Below, in pieces: positions 1 through 64,000 of a DNA stretch of 64,000 nucleotides (position 1 is the first letter of the stretch; each line of letters begins with the position of its first letter). The stretch is taken from positions 2,631,283-2,695,282 of the forward strand of contig NZ_CP072800.1 of NCBI RefSeq assembly GCF_017901155.1, in the 5' to 3' direction. The notes beneath the pieces are model-generated. The model had not been told where the DNA came from, did not search any database, and worked only from the letters and a program-made list of their open reading frames with translations. Source of the DNA: Candidatus Thiothrix anitrata (lineage in GTDB: Bacteria > Pseudomonadota > Gammaproteobacteria > Thiotrichales > Thiotrichaceae). Position numbers and translations under genes: made by a program.

Positions 1-92
1 ACTTTAAAGCCGGTAACAAGAAAAACGTCGCTACCGCCGATGCAGCCCCTTCTGCGGCGTGCGGTACGGGTGCTTGTCCTGCTTGCCAATAA
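1..92 (+). CDS. FmdB-family zinc-ribbon protein, C-terminal fragment
   Basis: Only the last 29 codons are present; the gene begins left of the window. The frame reads FKAGNKKNVATADAAP and ends in a cysteine-rich tail (CGTGACPACQ) before a TAA stop at 90-92. FmdB-family putative regulatory proteins have an N-terminal zinc ribbon, then a segment like FKsGNKKN and a low-complexity Ser/Ala/Cys tail, which matches. In many gammaproteobacteria this gene lies a short distance upstream of aspS, as it does here. The function of the family is not settled. The assignment rests on a short tail plus gene neighbourhood. Confidence 0.6.
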   Translation, partial: FKAGNKKNVATADAAPSAACGTGACPACQ

Positions 93-111
93 CGCACTTC
101 CCTGCCCTCAT

Positions 112-130
112 GCCCGGTTTTTCACCGGGC
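112..130 (+). terminator. Hairpin after the FmdB-family gene
   Basis: GCCCGGT at 112-118 pairs with ACCGGGC at 124-130 around a TTTTC loop. It sits 20 bases after the stop codon. There is no clear T-run after the stem, so termination strength is uncertain. Confidence 0.45.
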
Positions 131-247
131 CATGTCAAATTGTCTACCATTCATCTGAAACCCTCCTTCGCTCATTGCTTGCTGTGAATACAACACCTTA
201 AAATCAACGAAGGTAGCTTCCACAACAAATAAAAGAGGATTCGGGCT

Positions 248-799
248 ATGAAAAAACAACTATTAATTGCAGCTCTTGCTGCATTGCAAAGTCCTACTAT
301 CTTGGCAGACGGTTTCTTTGGCACATCTGAAAGCAGCTCGGAGAGTGGATTTTATGGTGGTGGCGGCATAGGTCAAACAAGCTTGGAATGCGACGGTTGT
401 AATACAACAAATTGGAAACTATTTGGTGGTTATAAAGTATCCAAAAATGTTTCCATAGAAGGTGGTTACTACAACATTATCGATGCAAAAAAAGAGATTG
501 CTCCTGGAGCTGACGCAGATGTCGCTGTAACGGGTTTGGGGTTGGCTGGAATTGCTTCATTTCCTGTTTCCGATGACGTAGAAATATTCGGTAAGGTTGG
601 TGTTATGAAGTGGGATATTGAAGCGAAAGTTACAGGTGTTCCAACATCGATAAACTCTGATGGTACCGATTTATTAGTAGGAGCAGGCGGGATGTACAAA
701 ATGGATGAAAACTGGGGTGTTCGTGGTGAATACGAACGTATTGGTGGTGATATAAAAGCCAATATGTACTCTGTTGGTGCGGTTTTCTCAACACTCTAA
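248..799 (+). CDS. Small outer-membrane beta-barrel protein
   Basis: The 183-residue product starts with a typical signal peptide (MKKQLLIAALAALQS, likely cleavage near LADG, residue 21). It continues with alternating Gly/aromatic strands (GFYGGGGIGQT, LFGGYKVSKNVSIEGGYY, VRGEYERIGG) and ends in a short hydrophobic strand, VGAVFSTL. This pattern fits the OmpA-like or OMP_b-brl eight-stranded barrel class exported to the outer membrane. A purine-rich RBS (AAGAGGA) precedes the ATG at 248. It is monocistronic, with a hairpin before it and a strong terminator after it. It occupies the place between an FmdB-type gene and aspS where many relatives carry a DUF502 gene. Two Cys (CDGC) near residue 50 could form a loop disulfide. 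The specific role is unknown. Confidence 0.75.
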   Translation: MKKQLLIAALAALQSPTILADGFFGTSESSSESGFYGGGGIGQTSLECDGCNTTNWKLFGGYKVSKNVSIEGGYYNIIDAKKEIAPGADADVAVTGLGLAGIASFPVSDDVEIFGKVGVMKWDIEAKVTGVPTSINSDGTDLLVGAGGMYKMDENWGVRGEYERIGGDIKANMYSVGAVFSTL

Positions 800-809
800 A
801 CCGATTACT

Positions 810-849
810 GGGCATGGCAGCATTATCTTGTCATGCCCTTGGTTTTCTT
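810..849 (+). terminator. Rho-independent terminator after the barrel gene
   Basis: GGGCATGGCA (810-819) pairs with TGTCATGCCC (829-838) with one G-T wobble. A T-rich tail (TTGGTTTTCTT) follows, just past the stop at 799. Confidence 0.75.
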
Positions 850-957
850 CGCTGATTCACGCTTGCACACTCGCTTATCAAAGCTTAACATTCCCGCCTT
901 TACAAAATAAGTCTCCTAGCTTAAGTGCCTAGAAGTAGATCGAAATAGGAATTAGCG

Positions 958-2727
958 ATGCGTAGCCATTATTGCGGGCAGGTGGATGAAGCCCTGCTAG
1001 ACCAGCAAGTGACTTTGTGCGGATGGGTAAACCGTCGGCGTGACCACGGCGGTGTTATTTTTATCGACTTACGTGACCGTGAAGGTTTAGTGCAAGTGGT
1101 ATTTGACCCCGATCGTGCTGAAGTTTTTCAAACAGCCGAGCGCGTGCGTAATGAATACGTGCTGCAAGTCGTGGCAAAAGTGCGTCGCCGCCCTGCCGGA
1201 ACTGAAAACGCTAATTTACGCAGCGGTCAAGTCGAACTGTTGGGCTTGGAATTAAAGGTGCTGAACGAAGCCGTTACCCCGCCCTTCCAGTTAGACGAAG
1301 AAAACGTTGGTGAAGAAACCCGTTTAACTTACCGCTATATTGATTTGCGCCGTCCTGAAATGCAAAAGCGGATGCAAACTCGTGCGAAAGTTACCGGCTT
1401 TTTGCGGCGTTTCCTCGAAGATCACGGCTTTTTAGACATTGAAACTCCGATGTTGACCAAAGCGACCCCTGAAGGTGCGCGTGATTATCTCGTGCCTAGT
1501 CGCACCCATCCGGGATCATTCTTCGCCCTGCCCCAGTCACCACAGTTGTTTAAGCAATTGCTGATGATGTCAGGCATGGATCGTTACTACCAGTTTGCAC
1601 GTTGCTTCCGTGACGAAGATTTGCGCGCAGATCGTCAGCCTGAATTCACCCAGTTGGATATTGAAACGTCCTTTATGGATGACAATGCCATTATGGGCTT
1701 GATGGAAGAAATGATGCGAGCAACGTTCAAGGAAACTTTGGGCGTTGAATTACCTAACCCGTTACCTCGGATGGCTTACTCAGAAGCCATGCATCGCTTT
1801 GGTTCTGACAAGCCGGATATGCGGATTCCATTGGAATTCATCGAAGTCAGTGACTTGATGGAAAACGTCGAGTTCAAGGTGTTTTCCGCGCCTGCTAAAG
1901 ACCCTGACAGCCGCGTAGTAGCGATGCGTTTACCGCAAGGTGGCGAACTGTCCCGTAAAGAAATCGACGATTACACCGCGTTTGTAGGGCGTTACGGTGC
2001 AAAGGGCTTGGCGTACATCAAGGTTAATGACGTTGCCGCAGGTCGTGAAGGTTTGCAGTCTCCTATTCTGAAATTCCTGCCGGATGAAACCGTCTCAGGA
2101 ATTATGCAACGCACTGGCGCACAAACCGGCGACTTAATCTTCTTTGGCGCAGATAAATCACGTGTGGTCAACGATGCGCTAGGTGCATTGCGGGTTAAGC
2201 TGGGTCATGACCGTGGCTTAGTGCAAGGCGAATGGGCGGCATTATGGGTTGTCGATTTCCCTATGTTCGAGTGGGATGACAAAGACAAGCGTTGGGTTGC
2301 CCTGCACCACCCATTCACCGCACCCAAAGGTACGCCAGAAGAGTTGTTGGCTAATCCGGGTGAAGCACTATCGATTGCTTATGACATGGTGTTAAACGGC
2401 ACGGAAGTCGGTGGTGGCTCAGTACGTATTCACAGTATGGAAATGCAGAAATCTGTATTCAAACTGTTGGGTATTTCTGATGAAGAAGCTGAAGAGAAAT
2501 TTGGTTTCTTGCTGAATGCGTTGAAATACGGTTGTCCTCCGCACGGCGGTTTGGCGTTCGGCTTGGATCGTTTGATCATGTTGATGACAGGTAGTCAATC
2601 AATTCGTGATGTTATGGCGTTCCCTAAGACCCAAACCGCAGCTTGCCCGTTAACGAATGCACCTGCTGAAGTTAGTATGAAACAGCTTCGTGAATTGAAC
2701 ATTCGGGTGCAATTACCGCAAAAGTAA
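958..2727 (+). CDS. aspS: Aspartyl-tRNA synthetase
   Basis: The 589-residue enzyme charges tRNA-Asp with aspartate in the cytoplasm. It has the bacterial-type layout: an N-terminal OB-fold anticodon-binding domain (about 1-105, with [22 protein letters not shown]), the class II catalytic core split by the bacterial GAD insertion (about 290-420), and class II motif 3 near the C-terminus ([13 protein letters not shown]). The [13 protein letters not shown] and [18 protein letters not shown] motifs belong to the aspartate/amino-acid pocket and motif 2. Length is normal. An AGGAAT ribosome site precedes the ATG. Whether it also acts on tRNA-Asn (non-discriminating form) cannot be decided from sequence alone. 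Confidence 0.97.
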
Positions 2728-2742
2728 GAAACCCGTTCCTAA

Positions 2743-2762
2743 CCTCCCCTTGTCAGGGGAGG
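2743..2762 (+). terminator. Hairpin downstream of aspS
   Basis: CCTCCCC (2743-2749) and GGGGAGG (2756-2762) form a 7-bp stem around TTGTCA. A T-run (ATTTTTTG) comes only 13 bases later. It may be a terminator or a dispersed palindrome. Confidence 0.4.
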
Positions 2763-2813
2763 AATAGGAAAGAGATTTTTTGCCGTATTGTGTATAATAC
2801 TAAATTTTTTAAA

Positions 2814-2838
2814 AAACGTACTTACGTAATTTATACTA
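2814..2838. repeat. Left copy of a 25-bp inverted repeat around the DUF3987-like gene
   Basis: AAACGTACTTACGTAA (2814-2829) is the exact reverse complement of 4290-4305. After three mismatches, ATACTA (2833-2838) matches the complement of 4281-4286. The pair encloses a single gene in very AT-rich flanks. Confidence 0.7.
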
Positions 2839-2892
2839 ATTCCAATTAAATTATTTACTTATGATTTTTATATAAAGTGTTAGTTAACGTAT

Positions 2893-4188
2893 TTAGTGTT
2901 TCACCAGCTCGAACACCGTTGCGGGTTTGCCACTGCGCCCGTCATTACGATGACGCGTGCTTCGACGAATTCTTCCTTGTGTTTCCAATGACTTAAGCAA
3001 GGTATTCATCGTTGCTGATTTGATATTTTGCTGGAACACATTGATCCGAATCTGCGTGGTAGTTAACCCACCGTGTTTACGTAATGCCGCCAAAATTTTG
3101 TTGGCATCTTCGTTCTGCTCGCCTTCAAAAATGTACGCTACACTACCCAAGCAGTAATCCCATAAATGCGCGGCCGCTCGCAGATGATGTGCTTCCACTT
3201 GTGCCGTGCAATCTAGGAGAGCGAAAATACAAGCGATGCGTAATACCTGCATACGCGAACGTTCTGACATCGGTGTATTGGCTTTAGCGAGTGAAATCGC
3301 CAAGGTACTCCAAACCGTTAATGCTTCTGAAGTGAGACTTAACTCATTGGTTTCGGAAGAAAACTGAATGGCTTTAGCAATCTCATCGGCGTAATTCAGC
3401 ATTCGCCCCACAGGAATGCTTTCAGGAATCGCGACAATTTTCGGGCGGCGCACGCAAACCCACAAAATCCGGCTGGCTAAAGCGGTGGCGTATTCGCTTT
3501 GTTCTAAGCGTTTCACCAATTCTTCGTAGGTAATGTGCGCCACAAAACACACGTGCGCATCCGTTACCGTTACCCGGTTATTTTTGGTTAACGGTGAGAA
3601 GTTGCCGGTATCCCAAAAACGCCGGATCGCGGCTGATACCGTATTACCTTCGCGTCGTGCTGCTTGTAACACCGCCGCAAACTCTTCTTCCAAAATCATT
3701 AAACGTTTGTCTGGAATGCCTTTGTCAGTCGGATTACCATCCTCGTCTTCGGTATCTGCCGGGTCACGTACCGCCCATGCCAACCCTTCCCCACTCGACA
3801 TTGGCCCATCGCGGTATAACGCAGGCGATAAGCCCATGCGCCGCAATTGCACATCGACGTAATCACGCATCAGTTTTCTTACTGGCGCGGCGGCGGTGCC
3901 TTTACCACCACCGGCTGAACTGGCGGTGACGCAAAACAAACGCGGTGGAGCTTCCACATCACCTAAACGCAACACGGCGCGATTACCGAAATACGCCCCA
4001 GCCCACGTCAACAGGTGCATCAAAACCCCGACAGGATCAGCTTCTGATTGCGCACAAGCCTCTTGAGCGAAACGTCCAGCAATCCCGTAATAACAACCGG
4101 TGTCAGGCACAGGAAATTCTGAAGGGACTTCCTCAATCTCAATGGTGTGGTGCGCACTGTTATCGTGTAAGCGGACGACGTTACTCAT
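2893..4188 (-). CDS. DUF3987-like P-loop ATPase with C-terminal winged helix
   Basis: The 431-residue protein has a Walker A-like loop (ASSAGGGKGT, near residue 92) and an acidic Walker B-like strand (RLMILEEEF, near 168). Its C-terminal 75 residues look like a winged helix (ILAALRKHGGLTTTQIRINVF...). This matches my recollection of DUF3987 / YfjI-type proteins, distant relatives of the DnaB/primase-helicase ATPases and often carried by mobile elements. No primase, integrase or phage gene lies beside it. It stands alone and opposite to aspS, flanked on both sides by AT-rich DNA and a 25-bp inverted repeat, which suggests it arrived as a unit. Its GC content is nonetheless similar to the core genes. 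The DNA-related function is inferred from family only. Confidence 0.65.
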   Translation of the reverse strand: MSNVVRLHDNSAHHTIEIEEVPSEFPVPDTGCYYGIAGRFAQEACAQSEADPVGVLMHLLTWAGAYFGNRAVLRLGDVEAPPRLFCVTASSAGGGKGTAAAPVRKLMRDYVDVQLRRMGLSPALYRDGPMSSGEGLAWAVRDPADTEDEDGNPTDKGIPDKRLMILEEEFAAVLQAARREGNTVSAAIRRFWDTGNFSPLTKNNRVTVTDAHVCFVAHITYEELVKRLEQSEYATALASRILWVCVRRPKIVAIPESIPVGRMLNYADEIAKAIQFSSETNELSLTSEALTVWSTLAISLAKANTPMSERSRMQVLRIACIFALLDCTAQVEAHHLRAAAHLWDYCLGSVAYIFEGEQNEDANKILAALRKHGGLTTTQIRINVFQQNIKSATMNTLLKSLETQGRIRRSTRHRNDGRSGKPATVFELVKH

Positions 4189-4280
4189 GTTGAGTGTTCT
4201 CCGTTAATAAGCTAAGTATGTAAATAATTTTACTAAAAAATGCAACTTTTATAATTATAACTAACTGTTTTAAAAGTTAA

Positions 4281-4305
4281 TAGTATTTTTTACGTAAGTA
4301 CGTTT
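4281..4305. repeat. Right copy of the 25-bp inverted repeat
   Basis: TTACGTAAGTACGTTT (4290-4305) with TAGTAT at 4281-4286 is the reverse complement of 2814-2838 apart from three bases. Each arm contains two ACGT palindromes, so a protein-binding site is an alternative to a transposon end. Confidence 0.7.
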
Positions 4306-4383
4306 AATAAAATAACCTGAAGGCTTCAAATAACTTCCCACTCTTCCCACGTTTATCATCAGAAGAGCAGGTGTTTTGTGTGT

Positions 4384-6525
4384 TTAGCGGTGTTTGATCA
4401 ACCAGCAACCGTGAATTTTAGGATCACGTTCAAAATCTAACGGTAAGGATGCTTTACGATAATCCTGTACTTGGTACTTAGCTTCCACTTCAGGATCTAA
4501 TTGAAACTTTCTGAAATTATTGGAAAAAATCAATGTTCCTTCCGCACTCAATACCCGCATTGCATCGTTTATCAGGGCGATATGATCACGTTGCACATCG
4601 AATGCACCTTCCATCCGCTTGGAATTGCTGAAGGTTGGTGGGTCAAGAAAAATCAGGTCGTATTGCTCATTGCACTCACTTAACCAGTCCAGCACGTTAT
4701 CTTGAATGAAACGGTAACGGCGGTAAGGATCATGCTGAAAACCGTTTAAAGCCAAGTTTTCACGCGCCCAAGCGAGGTACGTAGCAGACATATCGACACT
4801 ATCAACGCGGCTTGCACCACCGACTGCAGCATGGACACTGGCAGTGCCGGTATAGCAAAACAAATTCAATACGCGTTTATCTTTGGCATGTTGTTGCAGC
4901 CAGTAGCGCATCGGTCGATGGTCTAAAAACAAACCAGTATCCAAGTAATCGGTTAGGTTTACTTTAAAAGTAACGCCGTGTTCGGTCACATGTAAGGCTT
5001 GCTCTGCCCTGCCCTGTCTTTCGTACTGGTTTTTACCCTTTTGTTGTTTACGTTGCTTTAACACAATGTGATTAGGATTTACGTCCAGCACATTTGGCAA
5101 GGTCATTAACGCTTGTTCTAAACGGTGTTTTGCGGTTTTTTCGTCAATCGTTTTAGGTGGAGTGTATTCTTGTACGTGTAACCAGTCGGCATAACGATCA
5201 ACGGCAATCGCGTATTCGGGAATATCCGCATCATAAACCCGATAAGCATCGGAATCGCCGCGTTTGATCAGTGGTTTCAATTTGCGTAAATTCTTAAGGA
5301 TGCGATTGGCTAAATCCTCAGAAAACCAATCCGTTGGACGTTCTTTTTGAGCTAATTGATTGAAGGTGTAAAGCTTACATTCGTCTTCGCTGTTAACAAA
5401 ACGGTATTCTTTACTGTAAAACAAATTGGTTAAGGGAATCGGTGCGTTGGCATCGGCAAATAATGCGCCTTGATACGTTGCTGGTAGACGTGCCATCCAC
5501 TGCCCAAGTGCTTGATAGAGCGGTTGTAATGCAGCGGCGGTCATGCTGGTTTGATACGGCGTATGGTTGATGACTAAACCGCTGGCGGCGGCTGAAGCTT
5601 CCGGCATAGCGGTTAACGCGCTTTGCGTCCAACGTGCGGCGGGTAAGTCGATAGAACGCCAGTCGGCTCGCGCCGCGATTAATTCCGCCGGATTAGCATC
5701 ATTCCCCCAAAATACGTAACGGGCTTCTTTTGCCAAGCCTTCAGTGCGACGTTGTTCGGCATTATTCCACAGTTGTTGCCATAAATTTGCATCGTGACCT
5801 AACCAACGTTCCGCCACGGTATTGGTGCGCAATAAACCGGGGGCAATGTCCAAAGCCATTAACGCGCCTTCAATCAATAGCGTGCCTGAGCCACAAATAG
5901 GGTCAAATAAGGCCAGCGTTGGCGCGTCACTGGCGATTAGTTCAGGCCAACCAGCACGCACTAAAACGGCTGCTGCAAGGTTTTCACGCATTGCGGCACG
6001 GCTATCCGCTTGGCGATAACCGCGATGATGCAGGCTGTGTTGATTCAGTTCGATACCGACGCTGGCATTGCCTTTGTGTAAATTGACCACAACCACAAGA
6101 TCAGGTTCGTTACTGACATTAGGGCGAATGCCTTCACGCGCCACGAAATAGTCAGCAATTTGGTCTTTTACCCACTGCGCCCCGAATTGCGTATTGCGAA
6201 TATCGTCATTTAGCCCAAAGAAACGGACTTTCAAACTGCCATTGGCGCGTAAATGTTCGTCCCAAGGAATGCTTTGCAATAGAACCAATAATTCTTGCTG
6301 ATTTTTGCCAAAGCCACTGGCTAATTGCAGCGTGGCTCTGGATGCTAACCGACTCCACAGCAAAGCGGTGTAGGCAAAGGTTAAATCCCCGTGCGCCTGC
6401 ACACCTGCATGACCGATTTTGACTTGCTGTGCGCCTAAACTGGTGAGTTCATTGGCTAATAAGGGTTCAATAAATTGCGGGCAAGCGAAAAACCAAGTAA
6501 GCGGCGTTGCATCGTGAGCGTGCAT
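4384..6525 (-). CDS. rlmL: Bifunctional 23S rRNA methyltransferase RlmKL
   Basis: The 713-residue protein has the full RlmKL layout. An N-terminal THUMP region (about 45-155) is followed by a first methyltransferase domain with motif I LFDPICGSGTLLIEGA (about 205), and then the C-terminal RlmK domain with VLNLFCYTGTASVHAA and the catalytic LDPPTFSNSKRM. In E. coli the N-terminal half makes m2G2445 and the C-terminal half m7G2069 of 23S rRNA. One oddity: the first domain should carry an NPPY motif IV, but here the site reads VINHTPYQTS (codons 5554-5568), so that half may be impaired. The ATG at 6525 opens MHAHDATPLTWFFACP. It is a single gene, opposite to the hemerythrin-like gene downstream. 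Confidence 0.95.
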   Translation of the reverse strand: MHAHDATPLTWFFACPQFIEPLLANELTSLGAQQVKIGHAGVQAHGDLTFAYTALLWSRLASRATLQLASGFGKNQQELLVLLQSIPWDEHLRANGSLKVRFFGLNDDIRNTQFGAQWVKDQIADYFVAREGIRPNVSNEPDLVVVVNLHKGNASVGIELNQHSLHHRGYRQADSRAAMRENLAAAVLVRAGWPELIASDAPTLALFDPICGSGTLLIEGALMALDIAPGLLRTNTVAERWLGHDANLWQQLWNNAEQRRTEGLAKEARYVFWGNDANPAELIAARADWRSIDLPAARWTQSALTAMPEASAAASGLVINHTPYQTSMTAAALQPLYQALGQWMARLPATYQGALFADANAPIPLTNLFYSKEYRFVNSEDECKLYTFNQLAQKERPTDWFSEDLANRILKNLRKLKPLIKRGDSDAYRVYDADIPEYAIAVDRYADWLHVQEYTPPKTIDEKTAKHRLEQALMTLPNVLDVNPNHIVLKQRKQQKGKNQYERQGRAEQALHVTEHGVTFKVNLTDYLDTGLFLDHRPMRYWLQQHAKDKRVLNLFCYTGTASVHAAVGGASRVDSVDMSATYLAWARENLALNGFQHDPYRRYRFIQDNVLDWLSECNEQYDLIFLDPPTFSNSKRMEGAFDVQRDHIALINDAMRVLSAEGTLIFSNNFRKFQLDPEVEAKYQVQDYRKASLPLDFERDPKIHGCWLIKHR

Positions 6526-6679
6526 ATAGAGTGACCAACGTTAAAAATCGAACCGGGATTCTAGCATTAAATGTGGATAAAGCGATGTCCGGTAAAAAAT
6601 CACCATTTCAAGTGCAAGCCTAGGATGAACCCTAAGCACCTAACGACTGAATATCCTGCTTCTTAGAGAGCTAACCCCC

Positions 6680-6685
6680 TATAAT
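6680..6685 (+). promoter_or_regulatory. Putative -10 box of the hemerythrin-like gene
   Basis: A perfect TATAAT lies 49 bases before the ATG at 6735. No convincing -35 hexamer is seen about 17 bases upstream. An AGGAG ribosome site follows (CACAGGAGATACCGAC). Confidence 0.4.
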
Positions 6686-6734
6686 TCCATGGGAGATAGT
6701 TCACCAAAAAGTACCAACCACAGGAGATACCGAC

Positions 6735-7181
6735 ATGATTTCATACATGGAACTTCATGAGCAAAACCATAAAATTACCGAACTGTCGAATGTATTAAGT
6801 TATCTGATCAATGAGCGTTCTATGTGTGATACGGAAGTGTCGTGCGAATTGTTCTTCCGTTACGTGGCGATGGTGCGCGAACATTTGGAAGTGGAGGAAC
6901 GCGAACTTTATCAACTTCTGTTGGTTCATGAAGATAATGATGTGCGCAATATCGGCAGGAAATTCCTCTCCGGCTCTGGTGAAATCAAGCGTGTTTTCGG
7001 ACAATACCTAAAACGCTGGTGCAAAGGTAAAGAACTCAGAATTCGAGATCATGAAGCGTTTGTGCAAGATACACGTGAGATTTTCAGCCTAGTGATACGC
7101 CGCATTGATGATGAAATCGTGCATCTTTACCCCACACTACTGGACTTCGGCGATATGCCGATGAAGGCGCAGGCGGCGTAA
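6735..7181 (+). CDS. Hemerythrin-like (HHE) domain protein
   Basis: The 148-residue, mostly helical protein has histidines and acidic residues placed as in hemerythrin HHE proteins: LHEQNHKI (8-12), the helix MVREHLEVEERELYQLL, RDHEAF, and DEIVHLYPTL near the end. Such proteins bind a diiron centre and act in O2 or NO sensing, storage, or iron-sulfur repair. No other domain is attached. It has its own AGGAG ribosome site and a TATAAT box upstream, and appears monocistronic. Conservation of all metal ligands was judged by eye, so the metal site is probable rather than proven. Confidence 0.65.
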   Translation: MISYMELHEQNHKITELSNVLSYLINERSMCDTEVSCELFFRYVAMVREHLEVEERELYQLLLVHEDNDVRNIGRKFLSGSGEIKRVFGQYLKRWCKGKELRIRDHEAFVQDTREIFSLVIRRIDDEIVHLYPTLLDFGDMPMKAQAA

Positions 7182-7263
7182 TTGACTTAACAGTGCCAAT
7201 GCCGCGCAGTACTTCGATTTTAATTGGGTATGTCAACATACGTTTTCCCTCAATCCGGGGGAA

Positions 7264-7760
7264 TCAATGTAAACAGCATTTCTTGTATTTCTTACCACTG
7301 CCACAAGGGCAAGGGTCATTACGCCCAACCAGCTTTTGCGTGACCACGGGTTGATGGTTAGGCGGTCGTTGTTTAAACCAGTAAGCGTGTAATTGAATGG
7401 CGGCATCCACCACCTGATTAGCACGCTCCCGTAGGGTGTTGCGGGATACCGTGTTGGGGGTTACTTCAACCATGAACCCGTAGGTATCAATCAAATCCAA
7501 TTGCGCTTGTAAGTCATCTGGCAGTGCTTCCCATGCTTCTTCGTCAAGTCCGACCACGCAGGTATAGCCAAAGCACCACTCACTGACATTGGGCGCGTCA
7601 TGATTACCCATGAACACAGGGCTGAAAGTTTGAGGGGCTTCTCTCAGTTCTTGTGAGATATTATTCATTAGGGTGAGAAGTGTGCCCATGAAACGCTGTA
7701 CTTCTTCGATATTTTTCCACGCGGGTTGCAAGTCGCGGATCGGGTGGAATCCGGTGCTGC
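7264..7760 (-). pseudogene. yecA: 5'-truncated YecA/UPF0149 protein with SEC-C motif
   Basis: The frame reads from about [15 protein letters not shown] to [21 protein letters not shown]. It carries the central UPF0149 signature ([18 protein letters not shown]) and a perfect C-terminal SEC-C zinc motif. E. coli YecA is about 70 residues longer at the N-terminus, and that part is absent here. Stop codons (TAG, TGA) interrupt the frame just upstream, and there is no ATG or ribosome site before ATG codon 15 of the visible frame. The 5' part appears to have been replaced by the 3' end of the DUF6933 gene, which overlaps it in another frame. A shortened product from TTG at 7731 is possible through coupling, but a broken gene is more likely. 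Confidence 0.6.
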
Positions 7761-8471
7761 AACATCACTAATGATGTCTTGATATTTGCTGCGGCGATTA
7801 TCGGCAATACGTTGGCGAATGTTGATTATTTGCGACGGAGTGGCGTTCAAATAGCGTTGCTGCCAGAGAAGTAACATTTCCTCGACAGGATTGATGTAGC
7901 TTTGATCCGGGAATGCCCGACTTTTACGGATGTGATCATTGGTGAATTGGTTAAAGCGCAGCATCGCCTCATCACTTTCGAGTTCTTTGGGGGATTCATC
8001 CGCCAAATCGCTCAGCATACGCACCACTTCGTTGATCTGGGTTTGTACGCTGCGGTCAGAACGGCGAAACAAGTGAACTTCTTGCAGGTGAGTCATACCT
8101 TGATTTTCGTGGTTTTCGATTTCTGCGGTTTGCCAAATGCCATTTATCTGAGCGTAACCGGATACCAGCGATACCAGAAATGCCTTGAAATAAGTGAGAA
8201 AGTATTCGATGTCACCGTGCTTTACTGCGGTCACGCTCACGGCAAAACGGGTGTTAACCTCCATTGCCACCAGACAATTTTTGCGCTTGATACTGACGGC
8301 GTGTAACACCCACTGGAAAGGTTGGGCGGGGCTGCCATCCGCGTAACGCAGGTGCTTGGCATCGTTGTTCATGTCGGAGCTGGGCGGGGCTTCGACAATG
8401 GTTTGTTTTTCACCTTTGCGCGTGACCGTGAAAAAGTCTTGCGCGACTTGCGTGCAGTTGAAAATTAGCAT
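7668..8471 (-). CDS. DUF6933-family protein with an out-of-frame tail
   Basis: The 267-residue protein begins [20 protein letters not shown], the start typical of DUF6933, a family of unknown function. The body to about residue 235 ([11 protein letters not shown]) looks like genuine protein. The last 30 or so residues ([16 protein letters not shown]...) are made by reading yecA DNA in the wrong frame, so the native end was probably lost where the two genes were joined near 7760. It reads leftward. A possible TATACT -10 box on the minus strand lies near 8520. It is soluble, with no signal peptide or membrane segment. Confidence 0.6.
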
Positions 8472-8669
8472 AGTTGACTCTCGGAAAATTCTGCTACTTG
8501 GTGGTAGGGTTTTGCCTAGTATACACCTGATCAGGTCATGAATGGGATGCCTACAACACGCAACAAGCCCCCCTGCCCCGACACATTAATAGTTTTGCTG
8601 CTATCATTGCCACACAACGTAAGTCAGTCACGTACCAACCAACAATCACCCTAACCACGAGGATACCCC

Positions 8670-9548
8670 ATGCAACATAAACCTGTTATTGGCTGGATTG
8701 GCCCCGGCATTATGGGCGAACCCATGTGTAAAAATCTCATGACAGCGGGATTCTCACTGGGTGTTTATGCCCGTCGTCCAGCTTCTGCACAAGCATTATG
8801 CGATCTAGGTGCAAACTTTTACCCGACACCGGCGGCATTAGCGGCAAACGTGGATATTATCATCAGCATGGTGGCAGATACTCCGGATGTGGAAGCGGTC
8901 TTATTAGGTCATGAGGGTGTTATTCATGGCGCGAAACCGGGCTTATTAGTAATCGACATGAGCACCATTTCGCCAGTTGCCACCCGTGAGATTGCCGCGC
9001 AATTAATCAGTCACGGCATCCGCTTTTTAGACGCACCGGTTTCCGGCGGTGATGTGGGTGCGATTGCAGGCACATTGACCATTATGATCGGCGGCGAAGC
9101 GGCAGATGTTGACTACGCCCACCCTGCGCTGGAAGCTATGGGCAAAACCATTACCCATATTGGCGCACACGGCGCGGGGCAATTAACCAAAGCGTGTAAC
9201 CAACTGATTGCCGCACAAAGCATTATCGCCGTGACCGAAGCCTTTGAACTTGCCAAAGCGGCTGGCGTAGACCCCGCAAAAGTGCGTGAAGCCTTACTAG
9301 GCGGATTTGCTTATTCGCGTGTATTGGAATTACATGGGCAACGCATCTTGAGCGAAAATTACCAACCCGGTTTTAAAGCGAAACTGCACAACAAAGACCT
9401 GCACATCGTCACCGATACCCTCGCGGCATTCGGACTGAATTTACCCGGCACACAACGCGCTGCCAGCTATATGCAAATGCTAGTGGATAACGGTGATGGT
9501 GAACTCGACTCCTCGGCGTTAGCCAAAGTGGTGCAACAACAGCGTTAA
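8670..9548 (+). CDS. 2-hydroxy-3-oxopropionate (tartronate semialdehyde) reductase family
   Basis: The 292-residue protein belongs to the beta-hydroxyacid dehydrogenase family. It has the N-terminal Rossmann motif WIGPGIMGEPM, the substrate signature FLDAPVSGGDVGAIAGTLTIM (about 118-138), and the catalytic lysine in GQLTKACNQ (about 171). Family members reduce tartronate semialdehyde to glycerate (GarR/GlxR) or oxidise 3-hydroxyisobutyrate with NAD(P). The pattern and length fit GarR/GlxR best. No glyoxylate carboligase or glycerate kinase gene lies nearby, so the substrate is not fixed by context. The second glycine-region residue is Pro (GPG rather than GLG), a mild variant. It is monocistronic; the 200 bases upstream hold no convincing promoter. 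Confidence 0.8.
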   Translation: MQHKPVIGWIGPGIMGEPMCKNLMTAGFSLGVYARRPASAQALCDLGANFYPTPAALAANVDIIISMVADTPDVEAVLLGHEGVIHGAKPGLLVIDMSTISPVATREIAAQLISHGIRFLDAPVSGGDVGAIAGTLTIMIGGEAADVDYAHPALEAMGKTITHIGAHGAGQLTKACNQLIAAQSIIAVTEAFELAKAAGVDPAKVREALLGGFAYSRVLELHGQRILSENYQPGFKAKLHNKDLHIVTDTLAAFGLNLPGTQRAASYMQMLVDNGDGELDSSALAKVVQQQR

Positions 9549-9565
9549 ACACTCCGCCAAGGCGA

Positions 9566-12500
9566 TTACTTTTCCAACGGCTTGAGCAAGTCCATCAAGT
9601 CGTCGGCACTGAAACGTGCTCCCTCGTCACCGGATTTATCTGAGTACAAACCGTCGGCCAATGCTTGTTTGCGCTCTTGCAGCTTGAGGATTTTTTCCTC
9701 CACGGTTTCTTCGGTCAACAATTTATAAACAAACACCGGCTTATCCTGCCCAATGCGGTAAGCGCGGTCGGTTGCTTGTTGTTCTACCGCCGGATTCCAC
9801 CAAGGGTCGTAATGAATCACGGTATCCGCTGCGGTTAAATTCAACCCCATGCCACCCGCTTTCAAACTAATCAGGAACACTTGCGCATCACCTTCCTGAA
9901 ACGCTGTCACCACATCATCGCGGTTTTTAGTTTGCCCAGTTAATTTACAATAGCTTATCTTGGCTTTTTCCAGTTCGCGCTCAATCAAGGCCAACATGGA
10001 AGTGAATTGCGAAAATAATAAAATCTTACGGCCTTCCTCCACCATTTCCGGCAGTAAACTCATCAACAGTTCAAGCTTGGCAGATTCTTTAACTTTTTGT
10101 GCTATATCAAGTTTCACTAAGCGCGGGTCACAACACACTTGGCGCAATTTCAATAAAGCTTCCAAAATCATAATTTGACTGCGGGCAAAACCTTTTTTAC
10201 TGATTTCTTCACGCACCTTCGCATCCATTGCCAAACGCACGGTTTCGTACAAATCACGCTGTTTACCATCCAGTGGCACACTGCGGATAATCTCCGTTTT
10301 CGGCGGCAATTCACTGGCTACTAGCTCTTTGGTACGCCGCAACATAAACGGCTGTACCCGCTGACGTAACTGCTGTTGCCGCCCCATATCGCCTTGTTTT
10401 TCAATCGGGCTACGGAATAAACGAGTAAATTTCTCATTGGTTCCGAGGAAACCGGGCATTAAGAAATGGTACATCGACCATAACTCACCCAAATGGTTTT
10501 CCAGCGGCGTGCCCGTCAAACATAAACGATGACGCGCTTTTAAGGTATAAATAATCTGGGTGGTTTTAGACGCAGCATTTTTAATTGCCTGCGCTTCATC
10601 CAAAATCAGGTAATGGAACTGCTGCTTTTGGTAACGCTCTTCATCGCGCAACATCAACGGGTAAGTCGTTAAAATCAGATCAAAATCAGCAAATGAACTA
10701 AAATGGCGCGAACGATCTGCACCGTGCACTACCTGCACCCGTAAATCCGGAGTAAAGCGAGCCGCTTCACGTCGCCAATTGCCCATTAGACTGGTCGGCG
10801 CAACCACCAACGAAGGCAAATCCATGCGCCCCGCTTCTTTCTCCAGCAACAAATGCGTCAATGTTTGCAAGGTTTTGCCCAAACCCATGTCATCCGCCAA
10901 TGTGCCATTGAACTGAAACTCGCGCAAAAACTGTAGCCAACTCACCCCTTCGTGCTGATACGGGCGCAAATCGGCCTGTAAACTCGCGGGTATTGTCGCG
11001 GGCTGAATCCCTTGGAAGTTACGTAATTTCTCCGTCAGTTCCGCTAACTCTTCCGCGCCTTTCCACTTCATCCCCGGCGCATTTAATAACGCTGCTAGAT
11101 TTGCGCCTTGGAATCGGCTGAACTCCAAATTACCATCCGCATTCAATGGCTGATGGTCATACAGCTCCACCAAGGTTTCCATGATGCCTTCCAAACGCTT
11201 GGTATCCAGTTTGACCCAACGGTTATCAGACAACGGCACTAACAAATGTTCCTGACGGCGTAACAACTCCTGTAACGCCTGCGGACTTTCCATTTGTGCT
11301 AACATTTCCACCAAAATCGGCAACAAATTAACCCGCTGTCCATCCACCTGAAAGCCCATGCTGATTTCAAACCAGTCATTACCTGATTCGCTTTCCTCCC
11401 AAGCCGCCTCAAATTCATCCACCGTGGCAAACGTCAGCTCGAAATCATCTGCAAACGTCACTTCCCAGCCTGCGTCTTGCAACTCGCTCACCCCGTGTTC
11501 AAGGAAATCGTGCCAGCGTAATGCCCCTAAGGTTTTACTCTCGGCTTCCATAATGAAATCTAGCGAATGTAAACTGTCGTAACGTTTCCGCGCCGACTCA
11601 AAGCCATAATCCATCAAAGCTTCCAGCGCACTGCGCTCGCCCAGATTATCGCGTTGCAAACGGTAACGCTGTTTATCCACCTTAACCACGCTCGCCATGC
11701 CGGGCGCAGTTGGGCGTAATACATGCGCAGCGTAGCGGAAGCTCAGGCTAATACCATGCAACATGCCACCTTGCGCATCCGTTAACAATGTCTGTAGTAA
11801 CACGGTAGGTTGTAGCGGGTACTCCAGCGTTTCAATTTCCTGCCGCGCTTTCTTGGAAGGCGCTGGAATATCGGCATCAGGTAATATTTCAAATAAACGT
11901 TCGCTCACCACCTCAGCCTGTTCCTGCGGAATCGGTGGTGCATTCAATAATTTTTCCACTTGCTGTGAATTCAGGCCGGGGTATTCCAGCAAGCCACACT
12001 CACGGTTCACATTATCCACATACCATAACTCACCGTTTAACCAAAAACGCTGATCCATCGGCTTTTCCGCCACTAAGCCGACACGGTAACAATGCTTGTC
12101 ATCTTGTGTCCACTGGAAGTCAAATAAGCGCCGCATCCCACTGCGCAACGGTTGTGCGATATGCTGCCAAGTTTCCGGGGTTGCCCAAAACGTCCTTCCG
12201 GTTTTCAATACCTCGGTTAATACCTGCTCCCCTACTTTGCCGGTTAACACCCCGCTGTAACCATAAGTGGCAAAACGCAACTCCGGCAAGGCCAGCAATT
12301 GTGCGATCATTAAATCGTGTGGTTCATGATAGAAATTGCGAATGCGGTGTGAGGTGGTCAAGGTTTCTAGTAGCACCGTTGCTGGCTTACCTAAACCACC
12401 TTTTTTCAATGAATTAGCGCGATAAAGTCCCAATTTGACCACATCTGCATGATAGGGATCTTTACTCAGCAAATACAATAATTGTGCTTGCGGCGGTGTA

Positions 12501-13012
12501 CTGGTTTCAACACTATTATTCAGCTCTGATGACTGACGTGTCGCAGTGGTCAAGGTCTGTAACCAAAAATCAATCGGTGATACCTGTTTACCAATCGCAG
12601 TGGGCAAACTCGCCGCCGTAAATAAACGTGCGGTCGCACCACGTGACTCAGCTTCACGTTGTTTCAGTTTGGAAGCCTGCTCTAGGTAGCGAAACAGTAC
12701 TGAGACCGAATGTTTGCAATTGCTACTGACCGGGCAACTACACGTGCCGGTAATCCAATGTGTCCTTTTATCATTATAACTAACTGTGGTTTCATAAGAT
12801 TTATTACCACGACCCCGCACACGAGCACGGATCATGACATTACCGCCACCTAGTGATACCGCGCTGTAACTGAGCACCCGGTCAGCTTCAAAATAGTCAA
12901 TGCCACGCTGAATCGTTACGCTGTCAAATGCCGAAAATAACACAGCTTGAGGGATGTTATTATCCGCTAATAGGTCGATATATTTCGGCAACAGGTGCAT
13001 GTATCCGTCCAT
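9566..13012 (-). CDS. SWIM zinc finger / SNF2-family helicase
   Basis: The 1148-residue protein has an N-terminal SWIM zinc-finger (CSCPVSSNCKHSV, about residue 97) and a long family-specific middle part. The SNF2 ATPase follows, with Walker A DDMGLGKT (about 709), DEAQ box LDEAQAIKN (about 802), LTGTPLEN, and a helicase C lobe ending near QATDRAYRIGQ (about 1075). SNF2 proteins are double-stranded-DNA translocases that remodel protein-DNA complexes. The bacterial SWIM-SNF2 group is poorly studied and is distinct from RapA. The start may be ATG 13012 or ATG 13000. It is transcribed away from the acidic-protein gene at 13088, with only 75 bases between them, so the two may be co-regulated. Confidence 0.85.
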   Translation of the reverse strand: MDGYMHLLPKYIDLLADNNIPQAVLFSAFDSVTIQRGIDYFEADRVLSYSAVSLGGGNVMIRARVRGRGNKSYETTVSYNDKRTHWITGTCSCPVSSNCKHSVSVLFRYLEQASKLKQREAESRGATARLFTAASLPTAIGKQVSPIDFWLQTLTTATRQSSELNNSVETSTPPQAQLLYLLSKDPYHADVVKLGLYRANSLKKGGLGKPATVLLETLTTSHRIRNFYHEPHDLMIAQLLALPELRFATYGYSGVLTGKVGEQVLTEVLKTGRTFWATPETWQHIAQPLRSGMRRLFDFQWTQDDKHCYRVGLVAEKPMDQRFWLNGELWYVDNVNRECGLLEYPGLNSQQVEKLLNAPPIPQEQAEVVSERLFEILPDADIPAPSKKARQEIETLEYPLQPTVLLQTLLTDAQGGMLHGISLSFRYAAHVLRPTAPGMASVVKVDKQRYRLQRDNLGERSALEALMDYGFESARKRYDSLHSLDFIMEAESKTLGALRWHDFLEHGVSELQDAGWEVTFADDFELTFATVDEFEAAWEESESGNDWFEISMGFQVDGQRVNLLPILVEMLAQMESPQALQELLRRQEHLLVPLSDNRWVKLDTKRLEGIMETLVELYDHQPLNADGNLEFSRFQGANLAALLNAPGMKWKGAEELAELTEKLRNFQGIQPATIPASLQADLRPYQHEGVSWLQFLREFQFNGTLADDMGLGKTLQTLTHLLLEKEAGRMDLPSLVVAPTSLMGNWRREAARFTPDLRVQVVHGADRSRHFSSFADFDLILTTYPLMLRDEERYQKQQFHYLILDEAQAIKNAASKTTQIIYTLKARHRLCLTGTPLENHLGELWSMYHFLMPGFLGTNEKFTRLFRSPIEKQGDMGRQQQLRQRVQPFMLRRTKELVASELPPKTEIIRSVPLDGKQRDLYETVRLAMDAKVREEISKKGFARSQIMILEALLKLRQVCCDPRLVKLDIAQKVKESAKLELLMSLLPEMVEEGRKILLFSQFTSMLALIERELEKAKISYCKLTGQTKNRDDVVTAFQEGDAQVFLISLKAGGMGLNLTAADTVIHYDPWWNPAVEQQATDRAYRIGQDKPVFVYKLLTEETVEEKILKLQERKQALADGLYSDKSGDEGARFSADDLMDLLKPLEK

Positions 13013-13087
13013 GAAAAAGTCAAAATCGTGTTACTATGCCCCGATACCGGCAGCAATGCCACATTAACACCCCAAAAGGATTTAGCC

Positions 13088-13804
13088 GTGATTACAACAG
13101 AACAGCAAAAACAAGTCGATGGTGTGATGGAGCTTCTGAGTGCCCACATCGCCAACCCGCCCTGGGAAGAATGGATGGTTGAAGTTTTTACCGGTTCCAT
13201 CGACTACGCTGCCGAAATGCTGGAGCTTTCCGCTGATGAAGTGCTCGATTATCTCGAAGAACCGCCGTTAGGGCAAATGGCACATGCTCACGTCTTTGAG
13301 CACTTCATTACCACCGAAACCAATGAAGATAATGAAAGCGTATTAAGCGAATTCATCCGTACCCGCGTTGAACAGCAAACCGGTTCGTTTGCCTGCCAAT
13401 ACCTTAACGCTCTCAACAAAGCAACGTTAGGATTGTGGGAAGTCATCAACTTTACTGCGGGTCAATCTGCGCAAGTACGTCAACTCGGCACTACTGAACC
13501 CCTGTTTAATGTACCACTGGAAGCAGACAGTATCCCTAAAAATATTTGTATTGCTTCACGCTTACTGACGCTGGCGGACGGTAACCATACCTTTAGCTTT
13601 GGATTATTACCTGTTGACCGCAATGAAGCTGAAGATATTCTCGCTTACCTTGCGCAAGTAAGGGCTGAAATGCTGGAAACCGCACAAAACGAAGGTCTCG
13701 CGCAAGATGCTGACGATGTTGAAGCGGCGATTCAGGAAGAATTGACCGATCTCATGTTCCACGAAACCTTCGCATCTTGGATTAGCCAAGGCTTTGAAGA
13801 ATAA
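13088..13804 (+). CDS. Conserved acidic protein of unknown function
   Basis: I take GTG 13088 as the start because an AAAAGGA ribosome site precedes it and it avoids overlap with the divergent helicase gene. This gives 238 residues (VITTEQQKQVDGVMELL...). A longer frame from ATG 12995 has no ribosome site. The protein is soluble and acidic, with no cysteine cluster, P-loop or membrane segment. It contains a helical C-terminal stretch (EAEDILAYLAQVRAEMLETAQ). I do not recognise the family. Its head-to-head position with the SWIM-SNF2 helicase hints at a functional link, but that is inference. Confidence 0.65.
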   Translation: MITTEQQKQVDGVMELLSAHIANPPWEEWMVEVFTGSIDYAAEMLELSADEVLDYLEEPPLGQMAHAHVFEHFITTETNEDNESVLSEFIRTRVEQQTGSFACQYLNALNKATLGLWEVINFTAGQSAQVRQLGTTEPLFNVPLEADSIPKNICIASRLLTLADGNHTFSFGLLPVDRNEAEDILAYLAQVRAEMLETAQNEGLAQDADDVEAAIQEELTDLMFHETFASWISQGFEE

Positions 13805-13817
13805 ATTCATACCCTAA

Positions 13818-13850
13818 GCAGCAGGCGGGCACTACTTCCCGCCCTGCTGC
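13818..13850. terminator. Shared hairpin between convergent genes
   Basis: GCAGCAGGCGGG (13818-13829) pairs with CCCGCCCTGCTGC (13838-13850) with one bulge. It overlaps the stop of the response-regulator gene and lies just past the stop at 13804. There is no T-run on either side. Confidence 0.4.
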
Positions 13851-14461
13851 CCAGACGATGTTGCTTCGCGCACCATGTTCAACAAATCGATCAATGAACT
13901 AGCGTGCATTTTCTCCATCATATGACTGCGATGGAATTCCACTGTCTTAATGCTTACTCCCAGTTTCTCAGCAATCTCCTTATTGGAATGGTTGCTAATC
14001 ACCAAATTCATGACTTCAGTTTCACGGTCAGTCAGATTCGCAATCCGCGCCCGAATCGTCGTTAAACGCAAGCGTGCCTGCTGATTTTCCTTATCTAAGG
14101 CCAACGCTTCATTGACATAATCCAGCAACATCTGATCCTCAAACGGTTTTTCGAGGAAATACTTGGCACCTGCCTGCATCGCCCGCACCGCCATCGGAAT
14201 ATCACCGTGACCGGTAATAAAAATAATCGGTAACGCGTATTGCTGCTTGGTTAAATGCTGCTGCAATTGCAAGCCGCTCATACCCGGCATCCGCACATCC
14301 AGAATCAGGCAACCGACCATGTGCATAGTGTAGAATTTCAAAAAAGCTTCTGCGGAATCAAAGGTCGCTACCCGCAGGCGCATCGACTCCAACAACCAGC
14401 GCAACGAATCACGCACCGCCGGATCATCATCAACAATAAAAACAGTCGGCTCGTAGGTCAT
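13832..14461 (-). CDS. FixJ/LuxR-type response regulator
   Basis: The 209-residue two-domain regulator has a receiver domain (acidic pocket DDD at 11-13, phospho-acceptor Asp55 in LILDVRMPG, Lys in LEKPF) and a C-terminal LuxR-type HTH (LTDRETEVMNLVISNHSNKEIAEKLGVS...). It would be phosphorylated by a kinase and bind DNA as a dimer. Its ATG overlaps the stop of the upstream kinase by four bases, so the two are translationally coupled and very probably cognate partners. FixJ-like regulators commonly control respiration, nodulation or surface-related genes; the targets here are unknown. Confidence 0.9.
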   Translation of the reverse strand: MTYEPTVFIVDDDPAVRDSLRWLLESMRLRVATFDSAEAFLKFYTMHMVGCLILDVRMPGMSGLQLQQHLTKQQYALPIIFITGHGDIPMAVRAMQAGAKYFLEKPFEDQMLLDYVNEALALDKENQQARLRLTTIRARIANLTDRETEVMNLVISNHSNKEIAEKLGVSIKTVEFHRSHMMEKMHASSLIDLLNMVREATSSGQQGGK

Positions 14462-17400
14462 GGATTAGCATCCCCCTCTAAAGGCAACATAAAGCTGAAG
14501 GTTGCACCACGGTTTAAGTTATTGGTCGCTTCCAAGCGTCCGCCGTGGGCTTCAATAATGGAACTGCTGATCGCTAGCCCCATGCCCATACCATTTTTCT
14601 TGGTCGTAAAAAATGGTCGGAAAATGTTCTTCTCAAAATCCAAAGGCAACCCCGTCCCCTGATCAATCACTGCAACACGGAGCGCATGATCGTCGGTATA
14701 AGCAGTACGAATCCGTAACACTGCGGGCATGTCAACCATGTCACTCATTACATCCAGTGCGTTTTGTACCATATTGATCAAGACTTGTTCTATCTGAATC
14801 TTATTAATCACGACATTGGGTAACTCATCGTCCAATTCAATGATCAACTTGGTTTCCTTAAATTGCTCAGTCGTTTCCAGCAAGTGTAAGGTCTCACGCA
14901 CCACATCGTTAATATTACACGACAAACGCTCGTTATCCTGATCCTTACGGGTAAAATCTTTGGCGTAACGCAAAATATCACCCGCACGTCGCACTTGCGT
15001 AGACACCAACTGCATGACTTCCTTCAATTCTTCCAAGTCACAGCCATCACTGGCTAAACGTCGCTCACAACCCCGGATATAATTCGCAATGGCGGATAGA
15101 GGTTGATTCAGCTCATGCGCAATCCCTGAAGCCATTTCCCCCAAGGTATTGAGGCGCATAATATGTGCTAACTCTTGTTGGCGTTCCGCGAGTAGTTCCT
15201 GTGCTAATTTACGTTCTGTGTGATCCACAATAATGGACATAATCCGCAATTCATCATCAGAAAAATGCACTAACAACGAATGAATTTCCAGCCAGCGTGG
15301 ATTGCCTTTACAGGTTCTGATGCGTAATTCGCGCTTATTCACCTCTCCCACGGTGGTAATCGTTGCAAGGCAATTATCCACTGCCTGCACATATTCGGGG
15401 AATACGAAGTCCCGCAGGGAACGTCCCACTAACTCCTTACTGGAACAGACCTCCATAATCGACAAACCCGCAGGATTCACCTCCTGAATAACGCCATCAA
15501 TTGTGCAAATATTAATCCAGTTAGGTAAGGTGTGGAAAATGGTATGCAATTTCGCCCGTTCAATTTCTAAACGTGCTTCCGCCCATTTACGCTCATCGAC
15601 TTCTTGGGTGAGTTGTTCGTTGGTCGACTTTAATTGCTGATTAGCAGTTTCTAACTCACTGCTTTTAACGCTCAACTCTTGATTGACCGTGCGCAACTCC
15701 TCATTCGTCGATTGCAACTCTTCGTTAGAGGTTTGCAGCTCTTCGGTGGAGGTATACAACTCTTCGTTAGTCGACTGCGCCTCTTCGTAGGTCGATTGCA
15801 ATTCCTCGTTGGAAGTTTCCAGCTCTTCAATCGTGGTTTGTAAACTTTCACGGGTTTCGCGTAATTCATCCTCTAGCTCTTTTAAACGCACCGTATCAGT
15901 CATTTGCTCGGCAATACGATCATTTAATGGAAGGTCAACATCAGCAAGCACTTCAAAAACGATCAGACTAACTTCATTCTCGGTCAGTTTACCGGCGGGA
16001 AAATGGCTGACCCGCATTAATACCCGCTTATCCTCTCCGTTAATTTTCATCGGGATACGACGACTGAGAATGGTTTCATCAGTACGCCGGGCTTTATAAA
16101 GCATTCCACGCATATCCTGACGTAACTCACTACGAATTAAATCAAGAATTCCTAAGGCTGCACGCCCCTCCATGAAACTCAGAAATGGGTCAACATGACC
16201 ACGCACGTAAGCAATTTCCTGACGATCATCCAGCAAAATACACACCGGCTGATAGATATTTACCAGTAATTTCTCAACCACATCCTGAAGTTTTACTCGG
16301 CTTTGCTCACGCATTCCTTGTCCATATGCTGCGGGTCGCTCACGTTGTTGACGATGCTGTAACAAATACGGTGAATGCCCTTTCATATCGCCACGTCGCC
16401 GATAAAGACGTGCCTTACGATCCACTGTGGTAAACAGATTTTCCGCATTGCCAATCGCTTCAGATTTACCTAAGAACAAAATACCGCCAGTTTCAAGGGC
16501 GTAGTGAAACGACTCTAGCACCTTACGCTGCAAATTCTGGTTAAAATAGATCAACACATTACGGCACGACACCAAATCAAGGTGCGAAAATGGCGGGTCA
16601 CGCACTAAATCATGGCGGGCAAATAAAACCATATTACGGATGGTTTGAGTAAGCTGATAAGCACCGTCTTTTTGAATAAAATATTTTTCTAATAAACGAG
16701 GATCTATATCAACAACCGCAGCTTTAGGATAGCGTGCCTGTCTAGCAATAGATAATACTCCATCATACAAATCTGTACCAAAAATCTGAATTTTATAACG
16801 CGCAGCACGATTACCTAAATATTCCGATAACATAATCGCAATGGAATAAGCCTCTTCTCCCGTAGCACAACCGGCAACCCAAATACGTATTTCTCCCTCT
16901 GTTTTACCTTTTTGGCTGATAATATCCTCCATGGTACGGTGCAAAACCTGATACGCATCGGTATCGCGGAAAAAAGCTGTTACTGAAATCAAAATATCAT
17001 TGTGCAACTCATATAGTTCTTCAGGCTTCCCACGTAAGAAATCACAGTATTCATCCAACCGCTTACATTTATGTAAGGTCATACGGCGCTCAATACGTCG
17101 TAATAAGGTATTACGTTTATAATCACGGAAATCTGTACCAGTTTGATCCATTAACATCCGCAAAATTTCCTGAATCTCATCTTCACTGGGTTCGGTTTTT
17201 TGCGAAAAAGGAAACGAAGAACCAGGTTGACTGAGTAAATCATGTAATTGCTGAGCAATATCTTCAGGTGGCAACACTAAGTCCACGTGCCCAGTATTAA
17301 TAGCAGCGTGTGGCATACTGTCAAAACGTGCAGTTGATTCTAATTGCGCAATCGTAATACCACCTTCGGCCTTAATTGCACGAATCCCGTGCGCCCCGTC

Positions 17401-17826
17401 CATTCCCGTACCGGAGAGAATAATACCGATAGAACGTTCGCCGTGATTTTCTGCCAGCGATGCCAATAAACGGTCAACCGAAGGTTTCGGACCAATACCT
17501 GTAGCTTTCTCTAAATGAATTCGTTGGTGCGTATAAAATGCATCCATTCCCGGTGGAATAATATAAAGTTGACCCGCCTTCAAGGTTTGATCATGTTGTA
17601 ATTCATTCACCTGTAACTGCGTTTCGCGTGATAAAATCGGCACAAGCATACTACTGTGTTTCGGATCAAGGTGCTGTGCCAGAATATAAACCACCCTCTC
17701 ATCAATCGGTAATTTCGGCACTAATAATCTTAAAGCTTCAAGCCCACCGGCTGACGCACCAATACCCACAATAATTAAACTATCATCACTGCCATCATCA
17801 TGAGTAGAATGGGTCTTACCGATCAT
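14458..17826 (-). CDS. CheB-CheR-PAS hybrid sensor histidine kinase
   Basis: The 1122-residue multidomain signalling protein carries four parts in order. First is a CheB-like methylesterase (GASAGG with Ser25, His52, Asp143). Second is a CheR-like methyltransferase (about 210-480, with FRDTDAYQ, WVAGCATGEEAYS, VSCRNVLIYF). Third is a long coiled coil of repeated LQTSNEEL-type heptads (about 650-760). Fourth is a PAS domain followed by a HisKA/HATPase core (His904 in GIAHELNQPLSAI, then NMVQNALD, GMGMGLAI). The whole chain is cytoplasmic, with no membrane segment. No chemoreceptor or cheA gene is nearby. It is coupled to the FixJ-like regulator, so output is transcriptional rather than motility control. 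The leader upstream is structured (see 17909-18180). Confidence 0.92.
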   Translation of the reverse strand: MIGKTHSTHDDGSDDSLIIVGIGASAGGLEALRLLVPKLPIDERVVYILAQHLDPKHSSMLVPILSRETQLQVNELQHDQTLKAGQLYIIPPGMDAFYTHQRIHLEKATGIGPKPSVDRLLASLAENHGERSIGIILSGTGMDGAHGIRAIKAEGGITIAQLESTARFDSMPHAAINTGHVDLVLPPEDIAQQLHDLLSQPGSSFPFSQKTEPSEDEIQEILRMLMDQTGTDFRDYKRNTLLRRIERRMTLHKCKRLDEYCDFLRGKPEELYELHNDILISVTAFFRDTDAYQVLHRTMEDIISQKGKTEGEIRIWVAGCATGEEAYSIAIMLSEYLGNRAARYKIQIFGTDLYDGVLSIARQARYPKAAVVDIDPRLLEKYFIQKDGAYQLTQTIRNMVLFARHDLVRDPPFSHLDLVSCRNVLIYFNQNLQRKVLESFHYALETGGILFLGKSEAIGNAENLFTTVDRKARLYRRRGDMKGHSPYLLQHRQQRERPAAYGQGMREQSRVKLQDVVEKLLVNIYQPVCILLDDRQEIAYVRGHVDPFLSFMEGRAALGILDLIRSELRQDMRGMLYKARRTDETILSRRIPMKINGEDKRVLMRVSHFPAGKLTENEVSLIVFEVLADVDLPLNDRIAEQMTDTVRLKELEDELRETRESLQTTIEELETSNEELQSTYEEAQSTNEELYTSTEELQTSNEELQSTNEELRTVNQELSVKSSELETANQQLKSTNEQLTQEVDERKWAEARLEIERAKLHTIFHTLPNWINICTIDGVIQEVNPAGLSIMEVCSSKELVGRSLRDFVFPEYVQAVDNCLATITTVGEVNKRELRIRTCKGNPRWLEIHSLLVHFSDDELRIMSIIVDHTERKLAQELLAERQQELAHIMRLNTLGEMASGIAHELNQPLSAIANYIRGCERRLASDGCDLEELKEVMQLVSTQVRRAGDILRYAKDFTRKDQDNERLSCNINDVVRETLHLLETTEQFKETKLIIELDDELPNVVINKIQIEQVLINMVQNALDVMSDMVDMPAVLRIRTAYTDDHALRVAVIDQGTGLPLDFEKNIFRPFFTTKKNGMGMGLAISSSIIEAHGGRLEATNNLNRGATFSFMLPLEGDANP

Positions 17827-17908
17827 TGCTTCGCTCCCGTGCGTCAGTATTTTGGTATTAACAACCTGAAATCAGCCAATCACCAGAAGTCTAACGGAAA
17901 AGTGAGCC

Positions 17909-17941
17909 AAAAAAAAAGGGTCGGTTTAAACAACCGACCCT
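17909..17941 (-). terminator. Strong rho-independent terminator facing left
   Basis: AGGGTCGGTT (17917-17926) and AACCGACCCT (17932-17941) form a perfect 10-bp stem around TAAAC. On the minus strand this is followed by a run of eight to nine Ts. It lies between plsC and the kinase gene, 83 bases before the kinase start, so it either ends the plsC transcript or an independent RNA. Confidence 0.85.
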
Positions 17942-18180
17942 ACCTAGCGTAGGCTTCTTCTGATTTTTAGCTTAGATTGATCATTATTTAATTTTCAACA
18001 TAACGTCGTCACAACGTTGTGTACTTGCGTTCCTCCTAGCTTTGCGTCGATGCGCGTCATCCAGCGCAAGTACACGTGAATTGTAAGGATATTCACTCCT
18101 AAAGCGAATACTCAAACACCAAGGTATTTTCAGGTTTAATTACGGGTTACCCCTAGATCAATCCGTAAAATCTCCTAGCT
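17942..18180 (-). ncRNA. Candidate structured RNA (Csr/Rsm-like sRNA or leader)
   Basis: This gene-free 362-base gap contains a perfect 11-bp inverted repeat (GTGTACTTGCG 18019-18029, CGCAAGTACAC 18065-18075). It also has the palindrome ACAACGTTGT at 18011-18020 and a TTACGG/CCGTAA stem (18140-18145, 18163-18168), and it runs into the terminator at 17909-17941. On the minus strand it holds six GGA triplets, three of them as TAGGAG. Repeated GGA in hairpins is the hallmark of CsrA/RsmA-sequestering RNAs. Alternatives are a plsC 3' UTR or a termination-type leader of the kinase gene. No ORF of useful length follows the AGGAGG-like sites. I could not match it to a known riboswitch. Confidence 0.3.
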
Positions 18181-18188
18181 TTCTAGCT

Positions 18189-18938
18189 TTATCGAGGATT
18201 TTCGATAAGTTGTCGAATATTGGCCTCAGATAACGCAGCCAATGCCTTACGATCTAATCCTATTGTTTTAATCGGAGATAAAAAGTGAATTTCAGCTGCA
18301 CATTTCGCCTCACCCAGTATACCCCATAAATTACCCCATAATGCCTGATCATCCACGTAGGGTATTAAGGGGTGAGTTAATCCATTTGCACCAGGATAAC
18401 GCAATACAATCGGCTGTACCTGTATATCCAAATTAATTGCAGAGGCGAATAAACGCGCATGAAATGGCTGCACATTATCGCCGGTGGTCGTTGTACCTTC
18501 AGGAAATAATAATACCGCCGCACCACTTTGCAACGCTTCAGTCATCGTCGCTGTTGCCGCCGCAGCCGCACCTGCTTTACCGCGTGAAATAAATAATGTC
18601 CCCGCCTTGGCTGCCAACCAGCCCACCACAGGCCAGCCACGCACCTCTTGCTTTGACAAAAATCGTATAGGCATTTCGCCACCTAATAATGGAATATCCA
18701 ACCAAGTAATGTGATTTGCCACTAACAAGGTCGCAGTATCCTCCGGAATACCATAGACCCTAACCTTTACTCCCACAATACGTGTTACACGCCGCAACCA
18801 TGCCCGCACCAATCCTCGGTAAAAGGATTGTGCCACTGTCATTCGCAACACTTCTGCAAAAATAACCGTCAATAACAGCCCCCAAAACACATGCCCCAGC
18901 AACAAAGCTAACCGAACAACCCGACGTAATGCCTTCAT
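18189..18938 (-). CDS. Lysophospholipid acyltransferase, PlsC family
   Basis: The 249-residue membrane protein has an N-terminal hydrophobic helix (about 8-32) and the acyltransferase motifs NHITWLDIPLL (catalytic His-Asp, about residue 77) and FPEGTTTTGD (about 150). The family transfers an acyl chain to lysophosphatidic acid or a related lipid in the inner membrane. It is divergent from pstS, and the shared 176-base gap carries a PHO-box-like site. It may therefore belong to the same phosphate-limitation programme as the glycosyltransferase and PAP2 genes nearby. The main housekeeping plsC may lie elsewhere. Confidence 0.85.
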   Translation of the reverse strand: MKALRRVVRLALLLGHVFWGLLLTVIFAEVLRMTVAQSFYRGLVRAWLRRVTRIVGVKVRVYGIPEDTATLLVANHITWLDIPLLGGEMPIRFLSKQEVRGWPVVGWLAAKAGTLFISRGKAGAAAAATATMTEALQSGAAVLLFPEGTTTTGDNVQPFHARLFASAINLDIQVQPIVLRYPGANGLTHPLIPYVDDQALWGNLWGILGEAKCAAEIHFLSPIKTIGLDRKALAALSEANIRQLIENPR

Positions 18939-19017
18939 AATGATCTCCTTATAATGAAGTGAAGAGCCTATTGGCTTCTTCCTCAGAACGAAAGTCCGTA
19001 CTGAAAAAAAATTTTAT

Positions 19018-19036
19018 TTGTCACAAAGGTGTCATA
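19018..19036 (+). promoter_or_regulatory. PHO box upstream of pstS
   Basis: TTGTCACAAAGGTGTCATA closely follows the PhoB consensus of two CTGTCAT-like half sites with an A-rich spacer of four bases. It lies 78 bases before the pstS ATG. The divergent plsC gene shares the region. Confidence 0.75.
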
Positions 19037-19114
19037 TTGAGCGATTAGAGTACGCGTCAGTTCAATACTGACGGCTATTGAATAACATCTGATCTAACTT
19101 TTGGAGATTTTCAA

Positions 19115-20158
19115 ATGAAGAAACTTGCTCTAGCGATTGCTGCTGCTCTGGCACTGTCTGCTACCGCTGCTCACGCACGTGACAATATCGAAATCGTGGG
19201 TTCTTCCACTGTTTATCCTTTCACCACCGCAGTAGCTGAAACATTTGCTAAGAAAACTGGCAATCCAGCACCAAAGGTTGAATCCACCGGTACTGGCGGC
19301 GGTATGAAATTGTTCTGCGCAGGTGCAGGCGTTGAAACCCCAGACCTGACCAACGCTTCACGCCGCATGAAAAAAAGCGAATTTGAAGATTGCAAAAAGA
19401 ACGGCGTTGATGCTATCACCGAAATCAAAATGGGCTACGATGGCCTGAGTATCGCACAATCCAAAAGCGGTGATGAGTTCAAAAACTTTACGCTGAAAGA
19501 TTTGTACATGGGTTTGGCAAAAGATGTGCCTAACGAAAAAGGTGAATTAGTTCCTAACCCATACAAAACTTGGAAAGAAGTTAACGCTGATCTCCCAGAC
19601 GTGAAAATCGAAGTAATCGGACCGCCGCCTACCTCTGGTACACGTGATTCTTTCAATGAACTAGGCATGGAAGGTGGTTGTAAACAAGTTGAATCCATGA
19701 AAGCCCTCAAGGAAAAAGACAAGAAAGCGTATACAGCCGCTTGTCAAACTATCCGTGAAGACGGTGCGTATGTTGAAGCCGGTGAAAACGACAACCTGAT
19801 CGTACAGAAACTGGAAGCTAACCCTAAAGCACTGGGCGCATTCGGTTTCAGCTTCCTTGAGCAAAACGAAGACAAACTGCGCGGTTTAACTATTGGTGGT
19901 GTTGCTCCTTCACCGGAAGCAGTTATTGATGGCAGCTACCCAATGTCACGCTCCATGTACGTTTACGTGAAAAACAGTCACGTCGACCAAGTAAAAGGCA
20001 TCAAGGAATTTGTTGCTGAATACGTGAGCGAAGCAGCAATGGGTGCTGATGGTTACTTAGCTGACAAAGGCTTAGTGCCGGTTGCAGCTACTGAACTGCC
20101 TGAAATTGCTAAAAATGCAACAGAACTGACCGCCATGACCGCAGATGGCTTGAAATAA
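19115..20158 (+). CDS. pstS: Phosphate-binding periplasmic protein PstS
   Basis: The 347-residue protein has a clear signal peptide (MKKLALAIAAALALSATAA, cut after AHA). It carries the PstS hallmark segments near the mature N-terminus (IVGSSTVYPFTTAVAE), TGTGGGMKLFCAG, and the phosphate-site loop PPTSGTRDSF (about 170). It captures inorganic phosphate for the PstCAB importer. No pstC, pstA or pstB lies beside it, so the transporter genes must be elsewhere or this is a stand-alone phosphate-scavenging copy. A PHO box lies upstream, a terminator downstream, and phoB follows in the same direction with its own box. Confidence 0.93.
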   Translation: MKKLALAIAAALALSATAAHARDNIEIVGSSTVYPFTTAVAETFAKKTGNPAPKVESTGTGGGMKLFCAGAGVETPDLTNASRRMKKSEFEDCKKNGVDAITEIKMGYDGLSIAQSKSGDEFKNFTLKDLYMGLAKDVPNEKGELVPNPYKTWKEVNADLPDVKIEVIGPPPTSGTRDSFNELGMEGGCKQVESMKALKEKDKKAYTAACQTIREDGAYVEAGENDNLIVQKLEANPKALGAFGFSFLEQNEDKLRGLTIGGVAPSPEAVIDGSYPMSRSMYVYVKNSHVDQVKGIKEFVAEYVSEAAMGADGYLADKGLVPVAATELPEIAKNATELTAMTADGLK

Positions 20159-20205
20159 TAATAAACACTTCTCCAGTTAATAAATTTTAACGAAAGGAGT
20201 TTGAA

Positions 20206-20229
20206 GGGAGCGCGTGTCGCTCCCTTTTT
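20206..20229 (+). terminator. Rho-independent terminator after pstS
   Basis: GGGAGCG (20206-20212) pairs with CGCTCCC (20218-20224), followed by TTTTT. Confidence 0.88.
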
Positions 20230-20267
20230 ATTAACTAATTTATAAAAAAATCAACAAATTCAGCATA

Positions 20268-20286
20268 TTGTCACAGAATTGACACA
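20268..20286 (+). promoter_or_regulatory. PHO box upstream of phoB
   Basis: TTGTCACAGAATTGACACA has two half sites, the second weaker (TTGACAC). It lies 50 bases before the phoB ATG. A TTAAAT -10-like box sits about ten bases further on, as expected of PhoB-activated promoters. This suggests autoregulation. Confidence 0.6.
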
Positions 20287-20335
20287 CAATAACGCTTAAA
20301 TACAACGTATAAAATGGAATTCATACAGGTTTAAC

Positions 20336-21028
20336 ATGCACAACATCCTGATTGTCGAAGACGAACAACCTATCCGTACCATGGTTAGTTTCGCACTGAG
20401 TCGCGCTGGTTTTGAACTCAGCGAGGCGGCTGATGCGGAGCAAGCCTACGCAGAAATTGACCGTAAACGCCCTGAATTAATCCTGATGGATTGGATGCTC
20501 CCCGGCATGAACGGTTTGGAATTGGTACGACGCTTACAACGCGATGCCAACACCCAAGACATTCCGGTGATTATGCTCACGGCACGTACCGAAGAAGCCG
20601 ATAAAATCAACGGCTTCAATGCGGGAATTGACGATTACATCAGCAAACCCTTTTCCCCGGCGGAATTGTTGGCGCGGATTCAGGCCGTATTGCGACGCAC
20701 TCAAACTTCCAGTGCTCCCACGAATCAGCCGCTGGAATACGAACATTTGTTCCTTGACCCTCTCAGCCATCGGGTGACGGCCAAATCTACCGAACTGGAA
20801 TTTGGTCCAACAGAATTTCGTTTGCTGAAATTTTTTATGCAACACCCAGATCGGGTTTATAGCCGTGAGCAACTGCTCAATAACGCTTGGGGACGCAATG
20901 TATACGTCGAAGAACGTACCGTAGATGTGCATATTTTGCGCTTGCGCAAGGCACTGGCTCCGCACGGCATTGAACATTACATCCAAACGGTACGCGGCGC
21001 GGGTTATCGGTTTTCACCCAGCGCGTAA
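20336..21028 (+). CDS. phoB: Phosphate-regulon response regulator PhoB
   Basis: The 230-residue OmpR/PhoB-class regulator has a receiver domain with acidic pocket EDE (8-10), phospho-acceptor Asp in LILMDWMLPG (about 53) and Lys in SKPFSPAEL. Its C-terminal winged helix (FGPTEFRLLKFFMQHPDRVYSREQLL, then VYVEERTVDVHILRLRKAL) is nearly the textbook PhoB sequence. Three PHO-box-like sites within 2.1 kb support the assignment. The usual partner kinase gene phoR does not follow; a glycosyltransferase gene with its own PHO box comes next. Confidence 0.93.
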   Translation: MHNILIVEDEQPIRTMVSFALSRAGFELSEAADAEQAYAEIDRKRPELILMDWMLPGMNGLELVRRLQRDANTQDIPVIMLTARTEEADKINGFNAGIDDYISKPFSPAELLARIQAVLRRTQTSSAPTNQPLEYEHLFLDPLSHRVTAKSTELEFGPTEFRLLKFFMQHPDRVYSREQLLNNAWGRNVYVEERTVDVHILRLRKALAPHGIEHYIQTVRGAGYRFSPSA

Positions 21029-21034
21029 ACACAA

Positions 21035-21053
21035 CTGTCACAAAAACGTCACT
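21035..21053 (+). promoter_or_regulatory. PHO box upstream of the GT4 gene
   Basis: CTGTCACAAAAACGTCACT has a perfect first half site and a good second one, starting seven bases after the phoB stop. A CATAAA -10-like box lies near 21062. Confidence 0.7.
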
Positions 21054-21070
21054 GTGTTGCAGCATAAACC

Positions 21071-22291
21071 TTGGAAAATCAAGGGTATCGTTACACTACA
21101 GATGTGGAATTTGTGTCAAACCCTCACTTACAACTTGTTGTTGCCAATACCCGATTAAGCGTGGTCACTGAAACTTGGCCACCGGAGATTAATGGCGTAG
21201 CTCATACTATTAATCGCCTAGTGCAAGGATTGCGTGCCTACGGTAGTTATCACATTCAATTAGTACGCCCACGTCAAACCGCGTTGGAACAAGCGCAACA
21301 CGCCAACGATTTCCAGGAATACCTCGTCAATGGATTGACACTTCCCTTTTACAAGGAAGTCCGTTTGGGCTTCCCGCAATACCACGCTCTCAAACGTTTG
21401 TGGAAAAAGCAACGCCCTGACATTGTGCAAATCGTTACCGAGGGCCCATTAGGGTATTCCGCGATGAAGGCCGCTAAAAAACTCGGTATTCCGGTGATTA
21501 GTGATTTCCACACCAATTTTGACCAATACAGCCGTTATTACCGTTTGAGTGGTTTTTTTAATGTGGCAAAACGCTATTTACGCCACATGCACAATCAAAC
21601 GCTGGTGACATTAGTTCCCACTCGTGAGTTACAACAACAACTGAGTGCACACGGTTACACCAAACTGGGCATCTTAGAACGCGGAATTGATACCAGCCAA
21701 TTTAACCCGCAACGCCGCAGCGAAACATTACGCACCCAGTTGGGTATCCGCCCTGAGCAGTTACTCGTCACGCTGGTATCACGCATGGCGCAAGAAAAAA
21801 ACCTCGATTTGGCGTTTAGCGCGTTTCGGGCGATTCAAGCGCAAGTGCCTGACGCACACTTCTTATTGGTCGGCGATGGCCCCGAACGCAAACGCCTGCA
21901 AGCCACGCACCCTGATTGCATCTTCGCAGGAATGCAAACCGGCGTGGCCTTGGCGGAGCATTACGCCAGCGGTGATTTGTTTTTGTACCCCAGCACCAGC
22001 GAAACCTTTGGCAATGTCATTCTGGAAGCAATGGCAAGTGGTTTACCCGTAGTCACGTTCGACTACGCCGCCGCGCATGAATATCTGCACTACGGCAGCA
22101 ATGGCATGAACGTCCCTTTCGATGATAACACTGCCTTTATACAAGCCGCTGTGACGCTGGCGGGCGACCCGGTATTACGCCAAACCCAAGGTGAAGCGGC
22201 TTATCAAACCGCGCAACAGTTAAGTTGGGGCAATGTTGTCGAGCGTTTACACCACACTTTGCAAACTATTTTGCACGAGGCCAAACCATGA
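21071..22291 (+). CDS. GT4-family glycosyltransferase, Pho-controlled
   Basis: The protein is a GT-B fold glycosyltransferase of family 4. It has the N-terminal signature VVTETWPPEINGVAHT, the donor-side motif MAQEKNLDLA, and the EX7E motif in SETFGNVILEAMASG (about residue 310). Close types are the glycolipid-forming enzymes (SQD2, MgdA and alpha-glycosyl diacylglycerol synthases) that act under phosphate starvation. The 5' end is uncertain: TTG 21071 opens the frame, but a promoter set by the PHO box would start transcription at about that point. GTG 21104, 21113 or 21161 is therefore more plausible; homologues begin close to the VVTETW segment. The stop overlaps the PAP2 start by four bases. 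Confidence 0.82.
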   Translation: MENQGYRYTTDVEFVSNPHLQLVVANTRLSVVTETWPPEINGVAHTINRLVQGLRAYGSYHIQLVRPRQTALEQAQHANDFQEYLVNGLTLPFYKEVRLGFPQYHALKRLWKKQRPDIVQIVTEGPLGYSAMKAAKKLGIPVISDFHTNFDQYSRYYRLSGFFNVAKRYLRHMHNQTLVTLVPTRELQQQLSAHGYTKLGILERGIDTSQFNPQRRSETLRTQLGIRPEQLLVTLVSRMAQEKNLDLAFSAFRAIQAQVPDAHFLLVGDGPERKRLQATHPDCIFAGMQTGVALAEHYASGDLFLYPSTSETFGNVILEAMASGLPVVTFDYAAAHEYLHYGSNGMNVPFDDNTAFIQAAVTLAGDPVLRQTQGEAAYQTAQQLSWGNVVERLHHTLQTILHEAKP

Positions 22292-22818
22292 AGCTGTTAC
22301 ATAGCCTCAATGACCGCGAAATCCCGTTATGCCTGCTGTTTAACCGGATTAATCACCTCAAACCAATCAGCTTATTTTTCGCCGCCGTCAGCCGTCTGGG
22401 TAACGGGGTGTTTTGGTACGTGTTAATGCTGATGTTGCCGATGATTTACGGCTGGCAAGCGGCAACAGTATCGCTGCACATGGCTGTGGTCGGATTGCTG
22501 GGTGTACTGATTTATCGCTGGCTGAAAACGTCAACCGAACGAGTACGCCCTTATTGCTACAACGACACCATTTTTCAAAACGTCCCGGCCTTGGATCAGT
22601 TTAGTTTTCCGTCCGGGCATACTTTGCACGCAGTCAGTTTTAGCTGGGTATTGCTGAGCTATTACCCGGAATGGTTGGTATTGGTTGCGCCCTTTGCGGC
22701 ACTCGTGGCGTTGTCACGGGTCATTTTAGGCCTGCACTACCCTAGCGATGTGCTGATGGGCGCGTTTTTGGGCGCGGGTTTAGCACAAGGAAGCCTGTGT
22801 GTATTGTCTTGCCTGTGA
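22288..22818 (+). CDS. PAP2-family phosphatase
   Basis: The 176-residue integral membrane protein has the three-part PAP2 signature: KTSTERVRP, FPSGHTLHA (catalytic His) and SRVILGLHYPSD. Four to five hydrophobic segments surround it. The family removes phosphate from lipid phosphates such as phosphatidic acid or undecaprenyl pyrophosphate. I chose ATG 22288 because it overlaps the upstream stop (ATGA). Coupled to a Pho-controlled GT4 enzyme, it most simply supplies diacylglycerol as acceptor for glycolipid synthesis and recovers phosphate. A PgpB-like or lipid A-related role is an alternative. Confidence 0.85.
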   Translation: MKLLHSLNDREIPLCLLFNRINHLKPISLFFAAVSRLGNGVFWYVLMLMLPMIYGWQAATVSLHMAVVGLLGVLIYRWLKTSTERVRPYCYNDTIFQNVPALDQFSFPSGHTLHAVSFSWVLLSYYPEWLVLVAPFAALVALSRVILGLHYPSDVLMGAFLGAGLAQGSLCVLSCL

Positions 22819-22833
22819 AAAGGAGTGATCGCT

Positions 22834-23481
22834 ATGACCTTACAACCCGTTACTTTGACTGGTCATTTGGTACACCTTGAACCCTTAAGTGACCACCACA
22901 TCCCCGACTTACTGGAAGCCGCACGCGATGAACGCATCTGGCAATACATGTTTTACGGCAATCTCGCCGAACCCGAACACATGGAAAAATTTATTGCCAA
23001 TGCGATTCGCCAACGTGATTTGGGTAGCGATTTACCGTTTGCGGTGATCCATCGCGCTTCTGGCAAAGCCATTGGCAGCACCCGTTTCCGCGATATTTGC
23101 TTAAAACACATGAAGCTGGAAATTGGCGGCACTTGGTACGCCACCGAATACCAGCGCAGCGGGGTTAATCTGGAGTGCAAATATTTGCTGATGCGCCATG
23201 CGTTTGAAACCTTCGGGATTTTGCGGGTGCAATTTAAAACGGATATTCGCAATGCGCGTTCACGCCAATCGCTGGAAAAATTAGGGGCTACGCAAGAAGG
23301 TGTGTTGCGCCGCAGCGCGATTATGCCAGATGGTTTAATTCGTGATACCGCGATTTACAGTATTTTAGATACCGAATGGGGCATGGTGCGCCAAGGCTTG
23401 GAACACCGTTTATGCCGCCATAATGTGCGCGGTATTACTGTGCCACAGACAGCAGCAATACCCACACACATGCTGAATTAA
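22834..23481 (+). CDS. GNAT-family N-acetyltransferase, RimJ/RimL type
   Basis: The protein of about 215 residues follows PAP2 by 15 bases, with an AAAGGAG ribosome site that favours ATG 22834 over GTG 22825. It has the RimJ/RimL-like pattern HLEPLSDHH..., [34 protein letters not shown], and [20 protein letters not shown], which covers the acetyl-CoA site. The substrate is unknown: ribosomal proteins, antibiotics or small amines are all possible. It may be in the Pho-controlled operon by position. The end overlaps the convergent rhlE stop by four bases. Confidence 0.8.
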
Positions 23482-24833
23482 GCGACTGCTTGCGGCTTAT
23501 TAGGACGACGGCGTGGTTTATTCGCGCCATTGGCATTATTGCCATTACCATTGCTGCGTTTTACCGCAGGCAAACCTGCCGCTTTGCGTGCCTCATTTTT
23601 CTGTCCCGTAGTGCGTCGCTTCGCTGGGCGGTGTTGCGGTGAACGTGGCTTGTCAGCTTCCGCATCCGCCTTAACTTCCTCTGGAGTACGCGGACGTACT
23701 GGCGCGTTGCTGAAAACCGGCAATGCTTCACGCGGTAATTGCTGTTTAATCAGCTTCTCAATGCCTTTGAGAAAGCCGTATTCTTCCGGTTCGACCAAGG
23801 AAATCGCTTCGCCCGTTGCTCCGGCACGCCCGGTACGCCCAATGCGATGCACGTAATCTTCCGAAACATTCGGTAACTCGAAATTTACCACGTGTGGCAA
23901 TTGCTCAATATCCAAACCACGCGCCGCAATGTCAGTCGCCACCAACACCCGAATATTGCTTTGCTTGAAATCGGCTAAAGCTTTGGTACGCGCACCTTGG
24001 CTTTTATTACCGTGAATCGCCGCAGCGGTGACACCATCGCGTTCCAGCTTTTCTGCCAAACGGTTCGCGCCGTGTTTGGTACGTGTGAAAACCAGCACTT
24101 GTTCCCATTGGTTTTCGCGCACCAAATGACTTAACAATGCGGTTTTTTGCGTTTTATCCACCATATACACCGACTGTTTCACTGATGGTGCAGCGGCATT
24201 GCGCGGGCTAACTGAAATTTGCAGCGGGTTATTTAACACGCCCTTGGTTAACGCCACGATGTCATCAGAAAATGTCGCGGAAAACAGCAAAGTCTGACGG
24301 CGTTTCGGCAATACTGCCAATACTTTACGAATGTCGCGGATAAAGCCCATGTCCAACATGCGATCCGCTTCATCCAATACGAGGATTTCCACTTGAGCAA
24401 ATTTCACGGCATTTTGTTCGTACAAATCCAATAACCGCCCCGGCGTTGCCACCAGCACGTCAACACCGCGCCGTAACGCCATCATTTGCGGATTAATGCT
24501 TACCCCACCAAACACCACAGTGGAACTCAACGACAAATACTTGCCGTATTCGCGCACGCTTTCACCCACTTGCGCCGCCAATTCACGGGTTGGGGTTAAC
24601 ACCAACGCCCGGATGTGATTCGCACTAGGGCGATTGCCAGTCGATAAACGGTGCAATAATGGCAGGGTAAAACCCGCTGTTTTGCCCGTACCGGTTTGTG
24701 CCGCCGCCATAAGATCGCGCCCGGAAAGCACCGCAGGAATCCCTTGTGCTTGAATAGGAGTCGGGGTGTCATACCCCTGTTCGCCGATGGCACGCAACAG
24801 CGGCTCGGACAAGCCGAGTTCAGAAAATAGCAT
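23478..24833 (-). CDS. rhlE: ATP-dependent RNA helicase RhlE
   Basis: The 451-residue DEAD-box helicase has the Q motif ([14 protein letters not shown]), Walker [16 protein letters not shown] in [16 protein letters not shown] in [10 protein letters not shown], and [14 protein letters not shown] long basic, Asn/Arg/Pro-rich tail follows ([10 protein letters not shown] at the end). This layout and the FADLGLxxxLLRAI-type start ([21 protein letters not shown]) fit RhlE, which remodels RNA during ribosome maturation and RNA decay. It lies seven bases downstream of the CYTH gene at the end of the yceD-rpmF-plsX-fabH-CYTH series. Confidence 0.9.
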
Positions 24834-24840
24834 TGTTTAA

Positions 24841-25326
24841 TTAACCTCGTTCCTCAGCCGACCATTGGCTGTAGGGGTATTGAGTGAGCCGGACGTTGTA
24901 ATAGCGTTCCAAATGGGAAACGTCATTGCCAGCCCAAGGTGGCATAATGATTACTTCATCCGATGAATCGAGTTCAACTTCCGCCACAATTAATCCGGCG
25001 TTGTCACCGTGGAATTCGTCTATTTCCCACAGTTTTCCGCCAAACTCGACAAAATGGCGGGTTTTTTCAATCAGCGGGCGTTCGCACAACTGATCCAACA
25101 ATTCCATCGCATCGGGCAATGGAAGGGTGTATTCGTATTCGGCACGCTGCACACCCAAGGTCATGCCTTTGATGTTCAACGTTGCCATTTCATCAGCAAT
25201 CCGCACCCGTACCGAAGCACGTTTGGTATTGCTGAGATAGCCTTGCCGGAAAGTTTCAGAGCGGCTGATTAAAGCCCGCCATGCATCCGACACCAGCAAA
25301 AATTTTCGTTCAATTTCAATAGCCAT
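24841..25326 (-). CDS. CYTH-domain protein, probable inorganic triphosphatase
   Basis: The 161-residue single-domain protein opens with [11 protein letters not shown], the ExExK signature of CYTH phosphohydrolases. It shows the other alternating charged strands of the tunnel (SVRVRI, TLNIKGMT, EYEYTLPL, WEIDEFHGDNAGLIVAEVEL). Stand-alone bacterial CYTH proteins mostly hydrolyse tripolyphosphate with a metal ion. Its ATG overlaps the fabH stop by one base (TGATG), so it is translated with fabH. Confidence 0.85.
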   Translation of the reverse strand: MAIEIERKFLLVSDAWRALISRSETFRQGYLSNTKRASVRVRIADEMATLNIKGMTLGVQRAEYEYTLPLPDAMELLDQLCERPLIEKTRHFVEFGGKLWEIDEFHGDNAGLIVAEVELDSSDEVIIMPPWAGNDVSHLERYYNVRLTQYPYSQWSAEERG

Positions 25327-26294
25327 CAGAACTTAACTAAGGCAGAACCCCAAGTAAAGCCACCGCCGAACGCTTCCAGTAAAATCACATCGCCACGTTT
25401 GATACGCCCATCGCGCACTGCCGTGTCCAATGCCAACGGCACTGAAGCTGCCGAGGTATTACCGTGTTTATCAACCGTAACCACCACATTATCCATCGAC
25501 ATATCGAGCTTTTTCGCAGTCGCCTGAATAATGCGAATATTGGCTTGGTGCGGCACTAACCAGTTCACATCAGCTTTAGTCATGCCATTGGCTTCGAGCG
25601 TTTCATCAACAATACGCCCTAAGGTATTGACTGCTACCCGAAAAACTTCGTTACCGCGCATTTGCAACAACGCACCTTCAGCACGCAGCATTTCCAAATT
25701 GCGTGAAATGCCTGCGTTAACACTTAATAAATGTTCGTAAGCACCATCGGCATGGATGTGAGTGGATAAGATACCTGCTTCATCGCTGGCCTCCAGCACC
25801 ACCGCACCCGCACCGTCACCAAATAAAATACACGTGCCACGATCTGTCCAATCCAAAATTTTGGACATAGCTTCAGAACCGACTACCAGTGCACATTTGC
25901 TGGTCCCGCTGCGTACAAACTTATCTGCCACGCTTAAGGCAAACACAAAACCTGAACAGGCGGCTTGCACGTCAAAGGCTGCCCCGCCGTTGCGAATCCC
26001 CAAATTATTTTGGAGCAAACACGCGGTACTAGGAAATACCAAATCTGGGGTGGATGTGCCTACGATAATCAAATCAACGTCTTCGGGCTTTTTACCCGCC
26101 ATTTCCAAGGCACGACGTGCGGCGTGTTCCGCCATGTCGGAGGCACTCTCCATCTCAACAACATGACGCTCACGAATTCCGGTACGCTCAAATATCCACT
26201 CGTCGGTGGTATCAACCATTTTTTCAATATCTTTGTTGGTCAACACTTTCTCCGGCAAATAACCGCCAGTGCCGGTAATGCGTGAATAGATCAT
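25326..26294 (-). CDS. fabH: Beta-ketoacyl-ACP synthase III (FabH)
   Basis: The 322-residue condensing enzyme starts fatty-acid synthesis by joining acetyl-CoA to malonyl-ACP. The catalytic triad is visible: Cys113 in [11 protein letters not shown], His in PHQANIRII, and Asn in [13 protein letters not shown]. The C-terminal [14 protein letters not shown] is typical. The ATG overlaps the plsX stop by four bases, giving the common plsX-fabH coupling. A CYTH gene, rather than fabD, follows. Confidence 0.96.
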
Positions 26295-27319
26295 GCTTTG
26301 ATCCTCTGTGTATGCAAATGTTCGAGTTGTTTATGAATACGCTGTGGTACTTGTTTAATAATTTCGGTGCGAGCAATACCAATAGCGTTGGTAAAAGCAA
26401 GACTATCGGCTCCACCGTGGCTTTTTACCACAATACCCTGTAAGCCTAGCAAGCTTGCACCATTATAACGCCGTGGATCAAATTTACGCCGAAATGATTT
26501 CAACACGGGTAAAGCTACCAAAGCCGCAAACCGCCGAAATGGATTCGCCGTAAACTCTTGCTTAAGGCTTGAGGACACCATTTTTGCCAAACCTTCGCTG
26601 GTTTTCAAAGCAACATTACCCACGAAACCATCGCAAACCACCACATCCACATCACCTTGGTAAATATCATCACCTTCCACATAACCGATGTAATTTAACG
26701 GGCTACCTTGGAGTAAAAGATTGGCGGCTTTAACTTGTTCATTACCTTTGATGGCTTCCTGCCCAATATTGAGCAAACCCACTTTGGGATTCGGATTATC
26801 GTCAATGGCTTTAGTGAGTTCTGACCCCATAAGGGCGAATTGATACAGGTGCTCTGCTTCTGAGTCGACATTTGCCCCTAAATCCAGCATATGAGTATGA
26901 CCGTGCATGGAAGGCAAAATAGTACAAATGGCAGGACGGTCAATACCGGGCAGGGTTTTGAGAACGAAACGTGCGGTAGCCATTAACGCACCGGTATTGC
27001 CAGCACTAACGACAGCATCAGCCTCATTGGATTTAACTAAATTAATAGCAACCCGCATGGAGGAATCTTTTTTATTTTTCATCGCAGTTGCAGGAGCTTC
27101 ATCCATCTGTACGACTTGTGAAGCATGATGAATACGTAAGCGGTTTCCCACTACTACGGGATGTTGCGCTAACATTGCACCAATCTGTGCCTCATCACCC
27201 ACCAGAATCACAGCAATATCTGTGTATTGTTTCAGGGCTTCCAGTGCGGCTGGAACCACCACCGATAACCCATGATCACCACCCATCGCATCCAACGCGA
27301 TGCGATATTGTTCAGCCAT
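26291..27319 (-). CDS. plsX: Phosphate acyltransferase PlsX
   Basis: The 342-residue protein makes acyl-phosphate from acyl-ACP, the first step of bacterial phospholipid synthesis, at the membrane surface. The start ([20 protein letters not shown]), the central [12 protein letters not shown] and the [16 protein letters not shown] motif are diagnostic. It follows rpmF after a terminator-like hairpin, so expression depends on read-through or an internal promoter. Confidence 0.96.
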
Positions 27320-27335
27320 GCTCTCCCCTCCCCTG

Positions 27336-27363
27336 AAAAAAAATCGCGGGTCAAGCCCGCGAT
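27336..27363 (-). terminator. Terminator/attenuator between rpmF and plsX
   Basis: ATCGCGGG (27343-27350) pairs with CCCGCGAT (27356-27363). On the minus strand it is followed by eight Ts (27336-27343). It sits after rpmF and just before plsX, so it would reduce lipid-gene expression relative to ribosomal protein L32. Confidence 0.82.
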
Positions 27364-27404
27364 TCTATACGATTTCTTGGTGAAAGCGTGCAAAGCGTTG
27401 CCAC

Positions 27405-27599
27405 TTATTCTGCTTCGTCCGCATCAACCGCTGATTTAATGATCTGACGACCACGATAGAAACCGTCTTTAGTCATGTGATGACGCAAGTGAGTTTCACC
27501 TGAAGTTGCATCAATAGACAAGGTAGGGTTTTTCAGTGCATCGTGTGAGCGACGCATACCGCGTTTTGAACGAGTCATTCGAGCTTGACCGACTGCCAT
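27405..27599 (-). CDS. rpmF: 50S ribosomal protein L32
   Basis: The 64-residue basic protein begins [21 protein letters not shown], which is the L32 signature with the initial [16 protein letters not shown] block. The C-terminal tail (VDADEAE) is acidic and a few residues longer than in E. coli. The CxxC zinc pair of some L32 proteins is absent, as in other gammaproteobacteria. It lies three bases downstream of yceD. Confidence 0.95.
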
Positions 27600-27602
27600 C
27601 GT

Positions 27603-28148
27603 TTACTCCGTTTTTTTCCAATCTTTTAAAACTGCAAAAGGATTCTTTTTGGTAATTACCGCCGAGTCCCCTTGCCCACTTTCTGTTAACACCACGTCTG
27701 ATGGCAAGGCTTCTATCAACTTGCGCACCGGTTCGCACTGCTCATGCTTCGCCGCTAACGGTAAAGCCAGAAGAATTTCATCTTCAACGAAATCCTGTAT
27801 AAACAGCCGTTCATCCTCAATCAACCAAGCTTCTAAGCCTTCTTGTTCGGGGCGTTCATCCGACTCAAACGTCGTCAGAGCTACTTCAACCGGCACATCA
27901 AGCGGGATAGTCACTGGCTGCATACAGCGTTGGCATTCCAACACCACATTACCGCGAATATGCCCTTTGATCATCGGACGACCACCGACACTGCGGGTGA
28001 AGTCCAATGTTACCGCTACATCCTGCGATCCTGCCAACACAACATCGACCAATCGTGGTAATTGTTGCAACGGCATAACACCAGCCAAGCATCTTCCTTG
28101 CTCGACTAATTTAAAAGGATTAACGTCTACGGGTAGTCTGTTCAACAT
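27603..28148 (-). CDS. yceD: YceD/DUF177 23S rRNA accumulation protein
   Basis: The 181-residue protein has the DUF177 core: LECQRCMQPVTIPLDVPVEVALT with the CxxC pair, DERLFIQDFVEDEILLALPLAAKH, and a C-terminal KKNPFAVLKDWK. YceD is needed for normal 23S rRNA levels and precedes rpmF in nearly all gammaproteobacteria, as here. The gene is divergent from maf, with a 127-base gap. Confidence 0.92.
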   Translation of the reverse strand: MLNRLPVDVNPFKLVEQGRCLAGVMPLQQLPRLVDVVLAGSQDVAVTLDFTRSVGGRPMIKGHIRGNVVLECQRCMQPVTIPLDVPVEVALTTFESDERPEQEGLEAWLIEDERLFIQDFVEDEILLALPLAAKHEQCEPVRKLIEALPSDVVLTESGQGDSAVITKKNPFAVLKDWKKTE

Positions 28149-28275
28149 AAGCGCGGAATTATATGAATCCGGGCTATGATATGTAAAGAAATTTCTAGGG
28201 TTTTTACTTGGGTAAAGTGCATATCTTGCGTATCATCTGCCGCTTTACTACCACATAAGCCACAACACCGTCCTT

Positions 28276-28878
28276 ATGATGACTCGTACCTTAATTCTTG
28301 GCTCCACTTCACCTTACCGGCGCGAGTTGATGGAACGCCTCAAAATCCCATTCACCACCGCTGCCCCCGACATTGACGAAACCCGTCTTGACGGCGAAAG
28401 CGCACGCGACATGGTGCTGCGTTTATCGCTGGCGAAAGCCCGTAAAGTTGCCGAACAATACCCTGATGCGTTAATTATCGGCTCAGACCAATGCGCGGTA
28501 TTGCACGATGCGGTGATTGGCAAACCCGGCACTCACGACAATGCGGTAAAGCAATTGCAAAATGCTTCTGAGCAAACCGTGGCTTTTTTGACGGGACTAT
28601 GTTTATTCGACAGTAACAGCGGTCATTATCAGTTAGATGTTGTGCCGTTTAGTGTGGATTTCCGTGAATTAACTGATGCGCAAATTAACCACTATCTCCA
28701 CAAAGACCAGCCCTATAACTGCGCCGGTAGCTTCCGCTCAGAAAGCTTAGGGATTACGCTGTTCAAGCGCATGTACGGCGACGACCCCACTGCATTAATG
28801 GGGCTGCCGCTGATTCGCCTGAGTCAGATGTTGCAACAGGCGGGAATCGACTTGTTAAGCGTCGAACATACCGCTTAA
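28276..28878 (+). CDS. Maf-like nucleotide pyrophosphatase, YceF type
   Basis: The 200-residue protein starts with TLILGSTSPYRRELMERL, the Maf phosphate-binding loop. It continues with IIGSDQCAV and CAGSFRSESLGITLF, the latter typical of the YceF subfamily that hydrolyses m7GTP. In E. coli yceF is likewise divergent from yceD-rpmF. ATG 28276 or 28279 can serve as start. The role is removal of modified nucleotides; a part in septum inhibition is known for related Maf proteins. Confidence 0.9.
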   Translation: MMTRTLILGSTSPYRRELMERLKIPFTTAAPDIDETRLDGESARDMVLRLSLAKARKVAEQYPDALIIGSDQCAVLHDAVIGKPGTHDNAVKQLQNASEQTVAFLTGLCLFDSNSGHYQLDVVPFSVDFRELTDAQINHYLHKDQPYNCAGSFRSESLGITLFKRMYGDDPTALMGLPLIRLSQMLQQAGIDLLSVEHTA

Positions 28879-28930
28879 CGCACCTCGTGCTAGACTCACC
28901 CTATCATCTTGGTTAGTTGACGGTAGTGCT

Positions 28931-30712
28931 ATGATTCATTTTCCCTATGGCAATAGTAATTTTTACGCAATACGTACCGATGGCAAGCTATATCTTGACC
29001 GTACCCACCACATCCCCTTACTGGAAGAAGCAGGTGAGCAACTGCTGTTCCTGCGTCCGCGTCGCTTTGGAAAATCCCTGCTGTTGTCGATGCTTTCCCA
29101 TTACTACGACATTAACCGTTCCACCGAATTTTCTACGCTGTTTGGTGATCTTGCCATTGGTAAAGCCCCAACATCGGAACATAACCGTTACCTGATCCTG
29201 CACTGGGATTTTTCGGTAGTCTCATCGCAAGGTGACGTGACCGCCATTTCCCGTCACCTGTTCTCTCATTTGAATATCGCCATCACCGGGTTTATCCAGC
29301 GTTATCAGCAATACCTGCAATATCCGGTCAAGATTGACGAAGACAATGCCATTGCCTCGTTTGAGTCTTTGCTGGAGGTAGTGCAAAACAGTGGGCAACA
29401 AATCTATTTACTGATTGACGAATACGACAATTTTGCTAATGAAGTATTGATGCAGGCACGCCCCGATGAAGCGCGTTATAAAGCACTGCTGCATGGTGAA
29501 GGCATTCTGAAAACCTTGTTCAAAACCATTAAAAGCGGGGCAAGCCATCAGGGGCTTGGACGTGTTTTCATTACTGGCGTATCGCCTGTGGTAATGAGCG
29601 ATATAACCAGTGGTTACAATGTTGCCACCAACATTTATCTGGACAATGAATTTAACGCCTTGTGCGGAATCACAACGCCAGAACTTGAAGCGTTAGTGCT
29701 AAACCTCATCACAGAATGCCAGCAACCGATTGAGAGGCAGAGTACGCTGGAAACTCTGCGGGTATTCTACAATGGCTACCGCTTTTGCAATGACACGACC
29801 CAAGAACGGGTTTACAACCCTACGTTATGCTTTTATTTTTTGCGTCACTTCCAAAAGCATTGTGAAGCACCTGCCAAAATTCTGGATAGCAATCTGGCGA
29901 TGGATGCAGGGAAAATCCGTTACATTGCCAGTTTGGCTGGCGGTGAAAGCATTATCCGGCAAGCTTTGAATGCTGAAACCCCGTTATTGCTGGAGGCACT
30001 GGAAGACAAATTCGGAATCGAAGCTTTGCAGGAAGTTCAAAGCGGGGAAAAGTTTATGGTGTCCCTGTTGTATTATTTCGGCGTGCTGACAATTAGCGAA
30101 CGCGGCGTGTTAGGCGAACTCGCATTTACTATCCCCAATCTGGTGATCCGCAGCTTGTATGTGGAAGAATTGCGCAAACGCGCCCTGCCGGATGTACGTG
30201 ATACGGATGCCGTGCGCCATTTTGCTCGGCACTTCTACCAGACGGCGGATTTACAGCCGCTGGTGGAATTCATGGAAAACAAATATTTCGCAGTGTTCAA
30301 TAACCGTGACTACCGTTGGAGCAATGAACTGACGGTCAAAACCGCGTTCCTTACCCTGCTATTCAATGACACCTATTACATTATGGATTCGGAAGCAGCG
30401 TTACAGCGGCGTTATTCCGATTTGACCTTGATTGTGCGCCCGAATATGCGCCAATACGCGCTGTTGGATATGGTGCTTGAATTCAAATACTTGCCACTGA
30501 CGGACTTAGGGTTGAGCGGGGAACAAGTCCGTGCGCAGCAACGTGAGGAATCAGCGGCATTGCCTGCGGTGCAAGCTGCCATGCAGGAAGCACGGCAACA
30601 ATTGCGGCATTACCGCACGGTGTTGGAGGAAAAATACCGCGAGCCGCAGCGGTTGCGGTGTCTGGCGGTGGTGGCATTAGGATTTGAGCGGTTGGTGTGG
30701 GAAATGTTGTAG
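28931..30712 (+). CDS. AAA-ATPase-like / PD-(D/E)XK nuclease superfamily protein
   Basis: The 593-residue protein has the N-terminal pattern YPYGNxxF...YVDKT seen here as FPYGNSNFYAIRTDGKLYLDRTHHI. A Walker A variant RPRRFGKSLLLSML (about residue 45) and Walker B IYLLIDEYDNF (about 155) follow. The C-terminal nuclease-like fold is marked by LLDMVLEFKYLP (about 515). This is the AAA-ATPase_like plus PDDEXK_9 (DUF1703) family, abundant and often multicopy in sulfur bacteria, cyanobacteria and Bacteroidetes. The role is unknown; mobile or defence functions have been suggested because copies are patchy. The next element downstream is a long palindrome. Confidence 0.85.
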   Translation: MIHFPYGNSNFYAIRTDGKLYLDRTHHIPLLEEAGEQLLFLRPRRFGKSLLLSMLSHYYDINRSTEFSTLFGDLAIGKAPTSEHNRYLILHWDFSVVSSQGDVTAISRHLFSHLNIAITGFIQRYQQYLQYPVKIDEDNAIASFESLLEVVQNSGQQIYLLIDEYDNFANEVLMQARPDEARYKALLHGEGILKTLFKTIKSGASHQGLGRVFITGVSPVVMSDITSGYNVATNIYLDNEFNALCGITTPELEALVLNLITECQQPIERQSTLETLRVFYNGYRFCNDTTQERVYNPTLCFYFLRHFQKHCEAPAKILDSNLAMDAGKIRYIASLAGGESIIRQALNAETPLLLEALEDKFGIEALQEVQSGEKFMVSLLYYFGVLTISERGVLGELAFTIPNLVIRSLYVEELRKRALPDVRDTDAVRHFARHFYQTADLQPLVEFMENKYFAVFNNRDYRWSNELTVKTAFLTLLFNDTYYIMDSEAALQRRYSDLTLIVRPNMRQYALLDMVLEFKYLPLTDLGLSGEQVRAQQREESAALPAVQAAMQEARQQLRHYRTVLEEKYREPQRLRCLAVVALGFERLVWEML

Positions 30713-30736
30713 CGTGGAGTTGAGCCGTGTTTAATC

Positions 30737-30831
30737 ACTGATGTTACGCACCCGCCAAAAACAATCAACGACTTACAGTCAATTTTTGGTTTGTAAGTCG
30801 TTGATTCTCGGTTTTGCTGCGTAACATCAGT
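30737..30831. repeat. 95-base two-tier palindrome, MITE- or REP-like
   Basis: An outer 14-bp perfect repeat (ACTGATGTTACGCA at 30737-30750, its complement at 30818-30831) encloses an inner 15-bp perfect repeat (AATCAACGACTTACA at 30763-30777, its complement at 30792-30806). The whole sequence folds into one long hairpin. It lies between two convergent genes and could also stop transcription both ways, but its size and double structure suggest a dispersed element. Confidence 0.7.
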
Positions 30832-30840
30832 ACCCAACAC

Positions 30841-31503
30841 TCACTGGCACTTTCTTTGAGGTGAAACCCACCCCTGTTCTAGGCTGCTCAGCATGTATTC
30901 GATCATGGACTTGAATTCATTGATGGAAAGACTATTACTGCCACCGTGGGCGTACATATGATTTTTGCCATCAATCACGCTTCTAGCCAGTGCATCCATA
31001 CTCTTATCCTTGCTGCCCGCCCATGATTCAAGGCTACCCAGCTTGGGTGCGCCCAGATCACCATAATCGTGGCATTTGAAGCAAGTCTGTTCATACAGCT
31101 TGCGCCCGTGTAACAGTTGCAAGTGACGCTCTTTGTCTGCTGCACTGGCGGTATTGGCCTGCTTCTGGCTGTCCGCATCCGTCACCGTATCCATCATGTA
31201 ACGGATCATGCTGCGCAGTTCCCACTCAGACCAAACCGGACTAATACCTTTTGGATACATGTGACCGGGGCCATCAATCACCGCTTTGAACAGGGTTTCC
31301 TCACCTAAAGGTAACAATTTATCCCAATCAGCCTTTTCCGCAGGGCGCGGGGCGTTGCTCAAACCTCGGTCATGACACATGAAACAATAGGTCTCGTACA
31401 GGCGTTTCCCTGCGGCGGGATCAAGTGGCTTGTCTTCAGCCGACACATTCCAAGCGGAAAGACAAAGGACAGAAAACAAAGTAGAAATAATTAGCTTCTT
31501 CAT
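30841..31503 (-). CDS. Periplasmic diheme cytochrome c
   Basis: The 220-residue protein has a signal peptide (MKKLIISTLFSVLCLSAWNVSA) and two class I cytochrome c domains. Each carries one heme site: CFMCH (40-44) with likely axial Met in GHMYPKG, and CFKCH (141-145) with Met in NHMYAHG. The domains resemble c5-type modules and probably arose by duplication. A role as electron carrier in the periplasm, for example in sulfur oxidation or terminal respiration, is inferred. No oxidase or sulfur gene is adjacent. Confidence 0.9.
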   Translation of the reverse strand: MKKLIISTLFSVLCLSAWNVSAEDKPLDPAAGKRLYETYCFMCHDRGLSNAPRPAEKADWDKLLPLGEETLFKAVIDGPGHMYPKGISPVWSEWELRSMIRYMMDTVTDADSQKQANTASAADKERHLQLLHGRKLYEQTCFKCHDYGDLGAPKLGSLESWAGSKDKSMDALARSVIDGKNHMYAHGGSNSLSINEFKSMIEYMLSSLEQGWVSPQRKCQ

Positions 31504-31662
31504 ACCGCGACTCCTTGCAGTTTATGAATTTCAGACCAAACCTTCTACTCTCAGCCTAGCACATTCCCACAAGAAAAGTAGGAATTATCCATTCACACAT
31601 GACGAATTGCATGAACTCGCTCATCACTGCCTGAACGGCACTGCTACCCATAGCTTCGCTCA

Positions 31663-32487
31663 TTATGGGGCTAATTCAGCTCGCAATTGCGCCAATACGG
31701 GTGCGGTATCCGGGCGCACGCCACGCCAGATGAAAAACGCTTCTGCGGCTTGCTCAACCAACATGCCCAAACCGTCCAAAGCTAAGAGCGCACCTTGTGC
31801 CTTGCCCCATTCCACGAATGCGGTGGGTTTTGCTGCATACATCATATCGTAAGTGCTGCCGCCTGCCGCCAGACAACCATCCGGCAAGGGCGGCAAATCC
31901 CCCTGCAAACTCGCCGCAGTGCCGTTAATAATGAGATCAAATTGTCCATTAATTGCCTCAAAACCACCGCCGGAAACCTCACCCAAAGTAGCAAAATCCG
32001 TTGCCAATTCCGTGGCTTTACTGGCAGTACGATTGGCGATAAACAAACTGGCTGGCTGGGTTTCCAGCAACGGTTGTAACACGCCGCGTACCGCCCCGCC
32101 CGCACCGAGTAATAAAATACGTTTACCTTGCAATACAAGCCCATGATTTTGCTGTAAATCGCGCACGATACCAATGCCGTCAGTATTCGCACCGAACATG
32201 CTGCCATCTTCCCGAAACACCAGCGTATTGACCGCTTGCGCCCGCGCCGCATAATCACTGAGTTCGTCCGCCAGTTCCCACGCTTCTTGCTTGAAAGGCA
32301 CGGTGACATTGCAACCCTTGCCTTCGCTAATCAAAAACATCATCACATCTTGCGCAAACTCTTCCGATTCTGACAATAACGCGCTGTATTCCAAAGCAAT
32401 GCCGGTTTGCGCGGCAAACAATGCATGAATGCGCGGCGATTTACTGTGGGCGATAGGATTGCCAAAGACGGCGTAGCGGTCGGTCAT
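31663..32487 (-). CDS. aroE: Shikimate dehydrogenase
   Basis: Taking ATG 32487 gives 274 residues ([18 protein letters not shown]), the usual AroE length. An upstream extension to 32574 has no homology-like content. Substrate and cofactor motifs are clear: [12 protein letters not shown], catalytic Lys in [16 protein letters not shown], the NADP loop [12 protein letters not shown] with NRT (Arg for NADP phosphate) after it, and a C-terminal [16 protein letters not shown]. It reduces 3-dehydroshikimate with NADPH in aromatic amino-acid synthesis. Confidence 0.95.
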
Positions 32488-32573
32488 GTTCACTCTCACT
32501 TTTATCGGTTGGGCGGCAATATAGCACAGCCAACGGCGTATACTAATGCGCAATATTACCATTCGGAAATCCA

Positions 32574-33137
32574 ATGACCTTCATAAAAATACCTGCATTA
32601 CTCTGTGTTGCACTGCTAGTTTTAAGTGCGTACCAGAAAGATTTAACCGCTCAACAACGCAAATTGCAGGAGAAACTGCCCAGTGATGCCGAACTCACCG
32701 CCGCAGGTACATTAATTGCACAAGGGCAAGTCGTACACATTGCTGACGGCGACAGTTTAACCGTGCTTGCCAGCAATAAAGAGTCGTTTAAGATTCGACT
32801 GCAAGGCATTGATGCGCCAGAGCGCGGGCAGGCTTTCGGTAAGCATTGTAAAGAACAGCTTAACCAATTAGCCAACGGTAAAGCCGTACAGGTAGAGGCT
32901 TACAAACAGGATAAGTACGGGCGCATTATTGCCAAAATCAGTGTCGGCAACAGCGACCTAGCATTGACCTTATTACGCCAGGGCTGCGCTTGGCATTACA
33001 CCGCTTACGCCAAAGAGCAAAGCCCGCGTGACAATAAAACCTATGCCAAAGCTGAAAAACAGGCTCGCACCGCACAAAAAGGCTTGTGGCAGGATGAGAA
33101 TCCAATAGCACCGTGGGATTACCGACACCGAAAATGA
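32574..33137 (+). CDS. Thermonuclease-family (SNase) protein
   Basis: The 187-residue protein has an N-terminal hydrophobic signal or anchor (about 5-20). The staphylococcal-nuclease domain follows: [28 protein letters not shown] (catalytic Arg, calcium Asp), [20 protein letters not shown], and the C-terminal AQKGLW. Such enzymes cleave DNA and RNA outside the cytoplasm. It is divergent from aroE. The first ATG after a weak ribosome site was used. Confidence 0.88.
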
Positions 33138-33218
33138 CCGTTCATCACCTCAGAAACGGCAAAGTGGTGCATCAACACCTATGCTTAACACAGAAAACCT
33201 TGCTTGCGGAGAACGACC

Positions 33219-35306
33219 ATGGACGACAACCAAACACTTCCCTTGATCCTCGCTGGGCCAATTTTACGACGAGTCACAGCAGATTCCGTTACGGTGTGGT
33301 TAGCCACAAGCCAGCGTCGCGATTTCACCCTGCGGATTTACGATACAGCCGATGAACAGGTCGGTTCGTCTGTGATGCAAGATTCAGTAAGCCAGCAACG
33401 TGATACTTGGGCGGGTTCATTACAAAGTCACGCCAGTTTAGGCATAAACTTACACGTTACCTTGATTGAAGCGCGGCCTGATCGAGTCGGCGATCCGTTC
33501 CAGCAGGATACGTTGTTACGTTACAACCTGTTCGATGATCAGGATAACCCGCTACCTGAAATTGCAGACGTGTGCTTAGACGGGGAGCCGTTGCCGGGTT
33601 TTTACATTCCACAACACCTGCAAATGTTTGCCTATGGGTCGTGTCGCAAACCACATGGCCCCTCGTTTGATGATCAGGAAAAAACCCAACATCACGATTC
33701 ACTGGCATTATTAGCTGACCATTTAAGCGACAATGTACAATATTTAGCGAATCGCCCCTCGCATTTATTTTTAGTCGGCGATCAAATTTATGCCGATGAA
33801 GTTCCTGAAACCGTGATGGATAGCCTCAAAAAAATCGCTGTCACGCTAGTAGGCAACGATATTGCACTACCATGCGGTGCAACCTTAAGCACAATGGACA
33901 GTGCCCAACGTACTGCCTTGAAAGCGGCTTGTGGTTTAACCTCCGATTCGCCTGACATGCACTTAATGAGTTTTGGCGAATTCGCGGCTATGTATTTGTT
34001 AGTAATGGGTAATCGCATTGGCTTTAGCATTCCTGAAAAAACCGCGCCCAGCCCCGCGATGGATAGTTTACGGGATTTTCTTGCCAGCCAAGCACAGGTA
34101 CGTAAAACCTTGGCGAATATTCCCACCTACATGATGTTTGATGACCACGACGTGACCGATGACTGGAATATCAATCGCAGTTGGTATAACCAAGTGCATT
34201 CCAGCGTTTCCGGGAGTCGCATTGTGTCCAACGCGCTGGCAGCATTTTGGGCATTTCAAAGCTGGGGCAATGAACCAGCGCAGTGTAATCAGGAATTTAT
34301 CGACACTTTACAAAATCACCTGATTGTTCCTAGCAATAGTGAATACGCTAAACACTACGACTTTACTCTGCGCAAATTCCATCAATGGAGTTTTGTGCTG
34401 CCAACCACGCCACCGATTTTTGTATTGGATTGCCGCACCCAGCGCGACTTCGGCTCATTCAATTCCCCGCCAAAATTGTTAGACCGTTACGCACTGGATT
34501 CTTTACACCAAGCATGGTTCAAGCTCTCGCCTGAACAAAAACAGGACACGGTAGCACCGATTTTTATTACCGGTACACCCGTCTTCGGATTTTCGGTGAT
34601 TGAAGGGTTACAACAATCTGCCTATCGCTTAGGATTTCTACTAGGTATGGCTAAAGGCATACTCGCACCCAGCCGCCTTGATGTGGAAAGTTGGATCGCC
34701 AATCGTCAGGGTTTTTCAATGTTTTTAAACGCTATTATGTACCGCATGGGTTACAAAAAAGCCACGTTCATTGCCGGTGATGTGCATTATTCCTTTGCCA
34801 ACCACGCGACTTACACCAGTCAACTTGCCCCCGGTAATGTGCAAACACTTGAATGCCTGCAATTAACCAGCAGTGCCTTGCGTAACACTCCTGAAGCGGG
34901 GCGTGCTTTGGAAACTTTCCTTGCGAATGACATAACCAAAGTACGGCGTGGGCACAGCAAACCCGAAACCTTGGCATGGTGGTATCGGGTGTTTTTCTGG
35001 CGTTTTCTCCGCAAAGACGTATGGAAAATCAAAGTCGTCGGCATTCCCGGTAAATCCACCCAAGCACGCCCCGACCCCCAATTTCAGAAATGGTGGGAAC
35101 CTTGGGTGGCTAAAACTTTGCAAAAACTATGGCAATGGCTGGAAAAAAAGGACGGGCAATCACGCACTGATCCACACACTTACTGGATTACCTGCCGCCC
35201 GAATGTCGGCTTGGTGTATCTGGAACAAGGCAATGTGGTTAAGCAAGTGTTACTGTCCGGCGATGACCGGCAAGCACACCTGACCTATAACGTGCCGCAG
35301 CACTAA
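33219..35306 (+). CDS. PhoD-like metallophosphatase
   Basis: The 695-residue protein (ATG 33219, preceded by GGAG) has a beta-rich N-terminal domain (LAGPILRRVTADSVTVWLAT) like that of PhoD-type alkaline phosphatases. The metal-binding core has FAYGSCRKPH, LVGDQIYADE, MMFDDHDVTDDWN and FIAGDVHYSFANH, which carry the Asp/His/Asn ligands. No Tat or Sec signal is visible at the start, so it may act in the cytoplasm, unlike secreted PhoD. Its target is not known. No PHO box was found upstream. The end overlaps the convergent GTPase gene by four bases. Confidence 0.85.
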   Translation: MDDNQTLPLILAGPILRRVTADSVTVWLATSQRRDFTLRIYDTADEQVGSSVMQDSVSQQRDTWAGSLQSHASLGINLHVTLIEARPDRVGDPFQQDTLLRYNLFDDQDNPLPEIADVCLDGEPLPGFYIPQHLQMFAYGSCRKPHGPSFDDQEKTQHHDSLALLADHLSDNVQYLANRPSHLFLVGDQIYADEVPETVMDSLKKIAVTLVGNDIALPCGATLSTMDSAQRTALKAACGLTSDSPDMHLMSFGEFAAMYLLVMGNRIGFSIPEKTAPSPAMDSLRDFLASQAQVRKTLANIPTYMMFDDHDVTDDWNINRSWYNQVHSSVSGSRIVSNALAAFWAFQSWGNEPAQCNQEFIDTLQNHLIVPSNSEYAKHYDFTLRKFHQWSFVLPTTPPIFVLDCRTQRDFGSFNSPPKLLDRYALDSLHQAWFKLSPEQKQDTVAPIFITGTPVFGFSVIEGLQQSAYRLGFLLGMAKGILAPSRLDVESWIANRQGFSMFLNAIMYRMGYKKATFIAGDVHYSFANHATYTSQLAPGNVQTLECLQLTSSALRNTPEAGRALETFLANDITKVRRGHSKPETLAWWYRVFFWRFLRKDVWKIKVVGIPGKSTQARPDPQFQKWWEPWVAKTLQKLWQWLEKKDGQSRTDPHTYWITCRPNVGLVYLEQGNVVKQVLLSGDDRQAHLTYNVPQH

Positions 35307-36694
35307 CTCTTGACCGAAGTACGCACGTAAGCGAGGATTTCTTCACGGGCTTCTGCCAATACCGAATCGCGATCCAGTGAATCCAAAATCTGTTGCACGG
35401 TCAACTTTGGCCCGGCATCCCCCCAAGATTTACCATTGGCTAACCACTGTTCCGCAACACGACCAACCACAAGGGTGCTGTACCATGCTACCGCCCCTTG
35501 TGCGACACCAGTCAAGAGCGTAGACAACCCAACCGAGCTAATTTTAAGAGCAGAAGAGAGTAAATGCACTGCCCATACTGCCCCCATTAATAACACCATT
35601 TGCGCCAATACAGTGCGCACCAAATCCCCCGCTTCACTGCGTGAAATCGACAAGCCATACAGTCGCGACAAATGCACCACCATACCCACATCAATCGCCG
35701 CCGCTGCCACCAAATCCGCCACTGGAATCGGGTTAAGTGCCACTGCAATGCCCTTACCCAAGCAATACAAGCGGATGGTTTTCGCCCCCAATTCGCGCTT
35801 CACCGCCAAGATGCGCTGCCCTAAGGCGTTACTGAGATCACCCGCAAATAACGAAGCATTGAGCGCGGCAAGGGTTTTGCCTTCGGCTTCCACAATGTCC
35901 CACAAGCGGGCTTTGAGTGCGCCAACATTGAGCGGACGCTCACGGATACCGTCACGTTCCGTGCCGTCTTCGTCGATAAAAATCACACTTTGGCGGCTGG
36001 CTTGCGCCGTGGTGAACACAATGTTTTCCGGCGCAATCACCCCTTGAGTACGGGTACGCAAAATACTGCGCAATTGACGTTGCTCATCTTCGGTGTAGCG
36101 GTCGGCTTTATTAACCACCAATAATATCGGGCGATGCGCTGCCGCGACAATTTTTAATGCCTGAAACTCCACATCGGTCAGGTCACTGTCCACCACAAAC
36201 AACAGCAAATCGGTACGGCTGGCGACTTCATGCGCCATGCGTTCGCGGGCTTCCCCGTCGATTTCATTGATCCCCGGCGTATCAATCAAAAACAAACCGC
36301 CGTCAGCGTATTCTTCCCACTGCTGCATATTAACGCTGCGGGTTTCGCCGTGTAACACGCTGACACTAAACGCGGTTTTGCCCAGCAGCGCGTTTAACAA
36401 TGACGATTTACCAACACTGACCCGCCCGAAGACCGCAATGTGTAAATGCCCGTGTTCGAGCTTATCGAGCATTGCCCGCACTTGCGCATAATCTTCGCTC
36501 AAGGTACTGCGGATCGTGTCGGGAATCCGCGCATCTTCCAGCAACTGCCGCAAGCTTGCCGACGCTAATTGCAAATGGGTGTCGCCAGTCGTTGGCACAT
36601 TGGCTGGCTCAAGAGCCTCAGTCGGCGGTTTTCCCCCGATACTGTTCAATAACCAATCTGGCAAATGTTTTTGTACGTTCTTCCAGATTTCCAC
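35303..36694 (-). CDS. Era/dynamin-like GTPase with C-terminal DUF697-type membrane region
   Basis: The 463-residue protein has a complete G domain: G1 GRVSVGKSSLLN (about 90), G2 Thr in GETRS, G3 LIDTPGINE and G4 VVNKADRY. A C-terminal hydrophobic region (about 300-430, AVALNPIPVADLVAAAAIDVG, MVLLMGAVWAVHLL) of the DUF697 kind follows. Such GTPases associate with the inner membrane; the role is unknown. Its start lies inside the 3' end of the upstream GTPase gene, with 77 bases of overlap, so the two are probably made together. Confidence 0.82.
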   Translation of the reverse strand: MEIWKNVQKHLPDWLLNSIGGKPPTEALEPANVPTTGDTHLQLASASLRQLLEDARIPDTIRSTLSEDYAQVRAMLDKLEHGHLHIAVFGRVSVGKSSLLNALLGKTAFSVSVLHGETRSVNMQQWEEYADGGLFLIDTPGINEIDGEARERMAHEVASRTDLLLFVVDSDLTDVEFQALKIVAAAHRPILLVVNKADRYTEDEQRQLRSILRTRTQGVIAPENIVFTTAQASRQSVIFIDEDGTERDGIRERPLNVGALKARLWDIVEAEGKTLAALNASLFAGDLSNALGQRILAVKRELGAKTIRLYCLGKGIAVALNPIPVADLVAAAAIDVGMVVHLSRLYGLSISRSEAGDLVRTVLAQMVLLMGAVWAVHLLSSALKISSVGLSTLLTGVAQGAVAWYSTLVVGRVAEQWLANGKSWGDAGPKLTVQQILDSLDRDSVLAEAREEILAYVRTSVKS

Positions 36695-38123
36695 TAAGCA
36701 TCTCCTGAAAAGTCGTGGCAGCGGACGCTACTTTGAGCGTACCGCGTTGTTCGAGGGTGTGCGCCACGGCATGACCGAGCGCGTCAAAAATCAGCCCGTA
36801 GGCAACCGCGTGTACCAAACCGCCCGCCACCGTGCCGACACCGGGAAAGGCTTTCAAACCGTTACCCGCCACCGCCAGTAACAACGGTATGCTTTTATTG
36901 ACACCGCCTTGGCTAAAATTGAGAAACTGATCAATATCAAGCTCACTCACCGGACTATCGTACAGTTTGCACAACTCCTGCACCATGCGCGTGCCAATTA
37001 CCCCTTGAATGATTAAATCCGTACCTGGGCTAACCGAAGCTAACGCCCCTAAAATCGCTTGACGGGTCGAGCTGCGCACCACTTTTTCGGCTTGTTGACG
37101 ACGAAAATCAAGGCGCGTTACATCGAGTTTTTCCTGCACCAAACTCAATACGCTGGTATCGCGCTGGGTGGCTAACCAAGTTAAACGCTGATCAATTTCG
37201 TGCTGTAAATACTGTGCAAGCGCGGCAACATCGACCTTACGCGGGCGTTCCACCACCTCTTCACGCCCATCGGGGTAAATGCGGGTAATCGCTTCCACCC
37301 CGCCCGCCTGAATAAACACTACCGTCGGCTGCGGCGTGCTAAAGCGACTTTGGATGCGCTCAATCAATTGCTGTTGTTCACTGCGGCTGTACTGGTCACG
37401 CTTATTAAGCGCGATTAACAACGGTTTACCAAACCCCGCCAACGCTTGTAAATCCTGATATTGGCTGCGGCTCAAATCGGCATCGGTCACGTAAACCACA
37501 ATATGCGCCCGAATGGCTTCATCCCGCGACAGCGCGTCCAACTCACCTTGGGCTTCATTGCGCCCCGGCAAATCGGTTAGCAATAAACGATCACCGCCCA
37601 CGGTTAACCAAGTGTATTCGCGCACTTCACGGGTCGAGCCACCGCGCAAACTGATTTCCACGCCCGCATCCGGCAACAAGGCTTTAATCAGCGACGACTT
37701 GCCGGTGCTGACATCGCCAAAAAACGCAATGTGTACCTGACCCGCTACCTGACGCGCATGGAGGCGTTCTAACTCCACCTGTAACGGTGCGGTATCCATG
37801 CCCACTGACGCGCTTTGTTCGATTTCACGCACCACACTGGCTTCGGTGACAGGCTCATTGCCGCGTTTGGGCAAGGCTTTACCAGAGCCGCCGCGCACTA
37901 GCTTATACACCACCCAGCCGCTGAACAGGATCACCATGCCCACCAACCCGCTGTAGCTGTAAGCCAACCAAGGCGGCAATTGTTGCAGACGATCCCACAG
38001 ATCCAGGAAATTTTTGGTAGCAAAAAACAGGAACACTAAAAACAACAAAGTTAGCAGTAACACCAAGCCTGCTAACAGCCAACGTAAACGCGAGGTAATT
38101 TTCATGGGTTGCGAGTCTTCCAT
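36618..38123 (-). CDS. Membrane-anchored GTPase with DUF697-like C-terminus
   Basis: From ATG 38123 (MEDSQPMKITSRLR; ATG 38105 is an alternative) the protein is about 501 residues. Two N-terminal transmembrane helices (LLAGLVLLLTLLFLVFLFF and SYSGLVGMVILFSGWVVY) come first. The G domain has G1 GDVSTGKSSLIKAL, G3 LTDLPGRNE and G4 IALNKRDQY, and a hydrophobic DUF697-like tail follows (SVSPGTDLIIQGVIGTRMVQELCKLYDSPVSELD). It resembles the shorter GTPase encoded just downstream, so the pair looks like a diverged tandem duplication. I infer a membrane-related partner system; no known name applies. Confidence 0.8.
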   Translation of the reverse strand: MEDSQPMKITSRLRWLLAGLVLLLTLLFLVFLFFATKNFLDLWDRLQQLPPWLAYSYSGLVGMVILFSGWVVYKLVRGGSGKALPKRGNEPVTEASVVREIEQSASVGMDTAPLQVELERLHARQVAGQVHIAFFGDVSTGKSSLIKALLPDAGVEISLRGGSTREVREYTWLTVGGDRLLLTDLPGRNEAQGELDALSRDEAIRAHIVVYVTDADLSRSQYQDLQALAGFGKPLLIALNKRDQYSRSEQQQLIERIQSRFSTPQPTVVFIQAGGVEAITRIYPDGREEVVERPRKVDVAALAQYLQHEIDQRLTWLATQRDTSVLSLVQEKLDVTRLDFRRQQAEKVVRSSTRQAILGALASVSPGTDLIIQGVIGTRMVQELCKLYDSPVSELDIDQFLNFSQGGVNKSIPLLLAVAGNGLKAFPGVGTVAGGLVHAVAYGLIFDALGHAVAHTLEQRGTLKVASAATTFQEMLSGNLEERTKTFARLVIEQYRGKTAD

Positions 38124-38200
38124 TGCCTTTTTAATCCTGAGGCACATTATCCATTGAATGTCGCTGTCTGGGAAATATAATGGGGCTGGACTCTTAGCCA

Positions 38201-38395
38201 ATGGGGCAAATACGCTTGATAAATACCCTTTTCACTTTCCGGCGCGGCATCATTTTCCTGACTTTGTTCTGGTTGGGGTTGTTTGTGCTGGTTCCACACG
38301 TGTTGGTGTTACTCACCAGCGTGTTAAGCCCTGATCCGCAACATTTGGCGGTGTGGCCTTTGACCTTGGATTCGTGGGCGCGGGTGTGGGTGTGA
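38201..38395 (+). pseudogene. 5' fragment of a PotB-like ABC transporter permease
   Basis: The 64-residue frame has a short basic start, one membrane helix (IIFLTLFWLGLFVLVPHVLVLL) and then LSPDPQHLAVWPLTLDSWARVW. This matches the first part of spermidine/putrescine permeases of the PotB type. It stops in a TGA exactly where the IS3-family element begins. I see no continuation of the permease on the other side of the element, so the rest of the gene was lost or moved. It starts opposite and next to the membrane GTPase gene. Confidence 0.65.
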
Positions 38396-38456
38396 TACTT
38401 CCCATATTCTAGACCACTTACTAAGATAAGAGGATAGCAGCGAAAGGAGGCATCAC

Positions 38457-38747
38457 ATGGCAAACGTGCGCAAACATCATACAGCGGAGTTCAAAGCGAA
38501 GGTGGCACTGGAGGCGATTCGGCAACAGAAAACCACCAACGAACTGATCACCGCCTATGCCATCCAAGCGACCCAAATCAGCACTTGGAAAAAACAGGCA
38601 CTAGCCGCCATCCCGTTGGCTTTTTCCAGTAAAAAAGACCGTGAGCAACATAACCAGCAAGCGGAGATTGACGAGTTATACCGCCAACTGGGGCAAGTGG
38701 TTGCCGAACGTGATTGGCTGAAAAAAAAGTCAACGGGTATCCGTTAA
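38457..38747 (+). CDS. IS3-family transposase OrfA
   Basis: The 96-residue protein has a helix-turn-helix (FKAKVALEAIRQQKTTNELITAY, QATQISTWKKQAL) followed by a leucine-zipper-like helix (AEIDELYRQLGQVVAERDWLKKK), the usual OrfA form that binds the element ends. A strong AAAGGAGG ribosome site precedes the ATG. It overlaps orfB by 34 bases. Confidence 0.9.
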   Translation: MANVRKHHTAEFKAKVALEAIRQQKTTNELITAYAIQATQISTWKKQALAAIPLAFSSKKDREQHNQQAEIDELYRQLGQVVAERDWLKKKSTGIR

Positions 38748-39625
38748 CCATGAGAAAGACCCTGCTTGAGCCAGAAAATGCCGTATTTAGCTTGCGTCAG
38801 CAGTGCGGGCTGTTGGGTATCAACCGCTCCAGCCTGTACTACCAACCGCTGGGTGAAAGCGAGGAAAACCTGTTGTTGATGCGCTTATTGGATGAGCAAT
38901 ACACCCAAACACCGTACTACGGGGTACTCAAAATGACAGCGCATTTGCGTACATTAGGGCATGTGGTGAACGAAAAACGGGTGAGACGGTTATTGCGCAC
39001 GATGGGTCTGGAGGCGGTTTACCAAAAGCCCAACACCAGCAAACCTAACCCTGAACATGAGATTTTCCCTTACTTGCTACGGGGTTTGGTGATTGACCGC
39101 TGCGATCAAGTGTGGAGTACTGACATCACGTACATCAGGCTGGCACACGGCTTTGTCTACCTGATGGCAGTGATTGACTGGTATAGCCGTTATGTACTGG
39201 GTTGGGCAATCAGTACCACGTTGGAAGCTGAGTTTTGCATTGAAGCAGTGGGTGAATTGCTGGACAGCGGGTCGTGTGAAATCTTCAATACCGACCAAGG
39301 CGCACAGTTCACGACACCACGTTTCACTGCGCCGCTACTCAACAAAGGTATCCGTATCAGTATGGATGGGCGAGGACGCGCACTGGACAATATTTTTATT
39401 GAGCGGCTGTGGCGGACAGTCAAATATGAACATGTTTATTTGTAGGATATACAGACGGTGCAAGAGGCAAGGACAGGCTTGCAGGACTACTTCCAGTTCT
39501 ACAACCATCGGTGCTTGCACCAGTCGCTGGATTACCGGACACCTACACAAGTGTACTTGGCGAGACAGCGGAATGGACAGGCGAAGACAGATTTTTATCA
39601 ACCAGCCGTTATCTTAATTTCTTGA
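38714..39625 (+). pseudogene. IS3-family transposase OrfB with amber stop
   Basis: This is the rve integrase-type catalytic subunit. The DDE residues are in WSTDITYIRL, FNTDQGAQFT and NIFIERLWRTVKYE. The frame reaches EHVYL and meets TAG at 39443-39445, where homologues have a Lys or Glu codon. It then continues open as DIQTVQEARTGLQDYF, YNHRCLHQSLDYRTPTQVY and on to the normal TGA at 39623-39625. The last 59 residues are therefore lost unless the stop is suppressed. The change is a single base, suggesting recent inactivation. Confidence 0.85.
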
Positions 39626-39654
39626 GATTGTAGTTTGGACAATGGGGAGTACCT

Positions 39655-39912
39655 TGTGATTTTTGCGACAACCACCTTGAAAAACACCGCTCGCCTACAA
39701 CTTTAGTTGTAAAAACGAGCCAAACGATGAATTGTTAGTCAGATTTATTGCATTACAATAGCATCTCGTGAATTTATTTTTCTGAGGTCAATGATTATGA
39801 ATAGCACCAGCAAATCAGTCAGTAGCGCACTCTTTACTGGCATCAGACATGGCTTCCTCCTAATATAAATCGTTAGCTTTTAGAAAGTAGCCCATTTCCA
39901 TAGGAAAATCTA
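39655..39912. other. Gene-poor gap right of the IS element
   Basis: The stretch holds a small two-part hairpin (GCTCG 39689-39693 with CGAGC 39716-39720, ACAACT 39697-39702 with AGTTGT 39705-39710). It also has one short frame, 39791-39868 (MIMNSTSKSVSSALFTGIRH..., 25 codons, with TGAGG before its ATG), which could be a leader peptide or the remnant of a truncated gene. I see no continuation of the potB fragment. Confidence 0.4.
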
Positions 39913-40563
39913 ATGTCAATAATTAAAGAAATTTGTGATTCAAATACACTCATAATTGCATTTACAGGTTATGCAAATAAATTAAATATACCTGTCAACG
40001 CGTTTTTTCTGAAGTCCGATTTGGTATCAGCATCTAAACTTATAGTCTTTGATGAAAGCAAAAGAAAAACTTTAGGGGGATTACCACCAGAACACCCTAC
40101 ATTTTTTGATGTACTCAACCACCTGAAGAATGAAATTAAATCAATATCCGCAAATAAAATTATTATCACCGGTACATCTGGAGGTGGTCATTCTGCCCTC
40201 TTATATGGGCATTTGCTTCAAGCAGATAAGGTTGTTGCATTCTCTCCTTACCCATATGTAAGTATTAAAACTGCAACTCTAATGCAAGATCCTGCATTAC
40301 ATACTATGAAAAAAGTACTAGATCTATTTGATGAATTGCCAAAACAAGAAAAAGAGTTTCTAGATCTTAAGGAAGTACTAGCAACTTGGAATGGGAAAAC
40401 TGAGTACTTCATTCATGTTGCAAAGGATAACGAATGGGATCTCAAACGTGCTTTGTATTTACAGGGCACTCCCAAGGTAAGAATTATAGAGCACCCATAT
40501 AATGTACATGGTATAGCGGGAGCACTAGCAAGAGATGGTAAATTGTCAAAATGTTTCATCTAA
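39913..40563 (+). CDS. Alpha/beta-hydrolase-like protein, low GC
   Basis: The 216-residue protein has a nucleophile elbow GTSGGGHSALLYG (Ser near residue 91) and a late acidic/His pair (AKDNEWD and NVHGIAGAL, His near 198). This fits a small serine hydrolase of the alpha/beta fold. It has no signal peptide. The coding sequence is clearly AT-richer than its neighbours, with many AAA/ATA codons, and lies between an IS element and a MITE-like repeat. Transfer from another genome is likely. The substrate is unknown. Confidence 0.6.
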   Translation: MSIIKEICDSNTLIIAFTGYANKLNIPVNAFFLKSDLVSASKLIVFDESKRKTLGGLPPEHPTFFDVLNHLKNEIKSISANKIIITGTSGGGHSALLYGHLLQADKVVAFSPYPYVSIKTATLMQDPALHTMKKVLDLFDELPKQEKEFLDLKEVLATWNGKTEYFIHVAKDNEWDLKRALYLQGTPKVRIIEHPYNVHGIAGALARDGKLSKCFI

Positions 40564-40592
40564 ATTAATATGGGTGATTTCCTAGTTAAATT

Positions 40593-40699
40593 CATGAGCC
40601 ACTTGCAAAATTGCACATGATGTAGGTCACTTTTTAGGAAACCACAACATATAGTGCCGTCACTACGCCATTGGCGTATTTTTGCAAGTGCCTCTCATG
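40593..40699. repeat. About 107-base MITE-like element
   Basis: CATGAGCCACTTGCAAAA (40593-40610) is matched in inverted orientation by TTTTGCAAGTG...CTCATG (40680-40699) with a 2-base difference in spacing. The ACTTGCAAAA parts are perfect. The core contains the terminator hairpin at 40664-40683. Confidence 0.5.
40664..40683 (+). terminator. Rho-independent terminator
   Basis: TACGCC (40664-40669) and GGCGTA (40673-40678) form a short stem with an ATT loop, followed by TTTTT. It would end the hydrolase transcript. Confidence 0.6.
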
Positions 40700-40767
40700 T
40701 AAAAATCTAACAAGGAAAATTAACTCGTACTCAAAAATGCGGTACGTCGTGCACGTCCCCACGTTCC

Positions 40768-43700
40768 TCAAAACACCAAACTGACATTCTCACGCCCTAA
40801 TGCCACCCGTAAATCGCGCAAATTAGCATCGTCCAACGCCACGCCCCATTGCCCGCCGAGGCGTAATTCGCCTTGCGCTTGCGGGGTGCGGTATTCCACC
40901 GTTACCGCGCATTTCATCGGCGCGTCGGGTTGTAAGAACTTGCGTAATTCCGCCCAAGCACCAGCCTGCACTTCCGCCGCATCCACCCGCAATACCAGTT
41001 TGCGCAGGAAATTTTCACGAATCGACAACATATTGTGAATTTTTTCCACACGCAAACGGGTTTTACCGGTGCGCTGATCGGTGTCTAACGTGCCTTCCAG
41101 CACCACCGCCGTTTCTTTTTCGAGCAAATGCCCGAATTGCGCAAACGCATCGGTGAAAATCAGGGCTTCGTAATACGCGGTTTTATCGTCCAACTGCACA
41201 AACGCACGTTTGCCGTTATCGGTCGCTTGGGTACGCACACTGGCGACCAAACCCGCCAGCATCACCGGCTCGCGGCGGTATTTAACGGTTTCATCTTCTG
41301 CTAAATCCGCCAGCGGTTTGCGATGCGGCAAGGCGGCTAATTCTTCGGTGTATTCATCCAGCGGATGCCCGGTGAGATACAAACCCAGCGTTTCTTTTTC
41401 CAAACGCAGGCGTTCTTTTTCGGGGAATTCAGGGCGCGTCGGCACGCCCATTTCGGGTGAATCTTCTTTAACACCGGCAAACATCCCACCGAATAAATCC
41501 ACCTGACCCGTGCCTTGATCGCGGTTGTGTTGTTCCGCCATGCGCAAGGCTTCGGGTAAAAATTCCAGCATAGCGCGGCGCGTACCGCCCAAACTGTCAA
41601 ACGCACCGGCTTTAATCAGGGTTTCCAATACGCGCCGATTGACCTTTTGGGAACTACAGCGTTTGCATAAATCGGTTAATGATTTAAACGCACCGTGTTT
41701 CTCACGCTCTTCGACCATTACGCTTAACGCCGCTTCACCCGCACCTTTAACCGCACCCAAACCGTAAATAATGCGATTTTTCTCATCCACCGTGAACTGA
41801 AAATCCGAGCGGTTAATATCCGGTGGCAAAACTTGTAAACTCAATTGACGGCAATCGTCTAATAGCGTCACGACCTTTTCGGTATTATCCATATCCGCCG
41901 ATAATACCGCCGCCATAAACGCTGCCGGATGGTGCGCTTTAAGCCAAGCCGTTTGAAACGCAACCAAGGCATAAGCGGCTGAATGCGATTTATTGAAACC
42001 GTATTCCGCAAACTTTTCCATTAAATCGAAAATGTAGCCAGCCTGATTTTCATCGACATTATTATTACGCGCCCCGTCCATAAAAATGGAACGCTGCTTG
42101 GCCATTTCCTCCGGTTTCTTTTTACCCATTGCCCGCCGCAACATATCCGCACCGCCCAAAGTGTATTGGGCGAGGACTTGCGCAATCTGCATAACCTGTT
42201 CTTGGTAAACGATAACCCCGTAAGTCGGCTTGAGAATTTGCTCCAAACTGGGGTGCGGGTATTCAACCTTAGCAATGCCTTTTTTACGGTTGATAAAATC
42301 GTCCACCATCCCCGACTGCAACGGCCCCGGACGGAACAACGCCACCAACGCAATCACATCCTCAAACACATCTGGTTGTAACCGCCGGATCAGGTCTTTC
42401 ATCCCGCGTGATTCAAGCTGGAAAACAGCCGTGGTTTTTTGCGCTTTGAGTAAATCAAAACTGGCTTTGTCGTCCAGCGGAATGCGGTTAATATCAACTT
42501 CCGGCAAGCCTTTTGCTACCTGCTTACGATTAATGGTGCGCAATGCCCAGTCAATAATCGTGAGGTTACGCAACCCCAAAAAGTCGAATTTAACCAGCCC
42601 GACCGCTTCCACATCGTCTTTATCGTATTGCGACACCACCCCATTGCCGAATTCATCGCAGGAAATCGGGGTAAAATCCGTCAAATCCGACGGTGAAATC
42701 AGTACCCCACCCGCGTGTTTACCGGTATTACGGGTCAAGCCTTCCAGTGAAATCGCCATATCCAACAAGGCTTTAACTTCTTCATCCTTGTCGTAAAGCT
42801 CGATCAAATCCGGTGAAACCCGCTCCGGGTCATCTTGGGCTTTTTTGGTACGCCCCAGCGCGTCTTCCAAGGTAATGCCCAGCACAAACGGGATTAATTT
42901 TGCCACCCGATCCACAAAACCGTAAGGATGCCCCAATACCCGCCCGACATCGCGCACCACCGCTTTCGCCGCCATCGAACCAAAGGTAATAATCTGCGAC
43001 ACCTGATTACGCCCGTAGGTTTGTGCCACGTAATCAATGACTTTATCGCGATTATCCATGCAAAAGTCGATGTCAAAGTCCGGCATGGAAACCCGTTCTG
43101 GGTTCAAAAAACGTTCAAACAGCAAATCGTAAGCCAGAGGATCAAGGTCAGTAATTTTCAGCGCGTAAGCCACCAAGGAACCCGCACCCGAACCCCGCCC
43201 CGGCCCCACCGGAATCGCATTATCTTTAGCCCACTGAATAAAGTCCGCAACGATTAAGAAATAACCGGGGAACCCCATCGCATTAATAACACCGAGTTCA
43301 ATCGCAAGACGTTCATCATACGGCTGACGCTTTTGCGTAAAGGCGGCTGTACCGCGTGGAAACTGCTCACCAAACAAGAAGTCAAGGCGTTGCTCCAAAC
43401 CCTCTTCACTGACTTTACAAAAATACTCCGCTTCGGTCATACCTTCAGGAATCGGGAACTGCGGCAAATAGTTTTTACCCAATGTCAGCGACACATTGCA
43501 GCGTTTGGCAATCTCCAGCGTATTCGCAATCGCCGCCGGAATATCCGCAAACAACGCCACCATTTCTTCAGAGGTGCGTAAATATTGCTGCTGGCTGTAA
43601 TGTTTAGGGCGTTTAGGATCAGCCAACACATTACCACTATTGATACAAACCCGCGCTTCGTGCGAATTAAAATCGCTCGCCGCCACAAACCGCACATCAT

Positions 43701-44292
43701 TAGTCGCCACCACCGGCACGTCGTAAGCCAACGCTAAATCCACCGCTGCGTGCGTATAATGTTCCTCGCCATCACGCCCAGTGCGTTGTAATTCAAGGTA
43801 ATAACGCTCAGGAAACGCCGCCAGCCACTCCTGCAAACGCTTTTCCGCCAACTCCTGATTACCCGCCAACAACGCCTGCCCCACGTCACCATCGCGCCCA
43901 CCGGAAAGCATAATCACACCATCACTGAATTCCGTAAGCCACGCCCGCTGCACACGTGGCACGCCCAACACCTGCCCTTGCTGCCAAGCCCGCGAAATCA
44001 ATTTGGTTAAATTGCGATAACCCGTATTGTTTTGACACAACAAAATCACATGAAACAAGGTATCACCGCCGGTTTCATCCACCAGCAACACATCTACCCC
44101 GAAAATGGGTTTAATACCTGCGCCCATTGCGGCTTTATAGAACTTCACCAAACCGAAAAAATTGGTTAAATCGGTAATCGCGATAGCTGGCATCCCGATT
44201 TTCTCCGCAGCTTTCATCAGCGGCTTGATGCGGATAGTGCTATCGGTGAGAGAGTATTCGGTGTGGAGGCGGAGGTGGACGAATGGGGTCAT
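40768..44292 (-). CDS. dnaE: DNA polymerase III alpha subunit
   Basis: The 1174-residue replicative polymerase has an N-terminal PHP domain (FVHLRLHTEYSLTDS), the catalytic palm with PDFDIDF (metal-binding Asp pair), GPGRGSGAGSLVAYAL, and fingers with RPGPLQSGMVDDFI. A helix-hairpin-helix (LIKAGAFDSLGG) and a C-terminal OB domain (PVMLAGLVASVRTQ) follow. Length and motifs are typical of proteobacterial DnaE1. Its ATG overlaps the stop of the HNH nuclease gene by four bases, making it the last cistron of a six-gene leftward series rather than the usual neighbour of accA. An internal promoter must probably serve basal expression. Confidence 0.97.
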   Translation of the reverse strand: MTPFVHLRLHTEYSLTDSTIRIKPLMKAAEKIGMPAIAITDLTNFFGLVKFYKAAMGAGIKPIFGVDVLLVDETGGDTLFHVILLCQNNTGYRNLTKLISRAWQQGQVLGVPRVQRAWLTEFSDGVIMLSGGRDGDVGQALLAGNQELAEKRLQEWLAAFPERYYLELQRTGRDGEEHYTHAAVDLALAYDVPVVATNDVRFVAASDFNSHEARVCINSGNVLADPKRPKHYSQQQYLRTSEEMVALFADIPAAIANTLEIAKRCNVSLTLGKNYLPQFPIPEGMTEAEYFCKVSEEGLEQRLDFLFGEQFPRGTAAFTQKRQPYDERLAIELGVINAMGFPGYFLIVADFIQWAKDNAIPVGPGRGSGAGSLVAYALKITDLDPLAYDLLFERFLNPERVSMPDFDIDFCMDNRDKVIDYVAQTYGRNQVSQIITFGSMAAKAVVRDVGRVLGHPYGFVDRVAKLIPFVLGITLEDALGRTKKAQDDPERVSPDLIELYDKDEEVKALLDMAISLEGLTRNTGKHAGGVLISPSDLTDFTPISCDEFGNGVVSQYDKDDVEAVGLVKFDFLGLRNLTIIDWALRTINRKQVAKGLPEVDINRIPLDDKASFDLLKAQKTTAVFQLESRGMKDLIRRLQPDVFEDVIALVALFRPGPLQSGMVDDFINRKKGIAKVEYPHPSLEQILKPTYGVIVYQEQVMQIAQVLAQYTLGGADMLRRAMGKKKPEEMAKQRSIFMDGARNNNVDENQAGYIFDLMEKFAEYGFNKSHSAAYALVAFQTAWLKAHHPAAFMAAVLSADMDNTEKVVTLLDDCRQLSLQVLPPDINRSDFQFTVDEKNRIIYGLGAVKGAGEAALSVMVEEREKHGAFKSLTDLCKRCSSQKVNRRVLETLIKAGAFDSLGGTRRAMLEFLPEALRMAEQHNRDQGTGQVDLFGGMFAGVKEDSPEMGVPTRPEFPEKERLRLEKETLGLYLTGHPLDEYTEELAALPHRKPLADLAEDETVKYRREPVMLAGLVASVRTQATDNGKRAFVQLDDKTAYYEALIFTDAFAQFGHLLEKETAVVLEGTLDTDQRTGKTRLRVEKIHNMLSIRENFLRKLVLRVDAAEVQAGAWAELRKFLQPDAPMKCAVTVEYRTPQAQGELRLGGQWGVALDDANLRDLRVALGRENVSLVF

Positions 44293-44936
44293 GGTAATTC
44301 AGCCAAGAAGGGAGAGAAGTAATGACGCAGAAAAGAAATGAATGCACGTTCCTTAGACAGTAAGAAGCGAATCTTTTCTTTACGATCAGGATACATTTTT
44401 ACCGTTTTTTCTAAAGCCAAACGCGCATTTGCTCGTTCATTATTTAACCTGTGATTATCCAAATTCAATAACTTTATCGTATATATTGCTTTTTCAGCAT
44501 CTTTTCCACTCGCATAAATTGAGCATCTTTCTTTGTCATATACGAAATAATGAGCAATATCACTATGTACAATTGGATTCAGGAATTTATCAACATCAAG
44601 ATCATCAGATTTTTTGTGTCCACAAGAATGAACGTCCTCTGGTTTGTAACTGTCTTTAGAGGCAGAAACACATTGATCGCCATTACAAGATGCGACTAAA
44701 TTATCATATTCAAAACGTTTAGCTGGATTATCTGATTGTGCAAATAAATGCTCGATGTGTGAATTCGCATCATCAATACCACGCTCACAATACACACATA
44801 ATGCCTTTTGTTCTTTAATCAGATGTAACCGTAACTCTCGCTTGCAATGCAAATTATCCCATGCTGGATCGTCTACAAGTAGCTGCTTCTCTTTTTCAAA
44901 AAAGTCTGGGGATTCGCCTTTAGAAATATACCGCAT
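44289..44936 (-). CDS. HNH endonuclease, Septu PtuB-like
   Basis: The 215-residue protein (ATG 44936, overlapping the upstream stop as TGATG; TTG 44939 is an alternative) has a compact HNH core: CVYCERGIDDANSHIEHLFAQSDNPAKRFEYDNLVASC with zinc-type Cys pairs (CVYC, later SCNGDQC and HSCGHK). This is the TIGR02646-like HNH family found as PtuB in Septu systems and beside retrons. With the AAA ATPase just upstream it forms the PtuA-PtuB pair, where the ATPase gates a nuclease that acts on infection. AT-rich composition suggests acquisition. Its stop overlaps dnaE. Confidence 0.82.
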   Translation of the reverse strand: MRYISKGESPDFFEKEKQLLVDDPAWDNLHCKRELRLHLIKEQKALCVYCERGIDDANSHIEHLFAQSDNPAKRFEYDNLVASCNGDQCVSASKDSYKPEDVHSCGHKKSDDLDVDKFLNPIVHSDIAHYFVYDKERCSIYASGKDAEKAIYTIKLLNLDNHRLNNERANARLALEKTVKMYPDRKEKIRFLLSKERAFISFLRHYFSPFLAELP

Positions 44937-46120
44937 CAAGCATCCCTCAATTCAATTAAGAAATTCATTTCTTGCATAAATTGTGAATGATCACTCTCTT
45001 CAGATAACTGAGCCTTCACAGCCAATGCTTCTGGTGTATTTTCTTTGCTTTCTTCAACAAATTTACGGTATTGCGCGTATAGCTTCAATAATTCTGGTGG
45101 ACGTGGGTCTGCTCCCATAATTTCAGAAAGGATAGAGTTTACATCCACACCAGAAGGTGGTTGATTCATATGAACAGGTTGTATTTTCCCATTTTCCTTG
45201 CGTAACAAAATACGGTTCTTATAGGGAACGCTCGCAATAATTTGAGGCGAGTGCGTTGCTACAATAAACTGGTTATTTTTTCCAATTCCACTAAAAATCT
45301 GCATAATTTTTTGTTGCCATGCAGGATGTAGAGAAATCTCTGGCTCATCCATCAAAATAATACAATTTTGAAAGAAATTCCCCATCAAATTCATTGCACT
45401 CATATATAAACGTTGTTCGCCATCACTTAAGTCGCTTAAATTTACTTTTTCTCCGTTAGCATTTACAAACTCAGGTTTCATCCTGCCATTCTCGTAGGAA
45501 ACGACTTGAAGCTTTGTATAAAAATCAACTCCATTAAATATATTATTAAACTTCTCTAAGGCTTTTTTAGATCTCAGTGCAGGATTTGCCTCTTCAATTG
45601 TTCTCTCTAAAGATAATAAGTAGTTGGTTACAATATCTTCTATATCCTTATACATACGTTCAATTGAATTATCAAATGGTCGTTGTCGCTTTTGATTTTT
45701 CCTAGAAAACCCATCAAAATCAAAATAAATTATATTAACATACTGTGGTGATGTTTGATCTTCAATCGATTCACCAATAGATGTTAATTCTGGATATTTA
45801 AAATAAAATTTACATTGCTCCGTCAAAAATAAAAAATCTTCAGTAGCAGGTATTTTCTCGATAGCTAAATTTACATCTTTTCTTGCATATTGAAACTCAA
45901 CTTTACTATCTTTAAAATCAAAAAATCTTTGTTGTAAATCAAAAACCAGCTCTAAAACAGATGTTTTCCCACACCCGTTCACACCCGCGATAACATTAAT
46001 TACATTTCCCGTTTCAGGATCAGCAGTTACGCCACCCGGTGGCTGAAAACAAAGGGCATTATTTCCTTCCATATTTTCCAGCACACGAAATTTTTTGATT
46101 TCAATCTTTTCAATATACAT
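44936..46120 (-). CDS. AAA ATPase, Septu PtuA-like
   Basis: The 394-residue ABC/RecF-like ATPase has Walker A AGVNGCGKTS (46-54), the signature LSDLSDGEQRLYMSAM (about 236), Walker B CIILMDEPEISLHPAWQ (about 255) and the His switch IVATHSPQIIA. The N-terminal strand MYIEKIEIKKFRVLE is typical of OLD/RecF-class proteins. There is no TOPRIM domain at the C-terminus. Adjacent to the PtuB-like HNH gene, it fits PtuA of the Septu anti-phage system. Codon use is AT-rich compared with dnaE. It starts 12 bases after the PIN gene. Confidence 0.82.
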   Translation of the reverse strand: MYIEKIEIKKFRVLENMEGNNALCFQPPGGVTADPETGNVINVIAGVNGCGKTSVLELVFDLQQRFFDFKDSKVEFQYARKDVNLAIEKIPATEDFLFLTEQCKFYFKYPELTSIGESIEDQTSPQYVNIIYFDFDGFSRKNQKRQRPFDNSIERMYKDIEDIVTNYLLSLERTIEEANPALRSKKALEKFNNIFNGVDFYTKLQVVSYENGRMKPEFVNANGEKVNLSDLSDGEQRLYMSAMNLMGNFFQNCIILMDEPEISLHPAWQQKIMQIFSGIGKNNQFIVATHSPQIIASVPYKNRILLRKENGKIQPVHMNQPPSGVDVNSILSEIMGADPRPPELLKLYAQYRKFVEESKENTPEALAVKAQLSEESDHSQFMQEMNFLIELRDA

Positions 46121-46132
46121 ACAATTCAGCCT

Positions 46133-46651
46133 TCACGGTTTAGGTTGGCGGCGGCGCGGAATCATCGCAGGTCGAACAGGCTCATAGGCTTTCAAGCCCT
46201 GATCACCCGTCAGAATTTCCACAGTATAGCCCGCTTTATGGTAATACTCGGCAACGTCTTTGATGGTGGCATCGCCTATTGATAGCTTTTGAGCGGCTTG
46301 CGCAGGCCAATTTTCGGATAAAGCACGCAAATTGTCAGCCTGCCACAAGTCGGCTTGTTCGGTAAATGCTGCCCACGGCGAACACGCATCCGCAGCCAAA
46401 CGCAAATAATCAGCCAGTTTGGTAGCAAGGCTGAAACGATCACCCGCGATTTGCGCAATATGGTTGCCCGTTTCAATCAATGTGGCGACTGGCAACACGA
46501 ACGTACTGTGTTTCGCCTGTTCTGCCTGCAATAACACGTCGATGCGGGCATGAGTCCAACGATCTTCGTGCGTCCCCGCCTCTTCTTTACCCGGTACTTG
46601 CAGCCAACAGCACAATACAGACGTATCCAAAATCAGTACGCGCCTACCCAT
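46133..46651 (-). CDS. PIN-domain nuclease paired with an AAA ATPase
   Basis: From ATG 46651 the protein is 172 residues and its start overlaps the upstream ATPase stop by eight bases. The PIN acidic set is present: Asp9 in LILDTSVL, Glu60 in LPVATLIETGNH, Asp127 in LSIGDATIKDVAEYY and Asp150 in EILTGDQGLKAYEP. This predicts a metal-dependent ribonuclease or nuclease. It is not beside a small antitoxin gene as in VapBC, but is coupled to a RecF-like ATPase. An ATPase-controlled effector is therefore more plausible. A basic tail (PRRRQPKP) ends the protein. Confidence 0.75.
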   Translation of the reverse strand: MGRRVLILDTSVLCCWLQVPGKEEAGTHEDRWTHARIDVLLQAEQAKHSTFVLPVATLIETGNHIAQIAGDRFSLATKLADYLRLAADACSPWAAFTEQADLWQADNLRALSENWPAQAAQKLSIGDATIKDVAEYYHKAGYTVEILTGDQGLKAYEPVRPAMIPRRRQPKP

Positions 46652-47756
46652 GCACCGACTCCAATGACTTTTCAATCAAACCCTGGGTGGAAAGTTTGCC
46701 GACAGTGCCTTGCGCCAACAGTTTAGGGAGCTGTTCAATGTCTTCCAATAACGTCAGTTTACTCTCACCTGTGATGCTATCGCGGTGGGCAACGGTGACG
46801 AATGGCACAAATTCCGTACCCAATGCATCCAAGAGCGCGGGATTGTGCGTGGTGACTAATACATCAATATTGCGTTGCTTGCCAATGGTTTGCAGGGCTT
46901 CCAATAATAAGTGGGCGCGGGAAGGATGGAAACCGTTATCCACTTCGTCGATTGCCAACAAACTACCTTCTGGCAAGGTCAGTAACGCGGTAAGGATGGC
47001 GAGAAAGCGTAATGTGCCGTCGGACATAGCACGGGCATCAACCGTAAATATCTCGCCGGATTCACCCCACTTTTCATCGCAATAAAGCATTGCGTCTTTA
47101 CCCAGTTTCCCAACTTTTTCAGCATAGACGCGGTGAATATCACGCTCAGGCAAACGGCTGGCATACTGAGTGAGCGTATCCTCGATTTCTTTTTGCCGCT
47201 CAACAGATAGTGCAGCCAAAACGCCTGCAATATTACCCGCATCAGAATATAACTTATCAGATAATAGAGAATAACCTTTCATGCTATCAGGATCTGGACA
47301 AAAAATTACAATTTTACTTAGAATATTGAAAATTATTGATATAAATTCAAACCCTTCACGTAAGTCTGAACGATCTTCCAGTACTAATAATGAAGGAGAA
47401 CGAATTTCAAAACTACGGTCAAGTGTTCGTCCATTAGCAGAAACACTTTCATTCACAAACAGACTATTTAACGAATGATTAATACCATATTTATATTCAA
47501 TATTTTTCTCCAAAAAAACAACATTAAGACTAAATGTAAGATTGCCTTTTTTTGTTGCCCACTCAGAACCACCTCGAATACTATTTAAAGCATCCGAAAA
47601 AGTTACGCCAGAAGCAATACGCTGTAAAAATTGGAGCGCATCAAGCACATTCGACTTACCACTAGCATTCGTGCCAATCAAAATAGACAGCGGATCAATA
47701 TACAGCGTAGCCTCGCCGAAGCTTTTCCAGTTTTCCAGACGTAGTTCTGTAATCAT
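46644..47756 (-). CDS. AAA_21-type ATPase coupled to the PIN nuclease
   Basis: The 370-residue RecF/SMC-like ATPase begins MITELRLENWKSFGEATLYI, with Walker A IGTNASGKSN (27-36). It has the signature-like ARAMSDGTLRFLAIL (about 245), Walker B SLLAIDEVDNGFHPSR and DVLVTTHNPALLDAL. No nuclease domain is attached; the PIN protein encoded next would supply it. The protein differs clearly from the PtuA-like ATPase two genes on. The middle third is AT-rich. Its ATG overlaps the MazG-like stop (ATGA). Confidence 0.8.
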   Translation of the reverse strand: MITELRLENWKSFGEATLYIDPLSILIGTNASGKSNVLDALQFLQRIASGVTFSDALNSIRGGSEWATKKGNLTFSLNVVFLEKNIEYKYGINHSLNSLFVNESVSANGRTLDRSFEIRSPSLLVLEDRSDLREGFEFISIIFNILSKIVIFCPDPDSMKGYSLLSDKLYSDAGNIAGVLAALSVERQKEIEDTLTQYASRLPERDIHRVYAEKVGKLGKDAMLYCDEKWGESGEIFTVDARAMSDGTLRFLAILTALLTLPEGSLLAIDEVDNGFHPSRAHLLLEALQTIGKQRNIDVLVTTHNPALLDALGTEFVPFVTVAHRDSITGESKLTLLEDIEQLPKLLAQGTVGKLSTQGLIEKSLESVHG

Positions 47757-48109
47757 TCGCCGCTCTCCGCTTGCAACTCGGTATACTTCTTCGCCGAACC
47801 CTTCGCCAAAGCCACCGGGTATTTCTCACGATTTTTGAGCATTTTGCTACGAATCGCCGCGTCGAGATCAATCCCTAAATCGTGGCACAGGTAGGTCAAA
47901 TACACCGCAACATCCGCCACTTCATCGCGCAAGGCAGGCAATACCTTATGGAGTGCGTCACCTTGGCGGTCTTCCCACTGAAATAATTCCAGCACTTCGC
48001 CTGCTTCAAGGGCAAGCGAAATCGCCAGATTGCGGGGCGTGTGAAATTGTTGCCAATCACGTTCGGCACGAAAGTCGATTAATTCAGCTACAAGGTCGGG
48101 GGGCAGCAT
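47753..48109 (-). CDS. MazG-like nucleotide pyrophosphohydrolase
   Basis: The 118-residue all-helical protein has the metal-binding pattern of MazG/RS21-C6-type NTP pyrophosphohydrolases: EAGEVLELFQWE (Glu35, Glu38) and LRDEVADVAVYLTYLCHDLGID (Glu63, Asp66), ending in KMLKNREKYPV. Members hydrolyse dCTP or damaged nucleotides to monophosphates. It is the first gene of the leftward series with the two ATPase-nuclease pairs. It may be a plain housekeeping gene that the module uses as promoter donor, or it may act with the module by depleting nucleotides. Confidence 0.85.
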   Translation of the reverse strand: MLPPDLVAELIDFRAERDWQQFHTPRNLAISLALEAGEVLELFQWEDRQGDALHKVLPALRDEVADVAVYLTYLCHDLGIDLDAAIRSKMLKNREKYPVALAKGSAKKYTELQAESGE

Positions 48110-48185
48110 TGCGGTATCCTGTTAAATCCGTAAAACCATTATAATCCCCCGATGCACACATGACAGAAAAAAAGGACTGCCCTCT

Positions 48186-48728
48186 ATGCTGAAATTTCTT
48201 CCCGGCTTGATTTTGTTGCAAGTCATCACAGTCGTCATCGCCTTGACCGCGCCCGAATTGAACGGCTTCGGTTGGCTGCGCTTAATCGTCCCCTTGGTGA
48301 TTGCGGGCGTAGTCACCGCTTTTTGGTTTAGCTCGATTGCGGCACATCAACGTAAAGACGAAATCAATCAGTTACAAGCATGTCATGCGAAAGAACGTGA
48401 AGCAATTCGCGTCAATGCGGAACGCGCCAAGGCAAAAGTGGTCAAACAAGCACACCAAGAAACCATGCAGGAAGTACGCCGCACCACCACCCAAGCCAAT
48501 ATCAAGGTCGGTTTGGCGTTTGCGGGAGCTGCCGGATTAGGCGGTTTATTGCTGTTAACCCAATTTATGACCTTGGGATTGTTGTTGCTAACCAGTGTCG
48601 GTGGTGCATTAGGCGGTTATGTTTTGCGCATTCGCCAAGAAAGAAACAAGCTGTTAACCGATTCCATAACGGATGCTCCAACACTGATAACCGCCAAAAA
48701 AACAAGCAAACGACTACTAAAAAAATGA
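48186..48728 (+). CDS. Membrane protein with central coiled coil
   Basis: The 180-residue protein has two N-terminal transmembrane helices (about 5-20 and 30-52) and a charged helix likely to form a coiled coil (QRKDEINQLQACHAKEREAI, continuing with Arg/Lys/Glu residues to about 105). A C-terminal pair of hydrophobic segments (about 108-145) and a basic end (KKTSKRLLKK) follow. I do not recognise the family. An AAAGGA ribosome site precedes the ATG, and the gene is divergent from the MazG-like gene with a 76-base gap. A structural or regulatory role at the inner membrane is only a guess. Confidence 0.65.
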   Translation: MLKFLPGLILLQVITVVIALTAPELNGFGWLRLIVPLVIAGVVTAFWFSSIAAHQRKDEINQLQACHAKEREAIRVNAERAKAKVVKQAHQETMQEVRRTTTQANIKVGLAFAGAAGLGGLLLLTQFMTLGLLLLTSVGGALGGYVLRIRQERNKLLTDSITDAPTLITAKKTSKRLLKK

Positions 48729-48819
48729 TCTATCCACACAACCTTAGGCAATGAAAGTTTCATCAAACTATTGCACTGCAAAATGCTACACTTCGGCAAA
48801 CTAAATCAGGGACAAACCA

Positions 48820-50103
48820 ATGCAACCGACCGACAAACCCAGTAACACTGGACTTGTGCCTACCCCTCAAACGTTAGGGCAAACAACCTCAATGCGTTGG
48901 GATCAGTTGCTGCCATTGTTCACGCGCTTGGCTGTTTGGGGAGCTTTTTTTGGGCTGCTCACCCTCCTTAGCTCCTTCTTCACCTTGATTTTTTTGACTT
49001 TCGTATTCGCCTATCTGCAATCCAGCATTGTCGATATGCTATCGCGACGCATCCGTTGGTTACGTACCGGTTTGGTATTTCTCACTGGTGGGCTGTTTTT
49101 GAGCGTTATCATTGCAGTCAGCTTTTTTCTCGCTCCTAAAGTGTATGATCAGGCCACCGGGTTTGTACGCGGATTTTTTGTCTATATGGAACGGGTTGAT
49201 GTGGAACTCCTCAATCTCGCTGAACGCTATCCCATGTTGCAGGAAGCCATCCCCGAACTGCGCAAACCAACGCCACCTCCCGCACAAGCCAACGTCGTTG
49301 CTCCACCACCTTGGGCATATAACGCGCAAACAGGTGTTGCAACCCTCCCCCCTGAACCTACCGCACCACCACGAGCCTTTGCTGACTCCCCCAGCGGAGT
49401 TTTACTGCAAATGCTCACGGGTACGGAGAAATCGCTGGATGCACGCGAATCAGTCAAAGTCGTACTTGATCAATTAACCACCATTAGTCGTCAAGCGGTT
49501 GGTTTGGTTTCGACGTTTCTGTTAGCGGTACTGTTTTCATTTTTAATTGTGTTGGACATGCCGCGTTTATCCAACAGTATTCGTGACTTACGTAACACCC
49601 GCCTGCGTTTTGTTTATGACGAAATGGCGGATAACATTTACGAATTTGGCAAAGTTTTAGGCCACACCATGCAGGCACAATTTTACATCGCCTGTGTCAA
49701 CACCTTGTTAACCGCGATCGGCTTGCTGGTCTTGGGCATGGGGGAACACATTGCCTTCCTATCGGTTATTGTCTTTTTATTCAGTTTTATTCCCGTGGCT
49801 GGGGTTTTCATCAGCTCCATCCCGATTTGCTTGCTGGCACTCAATGATGGCGGCCTGAGTTTAATGGCACTAAGCATTCTTATGATTGTTTTCATTCACA
49901 TGGTCGAAGGCTATTTCTTGAATCCAATGATTTACGGCGCACGCTTACGGATTAACCCGGTGATTGTGCTGATTATCCTCACGGTAGGTGGAAAACTTTT
50001 CCATATTTGGGGGTTAATTTTGGGTGTACCGGTTTGCACCTACATTTTCGGGTACGCCATTCGTTACGAAAAACCCAAAGCATTGGGCACGTTTAAGCGT
50101 TAA
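48820..50103 (+). CDS. AI-2E/PerM-family transporter
   Basis: The 427-residue membrane protein has the AI-2E family pattern. An N-terminal hairpin of two helices (about 25-90) is followed by a soluble Pro/Ala-rich insert (about 140-200, PPPAQANVVAPPPWAYN), and then a C-terminal bundle with TFLLAVLFSFLIVLD, FIPVAGVFISSIP and the closing GGKLFHIWGLILGVP. Members transport small molecules or ions (AI-2, polyamines, Na+/H+ in some). The proline-rich insert is longer than usual. It stands alone between the coiled-coil gene and convergent tilS. Confidence 0.87.
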   Translation: MQPTDKPSNTGLVPTPQTLGQTTSMRWDQLLPLFTRLAVWGAFFGLLTLLSSFFTLIFLTFVFAYLQSSIVDMLSRRIRWLRTGLVFLTGGLFLSVIIAVSFFLAPKVYDQATGFVRGFFVYMERVDVELLNLAERYPMLQEAIPELRKPTPPPAQANVVAPPPWAYNAQTGVATLPPEPTAPPRAFADSPSGVLLQMLTGTEKSLDARESVKVVLDQLTTISRQAVGLVSTFLLAVLFSFLIVLDMPRLSNSIRDLRNTRLRFVYDEMADNIYEFGKVLGHTMQAQFYIACVNTLLTAIGLLVLGMGEHIAFLSVIVFLFSFIPVAGVFISSIPICLLALNDGGLSLMALSILMIVFIHMVEGYFLNPMIYGARLRINPVIVLIILTVGGKLFHIWGLILGVPVCTYIFGYAIRYEKPKALGTFKR

Positions 50104-50107
50104 CTGC

Positions 50108-51391
50108 TCACGGATTGACCTGTAGCACCCCCACCACATTCACCAAGCGTTCCCCCACGTAAATCAGCGGCAAACGTTCGCGCTGCCAAGGGGGAATGCC
50201 TGCTTCCTGTAACAGGTGCTTAAGCGCATGACTGCCACCACGATACGGCAGTTCCATCGTTTCCCCGCCTTGACGGAAACGCACCGTCACCCCACCGGCA
50301 TCACGTGCTAGCGGTAACCACGCACCCAGCATTTCCGGGATTAATGTTATCCCAAGCGTCGGCAACACCAAGGTTTGATGCGCATCCCAGTACCAAACCT
50401 GTGCAGCATCGTGTGCTGTTAAGGGTCGTATCGCATACAAATCATCGCGATAACGGCGAATTTCACACCCAGCCCAACAAACACATGGCATCGCATCTGC
50501 ACTGGCTAGCAATACATCATGCAACACACGCTCCAGTTTTTTCGCCGATGGAAGCAAAAAGCCTGCATTCGCTAACCAAGACCGTAACAACGCCGCCTGC
50601 AACGCCAGCGAAGCAGTACGCAACTGACTGATCGCCAGCGTACCGGAGCAGCTACCCTGATAATATGGTAATTTTTCTTGCACACAGTCATGCAATAACT
50701 GACGGCTTTCACCTTGCAAACGTGCGGCACGCGCAAAAGTCCTAGCAACCGCAGGCCAGCGTTGCCGCAATACCGGCATTACCTGATGGCGCAAAAAATT
50801 GCGGTCAAAGCGCGAATCAGCATTACTAGGGTCTTGCAAATAATGCAACGCGTGCTGATGTGCATAAGCAGCTAAATCCTCGCGACTGCACCCTAACAAC
50901 GGCCGCCCCAACCAACCTTGCGCGAATGCCCGCACTGCTGGCATTGCTGCCAAACCGTCAACACCACTGCCACGCAAAAGATGTAACAATAACGTTTCGG
51001 CCTGATCATCCTGATGGTGCGCAGTTAACAGCATTTCATCGGTCTGTAAATGTTGTGCAAACGCGTCATAACGTGCCTGTCGTGCTTCCGCTTCCAAACT
51101 CGCACCCGGCGGAATTTGCAAATGCAACGCGACCTGCACCAAAGGCATTGCCAATAACCCGCAAACCGTACCGCAGTGTGCCGCCCAGTCAGGGGATTCA
51201 GCTTGTAAACCATGATCAATATGAATGGCACGAAATTGCCAGTACGGATACTGGACTTGCAGTGCCGCACACAAATGCAACAACACATGCGAATCCAGAC
51301 CGCCACTAAACGCGATTAGAAAGCGTGTGGCGGTTTGTTGCTGCCTGAGAAATGGAAGAAGGTGTTTTGCGACAATAGCGGGCATAGGCAA
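50108..51391 (-). CDS. tilS: tRNA(Ile)-lysidine synthetase
   Basis: The 427-residue enzyme has the ATP loop LIAFSGGLDSHVLLHL (SGGxDS, about 27-32), the zinc/RNA region TAHHQDDQAETLLLHLLRGSGVDGLAAM, and the C-terminal TilS domain (VTVRFRQGGETMELPYRGGSHALKHLLQEAGIPPWQRERLPLIY region). It modifies cytidine 34 of tRNA-Ile(CAU) to lysidine, so that the tRNA reads AUA. It follows accA by two bases, a common gammaproteobacterial pairing. Confidence 0.95.
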   Translation of the reverse strand: MPMPAIVAKHLLPFLRQQQTATRFLIAFSGGLDSHVLLHLCAALQVQYPYWQFRAIHIDHGLQAESPDWAAHCGTVCGLLAMPLVQVALHLQIPPGASLEAEARQARYDAFAQHLQTDEMLLTAHHQDDQAETLLLHLLRGSGVDGLAAMPAVRAFAQGWLGRPLLGCSREDLAAYAHQHALHYLQDPSNADSRFDRNFLRHQVMPVLRQRWPAVARTFARAARLQGESRQLLHDCVQEKLPYYQGSCSGTLAISQLRTASLALQAALLRSWLANAGFLLPSAKKLERVLHDVLLASADAMPCVCWAGCEIRRYRDDLYAIRPLTAHDAAQVWYWDAHQTLVLPTLGITLIPEMLGAWLPLARDAGGVTVRFRQGGETMELPYRGGSHALKHLLQEAGIPPWQRERLPLIYVGERLVNVVGVLQVNP

Positions 51392-51393
51392 AC

Positions 51394-52347
51394 CTATTCC
51401 TCAAACTGCCCGAATCCCATAATGCGCTGGTAACGTTTATCCAACAAAGTGTCGATCTTCATTGCATTCAAAGCTCGCAGGTTAGCATCCAAAGCTTCGC
51501 CCACGGCTTGCGCTGCCGCTTCAATATCACGGTGTGCCCCGCCTAAAGGTTCTGGAATAATCTGGTCAATTAAACCAAGCTGCTTCAGACGATCTGCGGT
51601 AATTCCCATTGCATCAGCGGCATCGGCAGCTTTTTCCGCACTTTTCCACAAGATCGAAGCGCAGCCTTCCGGTGAAATGACAGAATAAGTGGCGTATTGC
51701 AACATCATTACCCGATCACCTACCCCAATGGCTAGAGCACCACCGGAACCGCCTTCACCCACCACCGTGCAAATGATCGGCACACGCAGTTTTGCCATTT
51801 CGTAAAGATTGCGAGCAATTGCTTCACTTTGACCGCGCTCTTCCGCACCGATACCGGGATAAGCTCCCGGCGTATCAATGAAGGTAATCACTGGCAAATG
51901 AAACTTCTCAGCTAAACGCATTAAACGCAAGGCTTTACGATAGCCTTCAGGACGTGGCATTCCGAAATTGCGTAAAATATTTTCCTTGGTATCACGGCCT
52001 TTTTGATGACCAATCACCATAACTGGCTGATCCCGGAACCGTGCCAAACCACCGATAATCGCCTTATCATCTGCGAATGCGCGATCACCGTGCAATTCCC
52101 TAAAATCCGTAAATAAACAGCGGATCAAGTCAAAGGTATAAGGACGTTTGGGGTGACGCGCCAATTGGGAAATCTGGCGTGGTGTCAATTTAGAGAAAAT
52201 AGAACGCGTCAACGAAGCGGCTTTTTCCTCCAGCTTACTGACTTCTTCACTCAAATTAATTTCTGCGTCGCCCACATAACGCAGTTCTTCAATTTTCGCC
52301 TGTAATTCGGCGATAGGCTGTTCAAAGTCGAGAAAATCCGGATTCAT
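51394..52347 (-). CDS. accA: Acetyl-CoA carboxylase carboxyltransferase alpha subunit
   Basis: The 317-residue protein opens [22 protein letters not shown] and contains the carboxyltransferase motifs [25 protein letters not shown] and [15 protein letters not shown]. With AccD it moves the carboxyl group from biotin to acetyl-CoA to make malonyl-CoA. Many relatives have the order dnaE-accA-tilS. Here accA-tilS is intact, but dnaE lies 6-7 kb further on behind the nuclease module. Confidence 0.97.
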
Positions 52348-52417
52348 TGCCTGTCTTTTATCCGTAACCGCTAAATTAAGCGGTCAATTTTACATAGCTT
52401 ACACCCGGATTACGACA

Positions 52418-53191
52418 TTAAAAGTACTGCTCTGTAGTAATATGTCCGGGCTTGTGGCGCAAATGTCGCTGCAAACTTCGTTCCTCTAACATTTTTTTCA
52501 TATCATTCAGCATGTTATGATTTCCACATAACATCACTTGGGTTGTTAAAGAATTAATGCTGATACCCGCTTTCTGCTCTAAAGCACCACTGGCTAAGTG
52601 TGTCGTCATCCGACCGACCAATCCATCCGGGTTAGTATCACGGCTGACGCAGCTAATAAACTGAAATTGCAACGGATGTTGCGCTGAAAATGTCTGAATC
52701 AAATCGGCATAAACCAACTCGCTCCGCAACGGCACACCGTGCACCAAAATCACTTTCTCGAACCGCTTCCAAACCTGCGCTGTTTTTAAAATCGACAAAT
52801 ACGGCCCCAACCCCGTACCCGTTGCCATCATCCATAAATATTGCGCAGCAGGCACTTCATCCAATACAAAAAAACCACTGGCAGGCTGTGACACCTCCAA
52901 CGCATCACCAGCACGCAAGCTTGCTAATGCCTGCGAAAGTGCCCCGCCGGGAACAGTATTATAAAAAACTTCCGCGACCTCGGTGTCATCTGGCGCATTC
53001 AATAACGAGTAGGGCTTTGCCACTAACACCGATTTACCGGCTTGCTCAATCGGCAATTGCAGACGCACAAATTGACCAGCTTTGAATGGCAGCAGTGGTG
53101 CTTTAATGCGCAAGGAAAATAAGCGATTAGTCCACTGATGATTTGCCAATACCTCACCATTCACCCAATGGGAACGAACAACGGCTGTCAT
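52418..53191 (-). CDS. Ferredoxin/flavodoxin-NADP+ reductase
   Basis: The 257-residue flavoprotein has FAD-site motifs FVRLQLP and KPYSLLNAP (RxYS-like, with Lys-Pro-Tyr-Ser), the NADP lobe MATGTGLGPYLSIL, VILVHGVPLRSELVY, and a C-terminal VMLCGNHNMLNDMKKMLEER ending GHITTEQYF. This is the bacterial FPR type (as Fpr of E. coli and Azotobacter), which passes electrons between NADPH and ferredoxin or flavodoxin. In E. coli the FAD motif is RAYS; here the Arg is Lys. It is monocistronic, facing left. Confidence 0.9.
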   Translation of the reverse strand: MTAVVRSHWVNGEVLANHQWTNRLFSLRIKAPLLPFKAGQFVRLQLPIEQAGKSVLVAKPYSLLNAPDDTEVAEVFYNTVPGGALSQALASLRAGDALEVSQPASGFFVLDEVPAAQYLWMMATGTGLGPYLSILKTAQVWKRFEKVILVHGVPLRSELVYADLIQTFSAQHPLQFQFISCVSRDTNPDGLVGRMTTHLASGALEQKAGISINSLTTQVMLCGNHNMLNDMKKMLEERSLQRHLRHKPGHITTEQYF

Positions 53192-53305
53192 CGAACACCT
53201 CCTAAAATACCCAGTAAAATACTCGGAATTAGTGTACCTCGCTTACAACACCAAGGGTATTGCACCTGACCACTAGAGGGTATTTCCCCTCTGTGACAAG
53301 CCCGT

Positions 53306-53311
53306 TATAAT
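53306..53311 (+). promoter_or_regulatory. Putative -10 box of the thioredoxin gene
   Basis: TATAAT lies 26 bases before ATG 53338, and AGGAGG precedes the start. A small hairpin (AGAGGG 53275-53280, CCCTCT 53287-53292) lies where the -35 region would be. No good -35 hexamer is seen, so an activator is possible. Confidence 0.45.
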
Positions 53312-53337
53312 CGCGCATCCCTTCATAGGAGGCATAT

Positions 53338-53715
53338 ATGCCAAAATTTGTATTTGATATTAACGGCTTTAGTGATTTTGATGAACACGTCTTACAAGCT
53401 TCCGCAACACACCCAATATTAGTCGATTTTTGGGCTGATTGGTGCGGCCCTTGCTTATATCTTGATCCTGTGCTGAAAGCAGTCGTTGCCGAATATCACG
53501 GTAAGGTATTGTTAGCAAAAGTCGATACCGAAGAAGATGAGAATCTGAAACTTGCGGGACGCTACAAAGTGCGCGGTTTCCCTACCGTGGTTTTGATTGA
53601 AAAAGGCGAAGAAGTTGCGCGTTTCAGCAGTGCCCGCACTAAGCCGTTTGTGCGTGAGTTTTTGGATGATAATAGCCAATTATTAGCTGCCGCCACTAAC
53701 TCCACTCATCGGTAA
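53338..53715 (+). CDS. Thioredoxin-like protein
   Basis: The 125-residue single-domain protein has the active site WADWCGPCLYLDPVLK, cis-Pro in RGFPTVVLIEKGEEVARF, and the usual beta-alpha order. The WCGPC pair makes a working disulfide reductase likely. The N-terminus (FVFDINGFSDFDEHVLQASA) resembles the thioredoxin domain of CnoX/YbbN, but the TPR part of that family is missing. No signal peptide, so cytoplasmic. A strong AGGAGG ribosome site precedes the ATG. Confidence 0.9.
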   Translation: MPKFVFDINGFSDFDEHVLQASATHPILVDFWADWCGPCLYLDPVLKAVVAEYHGKVLLAKVDTEEDENLKLAGRYKVRGFPTVVLIEKGEEVARFSSARTKPFVREFLDDNSQLLAAATNSTHR

Positions 53716-53796
53716 TTACTGGTATTCTCGACACCACGTGTGCCACTATCAGGCTCTTAATGAAAAATCATTCTAAGATCCCGGAGTGGCACAATA

Positions 53797-54927
53797 ATGA
53801 AAATAGCTACGCTCAGTTATTCCGCAGCGCAAGGTTTTTCCGCATCATTACCCACCATCGCCATGCCACAGTGTTTGGTGCTAGTCTTTGGGCATTCAGA
53901 CTTTTCCGATGACCATACTCCGTTTAATGCACTACAAACACAATACCCTCAAGCCATTATTATGGGCTGTTCTAGTGCGGGCGAAATCTTAGGTAAACGC
54001 ATTCATGACAATACGCTGGTGATAGCCGTTATCAGCTTTGAATCCAGCCAATTACGCTTTGCCCACGCAGTGGTGCATGACGTACAAGAATCACGCTATA
54101 CCGGACGCTTGCTGGCAGATCAGTTATCAGGTGAAAATTTGCGCGGCATATTCGTCCTATCAGACGGCCTGCACGTCAATGGCAGCGAACTGGCACAAGG
54201 TTTCAATGACGTTTTGCAAAATATCATCGTTACAGGTGGCTTAGCTGGTGATGGTGAGAAATTCTCGCGCACTTGGGTATTGCAACATGGCAAGCCTGTT
54301 GAACGCATGGTCACTGCGTTAGGATTGTATGGCAATATTTCAATTGGTCATGGCTCCAAAGGTGGCTGGGTTCCGTTTGGGTCTGCTCGCGAAGTGACAC
54401 GCGCCACGAATAACGTCTTGTATGAGTTGGATGGTCAACCTGCCTTGGCATTGTACAAAAAATACCTGGGTGAGATGGCAAATGGCCTACCCGCGACCGG
54501 ATTACGTTTCCCCCTCGCACTAAGCCAGCCGGGTGAAGCCAAAGAACTGGTGCGCACCATTTTAGCCATCGACGAAACGGCGCAATCACTCACGTTTGCA
54601 GGCGATATTCCGGTTGGAGCTTACGCGCAATTAATGCGTGCCAACATTGATCAACTGGTTGAGGGAGCAGAAAATGCGGCCATTATGAGTGCAACCGAAA
54701 CGGATCAGTCAGTGCTGTGCATTGCCATTAGTTGCGTCGGGCGACGCATGGTCATGGGAGCCAATGCGGAAGAAGAAACCGAAGCCGTGTTGGATATTTT
54801 ACCCGACACCACCCAACAAATTGGTTTTTACTCCTACGGTGAAATTTCGCCGTATGCCAAAGGTGATTGCGATTTGCACAATCAAACCATGACATTAACG
54901 ACTTGGTACGAGCCTGACATCACATAA
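53797..54927 (+). CDS. FIST-domain sensory protein
   Basis: The 376-residue soluble protein consists of FIST N (about 25-225: LVLVFGHSDFSD, IIMGCSSAGEILG, GGLAGDGEKFSRTWV) and FIST C (about 225-350: ALALYKKYLGEMA, LRFPLALSQPG, MRANIDQLVEGAENAA, IGFYSYGEISPYA). FIST is a predicted small-ligand (amino-acid) sensing domain, usually joined to kinases or diguanylate cyclases. Here it is free-standing, so it must act on a partner encoded elsewhere. The end overlaps convergent pheA by eight bases. A GGAG-like ribosome site precedes the ATG. Confidence 0.87.
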   Translation: MKIATLSYSAAQGFSASLPTIAMPQCLVLVFGHSDFSDDHTPFNALQTQYPQAIIMGCSSAGEILGKRIHDNTLVIAVISFESSQLRFAHAVVHDVQESRYTGRLLADQLSGENLRGIFVLSDGLHVNGSELAQGFNDVLQNIIVTGGLAGDGEKFSRTWVLQHGKPVERMVTALGLYGNISIGHGSKGGWVPFGSAREVTRATNNVLYELDGQPALALYKKYLGEMANGLPATGLRFPLALSQPGEAKELVRTILAIDETAQSLTFAGDIPVGAYAQLMRANIDQLVEGAENAAIMSATETDQSVLCIAISCVGRRMVMGANAEEETEAVLDILPDTTQQIGFYSYGEISPYAKGDCDLHNQTMTLTTWYEPDIT

Positions 54928-56023
54928 TCGCAACCGGATAAGACCCCAGCACCCGCACCACTTCCGCCTCATCACGCAAGGCAGCCAATGCGCCGCTGAT
55001 GTCGGCGTCTTGCTCATGCCCGCGCACATCCAAAAAGAAAAAGTATTCCCAATTGGTGGTGCGTGCCGGACGCGATTCAATCCGTGTCATATCCACGCCA
55101 TTTTCCGCCAAGGGTTTCAGCAAGTGATACAGCGAACCGGGGCGGTTACGGGTGGAAACCAGCAAGGACGTGCGATCATTGCCGCTGGGTGCAACCACCT
55201 GATCCCCAATCACCAAAAAGCGCGTGGTGTTATTGGGATTGTCTTCGATACTGTCCTGCACGATATGCAAACCGTAAATCGGTGCAGCCTGACGGCTACC
55301 CAATGCCGCCGCAGTATCATCGCTAGCAACCAAACGCGCCGCTTCCGCGTTGCTGCTGACCGGAATGCGTTCAGCATGAGGCAAATGCTTATCCAACCAA
55401 TAACGGCATTGCGCCAACGATTGCGCATGGGCATACACTTTTTGCACGCCTTGCCAGTTTTCATGCCGACACATTAGGTTTTGATGAATGCGCTGGGAAA
55501 TTTCCCCGCAAATCCGCAAATCCGACTGCATGAACATATCCAACGTGTGCGTCACCACGCCTTCGGTGGAGTTTTCAATCGGCACAACCCCGTAACGCAC
55601 CCGCCCTGCTTCCACTTCACGGAAAACTTGCGCAATCGAATCCACCGGCAAGGTACCGACATTCATCCCAAAATGCTTAAATGTCGCCTCTTGCGTAAAC
55701 GTCCCCGCTGGCCCCAAATACGCAATGCGCATGGATTCCTCCAACGCCAAACACGACGCAATCACTTCGCGGAACAAGTGCGTAATTTGCTCATTGCGCA
55801 ACGGGCCAGCATTCAACGACTGCATCCGCGTCAGGATTTGTGCCTCACGTTCGGGGCGGTAAAACTTCGCGTTCGGGTCTTCCGCCAGCTTGGTGTGCGC
55901 GACTTCTTCGGCACAGCGGGCGCGTTCGTTCAACAACGCCAGCAACTGGGTGTCGAGCGCATCAATACGTTCACGCAAGGCAGCGAGTGCCGTATTCGTG
56001 GCAGAAACAGTCGTGTTACTCAA
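54920..56023 (-). CDS. pheA: Chorismate mutase / prephenate dehydratase
   Basis: The 367-residue bifunctional enzyme has an N-terminal AroQ chorismate mutase (about 12-95, with the RIDALDTQLLALLNERARCA helix), the prephenate dehydratase domain (AYLGPAGTFTQEATFKHFG, VVPIENSTEGVVTHTLD, NTTRFLVIG) and a C-terminal ACT domain. The feedback motif ESRP is present as TRIESRPART. It makes phenylpyruvate for phenylalanine and is inhibited by that amino acid. Its ATG overlaps the serA stop (ATGA). Confidence 0.96.
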   Translation of the reverse strand: MSNTTVSATNTALAALRERIDALDTQLLALLNERARCAEEVAHTKLAEDPNAKFYRPEREAQILTRMQSLNAGPLRNEQITHLFREVIASCLALEESMRIAYLGPAGTFTQEATFKHFGMNVGTLPVDSIAQVFREVEAGRVRYGVVPIENSTEGVVTHTLDMFMQSDLRICGEISQRIHQNLMCRHENWQGVQKVYAHAQSLAQCRYWLDKHLPHAERIPVSSNAEAARLVASDDTAAALGSRQAAPIYGLHIVQDSIEDNPNNTTRFLVIGDQVVAPSGNDRTSLLVSTRNRPGSLYHLLKPLAENGVDMTRIESRPARTTNWEYFFFLDVRGHEQDADISGALAALRDEAEVVRVLGSYPVAIM

Positions 56024-57183
56024 AGCAATCTTACCTTCAAAACGCCGGGAATCGCGGCTAAGGCTACCCGTGTATCTTCATTCACCACCGAATCCACGTC
56101 CATCAGCGTGTAAGCCATATTGCCTTTGGAATCGTTCATCATGTGGGCGATATTCACGCCAGCCTGCCCCAGAACATGAGAAATTTTACCCAGCATATCC
56201 GGGTTATTCTGGTTTACCACCGCGATACGCGCCAGCCCAGTGCGGCGCAATTTCACGTTCGGCAGATTGACGGAATTGCAGATATTACCGTTTTCGAGGT
56301 AATCGCGCACCTGATCAGCCACCATGATGGCGCAATTTTCTTCCGCTTCACGGGTGGATGCGCCCAAGTGCGGTAGGGTAATCACACGCGGGTTGGTGCG
56401 CAACGCATTGCTGGGGAAATCACAGACGTAGGCGTACACCTTGCCACTTTCCAAACCTGCCAATACCGCGCTATCGTCCAGAATACCGTCACGGGCAAAA
56501 TTGAGCAGCACCACACCGTCTTTGAGCTTTTGCAGGCTGTCGGCATTGATCAGATTGCGGGTACTGTCGATCAGCGGCACGTGGAAAGTGATGAAATCAG
56601 ACTCTGCCAGCAACGCATCCAAATTTGGCGCGGCTTCTACATCGGAGTCGAGTTGCCAAGCGCGTTCGATGGTAATGGTCGGGTCATAGCCGATCACGTT
56701 CATGCCCAATTGACGCGCCGCGTTGGCGATTTTCACCCCGATTGCGCCTAAACCAATCACGCCCAGTGTCCGCCCCGGCAGCTCAAAGCCGCCGAATTGC
56801 TTCTTGCCTGCTTCGACTGCCACACTCATTTCAGCGTCCGTGCCTTGCAAACCGCGCACAAAATCCATTGCTGGGGCAATGTTGCGGCATCCCATTAACA
56901 TGCCAGCGAGTACTAGCTCTTTGACGGCATTGGCATTAGCACCGGGGGCATTGAACACCACCACACCACGCTCAGACAATTGCTGCACGGGAACATTATT
57001 CGTACCCGAACCCGCACGTCCTACCGCCAACAAATTGTCGGAAAAAGCGTAGTCGTGGAGTTTGAAAGAACGTAGCAAGATGGCATCAGCATCGGGGGCA
57101 TTATCGGAAACACTGTAACGGTCAGCGGGGAGGCGGTTCAAGCCTTTGGGGGAAATGGCGTTGAGGGTTTGAATGTTGTACAT
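56020..57183 (-). CDS. serA: D-3-phosphoglycerate dehydrogenase with ACT domain
   Basis: From ATG 57183 (AAAGGA upstream) the protein has 387 residues. Features are GRAGSGTNNVPVQ, the NAD loop LGVIGLGAIGVKIANAA (about 147), active-site Arg/Glu/His positions in NFARDGILDDSAVL and LPHLGASTREAEENCA, and a C-terminal ACT domain (IAVVNQNNPDMLGKISHVL). It oxidises 3-phosphoglycerate in serine synthesis, with serine feedback through ACT. It is placed between serC and pheA, so serine and aromatic pathways share this leftward transcript, though a REP-like repeat separates it from serC. Confidence 0.92.
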   Translation of the reverse strand: MYNIQTLNAISPKGLNRLPADRYSVSDNAPDADAILLRSFKLHDYAFSDNLLAVGRAGSGTNNVPVQQLSERGVVVFNAPGANANAVKELVLAGMLMGCRNIAPAMDFVRGLQGTDAEMSVAVEAGKKQFGGFELPGRTLGVIGLGAIGVKIANAARQLGMNVIGYDPTITIERAWQLDSDVEAAPNLDALLAESDFITFHVPLIDSTRNLINADSLQKLKDGVVLLNFARDGILDDSAVLAGLESGKVYAYVCDFPSNALRTNPRVITLPHLGASTREAEENCAIMVADQVRDYLENGNICNSVNLPNVKLRRTGLARIAVVNQNNPDMLGKISHVLGQAGVNIAHMMNDSKGNMAYTLMDVDSVVNEDTRVALAAIPGVLKVRLL

Positions 57184-57212
57184 GGGGGTATCCTTTCCTG
57201 TGGTGGAGGATT

Positions 57213-57270
57213 GTCGGACTAAAGTCCGACCTACAGGCATGTACGCGTAGGTCGGGCTTCAGCCCGACAT
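57213..57270. repeat. REP-like palindromic repeat pair
   Basis: Two adjacent hairpins: GTCGGACT/AGTCCGAC (57213-57230) and GTCGGGCT/AGCCCGAC around TC (57251-57268). CTAC at 57231 and GTAG at 57247 make the whole unit symmetric. This GTAGGTCGGGCTTCAGCCCG type of sequence is a common dispersed intergenic repeat in proteobacteria. It lies between serC and serA and may affect transcript processing. Confidence 0.75.
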
Positions 57271-57296
57271 CTTAAGTTCTTTTAAATAGCAGCGTC

Positions 57297-58382
57297 TTAC
57301 CCGTTCTTCTTCGCAAAGTCTTGCATAAAGCTGACCAGCGTATCCACGCCCGCTTCCGGCATGGCGTTGTAGATGCTGGCACGCATCCCGCCGACGGAAC
57401 GATGGCCTTTCAAGGTGGTTAAACCCTGTTGCGCCGCTTCACTAAGGAACGCTTTGTCGAGATCGGCATTTGCCAACGTGAACGGGACATTCATCCACGA
57501 ACGGCAATCCGCAGCGACGGGGCTGTTGTAGAAACCGCCGGATGCCTCAATCGCGGTGTAAAGCTTTTGTGCTTTGCGTTCGTTGAGGGTTGCCATGCCT
57601 GCCAAGCCGCCTTGCTGCTTGATCCACTTGAACACCAAACCCGCCAAATACCAGCCATAGGTGGCTGGGGTGTTGTACATGGATTCGTTATCCGCGTGGA
57701 TTTTGTAATCAAACATGGTGGGCGTTCCGGGCAAGGTTTCACCAATCAAGTCATCACGCACAATCACAATAGTCAGACCCGCCGGGCCAATGTTTTTCTG
57801 CGCACCGGCATAAATCAAGCCAAATTTGCTGACATCCAGCGGACGTGACAAGATGGTAGACGACATATCCGCCACCAACGGCACATCACCTGTTTCAGGA
57901 ACCCACGCAAACTCCACCCCACGGATAGTTTCGTTCGGGGTGTAGTGCAAATAAGCAGCATTGGCATCGCACGTCCAGGTGTCAAACGCCGGAACGCTGG
58001 TGTAATTGCTCGCTTTGGTAGAAGCAACCACATTAACATTGCCGTAACGCTTGGCTTCTTTGATCGCTTTGGCTGACCAATCGCCGGTATCCACGTAATC
58101 CGCCGTGCCTTTGCCGCGCAATAGGTTTTGCGGAATCATCGCGAACTGGCTGCTTGCGCCACCTTGCAAAAACAGCACTTTGTAGTTAGCCGGAATACCC
58201 ATGATTTCGCGCAAATCCGCCTCGGCTTCGGCAGCGATGGACATGTATTCCTTGCCACGGTGGCTCATTTCCATCACCGACATGCCACTCCCGTTCCAGT
58301 CCAGCATTTCGGCTTGGGCTTGTTCAAGGACAGATTGCGGCAACATGGCAGGGCCTGCGCTGAAATTGAATACTCTTTTCAT
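57297..58382 (-). CDS. serC: Phosphoserine aminotransferase
   Basis: The 361-residue PLP enzyme starts RVFNFSAGPAMLPQSVLEQAQ and contains GGASSQFAMIPQN, the PLP lysine in LIYAGAQKNIGPAGLTIVIV (about residue 197), and the C-terminal GHRSVGGMRASIYNAMP. It converts 3-phosphohydroxypyruvate to phosphoserine and also works in pyridoxal phosphate synthesis. It lies six bases after gyrA, as in Pseudomonas. Confidence 0.97.
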   Translation of the reverse strand: MKRVFNFSAGPAMLPQSVLEQAQAEMLDWNGSGMSVMEMSHRGKEYMSIAAEAEADLREIMGIPANYKVLFLQGGASSQFAMIPQNLLRGKGTADYVDTGDWSAKAIKEAKRYGNVNVVASTKASNYTSVPAFDTWTCDANAAYLHYTPNETIRGVEFAWVPETGDVPLVADMSSTILSRPLDVSKFGLIYAGAQKNIGPAGLTIVIVRDDLIGETLPGTPTMFDYKIHADNESMYNTPATYGWYLAGLVFKWIKQQGGLAGMATLNERKAQKLYTAIEASGGFYNSPVAADCRSWMNVPFTLANADLDKAFLSEAAQQGLTTLKGHRSVGGMRASIYNAMPEAGVDTLVSFMQDFAKKNG

Positions 58383-58388
58383 GGGTGC

Positions 58389-60968
58389 TTATTCCTGATC
58401 GTCGGTTGTGTCTGTAGTATCGTCTTCGTCGGCAGAATCGCTGGCATCGGTCAAAATCGGCGCAATTTGCACCAGTTTTTCCCCGTCGTTGAGGCGAATC
58501 AAGGTCACGCCCTGCGTATTGCGCCCGACGATGGAAACGTCAGCGACAGGGGTGCGTACCAGCGTACCACCGTCGGTGATGAGCATGATTTGGCAATCGT
58601 CGCGTACTTGCACCGCCCCCACCGCGTTACCGTTGCGGTCAGAGGTTTGAATCGCAATTACACCTTGCCCGCCACGCCCTTGCTGCGAGAATTCTTCGGC
58701 ACGGGTACGTTTGCCGTAGCCGTTTTCGGTGGCAATCAGTAACTCGCCTTCGCCCAGAATGATCAGCGCGTTGACTTCTTGCCCATCATCCATGCGGATA
58801 CCGCGCACGCCAGCCGCAGTACGCCCCATTGCCCGCACGTCGGATTCGTGGAAACGAATCGCTTTGCCGGAATCGCTGAACAGCATGACTTCGTTATCGC
58901 CATTGGTCACGGCAACATCAACCAATTGGTCGCCGTCACGCAAATCAACCGCAATGATCCCAGCAGTACGCGGGCGTGAGAATTCCGTCAACGGGGTTTT
59001 CTTGACCGTACCTTCGGAGGTTGCCATGAAGATGTATTTGTCTTCGGCGTATTCGCGAATCGGCAGCACTGCATTGATGCGTTCGCCCTCTTCCAGCGGC
59101 AGCAAGTTGACCATTGGCTTGCCGCGTGCGCCGCGTCCGCCCATTGGTAATTGGTAAACTTTCAGCCAATACATACGCCCACGGCTGGAGAAGCACAGCA
59201 AAGTATCGTGCATACTGGCGACGAAGAGTTTTTCGATGAAATCTTCGTCTTTCATCGCCGTTGCTGCTTTGCCACGTCCGCCGCGTTTTTGCGCACGGTA
59301 ATTGTCCAGCGTTTGCGCTTTGGCGTAACCGGCGTGCGAGAACGTGACCATGACTTCTTCGTCAGCAATCAGGTCTTCCATGCACAGATCTTCGCCAACC
59401 ACATTGATTTCGGTGCGCCGCACATCGCCATAGGTATCACGCACCAGCAGCAACTCATCGCGGATCACTTGCAGCAAACGGTCAGGATTGGCGAGAATTT
59501 CCAGCAAATCGGCAATCTTTTCCAGCAATTCGCGGTATTCGGCAAGGATTTTGTCTTTTTCCAAGCCGGTTAAACGGTGAAGGCGTAAATCCAAAATCGC
59601 CTGTGCCTGCACTTCAGACAGCCAATAACCGTCAGGGCGCAAACCGTATTGTTCCGGTAAATCATCCGGGCGGCAGGTATCTGCACCCGCACGACTCAAC
59701 ATATCGCTGACAATGCCTGCGTTCCATGCACGCGCAATCAAACCGAGTTTAGCGTCGGCAGGGCTAGGTGCGGATTTAATCAGCGCGATGATGTCGTCAA
59801 TATTGGAAAGTGCCACCGCCAAACCTTCGAGGATATGGGCACGTTCCCGCGCTTTACGCACTTCAAAAATGGTACGGCGGGTAACGATTTCACGACGGTG
59901 ACGCAGGAAAGCTTCCAACACATCTTTGAGGTTCAGCAAGCGTGGCTGCCCATCGAGCAACGCCACCATATTGATGCCGAACACGCTCTGCATCTGGGTT
60001 TGCTTGTAGAGGTTGTTTAACACCACATCGCCAGATTCGCCGCGCTTGAGTTCAATCACCATGCGCATTCCGTCTTTGTCGGATTCGTCGCGCAATTCGG
60101 AGATGCCTTCGAGCTTTTTCTCTTTGACCAGTTCGGCGATTTTTTCCAGCAACCGGGCTTTATTTACCTGATACGGTAACTCATGGACAATAATGGTTTC
60201 GCGACTGGTGCGCTCATCCACTTCAACGGTTGCCCGCGCCCGCACGTAAATGCGCCCTTTGCCGGTGTGATACGCATCCCGAATACCGCGTGCGCCGTTG
60301 ATAATGCCCGCTGTGGGGAAATCCGGCCCCGGCAGGTATTCCATCAAATCACTGATGGTTAACTCTGGGTTGCTTAATAACGCGAGGCAGGCGTTAACCG
60401 TTTCGGTCAAGTTATGCGGCGGAATATTCGTCGCCATCCCGACCGCAATACCGGATGAACCGTTAATTAGCAGGTTGGGCAAGCGTGTGGGGAAAACGCT
60501 GGGTTCTTTTTCATTGCCATCGTAGTTGGGGACAAAATCGACAGTTTCTTTGTCGATGTCCATTTGCAATTCGTGCGCGAGTTTAGACATACGCACTTCG
60601 GTATAACGCATCGCGGCAGGTGAGTCGCCGTCCACGGAACCAAAGTTACCCTGCCCGTCCACCAGCATATAACGCAATGAAAACGGTTGTGCCATCCGCA
60701 CCATCGTGTCATAAACTGCGGTATCACCATGAGGGTGATATTTACCGATGACGTCACCGACGACGCGAGCGGATTTTTTGTAAGGTTTGTTCCAGTCATT
60801 ACCCAACTCGCTCATGGCAAACAAGACGCGGCGGTGAACTGGTTTTAACCCGTCCCGGACATCCGGCAATGCACGCCCGACGATGACACTCATGGCATAG
60901 TCCAAATAGGACTGGCGCATTTCATCTTCGAGGTTAACGGGGATAATTTCCTTGGCAAATGTGGCCAT
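58389..60968 (-). CDS. gyrA: DNA gyrase subunit A
   Basis: The 859-residue protein has the N-terminal breakage-reunion domain with catalytic Tyr in [12 protein letters not shown] (about 122), the QRDR segment [19 protein letters not shown], and a C-terminal six-bladed DNA-wrapping domain with the GyrA box QRGGRGK. It ends in an acidic tail ([15 protein letters not shown]). With GyrB it introduces negative supercoils. Residue 83 (E. coli numbering) is Thr, as in wild-type Pseudomonas aeruginosa, not proof of resistance. It leads the gyrA-serC-serA-pheA series and is divergent from recG. Confidence 0.98.
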
Positions 60969-61029
60969 AATTATTGTTCGATCACTTAAACGATGAAGCG
61001 CGGTATTATATCAGAAAACATGAGGATGT

Positions 61030-63114
61030 GTGTTGGCAAATACAGTGTTACATGAGTCAATCAGTCAATTGCGCGGAGTCGGCACTGCGCTTGCCGAAAA
61101 GCTGGGCAAGCTTGGTATTGTACGGGTAGCAGATTTGTTATTTCATCTGCCGCTGCGCTATCAAGACCGCACCCGCATTTACCCCATTGCCAGTGTACGC
61201 CCCGAACAAGAGGTGTTAGTCGAAGGCGAAATCGAAGCCACCGAAGTGGTTAATCGCGGGCGCACCATGCTGTTGTGCCAGATTCACGACGGCACTGGGG
61301 CGTTAACCTTACGCTTTTTTCATTTCAGCACCGCACAAAAATACAGCCTTGCTAAAGGGGTGCGGATACGCTGTTTTGGTGAGGTGCGGCAAGCCGGTTT
61401 TAAGCTGGAAATGGCGCACCCCGAATACCAATTATTGAATACCAATAACCCGCCACCGCTGGAAAACACCCTTACCCCGACCTATTCCAGTACAGAAGGA
61501 TTGCAGCAACGCACCTTGCGACGCTTAATCGGGTTGGCACTGGAGCACGCGGATGAATTACCGGAGCTATTACCCCCCGGTGCGTTGCGGCAACACCAAT
61601 TTCCAGCGTTGCACGAATGCTTACAAATATTACACAATCCCCAGAGTGGGAAATTAGATAACGGCAGATTAGGCGGCATCAGTAGCCGACTGATTTTTGA
61701 GGAATTGCTGGCGCATCAATTGGGCGTACAGCAAGCACGCCTCGCGCTTCAGCAAGTGCAAGCACCCGCAATGCTGGAAGAAAATCACTTTTGGCAAGCG
61801 TTGCGCCGCGCTTTACCATTCGCCCCAACCGCAGCACAAACCCGCGTGATTACCGAAATTACCCACGATTTACAGCAACCAATACCAATGAATCGTTTGG
61901 TACAAGGCGATGTTGGTTCAGGTAAAACGTTAGTGGCGGTGGCAGCCGCCCTGCACGCCATTGCCAATGGCTTTCAAGTCGCGCTCATGGCTCCGACCGA
62001 ATTACTGGCGGAACAACATTACCAAAACCTGCAACGTTGGTTAGAACCGCTAGGCGTGGAAACCGTCTTCATTAGCGGCGGACAAACCGCACGTCAACGC
62101 CGCCGCAAAGTTGAAAACCTACTGCTTGGCATTGGTCATATTGCGGTCGGTACGCACGCGCTGTTTCAAAATAGCGTGGAATTTCTGCAACTGGGCTTGA
62201 TTATTATCGACGAACAACACCGTTTCGGGGTGCATCAACGCTTTGCCCTGCGCGAAAAAGGCAAGCAAGGCGAACATTACCCGCATCAACTGGTGATGAC
62301 TGCCACCCCGATTCCGCGCACGCTGGCAATGACCGCTTACGGCGATATGGATTACTCGGTGATTGATGAATTACCACCTGGGCGCACCCCGATTACTACC
62401 GTGGCATTGAGCAACGAACGCCGCGATGAAGTCATTGAGCGGATTGCCGCTGCTAGTCGCGAAGGTCGGCAAGTTTACTGGGTATGCACCTTAATCGAAG
62501 AATCGGAAGTGTTGCAGTGCGAGGCGGCAGAAAAAACCGCTGAATTGTTGCGCGAACGCCTGCCTCACATTCAGGTTGGCTTGGTACACGGGCGTTTACA
62601 TGGTAGCGAAAAAGAACGCATTATGCGCGAATTCAAGCAAGGCGAATTGCAATTACTGGTGGCAACGACGGTAATTGAAGTCGGGGTGGATGTTCCCAAT
62701 GCTTCCTTAATGGTCATTGAAAACGCCGAACGCATGGGTTTGGCACAATTACACCAACTGCGTGGGCGGGTTGGGCGCGGCAAAGTCGCCAGCAGTTGCG
62801 TGTTGCTTTATCAAGCACCGCTGGGAAAAACTGCACGAAAACGCCTTGATGCAATGCGCACGACTACCGATGGTTTCGTGATTGCGGATATTGATTTGGA
62901 ACTACGTGGCTCCGGCGAAGTGCTCGGCACACGTCAAACTGGCGATGTCCGCTTAAAAATCGCGAGTTTAGTACGTGATCAACACTGGCTACCTGCGGTG
63001 CAAACGGCAGCGCGTGACATTGTGGCAAATTACCCAGAACGCTTGGAAGCCTTAACCGCAAGGTGGTTACAACGGGTTGGGGAAGATACCGCAACACGGT
63101 TTTTTCAAAGTTGA
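61030..63114 (+). CDS. recG: ATP-dependent DNA helicase RecG
   Basis: The 694-residue helicase has an N-terminal wedge/OB domain (about 60-150), Walker A GDVGSGKTLVAVAAA (about 294), the DEQH box IIIDEQHRFGVHQR (about 392), TATPIPRTLAMTAYGDMDYS, and the TRG region near VLGTRQTGDVRLKIA. It reverses stalled replication forks and processes recombination junctions. GTG 61030 and TTG 61033 are both possible starts after GAGG; spacing is better for TTG. It is divergent from gyrA. Confidence 0.97.
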   Translation: MLANTVLHESISQLRGVGTALAEKLGKLGIVRVADLLFHLPLRYQDRTRIYPIASVRPEQEVLVEGEIEATEVVNRGRTMLLCQIHDGTGALTLRFFHFSTAQKYSLAKGVRIRCFGEVRQAGFKLEMAHPEYQLLNTNNPPPLENTLTPTYSSTEGLQQRTLRRLIGLALEHADELPELLPPGALRQHQFPALHECLQILHNPQSGKLDNGRLGGISSRLIFEELLAHQLGVQQARLALQQVQAPAMLEENHFWQALRRALPFAPTAAQTRVITEITHDLQQPIPMNRLVQGDVGSGKTLVAVAAALHAIANGFQVALMAPTELLAEQHYQNLQRWLEPLGVETVFISGGQTARQRRRKVENLLLGIGHIAVGTHALFQNSVEFLQLGLIIIDEQHRFGVHQRFALREKGKQGEHYPHQLVMTATPIPRTLAMTAYGDMDYSVIDELPPGRTPITTVALSNERRDEVIERIAAASREGRQVYWVCTLIEESEVLQCEAAEKTAELLRERLPHIQVGLVHGRLHGSEKERIMREFKQGELQLLVATTVIEVGVDVPNASLMVIENAERMGLAQLHQLRGRVGRGKVASSCVLLYQAPLGKTARKRLDAMRTTTDGFVIADIDLELRGSGEVLGTRQTGDVRLKIASLVRDQHWLPAVQTAARDIVANYPERLEALTARWLQRVGEDTATRFFQS

Positions 63115-63135
63115 CAACCATCCGCCAAACGTTAG

Positions 63136-63172
63136 AAAAAACGGCGTTACCTTAACCGGTAACACCGTTTTT
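63136..63172. terminator. Bidirectional terminator between recG and katG
   Basis: AAAAACGGCGTTACC (63136-63150 or so) pairs with GGTAACACCGTTTTT (63158-63172) with one G-T wobble. T-runs occur on both strands, as suits two convergent genes. Confidence 0.85.
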
Positions 63173-63183
63173 CTCATGCCATG

Positions 63184-64000
<817 letters not shown>

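Follow-up and report, generated by a model that had tools for sequence, protein, structure and literature searches.

Six genes were characterized at positions 18189 to 23481 of the window, the 64,000-nucleotide stretch of Candidatus Thiothrix anitrata DNA that was analysed. A candidate olsA gene, predicted to encode a lyso-ornithine lipid O-acyltransferase of the PlsC superfamily (18189..18938; PF01553, 83 bits), lies on the reverse strand. On the forward strand follow pstS, for a phosphate-binding protein (19115..20158), a phoB gene (20336..21028), a gene for a GT4-family glycosyltransferase that is probably lipid-acting (21104..22291), a PAP2 lipid phosphatase gene (22288..22818) and a GNAT acetyltransferase gene (22834..23481). 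Domain matches agree with the families that the initial annotation had assigned to the acyltransferase, PstS, PhoB, GT4 and PAP2 gene products. The pstS product scored 163 bits with PF12849, over the cut-off, and 162 bits with TIGR02136, below the cut-off of 206.6; the genome has a second pstS in locus L090. The phoB product scored 329.7 bits with the PhoB model TIGR02154 (cut-off 296.2), so its identity stood, with the correction that the window contains a second phoB copy, which has no phoR next to it. The other phoB of the genome adjoins phoR behind pst genes and is 50% identical to the window copy.

PHO boxes were scored out of 14 with a pattern of two 7-base repeats and a 4-base spacer. 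The three sites claimed earlier were present on the forward strand, each upstream of a window gene in the right orientation: at 19018..19035 before pstS (TTGTCACAAAGGTGTCAT, 13/14), at 20268..20285 before phoB (TTGTCACAGAATTGACAC, 13/14) and at 21035..21052 before the GT4 gene (CTGTCACAAAAACGTCAC, 12/14), which is the weakest. When both strands were scanned at 12/14 or better, the sites at 19018 and 20268 were the top two of the window, three sites elsewhere equalled the 12/14 of the 21035 site, and nothing further matched. Chance expectation per 64 kb under a first-order Markov model was 0.3 at 13 or better and 4.9 at 12 or better; for a site's own intergenic space the chance was about 0.0004 for 19018, about 0.0004 for 20268 and about 0.002 for 21035. 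The 21035 site had identically placed counterparts in six further Thiothrix loci, with scores of 11 to 13, and 12 of its 18 columns were invariant across the seven loci compared with 15 of 51 columns downstream (p 0.01). The box before pstS scored 14/14 in a close relative (G062, locus L184). A search of the whole genome with at most one mismatch gave 28 matches versus 15 for a reversed-pattern control, so single genome-wide matches mean little.

The GT4 gene product matched PF13692, PF00534 and PF13439, and translation likely starts at a GTG at 21104 or 21113 (the longest open reading frame begins at 21071). The phylogeny that had been proposed as a check placed the GT4 clade as sister to Agt-type glycolipid synthases (support 96/89), with PimA and MshA branching away, in a tree whose Agt-type sequences were drawn from plcP neighbourhoods and which held no exopolysaccharide enzyme. 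Scores on a common scale were 112-157 bits for Agt-type sequences, 45 for the aligned part of PimA and 44 for that of MshA. The Agt/GTcp clade is described as carrying the motif FPSxTDTFG (PMC8231724); the window protein reads YPSTSETFG, with Glu (SETFG) replacing the Asp of the Agt motif (TDTFG), and falls in a sister clade outside the Agt/GTcp clade proper. GpgS (157.5 bits) and monoglucosyl-DAG synthase, both glycerolipid-acting, were its two best NCBIfam matches, and IagA/BgsA, a lipid-anchor maker, was the fifth; all three lipid-type matches were far below their cut-offs. In PDB sequence searches the window protein matched distant GT4 structures only, and an Agt-type query found no structure at E <= 1e-10.

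The stop codon of the GT4 gene and the start codon of the PAP2 gene overlap as ATGA at 22288-22291, in keeping with the coupling of the two genes noted at the outset. The PAP2 gene product scored 79 bits with PF01569 (cut-off 27.2), and its motifs KxxxxxxRP, PSGH and SRxxxxxHxxxD were invariant in the 24 rows of an alignment. Its fold matches were YodM, LpxE and PgpB; the fold search gave no separation of phosphatidate, phosphatidylglycerophosphate (PGP), lipid A and undecaprenyl pyrophosphate (C55-PP) phosphatases, and by sequence and fold the protein was equally near the LpxE, PGP phosphatase and PgpB types. The GNAT product (PF13302; longest open reading frame from 22825) has RimJ/RimL-type relatives among solved structures. 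The GNAT gene is kept with PAP2 in a genome without GT4 (G040) and was not seen behind PAP2 in the Leucothrix loci L015 and L016.

Gene neighbourhoods were compared for the best 80 of 124 GT4 relatives, which gave 79 loci after one without a GT4 frame (L073) was removed. Directly behind GT4 lay PAP2 in 45 of the 79, including a broken copy in L014 (genome G056), and PlcP in 16, never both. T. fructosivorans and T. lacustris each carry the GT4-PAP2 pair. The PlcP count combines a raw tally of 11 with five of 17 loci tallied as having none, in which PlcP overlaps the GT4 frame by 108-147 nt. A DAG-kinase-type lipid kinase, labelled by reading of the sequence, followed GT4 in four loci, and no searched partner gene adjoined it in 12. 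PAP2 was the neighbour in Pseudomonadota and PlcP in Verrucomicrobiota, and since the split follows phylum the swap may be one event. One locus of this set was dropped for too little upstream sequence; of the other 78, 34 had a PHO-like site of at least 12/14 immediately before GT4. By group, such sites occurred in 22 of 33 loci of the Halomonadaceae type (2.9% of control stretches), in 8 of 31 from Verrucomicrobiota (controls 0.6%) and in 3 of 10 from Thiotrichales (controls 3.3%). These counts are not independent because many loci come from closely related species (Salinicola, Chromohalobacter), and most Thiothrix loci are misses at this threshold because their counterparts of the 21035 site score 11-13. 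In L015, L016 and L022 the 260 nt ahead of GT4 contained no PHO-like site of 11 or better.

Co-occurrence was examined in the 63 genomes of the order set, where PAP2 adjoined GT4, 3-140 nt apart, in all 22 GT4-bearing genomes. PAP2 of the window type (at least 60% identity) occurred in 23 genomes, namely these 22 and G040, with five matches at 31-34% and, in G043, a fragment of 47 residues not counted; PAP2 of this type is thus no general housekeeping enzyme. It was found in the company of btaAB, olsB or pst genes. A btaA-btaB-GT4-PAP2-GNAT run was present (G049; L183), GT4-PAP2-olsB converges on plcP-btaB-btaA in L180, and plcP-btaB-btaA adjoins phoB-GT4-PAP2 in L010/L181. Outside the own genus, by p-values that ignore shared descent, the association of GT4 with BtaA was not significant (p 0.07) and that with PlcP gave p 0.014. 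The recurring PHO-like sites, the Agt-sister GT4 and the constant adjacency of PAP2 sustain the earlier proposal of a PhoB-linked GT4-PAP2 lipid cassette.

The initial annotation had noted that no plcP-type phospholipase gene was present. This holds inside the window, but the genome carries a plcP-type gene (G000:C1:1993943-1994746; PF00149) behind btaA-btaB, near olsB and pstCAB and 0.66 Mb from the window GT4. The assignment is by domain and context, LpxH models scoring far below cut-off, and elsewhere in the class homologues adjoin Agt-type genes. BtaA scored 347 bits with PF11899 (DUF3419; cut-off 28.2), and the methyltransferase domain is in the next gene. Here btaB and plcP form one 486-aa frame; in G062 and L010 they are separate frames, so the single frame may stem from an assembly indel, and a fusion enzyme was set aside. 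With a plcP-type gene beside btaAB, olsB and pstCAB, PAP2 is not a simple replacement for a missing PlcP in this genome. The suggested substitution is indirectly supported in relatives: of four genomes that have BtaA and lack PlcP, three carry PAP2 (the fourth, G045, has neither PAP2 nor PlcP), and together with the G049 run this suggests that PAP2 may replace PlcP in G049, G052 and G040.

The role first given to the acyltransferase was also revised. The label PlsC fits the superfamily and is loose, as the best NCBIfam matches were OlsA models (142 and 136 bits) versus 87.5 bits for the AGP acyltransferase model; all lie below curated cut-offs (300 bits for the 142-bit match, which is 55 bits above the PlsC-type model). 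A relative lies between pstS and olsB in L212, and olsA and olsB are adjacent in L212 and L022 and 0.65 Mb apart here. The genome has three other PF01553 genes, and with the preference for OlsA models this led us to reject the window gene as the only or housekeeping PlsC. The product is most likely the OlsA of ornithine-lipid synthesis rather than an enzyme that rebuilds acyl lipids.

The gene block, apparently induced by phosphate shortage, probably serves to replace phospholipids with sugar lipids and amino-acid lipids. Our preferred reading, to which we give a probability of roughly 60%, is that PhoB drives a glycosyl-diacylglycerol arm supplied by PAP2, with arms for betaine lipid and ornithine lipid alongside. 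Phosphate shortage would activate PhoB, which is predicted to bind the three PHO boxes and raise expression of pstS, phoB itself and the GT4-PAP2(-GNAT) operon. PAP2 would remove phosphate from phosphatidate to yield diacylglycerol (DAG), to which GT4 would transfer the sugar of a nucleotide sugar, giving a phosphorus-free glycolipid. The PlcP-type enzyme of the second pho locus would cut phospholipids and supply further DAG, PAP2 being on this reading an extra source in the genome under study. BtaA-BtaB of that locus would make betaine lipid, and its OlsB with the window OlsA would make ornithine lipid. A wider generalization is more tentative, and we put it at somewhat less than even odds: in heterotrophic bacteria, GT4-PAP2 could be a cassette that remodels lipids independently of PlcP. 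PAP2, controlled by PhoB, would convert newly made phosphatidate to DAG, feeding a GT4 glycolipid synthase of an uncharacterised clade and, in species without PlcP, BtaAB; in Thiothrix the cassette would be coupled to its own second PhoB.

Other acceptors for GT4 were weighed against this reading. The protein might glycosylate a phospholipid such as phosphatidylglycerol, the acceptor of GpgS, while PAP2 supplies or trims lipid, for example by converting phosphatidylglycerophosphate to phosphatidylglycerol; the best fold E-value of PAP2 was indeed to a phosphatidylglycerophosphate phosphatase (5jki), and GpgS is the top NCBIfam model for GT4. Its 157.5 bits are far under the cut-off of 480, however, and the proteins that exceed it, found in 3 of 143 genomes, form a branch separate from GT4+Agt, so an identity as GpgS was rejected. 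The six window genes scanned include no counterpart of gpgD or gpgF, the deacetylase and flippase genes of the gpg operon (PMC12713373), and additional phospholipid derivatives would be unlikely under phosphate shortage, so we consider a GpgS-like role improbable. That GT4 is an exopolysaccharide or mannosyl-lipid enzyme placed in a Pho region by chance is the least probable account. GT4 domains do not by themselves identify the acceptor, and a PEP-CTERM/exosortase-system glycosyltransferase ranks third among the NCBIfam matches (87 bits), but exopolysaccharide-type models scored under the two best lipid models, the PimA and MshA scores were far lower than the Agt-type ones, and GT4 is linked to lipid genes across phyla.

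Only marginally better placed than a GpgS-like role, and still improbable, is an LpxE- or BcrC-like role for PAP2, with lipid A or undecaprenyl pyrophosphate as substrate: it would strip or recycle envelope phosphate while GT4 decorates the exposed position. LpxE (6ebu) was the top PDB sequence match of PAP2, second by fold E-value and highest in TM-score among the top fold matches, and at E <= 0.001 the window gene was the genome's sole match to PF01569, so PAP2 may act more broadly. Against this stand the restriction of this PAP2 type to 23 of 63 genomes, in the company of lipid and pst genes, and the PlcP in its position in the 16 Verrucomicrobiota loci. Finally, the PHO boxes might serve pstS and phoB only, leaving GT4-PAP2 outside phosphate control or reached by phoB read-through. 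Of the three boxes that of GT4 scores lowest, but it is conserved in Thiothrix, and lineages without phoB beside GT4 also have PHO-like sites ahead of that gene; this account is very unlikely, and phosphate-controlled glycosyl-DAG synthesis remains the preferred reading.

In marine heterotrophic bacteria, DAG for phosphorus-free lipids is described as coming mainly from PlcP, and in cyanobacteria probably from phosphatidate phosphatases (PMC4796936). A PHO-box-linked GT4-PAP2 operon, shared by Thiotrichales, Halomonadaceae and a few further groups, would suggest a second, heterotrophic DAG route and would supply a gene pair as a phosphorus-stress marker that plcP surveys miss. The occurrence of either PAP2 or PlcP behind the same kind of GT4, with no locus of those compared having both there, lends itself to direct testing. 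Among the literature matches listed, with subscription literature mostly outside the scope, no report of phosphate-controlled lipid remodelling in Thiothrix or of a GT4-PAP2 operon appeared; for a second or orphan PhoB, one paper among those listed (PMC11208175) may be relevant. PAP2 shares its fold and catalytic motifs with YodM, LpxE and PgpB, but at no more than 24% identity and in an operon with GT4 behind a PHO box. The gpgSDF system of Pseudomonas aeruginosa has a GT4 enzyme with a glycerolipid acceptor, as is predicted here, and differs in the score, branch and neighbours given above. As in OlsBA ornithine-lipid synthesis, OlsB-like and OlsA-like genes are present, each adjoining a pst gene and PHO boxes, but far apart and with scores below curated cut-offs. 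In the type 1 context described for BtaA-BtaB (PMC4796936), plcP, btaB and btaA stand together, as they do here, though outside the window and with btaB-plcP as one frame. The closest parallel is PlcP-Agt lipid remodelling, described for Agrobacterium, SAR11, P. aeruginosa and Methylosinus, with glycosyl-DAGs as Agt products (PMC8528852, PMC4796936, PMC8231724, PMC9239053). Compared with those accounts, the GT4 gene here also lies under a PHO box, paired with a gene for a probable DAG-yielding enzyme, in a genome that has a plcP-type gene; however, plcP lies with btaAB rather than next to GT4, the partner gene is PAP2 instead of PlcP, and the GT4 belongs to the sister clade with SETFG in place of TDTFG.

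The phosphate-starvation block of Candidatus Thiothrix anitrata (genome G000, 3.55 Mb, one contig; window at G000:C1:2631283-2695282) begins with an acyltransferase gene on the minus strand (18189-18938), followed by pstS, phoB, a GT4 glycosyltransferase gene (GT4, 21104-22291), a PAP2 lipid phosphatase gene (PAP2, 22288-22818) and a RimJ/RimL-type GNAT acetyltransferase gene (22834-23481). The coupling of GT4 to PAP2 noted in the initial annotation was evident in the sequence, where an ATGA overlap joins the two frames. Thiothrix species were the nearest named GT4 relatives (78-82% identity) among the best 80 of 124; in the close relative G062, GT4 was 97% identical and the order of the window genes was kept. 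The block is adjoined (13832-17826) by a gene for a large putative fusion of CheB/CheR-like and histidine-kinase parts, with a LuxR-type response regulator gene after it, both read from translation alone.

A new observation was that PAP2 and PlcP-type phospholipase genes alternate behind one GT4 clade. Among 79 relatives with a GT4 frame (from the best 80 of 124 in a public genome scan), GT4 was followed directly by PAP2 in 45, all Pseudomonadota by record title, and by PlcP in 16, all Verrucomicrobiota on the same basis (11 in the strict window and five overlapping the GT4 frame by 108-147 nt). Other followers were a DAG-kinase-like gene (4) and GT4b, a second Thiothrix glycosyltransferase (2); 12 of the 79 had none of these four, and in no locus did PAP2 and PlcP occur together directly behind GT4. 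The simplest account is that GT4 would consume diacylglycerol (DAG) made by its partner enzyme, which would be PAP2 or PlcP depending on the lineage. In four Pelagicoccus-type Verrucomicrobiota loci (L020, L024, L026, and L027), the gene after GT4 was by reading a DAG-kinase-type lipid kinase, which reads as again a putative DAG-linked partner. Locus L010 has PAP2 behind GT4; its plcP lies on the opposite strand, 2.7 kb upstream. In another genome of the class (L195, G310:C1), a plcP-type gene is followed two genes later by a PAP2 gene of 31% identity, so the two can be close neighbours elsewhere.

The initial annotation had reported no plcP-type gene, and on this point it was mistaken. A PF00149 search of the genome found eight places, one of which (G000:C1:1993943-1994746) stands behind btaA and btaB. 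We call this gene PlcP from context rather than from a curated PlcP model, because of its btaAB linkage, LpxH-type matches far below the model cut-offs, and relatives that adjoin glycosyltransferases of the Agt type (the type of known glycosyl-DAG synthases) elsewhere in the class. The surrounding locus (L090) contains pstS2, btaB-plcP, btaA (PF11899, 347 bits), olsB (NCBIfam OlsB, 168 bits; cut-off 350), pstC, pstA and pstB; 3' of pstB come a gene read as phoU-like, a second phoB and phoR. The genome appears to have the genes for phosphorus-free lipids of three kinds, which is also new. In this genome btaB and plcP form one 486-aa frame (L090:9941-11401, minus strand), which may encode a fusion enzyme or reflect an indel in the assembly; they are separate frames in G062 and in L010.

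PAP2 was the sole PF01569 match in the genome (E <= 0.001). Its catalytic residues, in the PAP2 motifs, were invariant across 24 sequences, and its AlphaFold2 model (mean pLDDT 95) matched LpxE (TM 0.79), YodM/PGP phosphatase (TM 0.75) and PgpB (TM 0.68); we infer the substrate. Among the 63 order-set genomes, GT4 was present in 22, always adjoined by PAP2, and PlcP in 16, every one with GT4; BtaA and OlsB each occurred in 20 (two OlsB partial or broken). PAP2 is broken by stops in Candidatus Thiothrix singaporensis (L014 near 7166; G056:C1:2067821-2068276), which carries a plcP-type gene. PAP2 of at least 60% identity outside GT4-bearing genomes was found in G040 alone. Four genomes had BtaA without PlcP (E <= 1e-20), three of them with PAP2. 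G049 has btaA-btaB-GT4-PAP2-GNAT on one strand, preceded by a 13/14 PHO box; G040, without GT4 and PlcP, has PAP2-GNAT divergent from pstS and btaAB about 7 kb off, the GNAT gene being again of RimJ/RimL type; G052 is the third. Neither PAP2 nor PlcP was found in G045 (PlcP at E <= 1e-20); therefore another DAG source must exist there.

The window acyltransferase, annotated initially as PlsC, is probably of another kind: OlsA models ranked top (142 and 136 bits, cut-off 300) and a PlsC-type model reached 87.5, the opposite of the ranking for the PF01553 gene at G000:C1:1282035 (PlsC-type 97 vs. OlsA 39 bits). Relatives lie between pstS and olsB in L212 and adjoin olsB in L022. We assign it to OlsA with moderate confidence. 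The initial observation holds save for the missing plcP, and its interpretation stands in outline but errs in two parts.

All three PHO-box-like sites reported initially were recovered when scored as matches to a pair of YTGTCAY repeats set 4 bases apart (maximum 14). Sites 19018 and 20268 were the window's top two (13/14 each); 21035 scored 12/14, as did three other window sites. Chance expectation per 64 kb (Markov model) was 0.3 at 13 or more and 4.9 at 12 or more. Given these values, 19018 and 20268 are clear PHO boxes, and the case for 21035 rests on its position and conservation. Within their own intergenic spaces the chance probabilities were about 0.0004, 0.0004 and 0.002, respectively. 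Counterparts of 21035 occur at the equal place in six other Thiothrix loci (scores 11-13), with 12 of 18 alignment columns invariant in the site vs. 15 of 51 downstream (p 0.01). The strongest support for a predicted PHO site before GT4 came from 78 relatives' loci, many from sister species, scanned from 300 nt before the frame to 60 nt inside for sites of at least 12/14, with random stretches of the same loci as control: 22/33 Halomonadaceae-type loci (2.9% of random stretches), 8/31 Verrucomicrobiota (0.6%), 3/10 Thiotrichales (3.3%), 1/1 Marinospirillum (17%), 0/1 Gallionella and 0/2 Acidithiobacillus (0% each). Five of six Thiothrix loci counted as misses because their sites score 11. L090 had four 13/14 matches: an overlapping pair precedes olsB, a third lies ahead of pstC, and the fourth separates pstS2 from the gene divergent to it and is oriented to that gene. 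Of two 12/14 matches in L090, one precedes btaA and one falls within a coding region. PhoB would be expected to bind such boxes. The second phoB was a new finding: both copies score over the curated PhoB cut-off and share 50% identity, the window copy (20336-21028) lacking a phoR neighbour and the other (L218:1586-2287) adjoining phoR. In the neighbourhood survey phoB stands before GT4 in five of six Thiothrix loci; in the sixth (L012) its end is visible in the alignment of the GT4 upstream region.

The initial annotation called for GT4 to be placed against known glycolipid synthases. In a tree of 44 proteins, without exopolysaccharide enzymes and rooted for drawing only, 25 window-type GT4 (94/92) formed the sister group of 10 Agt-type GT4 taken from around plcP genes (96/89). 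GpgS (PMC12713373) and GT4b fell outside this group, and PimA and MshA, included as aligned parts only, were long outer branches. Window-type proteins have Glu in place of the Asp of the Agt motif FPSxTDTFG (PMC8231724). By sister position and this residue, GT4 is, at the sequence level, a near relative of Agt outside the Agt clade. An exopolysaccharide role is disfavoured by the NCBIfam ranks, all below cut-offs, in which two lipid enzymes preceded a PEP-CTERM-system glycosyltransferase. Donor and acceptor are predictions; some GT4 enzymes also glycosylate ceramides (PMC6445935), and by analogy ceramide may be the acceptor here. GT4b (L179:8606-9775; G000:C1:1978695-1979771), whose best match was monoglucosyl-DAG synthase (141.5 bits of 400), follows PlcP in L196 and stands directly after window-type GT4 in both Acidithiobacillus loci; it may be a further glycolipid enzyme. 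Several Thiothrix genomes also have it close to GT4.

The proposed pairing of a GT4 that uses DAG with an enzyme that makes it can be set beside published systems. DAG comes either from phosphatidate dephosphorylation or from a phospholipase C, and marine heterotrophs probably obtain it mainly through PlcP (PMC4796936). Agt1 and Agt2 of P. aeruginosa, with predicted PHO boxes, yield monoglucosyl- and glucuronosyl-DAG (PMC8528852), and glucuronosyl-DAG formation in Methylosinus under phosphate limitation requires plcP-agt (PMC9239053).
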